Part shown: piece by piece, positions 1 through 25,949 of the stretch
How positions within the stretch are numbered: the first letter of the stretch is position 1
How the letters are laid out: each line of letters begins with the position of its first letter
From: a virus
Length of the DNA: 25,949 nt
IMG/VR virus record: IMGVR_UViG_3300037963_000553
Location: 6,069 to 32,017 of that record
Reading direction: 5' to 3' (one strand)
Translations under genes and position numbers: made by a program
Notes under the pieces: model-generated
Database searches by the model: none
Seen by the model: the letters and a program-made list of their open reading frames with translations, nothing else
Told to the model about the DNA's origin: nothing

Positions 1-92
1 GCTTCCTCTTGCGATGAAACTGTTTCTTCCACCACTGATTCCACAATTGGGTCTTGCTGTTCAACCTGTTGTTGTTCTTGTTCTTTTGCCAT
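1..92 (-). CDS. Probable scaffolding/capsid-assembly protein, N-terminus only
   Basis: The gene starts at an ATG (positions 92-90) and runs off the left edge. An AGGAG ribosome binding site lies about 6 bases upstream. About 30 residues are visible, beginning MAKEQEQQQVEQQDPIVES, very rich in Gln and Glu with no hydrophobic core. It directly follows the portal gene on the same strand with a 25-base gap. In P22-like and many other phages, the gene after the portal encodes an acidic, Gln/Glu-rich scaffold. The scaffold call is therefore inference from position and composition; the existence of a gene start is well supported. Confidence 0.55.
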   Translation of the reverse strand, partial: MAKEQEQQQVEQQDPIVESVVEETVSSQEE

Positions 93-117
93 GTTTTCTC
101 CTAACTCTGATTTAATC

Positions 118-2121
118 CTAAGATTCTGAACCAGACTCGTTATTTTCATTCTCCTCCAAAGAGCCTTCCATATTAGCAATCATGTTATCTAGTCTCATTA
201 CCTTTTCTTTTTCTTTAGCTCTAGTGGAATGAGAAATCTCACTTAATTCAGATTTAAATTTCTCAACTTCTGAGCGCTTTCTAGCTGATACCATTTCACG
301 TTCAGATGTTTGTAAGTCTCCATTTAGCTTCTTCACTTGATTTTCAAGTTGTGTAATATACTGTTGCATTTGTGCCATACGTCCTTTTCTTTGAAGAACA
401 CCTTCTTTGTCAAAGATTTCAGTTTTCTTTAAAACCTCGACATCATCTACCAGACCAAGTTTATAAGCATCAAGATACATATTATATTCTGCTACCTTGT
501 TGCTTGGTAAAGTTGAACCTGATATAATGCGAATGTCATGTTGTCCTAATTGAATATCGTTTTCAATAGACACCATTTCTCTTCGCTTATCGTCGTACAA
601 TCTCATATTGACTGAAAACTCAGTAATATCGTTATTTGGTTGTACAATTCTAAATGTTTTTGCAAATTTGTAATGGTCTTTACATAAATTATAAACTACT
701 TGACCTAACATTGACAAACTTGCTTCAATATCTCTTAACTTTGATTTACCTCTAGATTCTCCCATTTCTGATAAAAGCATAGTACCTCTAACAGTTTCTG
801 GACCTCCATCTTTAAAACCTTGTAATAGTTCAGGTATACCAAAATTTAAATCTATATATTTTTCTACCCTATCAATTAAATAATAAAACTCACTAGTTAA
901 AGGAGCTGGTTGTGGGTAGTGTGGCTCACCAAACTCTGGATTATATTCAATAACCGCATTTGGATTAGCCCAATCTTTTTCTAACTGACTAACACTATCA
1001 ACACTACCTTCTGGAATTAAAAGTTTTAATCCAGCAGCAGATTGAGCGTGTGACAAGGTTAGAGAAAATAACTTATTTAAAAGTCTTTGTGAATCTTTAA
1101 CCTTGTTCACATCTGATTTTGGATAGGGAGTATTAGTCCAAATGTTCGTAAATGGAACAATTGGATATATATCAGTATTAAGAATACGCTCATAAAGTAA
1201 AGTATCTCCAATGCTACTGCATTGAGCAATTCTTGTTTGCATAATTTCTTCTACGTCTATAGCTCCATCTTCTATAGCTCTAGCTGTTGCTTCTTCTTGC
1301 AATATGTTTGCATATACTTCTGGGTCAACTATTTTTTCTGCACCAGTTGTACTGTTAAACAGTCTATAGTATGGAACTTTTACTTTGTAAAATCTATCTA
1401 ATATTTGATATTTTTGATTTACATTGTAATCTAAATCTTTTGCTTCAGCAGGAGTTAAAATATTATTACTGTTTTTTAAGTTAGATGAAGGATAATCTTC
1501 TCCATACAAAGAGTTTACTCCTACCTCTATATCGTCAATCATTTCTTCTAACTGAGGATATAAGTCTAAAACTTGCTGCCTGGTTAAAAAGGTAGACAAT
1601 ATCATTCCTGATGCATCGTTAAAAAATCTATCTCTTGATGCTGGGTCTACATATACTCTAAAAGGGTCTATGTGCGTATACTTAACTTCACCTCTTCCAT
1701 AATCTGCTTCAGGGTCTACATATGCATACATATATCCCAGTCCAGTAACAGCATAATCGTGTACTACTTGTTTAAAAGTGCTATCACCGTTAGAAATATC
1801 CCAAACATATTCTAATATTGTTTTCCAAACATTAGAAAGTTTTGTATCAGAATCTTCTCTAGCAATAGCAGAAAACTTTGCAGGTCTTGCTGTAAGCAAT
1901 GATTTTAATTTGTCAACAGCAGCATATACTCTATCTATAACAAAATCAGCTTGACCTACTGCTTGTAGGGCATCTGATTCATCGTTACTATAATGATTAC
2001 CAAGAGTAAAATCTACTGCATTTCTTGCTTCAGCGTCCCATTGTTGTCTTGCGTCTCTCCAACGTCTAAACAATTCTTTAGTAATCTGAGGCTTTGATTT
2101 ATTTTCGTCGTAATTAGCCAT
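118..2121 (-). CDS. Portal protein (P22-like)
   Basis: This 667-residue protein has the size and layout of P22-type portals, which form the dodecameric ring at the capsid vertex through which DNA is packaged and ejected. The N-terminal part (residues 15-100) has the Trp/Arg-rich helical pattern common in these portals. A segment near residues 145-165 (YTHIDPFRVYVDPASRD) matches the family's typical 'D-P-x-x-V-x-x-D-P' core. The C-terminus (about 590-667) is a long charged coiled coil ending in an acidic tail. It follows the large terminase gene and precedes a probable scaffold gene, the classic packaging order. The ATG has a GGGAG ribosome binding site, and a candidate promoter lies just upstream (2149-2177). 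Confidence 0.85.
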   Translation of the reverse strand: MANYDENKSKPQITKELFRRWRDARQQWDAEARNAVDFTLGNHYSNDESDALQAVGQADFVIDRVYAAVDKLKSLLTARPAKFSAIAREDSDTKLSNVWKTILEYVWDISNGDSTFKQVVHDYAVTGLGYMYAYVDPEADYGRGEVKYTHIDPFRVYVDPASRDRFFNDASGMILSTFLTRQQVLDLYPQLEEMIDDIEVGVNSLYGEDYPSSNLKNSNNILTPAEAKDLDYNVNQKYQILDRFYKVKVPYYRLFNSTTGAEKIVDPEVYANILQEEATARAIEDGAIDVEEIMQTRIAQCSSIGDTLLYERILNTDIYPIVPFTNIWTNTPYPKSDVNKVKDSQRLLNKLFSLTLSHAQSAAGLKLLIPEGSVDSVSQLEKDWANPNAVIEYNPEFGEPHYPQPAPLTSEFYYLIDRVEKYIDLNFGIPELLQGFKDGGPETVRGTMLLSEMGESRGKSKLRDIEASLSMLGQVVYNLCKDHYKFAKTFRIVQPNNDITEFSVNMRLYDDKRREMVSIENDIQLGQHDIRIISGSTLPSNKVAEYNMYLDAYKLGLVDDVEVLKKTEIFDKEGVLQRKGRMAQMQQYITQLENQVKKLNGDLQTSEREMVSARKRSEVEKFKSELSEISHSTRAKEKEKVMRLDNMIANMEGSLEENENNESGSES

Positions 2122-2142
2122 AAACTCCCATTTTAGTTTTTA

Positions 2143-2177
2143 GTCTAAAAATAACTATTTTTAGTCTCTAAAGTCAA
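2143..2177 (-). promoter_or_regulatory. Late promoter with overlapping inverted repeat, upstream of portal
   Basis: On the minus strand a TTGACT -35 (2177-2172) lies 18 bases before a TATTTT -10 (2153-2148). A near-perfect palindrome at 2143-2166 (CTAAAAATA-GT-TATTTTTAG plus outer bases) overlaps the -10 and could be an operator or weak hairpin. The arrangement TTGACTT-N12-ATAGTTAWTTT is repeated with identical spacing upstream of the late operon at 6934. It sits in the 64-base gap between large terminase and portal and would give the portal and capsid genes extra transcription. The elements are seen in sequence; promoter activity is inferred. Confidence 0.55.
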
Positions 2178-2185
2178 GAAAAAAA

Positions 2186-3766
2186 TTATATTTTTTGACC
2201 AGTAACCCAGTTTATGACTCTTTTAGCTCTGCTTTCTTCTATTTTAGTTATTCTATCTTCTAATTTATCTGCGTCTATTGCAGAACTCTTAGGAGGTTTT
2301 GCTGTTGTGACTGCATACCAAAGTCCATCAAGTAGGTCATCATTCCTACCTTTTGGGAACTCAAACATCTCATCTACTATGGTTGCGTGTTCTTTTTTGA
2401 TAAACATTTTTCTTCGATTTACAATAGGACAAAGCAATGCTTCTAACCTATCTTCTTTTTTGATACCAGCTGGAGGTCTTACTCCTTGAGATAATCCAGG
2501 AGCAAGTTTTCTTTCTTTTCCAACAAGTTGATTTACATAATCTTTTACCAATCCTTGAGCGCCAACTTTTTCTACATTTACTCTTCTTACAGGGTGAAAC
2601 TCTTTTGCCATGTCTACAATTCTTTTTGGCATATCATATAAAGGTGAGTGTTCTCTATAATAATCAACAATATATATATTCCTATCACTGTCAATAGCAA
2701 TAACCATAATAACCTGATAGTCACTTCTTGCATTTGCTTCATAAGCTAAATCAACTCCCATATATACATTAACAGGTATAGCTGATTCATCTATCATCAT
2801 ATAGTTAAAACCGTTTCTTTCTATAAGATTACCCTTATAATAGTTTAGTCTATCAATATGAAACTTAGCACTTTCTAAATCTCTAGCTTCATTTTGATAC
2901 TCTTGTGCAAACTTATGAACTAATCCCATCTCAGTAAACCTTTGTTTTATGTCCATTAGTTTTTCTTTTGTGAAATAACTAGACCACAAAGGTATACCAT
3001 CTACTATAGCTTTTTTATAAAGCACATTCCAGGCAGATTTTCTATCCTCTTTCTCTGCCTGAAGATACCCATCGTATACTCCTTGTAGAAATGAGTCGTA
3101 ATGGACTATTGTACCAATAAGCCATATTGACCCTTCGTTTTCTTTGGAGTTTTCCAAAGCGGGTTCTACCGTTGACATTACCCATTCTTTAATCTCTCTC
3201 CTTCTATCTGGTGTTTTCGTATTTAATTCTGACTCAAAGTCGTCAAGAATAATATTAGTATATCTTAATCCTAATTGTGAACGACCACGTAAACGCTGAG
3301 AAGTACCTTTTGCAATGATTCTATCTCCTCTAGCAGTAGTAAATTCTTTTTCTGTCCACTTACTACCTTTTAAATCTCCAAAGTAGTATTGTAATGCAGG
3401 ATTAATATCTATATGATTTTGTATATATTTAATATGGTCAATAGCCTGAGATTGTTCTTCAGACACCCAAGCTATAAATTGTTTTTTATCTGGAGGAGAA
3501 AAGTATAGTTGGTATAACAATGCTGTTTTAGCTAGAGTTGATTTAGCGTGACCTCTAGGTAATATAATACAAACACGCTTGTCATCTCCTAAAAGTATAT
3601 CACTTAACTCATACTGATAAGGAGCAGGTGTTGATTTCATAAAGTCTTCAGGTAAAAACATTTGACCAAAAGTAACAATATCTTTTTTTGCTAATTCTAG
3701 TGCTTGTTCTTTCTGAGAAAGGTCTGGTGGTATAATATTAAACGTCTCTGGCTTCTTGCTGCTCAT
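2186..3766 (-). CDS. terL: Terminase large subunit (ATPase-nuclease)
   Basis: This 526-residue protein is the phage DNA-packaging motor: an N-terminal ATPase and a C-terminal RNase H-like nuclease that cuts concatemers. Visible motifs are a Walker A-type loop at 69-77 (LPRGHAKST), a Walker B strand at 172-178 (IILDDFE, with D175 and E178), and a coupling motif at 214-219 (IWLIGT). The nuclease has an acidic strand at 337-340 (GVDL, D339), a likely second acidic position at E399 and a C-terminal D476/D477 pair in GRNDDLLDGL. The Walker A has GHAKS rather than GxGKS, a common variation in terminases. The start overlaps the end of the GGCT gene by 29 bases, and its ribosome binding site is weak, suggesting translational coupling. 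Confidence 0.93.
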   Translation of the reverse strand: MSSKKPETFNIIPPDLSQKEQALELAKKDIVTFGQMFLPEDFMKSTPAPYQYELSDILLGDDKRVCIILPRGHAKSTLAKTALLYQLYFSPPDKKQFIAWVSEEQSQAIDHIKYIQNHIDINPALQYYFGDLKGSKWTEKEFTTARGDRIIAKGTSQRLRGRSQLGLRYTNIILDDFESELNTKTPDRRREIKEWVMSTVEPALENSKENEGSIWLIGTIVHYDSFLQGVYDGYLQAEKEDRKSAWNVLYKKAIVDGIPLWSSYFTKEKLMDIKQRFTEMGLVHKFAQEYQNEARDLESAKFHIDRLNYYKGNLIERNGFNYMMIDESAIPVNVYMGVDLAYEANARSDYQVIMVIAIDSDRNIYIVDYYREHSPLYDMPKRIVDMAKEFHPVRRVNVEKVGAQGLVKDYVNQLVGKERKLAPGLSQGVRPPAGIKKEDRLEALLCPIVNRRKMFIKKEHATIVDEMFEFPKGRNDDLLDGLWYAVTTAKPPKSSAIDADKLEDRITKIEESRAKRVINWVTGQKI

Positions 3767-4139
3767 AAACTCTATCCATCATTATTAACGTTTTTGGTGA
3801 CAACCAATCTCCATCAGGAACTTCTGTAAACATACTAGAGTTTTGCCATAACAAAGGTCCAGCTACATAAACCCAACATTTTTCTTTTTTACCTGTTTCA
3901 TCTAATACTACATCTGCAGTAGTTCTAATATATAAACCATCTTTTACAGACTCATACATATCATACATATTTAATTCTGATTTTGATACGTCAACTAATT
4001 CTACTACAGCACCTTTTCCTTTTTCATTTTTTATAATAGCTGGAAAATGCTTGTGTCCAGGAAATACTAAGCTAAAGCCTTCTATATGACCTGTATCTTC
4101 ATAACCTCTTCTTAACGTACCATAAACTGCTAATCTCAT
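3738..4139 (-). CDS. Gamma-glutamylcyclotransferase (AIG2/BtrG-like) fold protein
   Basis: This 133-residue protein has hallmarks of the GGCT superfamily: the glycine loop YGTLRRG at residues 6-12, a conserved acidic residue in the DMYESV segment (E63, the likely catalytic acid), and a following YIR strand (70-72). Family enzymes remove a gamma-glutamyl group from an amine or peptide, releasing 5-oxoproline. It lies between small and large terminase, overlapping the zinc-protein gene by an ATGA and terL by 29 bases. An enzyme here is unusual because nothing about packaging needs one. It may act with the amidotransferase/amidoligase pair at 10.1-12.8 kb, but it is in a different operon. The fold is clear; the substrate is unknown. 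Confidence 0.8.
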   Translation of the reverse strand: MRLAVYGTLRRGYEDTGHIEGFSLVFPGHKHFPAIIKNEKGKGAVVELVDVSKSELNMYDMYESVKDGLYIRTTADVVLDETGKKEKCWVYVAGPLLWQNSSMFTEVPDGDWLSPKTLIMMDRVYEQQEARDV

Positions 4140-4363
4140 GAATGACCTACCTCTCTGGGTATACCTATATCGGTAATACCAAATGATGTATTATATACTG
4201 TTAAACAATTGAAGCATTTTACGTGAGTAGTATCCATTTTTTCGGTACTCCACAATAATACTCCAGTTTTCTTTAGAGGATAGTAACAAAGCAGACAACG
4301 ATTATTTCTCGTTATCTCTTTTAACTTCCGCCAGTTTTTTGTGTTTGGATTCTTGAATTGCAC
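4136..4363 (-). CDS. Small zinc-ribbon protein
   Basis: This 75-residue protein has two CxxC knuckles (CLLC near 23-26 and CFNC near 50-53), a spacing typical of a single zinc ribbon, with a basic N-terminus. The start codon is GTG (4363-4361), preceded by AGGAG about 8 bases upstream, which supports this start despite the 62-base overlap with the end of the small-terminase gene. It ends in an ATGA overlap with the GGCT gene, so both are probably translated together. Its role is unknown; a nucleic-acid or protein-binding adaptor would fit. Confidence 0.65.
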   Translation of the reverse strand: MQFKNPNTKNWRKLKEITRNNRCLLCYYPLKKTGVLLWSTEKMDTTHVKCFNCLTVYNTSFGITDIGIPREVGHS

Positions 4364-5063
4364 CTAATTGCTCCTGTGTAAAACCTTGAAACAATGTAAC
4401 AGACTCTGTAGTCTTTTGTGTTTCCATCATTCCAGAAATTTTCATTAATGTTGTTATTGCTGTAATTTTATCTCTATCTGAAGAACCTCCTTTATCTATG
4501 ATATTTCTCATTTCTTCTAAAAGATAGGTAGGAGTAATCTCAGCTTCGCTCAAATATTTATCTATTTCTTCTCTAATCAATTTTTTTACCCTATCGGTTT
4601 TTAATAGTAATTTTGCTTGTGATTTAGCATAATCTTCATTTTTACTAGGAAATGCTTTCATATATGCTTCAACCACATCATCTCCTTTTGCAACGTATTT
4701 TCCAAAGAGAAATTCTTTTTCAGTTGCTTTTTCTCTTTCTTTCTTTCTAACAGATGGAGATTTGCCTTCTGTAGAGAACGTATGCATATTTGTTCTCATC
4801 TCTCCTTCCATCATTACTCTAGGACTACAAACATAAGAACCCATTATGGTTCTAATAAACGTAGTTTGCTTCTTCCTATCGTTTTTCTTCAATACGCCTA
4901 GGTGTAACACTTGACATACTTGACCATCATCGGTCAATACCCAATCTCCTTTATTAGAATGTCTCCAGTCTCTACATAGAGGTAAAGTGACATATTTGTC
5001 TCTAAACTCTTCAACACTCTCAAAAAGATAATGTGTTACACCTTTTACAACACGTTCCTTCAT
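4302..5063 (-). CDS. terS: Terminase small subunit with extra N-terminal domain
   Basis: Residues about 117-172 match the Terminase_2 type of small terminase: a helix-turn-helix in which EFLFGKYVAKGDDVVEAYMKA is followed by a SQAKLLL..DRVKKLIREE helix. A later helical part (195-215, DRDKITAITTLMKISG) is typical of the oligomerisation region. These proteins recognise the packaging site and load the large subunit. At 253 residues it is longer than many; residues 1-100 form an additional Cys- and Trp-containing domain I do not recognise. It sits upstream of the large terminase, separated only by the zinc and GGCT genes. No clear ribosome binding site precedes the ATG, so it may be coupled to the gene before it. 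Confidence 0.75.
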   Translation of the reverse strand: MKERVVKGVTHYLFESVEEFRDKYVTLPLCRDWRHSNKGDWVLTDDGQVCQVLHLGVLKKNDRKKQTTFIRTIMGSYVCSPRVMMEGEMRTNMHTFSTEGKSPSVRKKEREKATEKEFLFGKYVAKGDDVVEAYMKAFPSKNEDYAKSQAKLLLKTDRVKKLIREEIDKYLSEAEITPTYLLEEMRNIIDKGGSSDRDKITAITTLMKISGMMETQKTTESVTLFQGFTQEQLGAIQESKHKKLAEVKRDNEK

Positions 5064-5070
5064 AAGTTAA

Positions 5071-5304
5071 CTATTTTTCTTCTTTTTCGTCAACGTCTTT
5101 TTCAAGTTCGTCGATAACAAAACGAATATAGTTATTTGCAAGGAATCGTAATTCATTACATTGCTGTTCTAATCTCATAAGTTGACCAGCAAGTTCATTT
5201 GCACGATTGTACTGAGCTTGAGCTTCTTCTGTTAACTCTGAGTACAGAAACTCAATTTCTTTACCATCATTCATTATTGTTAGCTTTTGTTCTTTTTCAG
5301 CCAT
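5071..5304 (-). CDS. Small coiled-coil protein
   Basis: A 77-residue, acidic, helical protein. Residues 23-70 carry a heptad-like pattern (LTEEAQAQYNRANELAGQLM and on) predicting a coiled coil, ending in a run of Glu, Asp and Lys. An AGGAGG ribosome binding site is ideally spaced before the ATG. The layout, a short beta segment then 'ELTEEAQ' and a coiled coil, resembles small phage proteins of the DUF6447 type, but I cannot confirm that. It lies 7 bases before the small terminase and may be a structural or assembly chaperone. Function unknown. Confidence 0.65.
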   Translation of the reverse strand: MAEKEQKLTIMNDGKEIEFLYSELTEEAQAQYNRANELAGQLMRLEQQCNELRFLANNYIRFVIDELEKDVDEKEEK

Positions 5305-5316
5305 TTTTCCTCCTAA

Positions 5317-6042
5317 TTATAAAGGTCTCACCATAGGTGGTGCGTGTTCTTCTAGTTTTCTATGTAGTTTTTCTAATATTACTACATCTGCTACATTATG
5401 GTCATAAACGTACTTCATTGCTTTTTCATCTCCATACCTAGCTTTTCTCCACATATCTGGTTTTACTCTGGTTTTACCAGCAATACCAAAAAACTCTGTA
5501 GCTGCTTGTAGTGATGAGCGATGAAGCTTTAGTTTTGACCTTACTACATAATATAGGTCTTTATGTGACTTTTGCCTATACAAAGGAAAGTATGTTCCGT
5601 GATATAGTGCTCTAGTTCTAATAAAAGGAATATCAAACCTAGTTCCGTAATATGTGAATATTACATCATATTTGTTCATTTCTTCTACTAATAACTCTGT
5701 AATCCTAGCATCTTGTTTCTCAGACATTAACTCTTCTCTGGTAATTTTAGCTCCAGCAACATTCTTATCTCCTCTGCCTTTAATACACCAAGATAACATA
5801 ACATCGATATTAGCACTAAATCCAGTAGATTCAATATCTAGGTATCCAATTGTTTTTTCGTGACCTGTAGTATATCTGTAAGGTTTTCTTAATCCAAGAG
5901 ATTCTAATTTACGTGTTACTGCTTTATATGTTCTATTATAACCAGCAATACGTATTTCTTGATAGAGAGTAAAAGCAGACTTAGCAGTACGTTCATACTG
6001 GTCTAATATTCTGATTTCATCCTCTGTCCATCTAGTAGCCAT
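5317..6042 (-). CDS. DnaQ/RNase H-like 3'-5' exonuclease with N-terminal Myb/SANT-like domain
   Basis: Numbering here is from an in-frame upstream ATG at 6054. Residues 7-55 look like a Myb/SANT-type helix-turn-helix (RWTEDEIRIL ... KLESLGL). Residues 68-235 carry the three exonuclease motifs: Exo I DIE at 73-75, Exo II YYGTRFDIPF with D141, and Exo III YDHNVADV with D223. This is the YprB-like branch of DEDD exonucleases. It probably degrades or proofreads DNA, targeted by its N-terminal domain. I prefer the ATG at 6042-6040, which forms a TAATG overlap with the preceding stop, because the ATG at 6054 has no ribosome binding site. No DNA polymerase domain is attached, so it is either a stand-alone nuclease or a polymerase partner. 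Confidence 0.75.
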   Translation of the reverse strand: MATRWTEDEIRILDQYERTAKSAFTLYQEIRIAGYNRTYKAVTRKLESLGLRKPYRYTTGHEKTIGYLDIESTGFSANIDVMLSWCIKGRGDKNVAGAKITREELMSEKQDARITELLVEEMNKYDVIFTYYGTRFDIPFIRTRALYHGTYFPLYRQKSHKDLYYVVRSKLKLHRSSLQAATEFFGIAGKTRVKPDMWRKARYGDEKAMKYVYDHNVADVVILEKLHRKLEEHAPPMVRPL

Positions 6043-6422
6043 TACTTGCCCCATTTGTTTTGTTTGACTATCATTGCCATTACCGCATAAACTGCAATAT
6101 CCATAAAAGCATCATCTATTGGTTCATTCTTTGCTTTCATGTCGTGGTTTGTTGACAAGTTGATTAGTCTGTTTATCTTATCATTAAGCCTTACAATTAT
6201 ACCAAATAAGGCTGTATTGACTTCTTTTTCGTTTTTTAAACTGGTACCCATAGCAATATTGCCAGGACCATAATCAAACTGTTTTTTACAAAATGTTAGG
6301 TACATTTCATTTAAAAGAGCTTGAAATTCTTTTTCTGTAGAAGGATAGTTTCCTTTTATATATGATACTACGTCTTCTGATGTACTAGTTTTATTGTTCA
6401 TCTGCTTTACTTTCGCATTCAT
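6042..6422 (-). CDS. DUF1599 (nucleotide modification associated domain 1) protein
   Basis: This 126-residue all-helical protein carries motifs of the DUF1599 family: FDYGPGN at 49-55, RLNDKINRL at 78-86 and EPIDDAFMDIAVYA at 100-113. The acidic/His layout is MazG-like, and the family is thought to bind or hydrolyse nucleotides. It has been linked by gene neighbourhood to phage base-modification pathways, but it is also common in phages with no known modification. The ATG at 6422 has a GGAGG ribosome binding site. The start overlaps the upstream coiled-coil gene by 32 bases, and the end overlaps the exonuclease start by one base (TAATG). Confidence 0.7.
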   Translation of the reverse strand: MNAKVKQMNNKTSTSEDVVSYIKGNYPSTEKEFQALLNEMYLTFCKKQFDYGPGNIAMGTSLKNEKEVNTALFGIIVRLNDKINRLINLSTNHDMKAKNEPIDDAFMDIAVYAVMAMIVKQNKWGK

Positions 6423-6591
6423 ATGGAAAGTCCTCCGTATCGTTTACATCTTCTAATTCACGTATTAACTTATCCCAGTTAAGGTTTTGACGTATTTTTT
6501 CTAATTCGTCTAGTTCTTGCTGTAATCTTTGCACTAATGCAGTATTACCTTGTTCTTTTGCTTTTAAGATTGCTTTTTTGAGGTCTTCCAT
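6391..6591 (-). CDS. Small coiled-coil protein
   Basis: A 66-residue acidic protein with a Lys/Glu/Leu heptad pattern over residues 1-50 (coiled coil) and a very acidic C-terminus. AGGAG lies upstream of the ATG. It overlaps the metalloprotease gene by 28 bases at its start and the DUF1599 gene by 32 bases at its end, so it is embedded in a coupled chain. I recognise no family. Confidence 0.6.
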   Translation of the reverse strand: MEDLKKAILKAKEQGNTALVQRLQQELDELEKIRQNLNWDKLIRELEDVNDTEDFPYECESKADEQ

Positions 6592-6875
6592 AGATATTCT
6601 CCTACTCCTAATTGAAATAATCCGTTACTAATTGCATCTATTTGTCTTTCATCGTGGTCTAAACCAGTATTATAGTGTATTGCGTGTAATACTTCGTGAA
6701 TCAACGTTTCATACTTTCTAGATGTTTCTATATCACTGTTAATTAATATAATATTTTCTTTTACAAGATGTCTACCATACAATTCTTTAGTATCATCTTC
6801 ATGTTTTAGTGGTAATTCTGCTATTTTATACAAATGACCACCAATATTTAATTTCATACCTTTTACTTTCGCCAT
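6564..6875 (-). CDS. M78/ImmA-like small zinc metallopeptidase
   Basis: This 103-residue protein has a HEXXH zinc motif (HEVLH, 60-64) on the helix ETLIHEVLHAIHY, followed by DERQID (76-80), where E77 or D80 could be the third ligand. This matches short M78 (ImmA/IrrE)-like peptidases, which in phages and mobile elements often cleave repressors. It is the first gene of the left-going operon, with GGGAG upstream and the candidate late promoter at 6934-6905. No cognate repressor gene is adjacent, so a regulatory-protease role is only a guess. The short length leaves room for little beyond the catalytic core. Confidence 0.7.
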   Translation of the reverse strand: MAKVKGMKLNIGGHLYKIAELPLKHEDDTKELYGRHLVKENIILINSDIETSRKYETLIHEVLHAIHYNTGLDHDERQIDAISNGLFQLGVGEYLWKTSKKQS

Positions 6876-6904
6876 TAATACTCCCGTTTTTTAATTGTGT
6901 ATGC

Positions 6905-6934
6905 AAATTAACTATAAAATGCTACACAAGTCAA
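6905..6934 (-). promoter_or_regulatory. Candidate promoter for the left-going packaging operon
   Basis: On the minus strand, TTGACT (6934-6929) and TAATTT (6910-6905) are 18 bases apart. The arrangement TTGACTT-N12-ATAGTTAWTTT is shared base for base at the same spacing with the promoter before the portal gene. The expected transcription start is about 25 bases before the metallopeptidase ATG (6875). Confidence 0.55.
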
Positions 6935-7381
6935 ATAAAATAATAAAAAATAGTAAAAAAACCGCACGACGTCCCAATGTTCTAGATTCTAATGCTCTAT
7001 AAATCGCTAGAAATACAAAAATATAAAAATAACTTGACCCAAGGAACCGAAACAGAGTAACTTTAACAGTCCGAAGGACGAAAAAAAACACTAATGCTCG
7101 TTGCTCTGATGATATAAAGAGTATTAAATCTATTTCCTACATAATGCTCGGTGTTCTAGAGAGGGTCTAACCGCAAAATTTTTTTCCAAAATTTTTCTAG
7201 TCGTCGAATTTTACCACCTTACCAGTTTTACCCCAAAATTTCAAAAAACGTTCAAAATACCACAGACGTCATATCAAAAAATTGCCCTAGTTTGTGTGTT
7301 TCTTTTTTTTTCGGCATAGGGGTCGGGTCTTTTTGTGATTGCAAATTACAATATTAGGTTGAAAATTCCAAAATTGAAATA
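6935..7381. other. Divergent intergenic regulatory region with short repeats
   Basis: This AT-rich stretch separates left-going packaging genes from right-going genes and contains no convincing gene. Short repeats of AATGYTCT/AATGCTCG occur at 6976, 6991, 7093 and 7143. AAAATTTTT blocks lie near 7176-7197. A small GTCC-GAA-GGAC hairpin lies near 7070-7080, but no T-run follows it on either strand. Such a region could hold an origin or regulator sites, but nothing proves it. A plus-strand promoter candidate at 7034 is listed separately. Confidence 0.45.
7034..7063 (+). promoter_or_regulatory. Candidate right-going promoter
   Basis: TTGACC (7034-7039) is followed after exactly 18 bases by TAACTT (7058-7063), fitting the TTGACN-18-TANNTT pattern seen elsewhere in this window. 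It would read toward 7713 with a long leader. A single match in AT-rich DNA is weak evidence. Confidence 0.35.
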
Positions 7382-7576
7382 ATGGTTATTTTTTCAAAAA
7401 ATGTACAAGTTTTTTTAAATTATTTTATTTTTTTTCTATGCCCAATGTCCTGCGTCGCCGTATCTCTAACAATATCAACACTTACAGGCGTCTATCTCTA
7501 TGAAAAAAAAAGATTAATTTTATGCGTTATTGTCTTGACTTTGATTATTGTATTCACTAATCTTGTATGTACTTGA
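7382..7576 (+). CDS. Possible small two-helix membrane protein (doubtful)
   Basis: A 64-codon reading frame encodes two hydrophobic stretches (about 9-32 and 43-62) joined by a short EKKR loop, the form of a small holin-like or other inner-membrane protein. However, no ribosome binding site precedes the ATG. The DNA is T-rich, which makes hydrophobic translations by chance, and a good promoter (7535-7563) lies inside its 3' end. I list it because the stretch otherwise holds no gene. Confidence 0.25.
   Translation: MVIFSKNVQVFLNYFIFFLCPMSCVAVSLTISTLTGVYLYEKKRLILCVIVLTLIIVFTNLVCT
7535..7563 (+). promoter_or_regulatory. Candidate promoter for the 7713-8597 operon
   Basis: TTGACT (7535-7540) and TAATCT (7558-7563) are 17 bases apart. 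The CACTAATCT context resembles CACTATATT of the 17758 promoter. Transcription would start near 7570, giving a leader of about 140 bases that contains the hairpin at 7657-7678. A second TTGACA at 7573 lacks a good -10. Confidence 0.5.
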
Positions 7577-7656
7577 CAATTTGGAACTAATCACATAAGC
7601 CCTGACGGCATTATCACGGGGGCGAACAAATGGTGGTGAAAAGTTAATGATGATGG

Positions 7657-7678
7657 GTGGCTATTAGTCGGTAGCCAC
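7657..7678 (+). promoter_or_regulatory. Leader hairpin upstream of the 7713 gene
   Basis: GTGGCTA (7657-7663) and TAGCCAC (7672-7678) form a perfect 7-bp stem with an 8-base loop, about 20 bases before the AGAAAGGA ribosome binding site. No T-run follows, so it is not a terminator. It may stabilise the mRNA, be a processing site, or control translation. Confidence 0.5.
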
Positions 7679-7712
7679 AGAGTTTAATCAATCTTAGAAA
7701 GGAATTCTTTTT

Positions 7713-8045
7713 ATGTCTGAAAAGATTAAAAAAGATAGCCTATCACGTGAGAACAAAGACAAGCTTTTGTCTCAGTTGCATTCTATCGGTTTTGATAAGA
7801 ACGCACTGGCTCAGGTTGCGGAAGGCCTTGACTCAGTCACGGTTCAGAAGGGAACACGAGTAAGTTCACATCGCGTACAGATAGCGACCAACCCTAAGTG
7901 TAAGAATGCGTACGCAGCCCTTGAGGATGCACGCGAAGCTCTTAACAAGGCGATAGCATCGGCGAAGTTAAGCTTCAAGAAACGCAATTCTGACAAAATG
8001 GGTACTCCTTATGTTGACATTAAAGTGTCAATCATAACTGAGTAG
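7713..8045 (+). CDS. Unknown 110-residue protein, likely highly expressed
   Basis: A 110-residue, helical, lysine-rich protein with no family I recognise. Its middle part has AYAALEDAREALNKAIASAK (a strong helix near 66-86). It is first in the right-going operon, with AGAAAGGA before the ATG, a candidate promoter and a leader hairpin. Its DNA is noticeably richer in GC than its neighbours and uses codons such as CTG, GCG and GTC more often. That could mean selection for high expression or a different origin. It ends just before a structured intergenic segment. Possible roles include an early host-takeover or DNA-binding protein, but the sequence does not say. Confidence 0.75.
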   Translation: MSEKIKKDSLSRENKDKLLSQLHSIGFDKNALAQVAEGLDSVTVQKGTRVSSHRVQIATNPKCKNAYAALEDAREALNKAIASAKLSFKKRNSDKMGTPYVDIKVSIITE

Positions 8046-8110
8046 GTCATGCTATCAGGCGACCTGAAATAAGATTCCGAGTCCGCGGGTACTTGGGAAC
8101 AGAAACCCGC
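8044..8110 (+). promoter_or_regulatory. Structured intergenic RNA segment with alternative hairpins
   Basis: Two overlapping, mutually exclusive stems occur at 8044-8067: AGGTC/GACCT (8044-8048 with 8061-8065) and TCAGG/CCTGA (8055-8059 with 8063-8067). They are followed by a 6-bp GCGGGT/ACCCGC hairpin (8085-8090 with 8105-8110, 14-base loop). The AGAAAGGA ribosome binding site of the next gene follows about 17 bases later. This repeats the hairpin-then-AAAGGA plan of the genes on either side. Confidence 0.45.
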
Positions 8111-8141
8111 ATTACTTCAACCAAACAGAAAGGACGACAAT

Positions 8142-8267
8142 ATGTTAGAACTAATGGGTTTTGTATTGGCAATATCATTTCTTGCTAATATAATGCAGTT
8201 GGTTATGATTGTAGAAATGCAAGCATACAGGCGCGGGTATAATAGCGCCAAGAATAAAAACCGATAA
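8142..8267 (+). CDS. 41-residue single-pass membrane protein
   Basis: An ATG at 8142 follows a good AGAAAGGA ribosome binding site and opens a 41-codon frame ending in TAA at 8265-8267. Residues 2-25 are strongly hydrophobic (MLELMGFVLAISFLANIMQL and on), followed by a basic, polar tail with several Arg, Lys and Asn, so a transmembrane helix with the tail in the cytoplasm is likely. Phages often encode such micro-proteins as membrane-acting host modulators or lysis helpers. The same ribosome binding site and hairpin plan as its neighbours makes it a credible gene. Confidence 0.6.
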   Translation: MLELMGFVLAISFLANIMQLVMIVEMQAYRRGYNSAKNKNR

Positions 8268-8278
8268 TGTTAATAGAT

Positions 8279-8303
8279 GGGGGCCTACATACCTCGGGCC
8301 CCT
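8279..8303 (+). promoter_or_regulatory. Leader hairpin upstream of the 8325 gene
   Basis: GGGGCC (8280-8285) pairs with GGCCCC (8297-8302) around an 11-base loop, with a possible further G-U pair. It lies 8-15 bases before the AAAGGA ribosome binding site of the next gene. This is the third hairpin in a row placed just before a gene in this operon, and by far the most GC-rich spot nearby. Confidence 0.5.
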
Positions 8304-8324
8304 GTCACATTGAAAGGAAATACA

Positions 8325-8597
8325 ATGAAAATAATAGAAGTAGTAGTATATCACAGTAGCACACCTTGTTACGATTGTCATGAACCAGGATGTCATACTC
8401 ACGGATATTACACTCCTGACTACGATATTAGAAAAGTAATACTATCAATCTTGAACAAAAATCAGGATTGGGACCTTCAACAAATACAAGTGTGCGAAAT
8501 TACACTAAATGTACCTGAAAGAGATACTTTGAAAGATATAACTGACAAGTACATAAAATACCATGTTGATGAGGGTGAATATGAACTACGTGACTAA
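8325..8597 (+). CDS. Small Cys/His-rich protein
   Basis: I place the start at the ATG at 8325 because GAAAGGA lies 7 bases upstream. An in-frame ATG at 8277 would translate the hairpin and has no ribosome binding site. The 90-residue product has a Cys/His cluster near its N-terminus (CYDCHEPGCHTHGY, about 15-28), suggesting a bound zinc ion. A charged region follows and ends in an acidic tail. I recognise no family. It is last in the three-gene operon; a strong terminator follows 4 bases after the stop. Confidence 0.65.
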   Translation: MKIIEVVVYHSSTPCYDCHEPGCHTHGYYTPDYDIRKVILSILNKNQDWDLQQIQVCEITLNVPERDTLKDITDKYIKYHVDEGEYELRD

Positions 8598-8601
8598 AAC
8601 T

Positions 8602-8630
8602 GGGGCACCTTCGGGTGCCTCTTTTTTTTT
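8602..8630 (+). terminator. Rho-independent terminator
   Basis: GGGGCACC (8602-8609), a TTCG tetraloop and GGTGCCTC (8614-8621) form an 8-bp stem with one G-U pair, followed by nine T residues. This is a textbook intrinsic terminator with an extra-stable UUCG loop. It ends the 7713-8597 operon. Confidence 0.92.
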
Positions 8631-8964
8631 ATTTTACCAAAAACCTTGTGCCATAGCTAGACACGAGCCGTTGCTAGACACGAGCTATTCCCCCGCGACG
8701 CAAGCTAGATAGATATGACTGTATCTAGAGCTAGACCGTTATCCCTTCTTTTTTTTTTAAGACTACAACCCTTCCGACGGAAGCTAGATATATGGGACTG
8801 ACAAAAACCCCGCGACGGAACTTGCTAGTTTTAGTCTGATTATATTTGCTAGACAGCAGCCTCCCCGCGACGGAAACCCTAGATATATGTCGCGATAGTT
8901 TGGATACGACCCGATATGTGTTGTCCGTCTAGTAGAAATTTTGTAAATTATAGAGGTGGAGAGT
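8631..8964. repeat. Repeat-rich control region
   Basis: No gene is evident here. GCTAGACACGAG occurs at 8656-8667 and 8673-8684. A degenerate motif, (C)CCCGCGACGGAA followed closely by (G)CTAG and often ATATAT, occurs at 8691, 8771 (as CTTCCGACGGAAG), 8808 and 8863, with a last CCGACGGAA near 8984. A CTAGATA/TATCTAG hairpin lies at 8705-8728. Irregular spacing argues against CRISPR and favours protein-binding sites (iterons, operator or origin). Confidence 0.6.
8921..8949 (+). promoter_or_regulatory. Candidate promoter for the 8965-12842 operon
   Basis: TTGTCC (8921-8926) and TAAATT (8944-8949) are 17 bases apart, just downstream of the repeats, with the next gene starting at 8965. The -35 differs from the usual TTGAC, as may suit a promoter needing an activator bound at the repeats. 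Confidence 0.4.
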
Positions 8965-9462
8965 ATGCGTCGGATAGCCACCACCGACGGAAAGGACAAA
9001 GTTATGACGGAAACTATGATACAGCGACACAAATGTAAATGCTCCGACTGTGGGCATAGTCATTGGGTAGAGCGCGTCGTAGAGATGCAGACGCTTCCTG
9101 TGGGCGTCGAGATTAGTATCGTCCCAGATAGCGAAAGTGAAAGATGGGAGCTTACTATCGTCAATAATATACAGGGTACGACGGGTATGGTTGAGTGCGA
9201 CACAATGAAACAATGTCTATATCTCATAGAGCAATGTCGTAAAAACATAATGAAAGACGGGTACAGGTTCATAGTCGTATCACCTCGTAGTCGTTTTGAG
9301 ACACACAGTCGCGTAAACAGGTTAGAGTATAATCAGTTTATAGACGACACATTTAAGACTAAAAAGAAGAAGGACGACTGGTATAGCGACCTAATCCAGA
9401 AGGTTGGTCGCAGCTCAGTGCGTTCGTCTAACAAAGTAAACAGACTAGGCTACAAAAAGTAG
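8965..9462 (+). CDS. Putative zinc-binding protein, unknown function
   Basis: An ATG at 8965 has a strong GAGGTGG ribosome binding site. An in-frame ATG at 9004 has AAAGGA 7 bases upstream and is equally possible; the shared product is about 152 residues. From the 9004 start the N-terminus carries a compact Cys/His group (HKCKCSDCGHSHW), likely a zinc knuckle. The middle is mixed alpha/beta, and the C-terminus is strongly basic (KTKKKKDDW and a Ser/Arg/Lys-rich end), consistent with nucleic-acid binding. It is the first gene of the operon that contains the amidotransferase and amidoligase. I recognise no family. Confidence 0.65.
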   Translation: MRRIATTDGKDKVMTETMIQRHKCKCSDCGHSHWVERVVEMQTLPVGVEISIVPDSESERWELTIVNNIQGTTGMVECDTMKQCLYLIEQCRKNIMKDGYRFIVVSPRSRFETHSRVNRLEYNQFIDDTFKTKKKKDDWYSDLIQKVGRSSVRSSNKVNRLGYKK

Positions 9463-9482
9463 TCGGAAGGAAGTACAGACTA

Positions 9483-9743
9483 ATGTGCAGACAATGTAAT
9501 GATACTAGCACTCCGAGGCTAGATATAAATAGTCAGATAAAAGAGTATAGACGCATAACTACTGAAATAGCAAGTATGAAACAGCGTCTACTAAACCTAC
9601 GCATTGACGCAGGTCATTTATTTGACGAGTTAGAAATAAACAAAGATAGTAAGGTTGGGACTATGAATATATTAAGTCGCGCTTACGACGCTTTGGACAA
9701 TGCTAAGCAAGTAGTAATAGATATAACAAAAGATAGACTATGA
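9483..9743 (+). CDS. Small helical protein, unknown
   Basis: An 86-residue protein with an N-terminal CRQC motif and then a long helical, probably coiled-coil region (about 18-50, QIKEYRRITTEIASMKQRLL). A purine-rich GGAAGGAAG lies upstream of the ATG. It ends in an ATGA overlap with the next gene, indicating coupled translation. No family recognised. Confidence 0.6.
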   Translation: MCRQCNDTSTPRLDINSQIKEYRRITTEIASMKQRLLNLRIDAGHLFDELEINKDSKVGTMNILSRAYDALDNAKQVVIDITKDRL

Positions 9744-9958
9744 TATATCTGAAACCAGATAAACACGGGCGTCCACGCACACTATCAGACCAGGAACAAC
9801 AGCGTCTGAACCGCAAGCGACGCCTGTGGTTTTTTAAGAGAAAATACAAGAATTTAGACTATAAAATTTTAAATGTAATCTACGATTACGACAGATATAA
9901 AGAGAAACGACTATCAGATAGAGAAAGATTTTATCTAGCAATAGTCGGAAATAGATAA
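9740..9958 (+). CDS. Small basic protein, possible nucleic-acid binder
   Basis: A 72-residue, very basic protein (about a third Lys or Arg) with clusters such as NRKRRLWFFKRKYK. It starts within the stop of the preceding gene (ATGA). The charge suggests DNA or RNA binding, but no motif is decisive. Confidence 0.6.
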   Translation: MIYLKPDKHGRPRTLSDQEQQRLNRKRRLWFFKRKYKNLDYKILNVIYDYDRYKEKRLSDRERFYLAIVGNR

Positions 9959-9964
9959 TTAATT

Positions 9965-10132
9965 ATGGCGACGACTTACAGACTATATTATTCGCTAGTC
10001 GACGAGAATAAGACTGGTATTCCTTTCCCAGTCGTTTGTCGGTCGTCGCAACTTTTGAGTACTTTTACTCAACAACAAGAGCAGACGCAGAAAGCTAGTC
10101 TGCTAGATATAAACCAAAACAAAGGAGATTAG
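9965..10132 (+). CDS. 55-residue protein fitting the gap before the amidotransferase
   Basis: An ATG at 9965 opens a 55-codon frame (MATTYRLYYSLVDENKTG and on) that ends at TAG 10130-10132, only 3 bases before the amidotransferase ATG. It fills almost exactly the gap between two genes and carries the same GTCG/CGAC-rich codon style. The ribosome binding site is weak (GGAAATAG about 10 bases upstream), but coupling to the preceding stop 7 bases away is possible. The product has a Gln-rich C-terminal half and no recognised family. Confidence 0.5.
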   Translation: MATTYRLYYSLVDENKTGIPFPVVCRSSQLLSTFTQQQEQTQKASLLDINQNKGD

Positions 10133-10135
10133 ACT

Positions 10136-11152
10136 ATGTGTGGTATATATGGAATAGCGAAATCTCCGACACCTTATAACAGAAAAGACTTAAAACTAGT
10201 CAAGAAAGTATTAAGGGACATAGCAATAGATAGTGAGTCGCGAGGTTCGCACTCGTCTGGAATTGCTAAGGTCGGAGAACACACTCGCATATATAAATCA
10301 CTATTGCCGTCTAGCAAATTTGTAGACACTTGGGAATATTCAACTGCCGTTAATAGTTTAAAAGGTAGTAGTAATATTCTTCTCGGACATACACGATTTG
10401 CGACAGAAGGTGCAATAGTCAAATCAAACGCACACCCATTTAAAGTCGGCGATGTCGTCGGAGCTCATAATGGTTGCGTTTACAATATTAAAGAGATGTC
10501 GGCACAATTGGATAAGACTTGTCCTGTTGATAGCCAACTAATCTTTAAGTCTATAAATGATAATAAGAATATAGAAGATGCCGTCAAAAACTTTGACGCC
10601 GACTTCGCATTATCATTTGTCAAGAAAGATACTAATGTCTTGTACTTAACAAGAGAGAATAACCGACCGCTTTATGTCGCTTATATTCCGTCTATTAAAA
10701 CTCTTTTTTACGCAAGTGAAGAGGATTTTATTGAGGACGCATTAGTCGGAAATGGTATAAATGACATAGATATATATAGTCTTAGCAAGAATACATTATA
10801 TGCTTTTAATACGACTCAATTTGATAGTATTAAAACAAATGTAGTTAAGACACAATTCAAATATGATAGTCGTGTATATCAATTCAATATGAATAATTAC
10901 TCATCAACGACTTATCTTGCAGATAACGACGAGTGGGAGGCAATTATTCCTAATTCATATATAGAGGACGAAAAGAAATCTTTGTCTGAGTTATATGGTG
11001 GTGAACCTGATGAATGGTTTTGGGACGATATTGAACAAGAGTGGATGTATATGGATTCTACGACTGGTCAAATATTGTCCGAAGAACAGGTTGCGACTAT
11101 GCAATACTATGACGAGTTAGATGAAAGTGAGGTCGCAAGTGAACTCCTATGA
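10136..11152 (+). CDS. Class II glutamine amidotransferase (Ntn hydrolase)
   Basis: This 338-residue protein starts MCGIYGI, so removal of Met exposes the nucleophile Cys2. Family motifs follow in order: RGSHSSG (36-42), GHTRFAT (84-90, R87 binding glutamine), NAHPF (98-102), HNG (111-113, oxyanion hole) and a VDSQ segment (131-134, where D132 binds substrate). The glutaminase core covers about 1-205. No PRPP-transferase, isomerase or synthetase domain follows, only an acidic tail (about 270-338), so ammonia must go to a separate partner. That is most likely the amidoligase encoded next, whose start overlaps this gene. AAAGGAG precedes the ATG. Expected reaction: glutamine to glutamate plus ammonia. 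Confidence 0.9.
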   Translation: MCGIYGIAKSPTPYNRKDLKLVKKVLRDIAIDSESRGSHSSGIAKVGEHTRIYKSLLPSSKFVDTWEYSTAVNSLKGSSNILLGHTRFATEGAIVKSNAHPFKVGDVVGAHNGCVYNIKEMSAQLDKTCPVDSQLIFKSINDNKNIEDAVKNFDADFALSFVKKDTNVLYLTRENNRPLYVAYIPSIKTLFYASEEDFIEDALVGNGINDIDIYSLSKNTLYAFNTTQFDSIKTNVVKTQFKYDSRVYQFNMNNYSSTTYLADNDEWEAIIPNSYIEDEKKSLSELYGGEPDEWFWDDIEQEWMYMDSTTGQILSEEQVATMQYYDELDESEVASELL

Positions 11153-12845
11153 CGGATTGACCGAAGAACTTCACGAAGAAACACAAGTCACAGAATGTTG
11201 TGCAGACTGCGGAGATAGTTTTGACGAAGGTGAATTAATGGACCAAGATGATAATGGTGATTTAATTTGCTCAGATTGTCGTGAAAACTATGTAGACTGC
11301 TACAATTGTTCTCAGACTGTTCATAATAACGACGCAATATGTGCCGATAACGGCGAGGAATATTGCGACGGATGTTATTACGAACAATACACTAGATGTG
11401 AGGATTGCGACGATGAAATATACATTGACGACGCATTCTATTCCGATAGTCGCGGTGTTTACTTATGTGAATACTGCCACGACCAAGGTAGTAATGCCGA
11501 CGTAGAGTGGAATGTATATAGTCATAATTACATTTCGTCTAATACAGACTTCGTTAGTCCAATCAGGTTCGGATATAAAGAAGATACATTTAATGTCGTA
11601 TCCTCTAAACGATATGTCGGGATTGAGATTGAAGCAAACTATTGCGACGAAGTCTACAATGGCGACATAGAAGACCAGATTAACTATCATATAAGGCAGT
11701 CTAGAAATACTACCGACCGAGATATTATACCTGGTCCAGATAGAGTTACACACGACGGAAGTGTTTGCAGCGACCAACATAGGTTCGGAAACGAGATAGT
11801 AATGTATCCTCGTCGTGGCGATAAGATAGTAGAAGATGCAAAAGTCGTCTGCGACACTATCAAAAACTATGGTGGATATGTTAGTCGTAAATGTGGACTT
11901 CATATACATATAGATACAAGGGACTATGACTATAAACATTTCTTAGTATTAGCATTGTTTACGAAGCTCATAGAACCTAATGTCTATGCTTGGTGTCCTC
12001 CGTCTAGACTTCGTGGTAGATGGTCTAGAAGAGTATCTCAGGCGATAAGGGACTTTCAATTTGTTTCAGATAGGGACGACTTTATTGATATGTGGTACGA
12101 CAACGGAGGATATTCAGACGATAAGTACAACGAGAAAAGATATCACGGACTAAACCTGCATTGTCATTTTCAGGCAAATCAGGGACTAGAAATACGATAT
12201 CACGGAGGTACTTTAAATCCCGACAAGATAAAACATTGGGTCATATTTTGGACTAATGTCGTTGATAAATGTTGGGAGATAGCTGAAAATGAAGTCGGTT
12301 ATAGTAGTCTTAGAAATACTGCTATGTATAAGTCGCTTTACCAAAGTCCAAACCGAAGGGTACTAGACCGAATGGATAGGGCATATCCTAGATTTTCGTC
12401 CAATGGTGATAGTATAGATTATAAACAATATATGAAAGATAGCGAATGTTTAAGACGCGTTATGGGTTTACCTAAACGAGATAGACCTTATGTCGTAGAA
12501 CCTCTTTTAGATTTATATAAAAGAAAGCACGACTTAGCTTTTATCTCTTTATCAAATATATTTGACATATTTGAGATACCGACTGAAACACAGAAGTATA
12601 TTAGAAGTCGTATCAGGGAAATAAGTGATAGTGCGTCTGAAATGGACATTGACCATCTTGAAAATTGTTTTGAAGGAAAAAGGGCTATGATAGAATATAG
12701 TCATCATACGGGACTATTCAAGTATGTAGACTTCTTTCATCATAGACTTCCGACTATTGACGATACGAATAGACTAGGGAGTGTAGATAGTATGTATTCC
12801 TTTGATGTTAGACCAACAGAGGAAAATATACGCAGACACTTGTAG
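11139..12845 (+). CDS. Amidoligase_2-type (COOH-NH2) ligase with N-terminal zinc array
   Basis: I choose the GTG at 11139, preceded by GAGGT at good spacing; an in-frame ATG at 11121 lacks a clear site, and residue numbers below count from it. Residues 26-119 hold six CxxC knuckles (C27/C30, C50/C53, C60/C63, C82/C85, C93/C96, C116/C119), predicting three zinc modules. Residues 165-380 match the glutamine-synthetase-fold amidoligases (PF12224 type): GIEIEAN (167-173), DGSV (212-215), EIVMYP (225-230), CGLHIHID (258-265) and LEIRYHGGTLNP (356-367). These should bind Mg-ATP and join a carboxyl to ammonia or an amine. Residues 400-568 are an unrecognised helical tail. It overlaps the amidotransferase gene, implying a two-part enzyme. 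Substrate unknown. Confidence 0.85.
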   Translation: MNSYDGLTEELHEETQVTECCADCGDSFDEGELMDQDDNGDLICSDCRENYVDCYNCSQTVHNNDAICADNGEEYCDGCYYEQYTRCEDCDDEIYIDDAFYSDSRGVYLCEYCHDQGSNADVEWNVYSHNYISSNTDFVSPIRFGYKEDTFNVVSSKRYVGIEIEANYCDEVYNGDIEDQINYHIRQSRNTTDRDIIPGPDRVTHDGSVCSDQHRFGNEIVMYPRRGDKIVEDAKVVCDTIKNYGGYVSRKCGLHIHIDTRDYDYKHFLVLALFTKLIEPNVYAWCPPSRLRGRWSRRVSQAIRDFQFVSDRDDFIDMWYDNGGYSDDKYNEKRYHGLNLHCHFQANQGLEIRYHGGTLNPDKIKHWVIFWTNVVDKCWEIAENEVGYSSLRNTAMYKSLYQSPNRRVLDRMDRAYPRFSSNGDSIDYKQYMKDSECLRRVMGLPKRDRPYVVEPLLDLYKRKHDLAFISLSNIFDIFEIPTETQKYIRSRIREISDSASEMDIDHLENCFEGKRAMIEYSHHTGLFKYVDFFHHRLPTIDDTNRLGSVDSMYSFDVRPTEENIRRHL

Positions 12846-13051
12846 CGTCTGACTAGGTTGTGGACGGATTAGATAACTAGTCTGTCTACACTAGTCATTT
12901 CCGACTATGATTAGTCGTCTAAATTGACCTAGTGCTAGATTATTGCCAATGACATACGGCTAGACACAAGCCTATGGCTAGATAGTTGCCATTGGCTAGA
13001 TAAAAAAATACTTGACTTTTTATATTTTTATGAATAACTTGAAAAAATTTT
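12846..13051 (+). promoter_or_regulatory. Control region with GCTAG repeats and candidate promoter
   Basis: This non-coding stretch is dense in CTAG. GGCTAGACACAAGCC (12958-12972) matches the GCTAGACACGAGCC motif upstream of the 8965 operon. GGCTAGATA occurs at 12976-12984 and 12994-13002, with a related GCTAGAT at 12934. TTGCCAATG (12943-12951) and TTGCCATTGG (12986-12995) flank them. A promoter candidate, TTGACT (13012-13017), 17 bases, TAACTT (13035-13040), would start transcription near 13047. No terminator hairpin with a T-run is visible after the amidoligase gene. Confidence 0.5.
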
Positions 13052-13186
13052 ATGAAAACACTTGCAGGCAGTATAGATAAACAATTAAAGCTAGATATAG
13101 GACTAGCGTCGGTATCAAGTCCGACCTCCCTAAAGTTAGCAAATACGTTTATTGGTCTGGCGACGCTGCCTGCAATACAACAATAG
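13052..13186 (+). CDS. Possible 44-residue leader peptide (doubtful; may be RNA only)
   Basis: An ATG at 13052 opens a 44-codon frame ending in TAG (13184-13186), just before the next gene. The product (MKTLAGSIDKQLKLDIGLAS and on) is not low-complexity, but no ribosome binding site precedes the ATG. The frame overlaps nearly all of the candidate structured RNA at 13062-13175. It could be a leader peptide whose translation changes RNA folding, or simply chance. Confidence 0.25.
   Translation: MKTLAGSIDKQLKLDIGLASVSSPTSLKLANTFIGLATLPAIQQ
13062..13175 (+). ncRNA. Candidate structured leader RNA
   Basis: TTGCAGGCAG (13062-13071) and CTGCCTGCAA (13166-13175) are perfect 10-base complements that would close a 114-base domain. 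CGTCG (13107-13111) with CGACG (13161-13165) would stack on that stem. Inside are competing short hairpins: GCTAG/CTAGC (13090-13107), GGACT/AGTCC (13100-13122) and GTCGG/CCGAC (13108-13125). The domain begins about 15 bases after the predicted start of transcription and ends about 20 bases before the ATG at 13195, the position of a riboswitch or leader attenuator. I recognise no known class. Confidence 0.4.
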
Positions 13187-13194
13187 GTAATATA

Positions 13195-13383
13195 ATGAAA
13201 GATACGACCATTAAAGTTCTTGTTCCAGTCACTCACGACGAAGAGACTGAGCTAGACGTATGGGATGTAGACTTTGCTTACAACGAGTTTGCTAATGCTA
13301 TCAAAGAGTTTGAAACTGACAATGATATGCGTTATGACGCTTGGAATGATAAGCAAAGAGATTATATGAATGACCAAAGATGA
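13195..13383 (+). CDS. Small acidic protein, unknown
   Basis: A 62-residue, strongly acidic protein (MKDTTIKVLVPVTHDEETEL start), with a beta-rich N-terminus and helical C-terminus. The ribosome binding site is weak (ATAGGTAA). It is the first gene behind the candidate structured leader and is joined to the next gene by an ATGA overlap. No family recognised. Confidence 0.6.
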   Translation: MKDTTIKVLVPVTHDEETELDVWDVDFAYNEFANAIKEFETDNDMRYDAWNDKQRDYMNDQR

Positions 13384-13736
13384 GTTATCTTGGATTTATA
13401 TCAGTTGAAAAGGGCGAGTCGTCTAAAGGTCTATGGGAACCAACAGTTGTTTGTAAGTGTGGCAATAGACACGAAGGCGACGAGCCAAGTATTAATGTTA
13501 AAGAATGTGAACAATGTGAGGGAAATATGATTGAACACGAAGAAGGTAATGTCGTAGATATAGATACAGACGATATGATGGTCTGTGGATACTGCGGTAT
13601 TGAAGAATACTACATGAAAGATTGCGACTGTTCTGAAGAAGTTGTCACTTACTTTGAGTTTAAAGAAAGTGTAGCAGAAGAGACTATGGGCAATAAAGAT
13701 GAATATCATAGAATATTAGACGGAGGTAGGTGCTAA
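13380..13736 (+). CDS. Cys-rich zinc-ribbon protein
   Basis: A 118-residue acidic protein with two Cys clusters: CKCGNRH with CEQCEGN (near 25-50), and CGYCGIEE with DCDCSEE (near 72-88). These suggest two small zinc sites. It overlaps the preceding gene by ATGA and its stop overlaps the next start (TAATG). The acidic, Cys-rich form recalls phage adaptor proteins, but there is no direct family match. Confidence 0.65.
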   Translation: MSYLGFISVEKGESSKGLWEPTVVCKCGNRHEGDEPSINVKECEQCEGNMIEHEEGNVVDIDTDDMMVCGYCGIEEYYMKDCDCSEEVVTYFEFKESVAEETMGNKDEYHRILDGGRC

Positions 13737-13924
13737 TGAAGAATAAGGTAGTAGACAAAACGTGGTCTATAAAACACGAAAGTCATTTGAATAAGAATAA
13801 TATTATATTTACTGAAAAAATGAGAAGACTAATAAGAGACCTAGAAAGAGTTAATAACAATCTAGGATACTATGTACTTAACCAGGAGGACAAATGGGTA
13901 AAGATAGAGCAAAAAAAGCAATAA
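13736..13924 (+). CDS. Small basic helical protein, unknown
   Basis: The ATG at 13736 forms a TAATG overlap with the previous stop and has GGAGG 9 bases upstream, so it is preferred over the in-frame GTG at 13730. The 62-residue product is basic, with a helical core (FTEKMRRLIRDLERVNNNLG). It overlaps the next gene by 31 bases. No family recognised. Confidence 0.55.
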   Translation: MKNKVVDKTWSIKHESHLNKNNIIFTEKMRRLIRDLERVNNNLGYYVLNQEDKWVKIEQKKQ

Positions 13925-14118
13925 GATTGCAAAGAGACATACTTAGAGCTACGTCTATGTTGCATAGTCTAGGATATAGAATTGAAACTAGACACATAAG
14001 AGGCGCAGGTTGGAGTAGTGAAATCGTTGATTATAATACTGGCGAAAATCACGAACTAGACGAACAAGGTGAAACTACTTGGAAAGTAATTAAAATAGAC
14101 GGGAGAGACAATGAGTAA
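13894..14118 (+). CDS. Small protein, unknown
   Basis: A 74-residue protein with a strong AGGAGG ribosome binding site inside the previous gene. It has a basic helical N-terminus (KKAIRLQRDILRATSMLHSL) then a short beta-rich part with Gly and Trp. Its end overlaps the next start by 8 bases. No family recognised. Confidence 0.6.
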   Translation: MGKDRAKKAIRLQRDILRATSMLHSLGYRIETRHIRGAGWSSEIVDYNTGENHELDEQGETTWKVIKIDGRDNE

Positions 14119-14344
14119 AGGTTATGAACAGTTTAAAAAAGTAGACGCAGAATTAGATAAACTACTTCTGTATCTAGAGAAATTAGAAGAAGATTACGCA
14201 AAAGCAATAAGCGACGTAGATGAAAACTTTAAGCAGTATAAAAGATATCAAAAAGGATATAATATATTATCTACTTATTTTGATTATTTACCTGATGATG
14301 AAAAAGAAGAAGTTGATAAAAAACTTATGAAACTTAACTTATAA
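14111..14344 (+). CDS. Small coiled-coil protein
   Basis: A 77-residue charged protein that is helical for nearly its full length with heptad spacing of Leu, Tyr and Ile (residues 8-50), predicting a coiled coil. GGGAGAG lies upstream of the ATG. It is the last gene of the chain from 13195; a short gap with a promoter for the next gene follows. No family recognised. Confidence 0.6.
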   Translation: MSKGYEQFKKVDAELDKLLLYLEKLEEDYAKAISDVDENFKQYKRYQKGYNILSTYFDYLPDDEKEEVDKKLMKLNL

Positions 14345-14360
14345 AGTTTTAAAGTTTTAT

Positions 14361-14390
14361 TTGACACAAGTAAGAATATTATGCTAGATT
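14361..14390 (+). promoter_or_regulatory. Promoter for a probably leaderless mRNA (ribbon-helix-helix gene)
   Basis: TTGACA (14361-14366), an 18-base spacer and TAGATT (14385-14390) end exactly 5 bases before the ATG at 14396. Transcription would start at or next to that ATG. No ribosome binding site exists upstream. The same geometry is seen at 17734-17763. Confidence 0.55.
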
Positions 14391-14395
14391 GCAAT

Positions 14396-14578
14396 ATGAA
14401 AGATAGATATCAAACCTCTTTTGTTGTAGACAAGAAACTTTGGATAAAGTTTAAGTCTAAAACATTAAAAGAAGGTGTATCAATTAAAGATAAATTACAT
14501 AGTTTGATGACAGACTATGTTAATAACAAGGAGACGCAGAATGCCCGCAATTGGTTTTCTTTACCCAGATGGAAGTAA
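14396..14578 (+). CDS. Ribbon-helix-helix transcription regulator
   Basis: The 60-residue product has the layout of a ribbon-helix-helix (Arc/MetJ/ParD-like) DNA-binding protein. A short strand (QTSFVVDK) is followed by helix A (LWIKFKSKTLKEG) and helix B (SIKDKLHSLMTDYVN). Such proteins act as dimers, reading DNA with the paired strands, and usually repress their own operon. I prefer the ATG at 14396 over one at 14381, because a promoter -10 ends 5 bases before it, implying a leaderless mRNA. The 3' end overlaps the nuclease gene by 38 bases. It may bind the GCTAG-rich repeats elsewhere in the window, but that is speculative. Confidence 0.65.
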   Translation: MKDRYQTSFVVDKKLWIKFKSKTLKEGVSIKDKLHSLMTDYVNNKETQNARNWFSLPRWK

Positions 14579-15422
14579 AGTATCATTTGAAGAAGTAAAG
14601 AAGGGTAACGTCGATATTGTTAAAATGGGTATGTCATTACCTACTTTAATTGAAATGTCGAAAGAAAGAGACCCTAATAGAAAGCCGTCTACTACTGAAC
14701 TGCTAGTTGGAACGTGCGAATCTTACCTTAAAAGAACAAAGGAATACTATGTTGACCCACAAGATAGAGCCTTTTCTTTAGCAGGTACAATGCACCACGC
14801 TAAACTAGAACAACACGAAGACGACAGACATATGTTAGAAGAAAAGCTAGAGGAGTTTGACATAACTGGTATAGCAGACTTGTATGACAAGGAGACTAAA
14901 ACATTGTTAGACTATAAGAATACTGGCTCTTACAAATGTGCTCAACTATTAGGGATGACATATAAACTAATTCCAGACCCGTCTGGAGCTAGATACAAGA
15001 CTAGTGGTAAGTGGGGAAAGAAAGGCTCCACAAAAATGATTAAAAAATGGTACCGCGATGAAGGTCTAGCAGACTTTGGAGACTGGGGATGGCAGGTAAA
15101 CTGGTATAGATATCTTTTAAACAAAGCTGGATACGACGTAGAACATATGTATATTCAGGTTACTTTAAGAGACGGAGGTCTAGCAGTATCGAGAGATAGA
15201 GGTTTAGACAAGCATATTTACCTGATTGAAGTACCTAAGTACGACGATGAACAATTAGAGTTTAAGTTTTTATCTTCTAGAGACGCACTTGTAAAAGCTC
15301 TAGATACTGGAAACTTACCTCAAAAATGTAATAAAGAACAAACCTGGGACGGTAGAAAATGTCAGTCATTTTGTGATGTTAGACATCTATGTCCTTACAA
15401 CAATGGGAGTATAAATGGGTAA
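14541..15422 (+). CDS. Cas4/RecB-like PD-(D/E)XK exonuclease with iron-sulfur cluster
   Basis: The ATG at 14541 has AAGGAG upstream, so I use it rather than an in-frame ATG at 14517. The 293-residue protein has nuclease motifs AGTMHHAKLE (81-90), GIAD (110-113, D113), LLDYK (122-126, D124 and K126) and QVNWYRYLL (185-193). Cysteines C59, C274, C278 and C284 are placed as in Cas4/AddB proteins, which hold a 4Fe-4S cluster. This type degrades DNA ends to make single strands. The annealing and SSB-like genes follow directly, so the three probably form a phage recombination set (exonuclease, annealase, SSB). Confidence 0.82.
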   Translation: MPAIGFLYPDGSKVSFEEVKKGNVDIVKMGMSLPTLIEMSKERDPNRKPSTTELLVGTCESYLKRTKEYYVDPQDRAFSLAGTMHHAKLEQHEDDRHMLEEKLEEFDITGIADLYDKETKTLLDYKNTGSYKCAQLLGMTYKLIPDPSGARYKTSGKWGKKGSTKMIKKWYRDEGLADFGDWGWQVNWYRYLLNKAGYDVEHMYIQVTLRDGGLAVSRDRGLDKHIYLIEVPKYDDEQLEFKFLSSRDALVKALDTGNLPQKCNKEQTWDGRKCQSFCDVRHLCPYNNGSING

Positions 15423-16047
15423 AATGTCTGAATTGGATATGTATCAATCTGATACGGAGATGATGGAGTTGCACGACCAAGCAATTCAAGACGACGTATT
15501 GATACGCAAGCACCAAAAGGTTTCAGAAGAACCTACTCCAAGCGACGTAGTTAAAAGTAGAAATGGTTTTGACTATGTAGATGAAGGATATATGCGTTGG
15601 CGACTAAACCAACATTATCCTATATGGTCTTGGGAAGTAATTAAATATGAAACACTTGGAGATAAAGCTATTGTAGTTCACGGACGTCTTAAAGTTATGG
15701 ACGAAGGTGTACCTCGTAGTTTTGACTCAGTTGCAGCACATAGAATAGCTGTATCTAGAAATGGCTCAGGGTATGTAGACTTAGGTAATGACCTAAAAGC
15801 TGCTAACTCAGATGCATTCAAAGTCGCAGTAAATAGACTATGTAATGTAGCAGACGACGTTTATCGCAAGCAATATATAGATAAGAGTCTTGGAGATGTC
15901 CAATTAAATAATCTTATGGATATAATTGCAGAGATGGACAATAAGGAAGAAGCAGACAAGGTGCATAGAGCACTTAGGTCTGGAATGATAAATCAAGACA
16001 ATTACGACAAAGTAATGTCTAAACTCACGGGAGTAAATAATGAGTAA
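15415..16047 (+). CDS. Rad52/Sak-like single-strand annealing protein
   Basis: This 210-residue protein has the pattern of Rad52/DdrA-type annealing proteins. YMRWRLNQHYPIWSWEVI (59-76) is followed by a beta-rich stretch GDKAIVVHGRLKV (82-94). The GNDLKAANSDAFKVAVNRLC (124-143) segment gives the conserved Asp-Ala-x-x-x-A-x-x-R-L helix. Residues 155-210 are a helical tail. Such proteins form rings that pair complementary single strands. GGGAG lies upstream of the ATG, which overlaps the nuclease stop. Its place between an exonuclease and an SSB-like protein supports the call, though sequence similarity is modest. Confidence 0.65.
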   Translation: MGKMSELDMYQSDTEMMELHDQAIQDDVLIRKHQKVSEEPTPSDVVKSRNGFDYVDEGYMRWRLNQHYPIWSWEVIKYETLGDKAIVVHGRLKVMDEGVPRSFDSVAAHRIAVSRNGSGYVDLGNDLKAANSDAFKVAVNRLCNVADDVYRKQYIDKSLGDVQLNNLMDIIAEMDNKEEADKVHRALRSGMINQDNYDKVMSKLTGVNNE

Positions 16048-16600
16048 TGTTACAGATGTATTAAACGACATAGATAACAATGTGGCTTATTATAATCCTT
16101 CAGAAGATACTGCAGGCAAAAAGTATGCCACTATTGAAGAAGGGACTTATGAGGCTACAGTCAGTAAACTGACAATTAAAAAAGATATTGTTGTTAAGAA
16201 TCAATACCTTAGCGATATCTTTGAAGCTACCTATAAATTAGACGATGATAATCATCCTGATTTAAAAGGTAGAGAAGTTAAGTCTAAAGGATACTTTAGG
16301 TTTAAGGCTCCTGATAAGACAAAATATCCTAAACTTGAAGACAATCAAGGAAATAATAAAGGATATATGATATTCGCAGAAGCTTGTGGATTTGAAATGC
16401 AGAAAGACGACCAAGGTAGATATTTATTACCTATGGTTATGGAGTCTGACATTGCAGGTAATCCTGTAAATATCAAGGTAGTCCACGATAAATGGACTGA
16501 CCAATCAGGAGAGCAAAGAGTAACACCGACTGCGGTTAACGTCTTTAAATCAAATAGAGAAGTTAGTAAGCCAGTCGCAGAAGACGAATTGCCGTTCTAA
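16040..16600 (+). CDS. SSB-like single-strand DNA-binding protein
   Basis: A 186-residue protein with a beta-rich core (about 28-160, including GTYEATVSKLTI and IFEATYKLD) consistent with an OB-fold, then a short linker and an acidic end finishing in DELPF. Bacterial SSBs end in the similar DDIPF, which docks partner proteins. It follows the annealing protein with overlap and precedes the helicase group, fitting a single-strand binding role. The fold is inferred from pattern only. The helicase in this window also ends in Pro-Phe. Confidence 0.6.
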   Translation: MSNVTDVLNDIDNNVAYYNPSEDTAGKKYATIEEGTYEATVSKLTIKKDIVVKNQYLSDIFEATYKLDDDNHPDLKGREVKSKGYFRFKAPDKTKYPKLEDNQGNNKGYMIFAEACGFEMQKDDQGRYLLPMVMESDIAGNPVNIKVVHDKWTDQSGEQRVTPTAVNVFKSNREVSKPVAEDELPF

Positions 16601-16833
16601 TGAAGTACTCTTTCACTCTTACAAAAGAAGAATCTATGGGACTAATAGAGATATTAGAACTATTCAGAAAAGATGGAGAAGACGAAGCTACTGTTGAATT
16701 AAGACATAATATAAAAACTCAGTTTCAGGCTCAATTTGACGAAATGGAAAAAACAGAGTCTGTTACTAAAGAAGATGTCTTAAAAAATGCATCGAACGTA
16801 ATGGGTCCTTCTTTCTGCGATACTTGCGACTAA
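16600..16833 (+). CDS. Small acidic protein, unknown
   Basis: A 77-residue acidic helical protein that starts in a TAATG overlap with the SSB-like gene. It ends in a CDTCD cysteine pair, perhaps half of a metal site formed by a dimer. The next gene starts in another TAATG. No family recognised. Confidence 0.6.
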   Translation: MKYSFTLTKEESMGLIEILELFRKDGEDEATVELRHNIKTQFQAQFDEMEKTESVTKEDVLKNASNVMGPSFCDTCD

Positions 16834-17081
16834 TGGACATTAGTAAATGGAATGCCATTATGAAGTCTTTCCAAGACCTTATGGGATACCAACCAGGTAT
16901 AACCGAGGTCTTGGTGACTAAAAGACTTAGCGCAATAGGATTCAAAGATATTGAAACAATAAGTGGACGGGAAGAGAAATACCTCGTCCACATCTTAAGA
17001 AAACGTTATAGGGAGATATTAGATGAACAAAAAAGAAAAGACTCTGCTAGAGTACATGGTAAAAAATCAGGGAATAACTGA
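16833..17081 (+). CDS. Small helical protein, unknown
   Basis: The ATG at 16833 forms a TAATG overlap, so it is preferred to a TTG at 16824. The 82-residue product is helical and ends in a very basic tail (KRKDSARVHGKKSG), which could contact nucleic acid. It overlaps the HTH gene by 59 bases. No family recognised. Confidence 0.6.
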   Translation: MDISKWNAIMKSFQDLMGYQPGITEVLVTKRLSAIGFKDIETISGREEKYLVHILRKRYREILDEQKRKDSARVHGKKSGNN

Positions 17082-17223
17082 AACTCAAGCGATAATATAT
17101 TTAGGAATATATCCTAGTAGATTAAAAAGAATGATAAATAACTTTCAGAGAAATGGTATGTTAATCACTGGAGATAGGAATTTTGTCGATTTTAGCTATC
17201 ATTTGACTAAAATTTACGCTTAA
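17023..17223 (+). CDS. Small helix-turn-helix protein
   Basis: A 66-residue protein carrying a helix-turn-helix at about 17-46 (GITETQAIIYLGI then LKRMINNFQRNGM). The order 'A-x-x-x-L-G-I ... I-x-x-L-x-x-x-G' is typical of small phage winged-helix proteins (HTH_39-like). GGGAG precedes the ATG within the previous gene. A likely transcription regulator, or an accessory factor for replication. Confidence 0.65.
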   Translation: MNKKEKTLLEYMVKNQGITETQAIIYLGIYPSRLKRMINNFQRNGMLITGDRNFVDFSYHLTKIYA

Positions 17224-17252
17224 TTTAGAATAACGCACGAGATTGCCCTTCT

Positions 17253-17339
17253 ATGGACGAAACGCATATTAGTCGATACTTATGTCGAAAATGTAATTAT
17301 AATCGCTTAGAGGGGCATTCTAGAGAGGAAAATTTTTGA
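17253..17339 (+). CDS. Possible 28-residue micro-protein (doubtful)
   Basis: An ATG at 17253 opens a 28-codon frame with a CRKC motif and ends in a TGA that overlaps the TTG start of the next gene by two bases. The overlap is of the kind used for coupling here, but no ribosome binding site precedes it. The stretch 17224-17335 otherwise shows no feature. Confidence 0.25.
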   Translation: MDETHISRYLCRKCNYNRLEGHSREENF

Positions 17340-17737
17340 AAAGACCAATTTTATACGAGAAAAGATTTAAACAACCAGTAATATTTGATGGATTGCAAGA
17401 TGGGCTTGTTTCGCCTACTGATATTGACTTCTGTTTTGAAGTCGGCAATAAATTTCTATTAATAGGAGACTGTAAGAAAGACGACGCTCCGTTTCCATTA
17501 GGGCAAAGACTAGTAATAGAAAGAATTGTCGATACCTGGAGAGCGACCAGGAAGATATCTTTAGGAGTTATTGCCACACATAGCACAAGCCCTGAGCAAT
17601 CAATAGTCCTTGCAAACACAGTAGTTACAAAAGTATACCACGACGGAGAGTGGAAAAAAACTTTTATGGTCTTTGACGATTTTGTAAGAAGGACTGCAAA
17701 AAGATTTGACATAGATAAGTTAAAAAATTTGAGTTGA
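17336..17737 (+). CDS. Putative PD-(D/E)XK-fold nuclease
   Basis: The start is TTG at 17336, preceded by GAGAGGA 6 bases upstream. The 133-residue protein has SPTDIDFCFEV (26-36) followed by a strand and the triad LLIGDCKK (41-48), giving the order D29/D31 then D45-x-K47 seen in the PD-(D/E)XK nuclease fold. The remainder is alternating strand and helix. The match is by motif order only, so it could be an inactive relative. It lies between an HTH gene and a second nuclease-like gene. Confidence 0.5.
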   Translation: MKRPILYEKRFKQPVIFDGLQDGLVSPTDIDFCFEVGNKFLLIGDCKKDDAPFPLGQRLVIERIVDTWRATRKISLGVIATHSTSPEQSIVLANTVVTKVYHDGEWKKTFMVFDDFVRRTAKRFDIDKLKNLS

Positions 17738-17763
17738 CTGAAAGAACAATAAATCACTATATT
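17734..17763 (+). promoter_or_regulatory. Promoter for a probably leaderless mRNA (resolvase-like gene)
   Basis: TTGACT (17734-17739), an 18-base spacer and TATATT (17758-17763) end 5 bases before the ATG at 17769. The only purine run (GAGAG) touches the ATG and is too close to act as a ribosome binding site, so translation from a leaderless mRNA is likely. It overlaps the end of the previous gene. Confidence 0.55.
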
Positions 17764-17768
17764 GAGAG

Positions 17769-18110
17769 ATGGCAAGTAAATCAAAAGCAAAAGGTAACCG
17801 ATTCGAAAAAGAATGTGTAGACATAGCAGAGTCTCACGGCTTCAATGCTAAAAGAGCTTGGGGAAGTGACGGACGAAGCCTAGGTATGTCTCCTGAGGTA
17901 GATTTAATTATAGACTACCTTCTAGACGAACAGACTGCTAGAACAATGAAGGTTCAATGCAAAGTCAGAAAGTCTATAGCTAGTTATCTTTTACCACCTG
18001 ACGACTGTGATATCACTCTTATTAAACAGGATAGAGGAGAGATATACGCAACAATTCGATATAAAGATTTATTAGAATTGATTCAACTTACTTTTCAATT
18101 AAGTAAATAG
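17769..18110 (+). CDS. Holliday-junction-resolvase-like endonuclease
   Basis: This 113-residue protein has the order of Hjc/RecU-type resolvases: a first acidic residue in NRFEKECVDIAESHGF (E13), then RAWGSDGRS (29-37), the EVDLII strand (43-48, D45) and VQCKVRKS (62-69, with Q63-x-K65 as the ExK-type motif). These enzymes cut four-way junctions or other branched DNA, which would help clear recombination intermediates before packaging. It is one of three nuclease-fold genes between 14.5 and 18.1 kb. It has its own promoter and no leader. Confidence 0.65.
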   Translation: MASKSKAKGNRFEKECVDIAESHGFNAKRAWGSDGRSLGMSPEVDLIIDYLLDEQTARTMKVQCKVRKSIASYLLPPDDCDITLIKQDRGEIYATIRYKDLLELIQLTFQLSK

Positions 18111-18120
18111 GGAGAATAAA

Positions 18121-18480
18121 ATGAGAAGTGTCTTTAATTATAAGTCACCTGAAGAATTTCAGGTCGAGAAAGCTGAGTTCATGACGTACTATGAATATCT
18201 AAAGCAAGTAGACCCCGAGGGTTATAAGGAGTGGTTCGACCAAGACATACTAGATATGTATGTAGAAGGAAAGAAAAATCCATACTTTAACGCACAAAGA
18301 AAAAAACCATCAAGCGAAAATGTTTCTATGGTAAGAGTTCCTACTAGATGTCCTATGTGTAAAAAAGCTTGGGCAGTAGAAGTTCAGGATAACGGAAAGT
18401 TTGAACCTGGATATCTTGACCAGTCGGTATATAAAACAATACCTTTGGTGAAAGGAGTTTGTCATAAATGCAAGGATTAG
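18121..18480 (+). CDS. Zinc-ribbon protein upstream of the helicase
   Basis: A 119-residue protein with a helical N-terminal half and a C-terminal zinc ribbon made of CPMC (near 77-80) and CHKC (near 114-117, at the end). GGGAG lies upstream. It overlaps the helicase start by 13 bases. Position suggests a helicase loader or primase-like accessory factor, but no such family is recognised. Confidence 0.6.
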   Translation: MRSVFNYKSPEEFQVEKAEFMTYYEYLKQVDPEGYKEWFDQDILDMYVEGKKNPYFNAQRKKPSSENVSMVRVPTRCPMCKKAWAVEVQDNGKFEPGYLDQSVYKTIPLVKGVCHKCKD

Positions 18481-19775
18481 GAATATTTAGTGATGATGCA
18501 GAAAGAGCAGTATTAGGCTCTGTTATACAAGACGATAAATGTTTTGATGTTGTAAAAGAATATATAATAGAAAGCGAAGCTTTTTATGTAGAAAAAAATA
18601 AGAAGATTTGGGAAACAATACTAGACTTAAAGTCAGAGAACATACCAGTAGATGTTGTAAATATATCTAGTAAGTTAAAAGGTATTACATACTACTTGAC
18701 TGGACTTGAGGTTCCGACTACTGCAAATGTAGAGTCTTATGCTAAACAAGTTCATTCGGACTGGCTAAGAAGGAAACTTGTATTGCAATCACAACAGATT
18801 GCTAGTAAAGCTTCTGACGATACGAATGATATAAGCACATTACTTGTAGATGTTCACGATACAGCAAGTTCTTTGTTAAACTTAGAGCCTGGTCAAAAGT
18901 TTGACTTGGACAATCTTCTTTCTATGACTAAAGATTCTTTGTTCTCCAAACGCAACCTAACTACCACTGGTTTTGCACCGATAGACAATATTATATCGGG
19001 TATGACTAGAGGTGAAATAACAATTTTTGCTGGGCGACCTGGAAATGCTAAAACCACAACAGTTGCCAATATAGCTAGAAATCTTGTGTTGTCTGGCAAA
19101 AAGGTTGTTATGTTCAATAGAGAAATGCCTAACACTGAGATGATGAAAAAGTTTATTGCTATGGAATCAGAAGGTGTTACATATCATATGTTAAGACATA
19201 ATGCAGTCACTAGTAAATTAGAAATTGAAAAAAGTTTAGAAATTATTAAACAAAAGTATAATGACAAACTATTTATGTTTGACAACATAAGAAATTTAGA
19301 GGGAACTTTTCGTGAAATTAGACGTATAAAACCTGACGTCGTTATTGACGACCATATAGGTTTGATTGAATACCCTAGTAATGATATGAGAGATTTAAGA
19401 TTGAAAATAGGTGATACATCAAGACGATATAAATGGTTGTGTAAGTCTGAGAATATTTCAGTTATTCTTGTTTCACAACTTAATCGTAATATAGAGTATA
19501 GGACAGAAAGAATTCCTAAACTTAGTGACCTTGCCGAGTCTGGTAATTTAGAACAAGACGCAGAGATTGTAGCATTTACACACTATCCTTGGACTGTAAA
19601 CTTTGAGAATGCAAAGCACGGAAAGTACGGACTAGATATAGTTGTGGCTAAAAATAGGTATGGGTCAACTGGAAAAGCAACGGTTGGATTCTCACCAGAT
19701 TGTTGTACGTTGTATGATACTGTGGAAGAAGCAGAAGCAAGTGTCGCAAAAGAAATGCCAGGCGTTCCATTCTAA
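18468..19775 (+). CDS. Replicative DNA helicase, DnaB family
   Basis: This 435-residue protein matches DnaB: an N-terminal domain (AERAVLGSVIQD, 11-22), a linker, then a RecA-type motor. Motor motifs are Walker A GRPGNAKTT (189-197, K195), the catalytic-Glu NREM (217-220), Walker B PDVVIDDH (289-296), VSQLNR (335-340), the DLAESGNLEQDAE segment (354-366) and the KNRYGSTG arginine finger (395-402, R397). It unwinds the duplex ahead of the fork as a hexamer. The P-loop has Ala in place of the usual Gly before Lys. It ends EMPGVPF, like an SSB tail. GAAAGGAG precedes the ATG. No primase or polymerase is in the window. Confidence 0.92.
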   Translation: MQGLGIFSDDAERAVLGSVIQDDKCFDVVKEYIIESEAFYVEKNKKIWETILDLKSENIPVDVVNISSKLKGITYYLTGLEVPTTANVESYAKQVHSDWLRRKLVLQSQQIASKASDDTNDISTLLVDVHDTASSLLNLEPGQKFDLDNLLSMTKDSLFSKRNLTTTGFAPIDNIISGMTRGEITIFAGRPGNAKTTTVANIARNLVLSGKKVVMFNREMPNTEMMKKFIAMESEGVTYHMLRHNAVTSKLEIEKSLEIIKQKYNDKLFMFDNIRNLEGTFREIRRIKPDVVIDDHIGLIEYPSNDMRDLRLKIGDTSRRYKWLCKSENISVILVSQLNRNIEYRTERIPKLSDLAESGNLEQDAEIVAFTHYPWTVNFENAKHGKYGLDIVVAKNRYGSTGKATVGFSPDCCTLYDTVEEAEASVAKEMPGVPF

Positions 19776-20371
19776 AAGTCTAAGAGATTTCCAAGATTTA
19801 TTCTTACAGGATTTCCTGCTTTATCACGCTCGTCAGTTCCAAGCTTACCTGCTACAATTCCCATAGCTTTATAAGGATTTCCTCCTAAAAGTTGTTGGAA
19901 AAAACCTTTTAAAGCATCAGTTCTGGTCATATTTTCAGTCATTTCTGCAAAGTAGTTAAAATCGTAGTTATCAAAAGCAATTAATTCTCCTTCATCATTT
20001 GTTTTAAGTCCAAACTGTCCTAATGTTGTAGCTAAGCTTAATTCAGGATTATAGCTTTTTTTTACTAAATCCATTAAACCTTCAGAGTTTCTAATTTGGT
20101 CCAGCGTAAATGAATAGAGGCCATCACTGTTTTTACTTGCGTAGAGACTTGAGTCTACGAGTTTACCGCCTTCTTTAAAATATTCTGTATAATCTTTATC
20201 TATATATTCTTCTTTGACTAGATTCTTTAAAAAATCAAATTCAGCTGTAGTCAAATCATCTTCAGTAAATGTTTTATCTATACCTAATAAATCTGTTAAC
20301 AAAAATCTAGCATTAGAAGGTATAATACGCTTTCTTTTGCTACCAAATAATGTTTCAAATAATCCTTCCAT
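19772..20371 (-). CDS. Unknown late protein (possible virion component)
   Basis: I use the ATG at 20371, one base after the stop of the upstream gene (TAGAATG), rather than an in-frame TTG at 20392. The 199-residue product starts MEGLFETLFGSKRKR and has a central helical region and a glycine-containing C-terminus (LLGGNPYKAMGIVAGKLG). I recognise no family. It is last in the right-hand late group and is coupled to two large proteins of virion type, so a virion or ejection role is likely. Its stop overlaps the helicase stop on the opposite strand by 3 bases, with no terminator between the two. Confidence 0.55.
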   Translation of the reverse strand: MEGLFETLFGSKRKRIIPSNARFLLTDLLGIDKTFTEDDLTTAEFDFLKNLVKEEYIDKDYTEYFKEGGKLVDSSLYASKNSDGLYSFTLDQIRNSEGLMDLVKKSYNPELSLATTLGQFGLKTNDEGELIAFDNYDFNYFAEMTENMTRTDALKGFFQQLLGGNPYKAMGIVAGKLGTDERDKAGNPVRINLGNLLDF

Positions 20372-20372
20372 T

Positions 20373-21302
20373 CTAATCTCTAAATTTATCAAACAAGTTT
20401 TGTATGTCGTTCATCCAATTAGAATTTCTTATTCTTTTTAAAAGAGATTTAGCTTGTCCATAAACATCAAGATATGCCTGTCCTTCTGCTGTCTCTGTAT
20501 AAATTCTTTTATCGTAAGGATGTTGTCTTGTTGCACTTTTTGTAAAGTCTTCTAGCCTAACTCCTTCTATATTATCTAAAACTTCTTTTTCTAGGTCGTT
20601 CATAGCTTTGGTATATTCTCTGTCTTTTATTATTCTACCTTTTTCGTCAAACTTAACTCTTGCTCTTATCTTTTTAATAGGTTTTGAAAAAAGACCAACA
20701 ATAGGAATTATTGAAGCAGCGCTTATAGCTGCGTCTGAAACATTACCTCTACCTAAAGATATTAAAGTATTTAATGCGTCAGCACCAATTCCGACAGGTT
20801 CTAATGGACCGCTTAACATACCTGCAGCGTCTAAAGTAGACTGTATAGTGTCAATAGTTTTACCTTTGGTCTCAACATTCTCTTGAGGAGCAGATGCTTG
20901 AAGAAGTCCAGCAGGTCTTTCTCCTGATTCATTATACATACTATTTGGGTCAGGTATATCTTCTCCTTCATAAATTCTTCTTCTTTGTATATTCACGTCA
21001 GCAGGAAGTTGTTTCCATCCTTCGCTATCCTTATAAACGCCCTGCTCAAACATAAACTGTCTATACTCATTGTCAGTCATTCCCATCTCTTCTTGAGACG
21101 GAAAGTCTAAGTTTGCAGCTTCTTCTGGTGTAGGAATAGCTGGTAACTGAGGTCTACCGTCTTTTGTTTGAACAGTTTGTCTTAACAATGTATTAAGCTC
21201 TTGCTCAGATTCCATTTCTTTCTGCGCTTTTCTGACTAAAATTTGTCTTTGTCTGTTATTTATATATTTTTTAATTCCTTCTAAAACTCTTGGGTCTGCC
21301 AT
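20373..21302 (-). CDS. Putative virion/ejection protein with hydrophobic hairpin
   Basis: A 309-residue protein with a charged, Pro-rich N-terminal half, then a strongly hydrophobic glycine-rich segment (157-206: AAGMLSGPLEPVGIGADALN and on, then SAASIIPIVGLF). A basic, charged C-terminal domain follows (210-309). The hydrophobic segment resembles the pre-toxin membrane-crossing hairpin of polymorphic toxins and the membrane segments of phage DNA-ejection proteins. The gene sits directly after the giant 1525-residue gene and before the final late gene. No catalytic motif is visible in the C-terminal part. Function is inferred from context and pattern only. Confidence 0.5.
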   Translation of the reverse strand: MADPRVLEGIKKYINNRQRQILVRKAQKEMESEQELNTLLRQTVQTKDGRPQLPAIPTPEEAANLDFPSQEEMGMTDNEYRQFMFEQGVYKDSEGWKQLPADVNIQRRRIYEGEDIPDPNSMYNESGERPAGLLQASAPQENVETKGKTIDTIQSTLDAAGMLSGPLEPVGIGADALNTLISLGRGNVSDAAISAASIIPIVGLFSKPIKKIRARVKFDEKGRIIKDREYTKAMNDLEKEVLDNIEGVRLEDFTKSATRQHPYDKRIYTETAEGQAYLDVYGQAKSLLKRIRNSNWMNDIQNLFDKFRD

Positions 21303-21314
21303 AATATTCTCTCT

Positions 21315-24300
21315 TTAAGGTTTGTATTCTGTTTCTTCTCTTCTCTTTTTGATGTCATCTATTTTATCTTTCATAATTCTGTAATAACTTACATCATCTG
21401 GAGTAATGTATCCGCTTTTAGGATATCTAGTTCCATATGTGTTATTAAACTTTTCCAAAACCTGGTATGCTTTTTTAGGTTGGTCTTGTATAATAAGTTC
21501 TTTTATATAATCAATAGTATCTCTTCTTTTTTGTTGGACACTTCTTCTTTTCTCTCCTTCTGTTAAGGTACCAGCAGGCATTCTATAATCTTGTTCTCCA
21601 AGAGAAATACCAAATCCGTATTTAATCTGTCTGGATAAAATACTACCAAAAACAGGAGAAAGGTCGCTTACAGCTCCTCTAGTAGCTATATCTAAGTCTT
21701 TTCCTTTGTTAAATGCTAAGTCGTAAAAAGTACCCATTGAGTCTTTTAGTCTAATTAAATCGTCATAAATAACTGGTTTTATAGCAAAGTCAATAGTATC
21801 CATCGGGTCTTCACTTGACATAATATCAGTTATTAATCCAAAAGCACCTACATTACCTATGTTAGTTAGTATTTTCTGAGCATCTAAAGACTCCATTATC
21901 TTTTGTCTTTCATCTCTTGCATAGTATTCTGGTTCTCCGCTTAACATATTAAACATTTGTTCTTTTGCCCAAATAACACCAGAACCTCCAGCTACTCCTC
22001 CAATTCCTAAAGTTAAAAGAGGAACAACGTTTCCATCTATAAATTCTTTCTCAACAACATCCATAGCGTATACAGCTTGTCTAAATCCAAATCTTTTAAA
22101 TAGTAATAAAGGTTTTAACATAGGGTCACTAAATAAATAAGGGTCTAAAGTAAAGTCTCTTTGTAGCTGAGATTTAGTAGCAAATCTTTGCATACCTCTT
22201 AACATAGTTTCTTTTTCTTTAGACATAACTTCTACTTTCTTTTTTTTACCTCTATATCTAATTGTTTTAGTAGTTGTTCCATATTGTCCAGACTGTATCA
22301 TCTTCAAGTTCTTAACAACAAACTCTGGGTCCATACCAAGTCTTTGAAGTTTTTTTCTAGCCCAAGCTTTTCTTGCTTCTGGAGCCAGTGCATCAACAAG
22401 ACCTAATCCAACTCTCTCTCCTTTTAAAATTCTACCCATCTTTATAACTGCTTCTTCAAATGTTGCAGCAGCTATTGTTTGATTTCCTTTATTGACTATA
22501 GAGAAGACTGTAGCTGTTCGTTCTGTTGTTCTTTCAATTTTTTTTCTATAAGCATCCATTCCATCTATTACATATTCTGTAGATAAATTGCTTGTACCCA
22601 ATTCTCTTGCAACACCTCTTGCTCTAGCATAATCTGAACTATAGTTTAACATCTCTTCAATAGTATTTACTAGAGTAGCACCACTTTGAGATACTCTTTG
22701 TTGAAGGGCGACATCTTGCATACCAGGAACATATAATTTTGCCATAGCTTTCATAGATAATACTGGACCAAGTTCCATTGCAGTAGAGATAATTGTCTGT
22801 GTTAAGTTTGGAATAAATGCTGTACCAAGACCTATCTTTAAACTCATCTGTATATTACCTATACTTTGAAAAGCTTGTATAGCAGTTCCATACATATCTG
22901 AATTTCTATTATAATTAATCTCTCCAGTAAATACTTGCTTCATAAGATTAACAGCGCTTTTTACATCGTGCTGCATAAGAGGTAAGTCTTTACCTCCTAA
23001 GAAATCAGGAACCTTTGTAAAAGGCATTCTTTCATCGCCTATTTTTGCTAACATCCTTTGGAATAACTTACCGTCTGCTCCAAATGCTTTTGAAAACTCA
23101 ATTCTTTTAGAAGCACCAGTAATATAATTACCTAGCAAAAGACGAACATCTTGTTCCAATAATTCATCTGTTGCGTTTTGAAGCATATTTACTGACCTGT
23201 TGTCAAAACTAGCAAAAAACTTTCTAGGTTTCTCAAGAGGACTAAAAGGCTTTAGAGTGTTGTTAAACTGATTTAATTTTAACAATCTGTAAACATCAAA
23301 ATTATTTATATCAGCGTTTACACCAGCTAAAGAAGTTTTATATTCATTAAATATCTTAACAAATTGTTTCTGTCCTTTAAACTTACTTTTTTCAAAACTT
23401 CTAAGAATGTCTGTCAATGCTTTTCCAAACTCTGCATTAAAATCATCTGAATACAATTCATCTACATTTTCTGTTTGTTTATGTTTTTTTAACAACTCAT
23501 CTTTTTTCTTAGCTATTGTTTTACTACCGTCTGTTAAAAGGTCTAGAACTTCTTTTTTAAACATCAAAGGAATATATCCTTCTACATAATCTTGAAGTCT
23601 AGGAAGCACTCCTTGAGCATCAACATAAATATCGTCTGTTATTTTTTGAGTTCCTTCTAAAAAGTTAGCTCTTGCTAACTCAAAATCTTTTTCATCTCCA
23701 CTTAGTTTTTCAGCTTTTCTTCTTATATTAGAAACATATCTTTTTACAGTTCCTTTATCTTGACTGTTTATAGTTCTAAAATCTTTAAAACCAGTTACAT
23801 CTCCAATTCCAGATAAGTAATCCTCAAATTTTTTCTTAACACCTTTATTCATTGTGCCTAACTGACCTCTTGTTAGCACTCCAAGAGCATCTAGTCTTGT
23901 AGATACCTTCTGATTAGTCCCTCTATTAATTGCTTGCATAGTTCTAATTAACCTTCTAGCAACTGGGTCTTTAGTAGAGTAGTAAAAAGGACCCATAGCA
24001 CTTAACATAGACTTCATTAAAGAGCTATTGTTATCTCTATCTTTACCTCCAATAGTTTGAAACATTAAACCTTCTGGAGATTCTTGATATCTTTTAGCAT
24101 CAGCAACAAATCTATTGATTTGATTTCTGTTGTACATATTCTCTACAAGCTTTGTTCTTGTAACAGAATCTAAATCTTTTACCTTTATTTTATCTAACTG
24201 ACCATTTTCAATTAAGTCGTGAAAGTAGTGTTTCTTAGCGTTCTTTCCTGGACCTGTTAATTCTATAGCAGTTTCTAAAACAGCTTCCTTAAAATCTTCT

Positions 24301-25892
24301 GCAGTATAATCATCTACTCCCTGGTTCATTCTTCTCTTGATAGCATTAAACTCAGCCATTTGAAGTTTTCTCAAAATAGTAGGATTGTTTTTTAATTGCC
24401 TTGATGTAGCAAGCTTGTTAGCTATCCTTAAACCGTCAATTGTAACATTGTCTGTTTCTGCAAAGTAGTCAAAGAACTTTAAAGTATTCTTTTCGTCTAA
24501 GAAATATCTTGTTTTTTTAACTCCTTCAGGACCACTTATAAGAGTAATCTCCATAGTTGTTCCTTTTCCAGTCTGTTTAATGCTTGCTAAATCTACATTT
24601 GCAGATGCTATTGCATCATAATTTGCTATAGCAGTAGGATTTTCTCTATCTATTTCCGTAGCTGTATATTCTTTTTTGTTTTTTTTGTTTTTACGACTAA
24701 CTTTACTTACCTCTAAACCAATAATTTTATCAGCTCTTCCAGCTTTAGTTCTTACACCAGCAACCTGCTCAAAAACACTAATACCTTTTTTATCTTTGCT
24801 TCTACCAGAAACATCAATATTAACTTTGTTCTCTCTAATTTGGTCTTTAGCTGCTTGCCTAATGATATTTTCTAGAGAATCTTCTTTTCCTCCAAAAGCT
24901 TCTGACAACAGTTTTGCTCCTTTAACATCTTCTATTCTTTGTCCAATTTTAGCAACAGCAGAATTACCTAGTCTTGTTCCTAACATAATAGCACCAGCTG
25001 CATATAAATCAGTCATCTTTGGAGCTCTTCCTTCATATAGAGGTCCCATAGATAAGGCTACTGCTGAGCCTTCAAGACCTAAAGCTGTTAGTTCTCCAGT
25101 TCTACCTTTAAATACTTTATCTGCTAATGGAGTAAATCTTGAAAGCCTAGCTGTTCCTCCAATAGTTCCTAAAGCATATCCCTTTCCAAAATCAGAAAGC
25201 TTTGCATTTTTTGTAACTTCTGATAAAACTTCACCATAGCTCATATTTTCATACTTAGAAAAATCAACACCTTCTTCAATCATAGCATCTCTTGTTCTCA
25301 TAGTAGCCAACCTAACTCCCTCATAATTACCATACATTGCTACTCCTGGTAATCCAAAATCAAAAACATCTTTAGCTATATCATCTGCAACTTCTTTAGA
25401 TAAGTTTGTTTTAGTTGTAAAGAAAGCAGCAGTTCTTTTTTTAGCTAGCTCATTTGACTGCCTGCCTACTAAGGCTTTTACTCCAAACTTTTGTATCAAT
25501 TCTTTTGATGCTTCTCTACCTCCTAAAAGCATAGCACCTTTAACTCCAATAGTTCCCATTCCTCTACTTGCAGCCATAAGAGCCAAGTCTTCTTTGGATG
25601 CAAACATACTTCCAACCAAAGAAAACATATCCATCAATTGAGATTGGTCAATATGGTCTACGTCGTAATATTTTTTACCATTTTGAATTTCATAGATAAG
25701 ACCTCCAATAGAATCATTGTAGGCTTTTTTGTAACCAAGAGACATTGTACTCCAAAATCCATCATAGTCTTGTTGGTCAAAATTTTCATCTGAATAAGGG
25801 TCTTCATACCCACCTTGATTGGCTTGACTTAAAGAATCAGACTGAGTTACAGCAAAAGGGTCTGAATATCCACCTTTAATTTGTTCTGGCAT
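21315..25892 (-). CDS. Giant internal virion/ejection protein candidate
   Basis: This 1525-residue protein is by far the longest in the window. It is mostly helical and Lys/Glu-rich, with two hydrophobic stretches (about 1020-1055, around FIPNLTQTIISTAMELG, and about 1277-1300, VVPLLTLGIGGVAGGSGVIW). Podoviruses carry one or two such proteins inside the capsid that form the trans-envelope DNA channel, and the C-terminal region resembles large polyvalent phage proteins (LPD38-like), though I could not verify that. A GGAG site precedes the ATG, which overlaps the upstream stop (TAATG). I see no clear protease, lytic or polymerase motif. Confidence 0.6.
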   Translation of the reverse strand: MPEQIKGGYSDPFAVTQSDSLSQANQGGYEDPYSDENFDQQDYDGFWSTMSLGYKKAYNDSIGGLIYEIQNGKKYYDVDHIDQSQLMDMFSLVGSMFASKEDLALMAASRGMGTIGVKGAMLLGGREASKELIQKFGVKALVGRQSNELAKKRTAAFFTTKTNLSKEVADDIAKDVFDFGLPGVAMYGNYEGVRLATMRTRDAMIEEGVDFSKYENMSYGEVLSEVTKNAKLSDFGKGYALGTIGGTARLSRFTPLADKVFKGRTGELTALGLEGSAVALSMGPLYEGRAPKMTDLYAAGAIMLGTRLGNSAVAKIGQRIEDVKGAKLLSEAFGGKEDSLENIIRQAAKDQIRENKVNIDVSGRSKDKKGISVFEQVAGVRTKAGRADKIIGLEVSKVSRKNKKNKKEYTATEIDRENPTAIANYDAIASANVDLASIKQTGKGTTMEITLISGPEGVKKTRYFLDEKNTLKFFDYFAETDNVTIDGLRIANKLATSRQLKNNPTILRKLQMAEFNAIKRRMNQGVDDYTAEDFKEAVLETAIELTGPGKNAKKHYFHDLIENGQLDKIKVKDLDSVTRTKLVENMYNRNQINRFVADAKRYQESPEGLMFQTIGGKDRDNNSSLMKSMLSAMGPFYYSTKDPVARRLIRTMQAINRGTNQKVSTRLDALGVLTRGQLGTMNKGVKKKFEDYLSGIGDVTGFKDFRTINSQDKGTVKRYVSNIRRKAEKLSGDEKDFELARANFLEGTQKITDDIYVDAQGVLPRLQDYVEGYIPLMFKKEVLDLLTDGSKTIAKKKDELLKKHKQTENVDELYSDDFNAEFGKALTDILRSFEKSKFKGQKQFVKIFNEYKTSLAGVNADINNFDVYRLLKLNQFNNTLKPFSPLEKPRKFFASFDNRSVNMLQNATDELLEQDVRLLLGNYITGASKRIEFSKAFGADGKLFQRMLAKIGDERMPFTKVPDFLGGKDLPLMQHDVKSAVNLMKQVFTGEINYNRNSDMYGTAIQAFQSIGNIQMSLKIGLGTAFIPNLTQTIISTAMELGPVLSMKAMAKLYVPGMQDVALQQRVSQSGATLVNTIEEMLNYSSDYARARGVARELGTSNLSTEYVIDGMDAYRKKIERTTERTATVFSIVNKGNQTIAAATFEEAVIKMGRILKGERVGLGLVDALAPEARKAWARKKLQRLGMDPEFVVKNLKMIQSGQYGTTTKTIRYRGKKKKVEVMSKEKETMLRGMQRFATKSQLQRDFTLDPYLFSDPMLKPLLLFKRFGFRQAVYAMDVVEKEFIDGNVVPLLTLGIGGVAGGSGVIWAKEQMFNMLSGEPEYYARDERQKIMESLDAQKILTNIGNVGAFGLITDIMSSEDPMDTIDFAIKPVIYDDLIRLKDSMGTFYDLAFNKGKDLDIATRGAVSDLSPVFGSILSRQIKYGFGISLGEQDYRMPAGTLTEGEKRRSVQQKRRDTIDYIKELIIQDQPKKAYQVLEKFNNTYGTRYPKSGYITPDDVSYYRIMKDKIDDIKKRREETEYKP

Positions 25893-25949
25893 TATTCATC
25901 TCCAAGTCTTGCTCTTAATTCTGCTATCTCTCTTTTATATCGTTTTTTG
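25892..25949 (-). CDS. C-terminal end of the upstream late gene
   Basis: Only the last 18 or so codons are visible, ending KRYKREIAELRARLGDE and a TAA whose last A is the first base of the next ATG (TAATG). The end is charged and helical. The rest lies beyond the window. It also supplies the GGAG ribosome binding site of the giant gene. Confidence 0.6.
   Translation of the reverse strand, partial: KKRYKREIAELRARLGDE

Follow-up and report, generated by a model that had tools for sequence, protein, structure and literature searches.

The window analysed here is a stretch of 25,949 nt that corresponds to bases 6069-32017 of a linear 42,304-base IMG/VR record (labelled G000) from a tailed phage, with a portal of P22 type, a capsid protein of SU10 type and a helicase of DnaB type. 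A nucleotide search with the whole window against the phage collection returned no match. An earlier note on this DNA had described a glutaminase gene followed by an amidoligase gene, both of which were recovered as open reading frames at 10136-11152 and 11121-12845; the zinc ribbons of the amidoligase, its probable start at GTG 11139 and a gamma-glutamyl cyclotransferase (GGCT) at 3738-4139(-) had been overlooked. The features considered are as follows:

3738..4139, minus strand: gamma-glutamyl cyclotransferase, 133 aa, with YGTL motif and catalytic Glu63 (PF06094, 2.3e-14; phrog_2520; conserved in 40 lineage loci)
10122..10128, plus strand: ribosome-binding site AAGGAGA of the glutaminase gene (read from the sequence)
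10136..11152, plus strand: free-standing class II glutamine amidotransferase (GATase), 338 aa, with Cys2 nucleophile, R87, N112-G113 and D132 (PF13522, phrog_4736, GlmS glutaminase fold, residues kept in 40 relatives)
11129..11132, plus strand: GAGG, likely ribosome-binding site of the amidoligase gene, within the GATase gene (read from the sequence)
11139..12845, plus strand: Amidoligase_2, carboxylate-amine ligase of glutamine synthetase (GS) fold, likelier start GTG 11139, listed reading frame from ATG 11121 (PF12224; SD position and relative L016; conserved overlap with the GATase gene)
11199..11477, plus strand: three tandem Cys4 zinc ribbons, Cys27-Cys119 in the 574-aa numbering (cysteine conservation; folded in the AlphaFold model)
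11601..12296, plus strand: GS-fold catalytic core, E169/E171, D212-S214, E225, H261/H263 and E357/R359 (conservation, AlphaFold model, fold search)

The first gene of the pair encodes a member of the class II (Ntn) glutamine amidotransferases, with the profile, the Ntn fold and the predicted active-site residues all present. It matched PF13522 (E=3.3e-15) and PF13537 (8.5e-9) above their cut-offs as well as phrog_4736 (1e-42), and the closest solved structure to its AlphaFold model was the glutaminase domain of GlmS (1xff, 5.7e-14). The model, like that of the amidoligase, was built on 38-40 homologues; its mean pLDDT was 87, and it was confident over most of its length, with low confidence at residues 250-268. 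The nucleophile and glutamine-binding residues (C2, R87, N112-G113, D132) were at least 97% conserved among 40 GATases sharing 53-75% identity with that of the window. The description of the protein as a free-standing glutaminase without a synthetase domain also holds, residues 270-338 being modelled as a small helix/strand segment. When approximately 85,000 prokaryote genomes were scanned with the GATase for a host or bacterial source, none was confirmed.

For the second gene, the first start codon is ATG 11121, and a GAGG motif lies six bases 5' of GTG 11139; in the relative L016, the aligned ATG likewise follows a GGAGG at a distance of six bases, and the overlap with the GATase gene is again 14 nt. 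Because of this SD-like placement and the matching overlap, GTG 11139 is probably the true start. The amidoligase reading frame overlaps or touches that of the GATase in nearly all loci of the lineage, and the two proteins are therefore very probably translated together. Programmed frameshifting across the overlap was considered and found unneeded, as the second gene has a good ribosome-binding site, and no natural fusion was seen, no reading frame carrying both matches among the loci surveyed. In the profile search that the earlier note had proposed, the protein matched PF12224 with E=1.9e-17 and 64.4 bits (curated cut-off 22), in line with its reading as a GS-fold amidoligase. The active-site signatures ExE (E169/E171), HxH (H261/H263) and ExR (E357/R359) are all present, as are the other motifs quoted in that note for both proteins, and the catalytic residues were at least 97% conserved across 35 amidoligases with 35-48% identity to that of the window. 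The AlphaFold model (mean pLDDT 83) was confident over most of its length, and a fold search with the core retrieved YbdK, glutamine synthetase and gamma-glutamylmethylamide synthetase (4e-5 to 1e-3, probability 0.99-1.00); TM-scores to solved structures were low (0.2-0.4), so the model is comparable to them in the core only. The fold search was alone in giving structural matches, the sequence having no meaningful match in the PDB. Judged by profile, predicted GS-type fold and predicted active site, the protein is thus an intact member of the Amidoligase_2 family. A single-sequence scan of IMG/VR with the amidoligase confirmed no further locus, and an alignment of distant amidoligases contained no block sufficiently conserved for searching.

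The N terminus of the amidoligase consists of three Cx2C-x(18-19)-Cx2C units. Across the 35 relatives, conservation reached at least 97% for 11 of the 12 ribbon cysteines and 94% for the remaining one, and the median identity of the region to the window was just 35%. Another phage protein of amidoligase fold is annotated as a LIM-domain protein, and Cys-rich extensions on such phage proteins are not unique to the window. Three further loci were noted: in two different phages (L047:3562-5763 and L048:9944-12170), a Cys-rich amidoligase adjoins a very divergent class II GATase-like protein that starts with MCL, has CxxC motifs of its own and is missed by PF13522, and a spring-water phage (MW202789, L191:4619-7864) encodes a 684-aa Cys-rich amidoligase with a GATase just 3' of it, the whole record giving no match for GGCT, ATP-grasp or PF14395.

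Conservation of the pairing was assessed in two ways. A GATase scan of IMG/VR yielded about 50 loci of the window lineage, in which the zinc-ribbon amidoligase follows the GATase wherever the contig extends far enough. In order to avoid the circularity of loci found through the GATase itself, a second search was run with the large terminase, and both genes were present in 27/27 of the retrieved loci that extend 8.5 kb or more on the relevant side, which bears out the pairing of the two genes that had been put forward earlier. In close pairs, the GATase had a dN/dS of about 0.12-0.27 and the amidoligase one of 0.22-0.40, compared with 0.02-0.06 for the terminase; both genes are thus under purifying selection, and this signal together with the 27/27 conservation rules out chance reading frames. 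The terminase had a median identity to the window of 90% and the GATase one of 64%; at 43%, the amidoligase evolves far more quickly than the remaining large conserved genes in the comparison. Such fast change around an unchanging active site hints at targets that differ between hosts. GATase and amidoligase distances remained correlated after removal of the terminase signal (r 0.79), much of which may be linkage, since the small terminase and GGCT, neighbours without a functional tie, had a distance correlation of 0.67.

GGCT is the third cassette enzyme in the window phage. Its gene sits between the small and large terminase genes, outside the operon of the pair, and its signature residues (Y6-G7-T8-L9 and E63) are conserved in 40 relatives. 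The Pfam model PF06094 detected it in 11/11 lineage records tested; a custom model based on two sequences did not recover the window protein and gave weak matches in the relatives. GGCT-type enzymes release gamma-glutamyl groups as 5-oxoproline.

Several other features of the window were recorded. An apparent stand-alone unit at 8166-8621 (+) comprises a promoter-like site (8166-8194, 11/12 matches, the regional count of such sites not exceeding that in shuffled sequence), a single reading frame of 106 aa (8277-8597) and a strong terminator (8602-8621, GGGGCACC-TTCG-GGTGCCTC followed by T9). Small Cys-rich proteins with CxC/CxxC motifs and no PHROG or Pfam match are encoded near the pair at 8956-9462 (+) and 13380-13736 (+). 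A small IrrE/M78 metallopeptidase-like protein lies at 6564-6875 (-) (phrog_1233, PF06114 sub-threshold), a protein matching PF07659/DUF1599 just above the cut-off, and also phrog_1485, lies at 6042-6422 (-) and may hint at nucleotide or DNA modification, and a 1525-aa protein at 21315-25892 (-) matched nothing in Pfam or PHROG at the thresholds applied.

The earlier note knew of no characterised phage example; the families, intact predicted active sites and pairing that it proposed stand, but the combination is not unprecedented in phages, for a set of GATase and amidoligase has been named for years in LUZ24-, phiEco32-, PA11- and RIO-1-like phages (PMC3890496, PMC5498523, PMC6209634, PMC11945000), and the combination itself is already known. 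The cassette was named in LUZ24-like phages (PMC3890496, PMC11945000), phage tf (PMC3517423) and PA11-like phages (PMC6209634), GATase and amidoligase were reported in OM43 phages (PMC10580990), and in Pseudoalteromonas phages the set was called a 'peptidoglycan modification cassette', with prevention of superinfection as its proposed role (PMC5498523). In phage HP1, expression of the genes predicted for peptidoglycan modification sets in immediately upon infection (PMC7082346). The papers on the cassette build on work by Iyer et al. (2009) and Hardies et al. (2013), cited in PMC5498523 and PMC10580990, and the cell-wall function is stated in some as if known (PMC11318856). In the literature that we searched, we found no experiment behind this function or the superinfection block, no biochemical test of the phage GATase and amidoligase set, and no demonstrated substrate of any phage amidoligase.

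The full cassette consists of the GATase, a COOH-NH2 ligase (PF14395), a small gene of unknown function, the amidoligase, an ATP-grasp protein and often GGCT. Nearly all of the other phage loci retrieved by the GATase profile contain it, and it can be recognised in PaP3, SU10, Cellulophaga phi14:2 and Zobellviridae phages. Profiles of ATP-grasp and PF14395 matched all four full-cassette phages used as positive controls (4/4) and gave no match in G000 and 10 relatives (linear, possibly incomplete records of 36-57 kb), and the locus is therefore called a reduced variant and not a member of the full cassette; the missing genes could lie beyond these linear records. The complete genome of Arthrobacter phage Wheelbite (NC_055034), whose host is Arthrobacter sp. 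ATCC 21022, has the same trio of GGCT, amidoligase and GATase and likewise no ATP-grasp or PF14395 match, with 14 Arthrobacter phage records matching its amidoligase and 14 its GATase. Wheelbite differs from the window in its gene order (GGCT-amidoligase-GATase on one strand), its amidoligase without zinc ribbons and its distant sequence. As the ATP-grasp and COOH-NH2 ligase were not found in these lineage records and the same trio occurs in Wheelbite, three enzymes may suffice. Four phage records (Porphyromonas, Blautia, Syntrophomonadaceae and Faecalibacterium) have Amidoligase_2 and no GATase_6 match, so coupling to a GATase is not obligatory for the amidoligase family; in the Blautia and Syntrophomonadaceae phages the amidoligase adjoins GGCT, which ties it to gamma-glutamyl chemistry. 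These pairs and the Wheelbite trio together point to the amidoligase as the hub, with GGCT no less informative as a partner than the GATase. We consider it highly probable that the window encodes intact enzymes of the named families that form a reduced version of the known phage cassette.

From computed families, folds, intact active sites, pairing and the presence of GGCT, we infer a chemistry, complex formation, direction, target and benefit as follows. The GATase and the amidoligase are probably made together from their overlapping genes; the former would bind glutamine or another gamma-glutamyl compound and release NH3 or glutamate, and the latter would activate a carboxylate at the expense of ATP, creating an amide or isopeptide bond on a target in the host cell to which its zinc ribbons may help it to bind. 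GGCT, encoded separately amid packaging genes, would remove gamma-glutamyl groups as 5-oxoproline, either recycling them or undoing the mark; given this activity of GGCT-type enzymes, the product is most simply guessed to be a gamma-glutamyl amide or isopeptide. We assign a probability of about 0.45 to a chemistry in which gamma-glutamyl amides are formed on a target in the host cell and removed by GGCT. By analogy with the cassette literature, from which this inference comes, the likeliest target would be the cell wall, as a peptide or precursor, and the likeliest benefit the exclusion of competing phages; nothing in the window points specifically to the cell wall. A stricter temporal version, in which the trio would be a complete and reversible system, the pair placing a gamma-glutamyl-type mark on a host target early in infection and GGCT, made late with the terminase genes, erasing it before progeny release, is a long shot.

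Four rival explanations were ranked, in descending order, as ammonia channelling, protein tagging, nitrogen metabolism and base modification. Were the pair, in line with the earlier note, a strict two-subunit amidotransferase that converts a carboxylate to a primary amide, for instance on wall peptides in the manner of MurT/GatD, one would expect what is found here, namely a free-standing glutaminase with an intact predicted glutamine site, a GS-fold ligase with glutamine synthetase among its structural neighbours, and strict adjacency of the two genes. However, simple amidation gives GGCT no obvious role, and the four phage records with Amidoligase_2 and no GATase_6 match argue against it, so that we regard this alternative as possible and on the unlikely side. 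A host protein, e.g., a component of the machinery for transcription or translation, could instead be tagged by the amidoligase with glutamate or some other amino compound, the ribbons choosing the target. The conserved cysteines would fit this, zinc ribbons being typical protein- or nucleic-acid-binding modules, and the classical ATP-grasp partner is annotated as a RimK-like 'ribosomal protein S6 glutaminyl transferase'; yet that RimK-like protein was not found in the lineage records searched, which leaves protein tagging rather unlikely.

A role of the trio in simply remodelling the infected cell's pool of glutamine/glutamate or gamma-glutamyl amines draws on the fact that gamma-glutamyl groups are handled by all three enzymes, but we judge it improbable, as zinc ribbons and a rapidly evolving amidoligase (43% vs. 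90% median identity for the terminase) are unlike a housekeeping role. Very improbable, finally, is the formation of an amide on a modified phage base or nucleotide: the protein at 6042-6422(-) that speaks for it ('nucleotide modification associated domain 1', PF07659) matched only marginally (26.4 bits, cut-off 25) and its gene lies away from the pair, no thymidylate-synthase-like, hydroxymethylase or deazaguanine gene was present among the scanned proteins, and the pair also occurs in phages without such context.

Parts of the cassette occur in hundreds of sequenced phages, and the window lineage and the cultured Arthrobacter phage mark the smallest set for assay; the reduced trio simplifies the biochemical question. 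Among known enzymes, YbdK, glutamine synthetase and gamma-glutamylmethylamide synthetase share the core fold and the ExE, HxH and ExR signatures of the window amidoligase at approximately 10-13% identity, without a PDB sequence match. MurT/GatD likewise pairs a glutaminase with an ATP-dependent ligase, possibly amidating a carboxylate as the window pair may do, an analogy of function alone. Homology to MurT/GatD was rejected: GatD belongs to the class I glutaminases and MurT to the Mur ligases, whereas above the cut-off the window pair matched only the profiles of class II GATase and Amidoligase_2. The closest systems are the classical cassettes of the LUZ24/PaP3/tf/UFV-P2, phiEco32/SU10, PA11/TC6 and RIO-1/PSA-HP1 phages, which likewise have a class II GATase (phrog_4736), Amidoligase_2 and GGCT, and in which, as in the window, GATase and amidoligase lie in the DNA-replication gene region. 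Those cassettes include the COOH-NH2 ligase (PF14395) and ATP-grasp, neither of which was found in the window lineage, and the GGCT of the window phage lies among terminase genes, unlike theirs. A Cys4 ribbon ends many, though not all, of the classical GATases at the C terminus and their amidoligases have none, whereas the window lineage carries its ribbons on the amidoligase, so that here the ribbon belongs to the other partner. What is new here is the reduced composition, the position of GGCT among the terminase genes, the ribbons on the amidoligase and not on the GATase, and the speed at which the amidoligase evolves.

Follow-up and report, generated by a model that had tools for sequence, protein, structure and literature searches.

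Conserved promoter-to-start-codon spacing and probable leaderless expression of two genes in a clade of uncultivated phages

Two genes of an uncultivated phage, one encoding a ribbon-helix-helix (RHH) protein and the other a Holliday junction resolvase, are each preceded by a promoter whose −10 hexamer ends five bases before the ATG. From comparative sequence analysis we consider it very likely that both promoters start transcription at the A of this ATG and that translation of the RHH repressor and of the resolvase proceeds from leaderless mRNAs, with their output tied to their own promoters and with a direct repeat at the RHH promoter probably serving for autoregulation or as an UP element.

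The DNA analysed (termed the window) comprises 25,949 nucleotides, bases 6069–32017 of a 42,304-base virus record that, with its portal, terminase, exonuclease and DnaB-type helicase genes, represents a tailed phage. The annotated phage collection holds no nucleotide match to it and no protein match to its exonuclease; matches to the terminase and helicase lie below 60% identity and name no host. No relative was found when the exonuclease alignment was scanned against bacterial genomes, no tRNA genes occur in the contig pieces scanned, and Rfam gives no match in the window. On a reading of the sample series, the clade is apparently marine.

Geometry of the two sites

The features considered here, all on the + strand, are as follows.

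14342..14357, +, 16-bp direct repeat TAAAGTTTTAAAGTTT, two copies of the 8-bp unit TAAAGTTT in tandem, separated from the −35 by 3 bp; candidate operator of the RHH protein or UP element
14361..14366, +, −35 hexamer TTGACA of site 1; TTGAC in 28/29 relatives
14385..14390, +, −10 hexamer TAGATT of site 1; preceded by TG (extended −10)
14396..14578, +, predicted leaderless gene, without a Shine-Dalgarno (SD) sequence, for a 60-aa Arc/ParG-like RHH protein (family matches)
14541..15422, +, exonuclease gene directly downstream of the RHH gene (PHROG exonuclease, 1.3e-11; SD energy −8.0)
17734..17739, +, −35 hexamer TTGACT of site 2; its own TGA is the stop codon of the upstream gene (17336–17737)
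17758..17763, +, −10 hexamer TATATT of site 2 (from the sequence)
17769..18110, +, predicted leaderless gene for a 113-aa Hjc-like PD-(D/E)XK Holliday junction resolvase (PHROG, Pfam and structure-database matches)

The initial annotation had described two promoters of identical geometry at 14361 and 17734, and its description is exact. In site 1, TTGACA and TAGATT are separated by 18 bases and followed by GCAAT and the ATG at 14396; in site 2, TTGACT and TATATT are likewise separated by 18 bases and followed by GAGAG and the ATG at 17769. These are the sole matches to the exact pattern in the whole 42,304-base record. Among 300 dinucleotide-preserving shuffles of the window, which served as the null model, the exact pattern averaged 0.003 per window and a looser pattern (spacer 17–19, distance 5–6) 0.02 per window. 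A general promoter scan of the window, with 45 found against 42 expected, is uninformative alone; the two sites stand out because of the added constraint on distance to the ATG.

Neither start pairs with the anti-SD sequence, the duplex energies being +0.4 and +0.7 kcal/mol, in agreement with the earlier claim that both lack a ribosome binding site. The accompanying statement that almost all other genes have good ones was slightly generous: an energy of −4 or better is found for approximately 26 of the 37 other putative genes, either at the listed start or at an in-frame one nearby, and most of the remaining genes overlap the upstream gene or are doubtful. Folding of the 5′ region at both coding starts revealed only weak structure and was otherwise unremarkable. 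An alternative in-frame ATG at 14381 lies between the −35 and −10 of site 1, has no SD and is not conserved in relatives.

The assignment of the first gene as an RHH regulator is borne out by family searches, in which the RHH family matched the PHROG Arc-like repressor with a best E of 4.6e-06 and Pfam ParG with a best E of 0.00058. ParG was matched by 13 of 18 family members at E up to 0.5; the window protein alone gives a marginal match (0.067). The resolvase matches the PHROG RusA-like resolvase family (2.9e-06), Pfam Hjc (best 0.00026) and Hjc structures (best E 0.0014, 2wcz Hjc), and its invariant residues E13, D45, Q63 and K65 make up an acidic/QxK-like core of the Hjc type.

Conservation in related phages

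Checking the geometry in related phages, as the initial annotation had proposed, yielded the evidence that carries the leaderless reading. Among 33 related contigs read whole or nearly whole, 29 carry the RHH gene, and in all 29 the ATG is preceded, at a distance of 5 or 6 bases, by a TTG(A/C)NN...TANNNT promoter. These relatives form one clade with shared ancestry, so that allele counts here and below overstate independence. The promoter spacer is 18 bases in 28 of these contigs and 17 in one. Spacer bases vary while boxes and distances do not, and the RHH proteins fall to 58% identity with the window protein. Across 50 related records, the pattern gave approximately 75 matches versus 5 for a reversed control, and the distance from −10 to ATG peaks at 5 and 6.

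Two changes in the length of the RHH N-terminus act, in these alignments, as natural experiments on the promoter–ATG distance. In six contigs a Thr codon (ACA or ACT) stands in place of the usual Met codon and the gene begins at an ATG 9 bases further upstream (MINTK...); the −10 has shifted along with the start and sits 6 bases before the new ATG. Three other contigs have three extra codons following the start, again with a distance of 5 or 6. The other in-frame ATGs of the RHH gene are not conserved, and both the RHH and the resolvase proteins are conserved from their first residues.

The resolvase gene occurs with two kinds of upstream sequence. Eighteen distinct upstreams of the promoter type read TTGAC-N-18-TANATT-5-ATG, all with exactly 18 and 5, and include ten different 5-mers as discriminators; their SD energies are −3.1 kcal/mol or weaker. 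Resolvase upstreams without the promoter have SD energies of −4.8 to −9.8, mostly −7 to −10, the exceptions being three or four distant members with neither promoter nor SD. No allele has promoter and SD together. In SD-type relatives (e.g. L026–L028) the upstream gene has the same ending (...KLKNL-stop), after which comes GAGGACATT-ATG; the gap measures 8 bases in the SD type and 31 bases in the promoter type. Resolvases of both types align from Met-1, so that the SD-led alleles provide independent confirmation of the start codon. Mapped onto a helicase tree, the promoter type requires at least three changes, of which well-supported branches force only one.

The bases around the start codon point the same way. 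Every promoter-type allele starts with ATG, and T immediately precedes it in 28 of the 29 RHH contigs and in 17 of the 18 resolvase alleles; among 905 distinct SD-led ATG starts of these contigs, T takes this position in 34%. The remaining discriminator positions are variable. Bacterial transcription starts usually favour a T ahead of the initiating A, and an excess of T at −1 is therefore what would be expected if the A of the ATG is +1 (a −1T/+1A initiator). A caution applies to exact placement: at distance 5 the usual start, 7 bases past the −10, is the T of the ATG, so such a site relies on initiation 6 bases past the −10. Given the conserved promoter–ATG distance, the joint movement of start codon and promoter, the T-A initiator and the alternation of SD and promoter at the resolvase, we infer that transcripts start at the ATG, and the earlier claim of leaderless transcription of both genes thus has strong comparative support.

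Upstream of the RHH promoter, 27 of 29 RHH contigs carry TAAAGTTTTAAAGTTT with at most one mismatch and with exactly 3 bases between it and the −35; in most genomes there is no further copy within two mismatches (it usually occurs once per genome). A DNA-only scan of 2.9 million viral contigs for the repeat followed by three bases and TTGAC returned 31 contigs, of which 29 have the complete arrangement and the RHH protein; in the other two, the promoter and ATG lie near the end of the fetched piece. The repeat plus −35 pattern is absent from the bacterial genome collection. Contigs G022 and G026 (L160, L168–L169) carry in place of the direct repeat AAACTTTA, the reverse complement of the half-site. 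In these two contigs a reverse-complement copy is also present in the promoter spacer, which hints that a binding site has moved or flipped.

Short direct repeats near a promoter are typical RHH targets, and the repeat is probably bound by the RHH protein itself, giving autoregulation, or acts as an UP element. The window protein resembles the Arc/ParG repressors in sequence; unlike their typical targets, the candidate repeat lies upstream of the −35 and not over the promoter. With the ATG as +1, TAAAGTTTTAAAGTTT would cover about −54 to −39, a position compatible with an UP element or an activator no less than with a repressor, so that regulation of either sign may apply.

Alternative readings and other promoter-like sites

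The promoters could be real and yet serve the downstream operon of exonuclease, recombination and helicase genes, in which case their position next to the ATG would be incidental and the first gene would be translated little, or by coupling. The downstream genes have good SDs and are expected to be expressed from these promoters; the SD-led exonuclease gene (14541..15422) is probably co-transcribed from that of site 1. We nevertheless judge an operon-only role very improbable, since the distance is held while the length of the N-terminus changes, the base before the ATG shows constraint, loss of the resolvase SD is confined to alleles with the promoter, and the proteins are conserved from their first residues. 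It is very improbable that the transcripts instead carry short leaders of 1–6 bases. Discriminators of 5–6 bases, several of them containing purines, do allow some freedom of start site, but a start at the A is favoured by the T that precedes it in nearly all alleles; because no SD fits in such a leader, this variant would functionally still be leaderless. The chance that the sites are accidental similarities or coding-sequence artefacts is negligible, despite two other conserved look-alikes found in these genomes, because site 1 lies inside a 51-base intergenic gap (14345–14395), the spacer, −10 and discriminator of site 2 are all past the upstream stop with only the −35 overlapping the upstream gene, shuffled windows yield virtually no matches, and spacer bases vary while boxes and distances are fixed.

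Both look-alikes were rejected. TTGAC...TTAAATT-ATG, at distance 0–1 before a terminase-small-subunit-like gene, coincides with the end of the preceding gene (...DEKEEK-stop), and the boxes of TTGACATAG...TATTTT-6-GTG lie in a small conserved coding frame. Conserved coding sequence thus also yields look-alikes at starts, so geometry alone can mislead. The terminase-small-subunit-like gene of the window (4302–5063, minus strand) begins 7 bases past the stop of the gene before it; it lacks an SD, and its translation is probably coupled.

Several further sites and regions were observed. In the distant relatives G035–G038 (L183–L189, L196–L197), TTGACA-17-TATATT-6-ATG precedes a Cys-rich 65-aa protein (MKKYKKQDARTYCANW...), which is likely to be the product of a further leaderless gene. 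In the window, a promoter-like TTGACT-17-TAGAAT (17203–17231) lies at the end of a 66-aa HTH-like gene and is followed by 112 non-coding bases, which include a possible 28-codon Cys-containing ORF, before a TTG-started gene at 17336 (region 17203–17335). A non-coding, CTAG-rich stretch at 12846–13040, with GCTAGAT..TTGCC-like repeats, lies before the gene at 13195 and is possibly an origin or control region; the bin at 8500–9000 is also CTAG-rich (10 in 500 bases). A similar CTAG-rich block in G001, G003 and G048 ends in a TTGACT promoter-like site, and this third site precedes a short ORF that is seemingly unconserved in the window.

Proposed expression and relation to known systems

Each gene is embedded in a run of genes of the same direction, where readthrough RNA from upstream would present it without an SD. 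Because neither gene has a ribosome binding site, we infer that such RNA would yield little protein. A transcript begun at the ATG would load 70S ribosomes directly, as for lambda cI, and the protein would then appear only when its own promoter fires. The only recognisable site for the RHH protein in the genome would be the one at its own promoter, making it a self-contained regulator of itself and of the following exonuclease and recombination genes.

The anatomy of the two loci suggests that independence from readthrough operon mRNA is a simpler benefit, and one that fits better, than use when initiation is disturbed late in infection, as had been proposed initially. Leaderless initiation has been suggested to prevent translation of leaky readthrough from an upstream operon in a survey of bacterial chromosomes (PMC3160421). 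Infection by T7 leads to phosphorylation of initiation factors and S1, the effects of which on leaderless mRNAs are unstudied according to a review (PMC9031893).

To our knowledge, leaderless phage mRNAs are known mostly from a few temperate repressors. When lambda cI is transcribed from PRM, a regulator-bound sequence lies just upstream of the promoter, as the candidate repeat does at the RHH promoter. The comparison with cI drawn in the initial annotation is apt, in that the cI mRNA is a leaderless phage repressor mRNA (PMC9031893; also PMC3160421), as predicted here for the RHH gene. However, cI is a helix-turn-helix protein with a weak −35, whereas the gene described here encodes an Arc-like RHH protein, has a near-consensus −35 and lies inside a block of replication and recombination genes; no lysogeny genes were recognised among the genes examined. 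In phage PY54 the cI and cro mRNAs are both leaderless by 5′ RACE, starting at the AUG, and an A/T-rich UP-like element adjoins the cro promoter (PMC4488713), comparable to the candidate UP element at the RHH promoter. PY54 has a divergent lambda-like switch, whereas the two genes considered here are co-directional and one encodes a nuclease.

In bacteria, TA-led leaderless genes have a −10 box about 10–12 bp before the start and no SD, according to the chromosome survey (PMC3160421), and the −10 spacing found here supports the leaderless reading because it is exactly the sign by which those genes were recognised. The 171 leaderless starts mapped in Sinorhizobium meliloti are all AUG (PMC3616915). 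Alternation between SD-led and leaderless forms at one phage gene is not described in the part of the chromosome survey used (PMC3160421), and a limited literature search returned neither such an alternation nor, for an uncultivated phage clade, any Arc-like repressor or resolvase with a leaderless mRNA. Phage repressors of the leaderless kind have precedents; on the basis of that search, what is new is the alternation within a single gene and the spacing shared across the clade.

It seems to us an evenly balanced question whether the two genes form an operon-internal, 'transcription-gated' pair whose timing is separate from that of the surrounding operon, the resolvase being switched among the same neighbours between SD-led expression as part of the operon and leaderless expression from its own promoter, and the RHH gene being obligately leaderless with an autoregulatory repeat. 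The conservation of the spacing in dozens of relatives makes it very probable that this arrangement genuinely serves to tie translation to the genes' own promoters. The arrangement, which would extend leaderless expression across an uncultivated phage clade and to a nuclease gene, and which alternates with SD-led initiation, may offer a natural comparative system for asking when leaderless expression benefits an operon-internal gene and whether such a gene, having no ribosome binding site, is protected against being translated from readthrough RNA.
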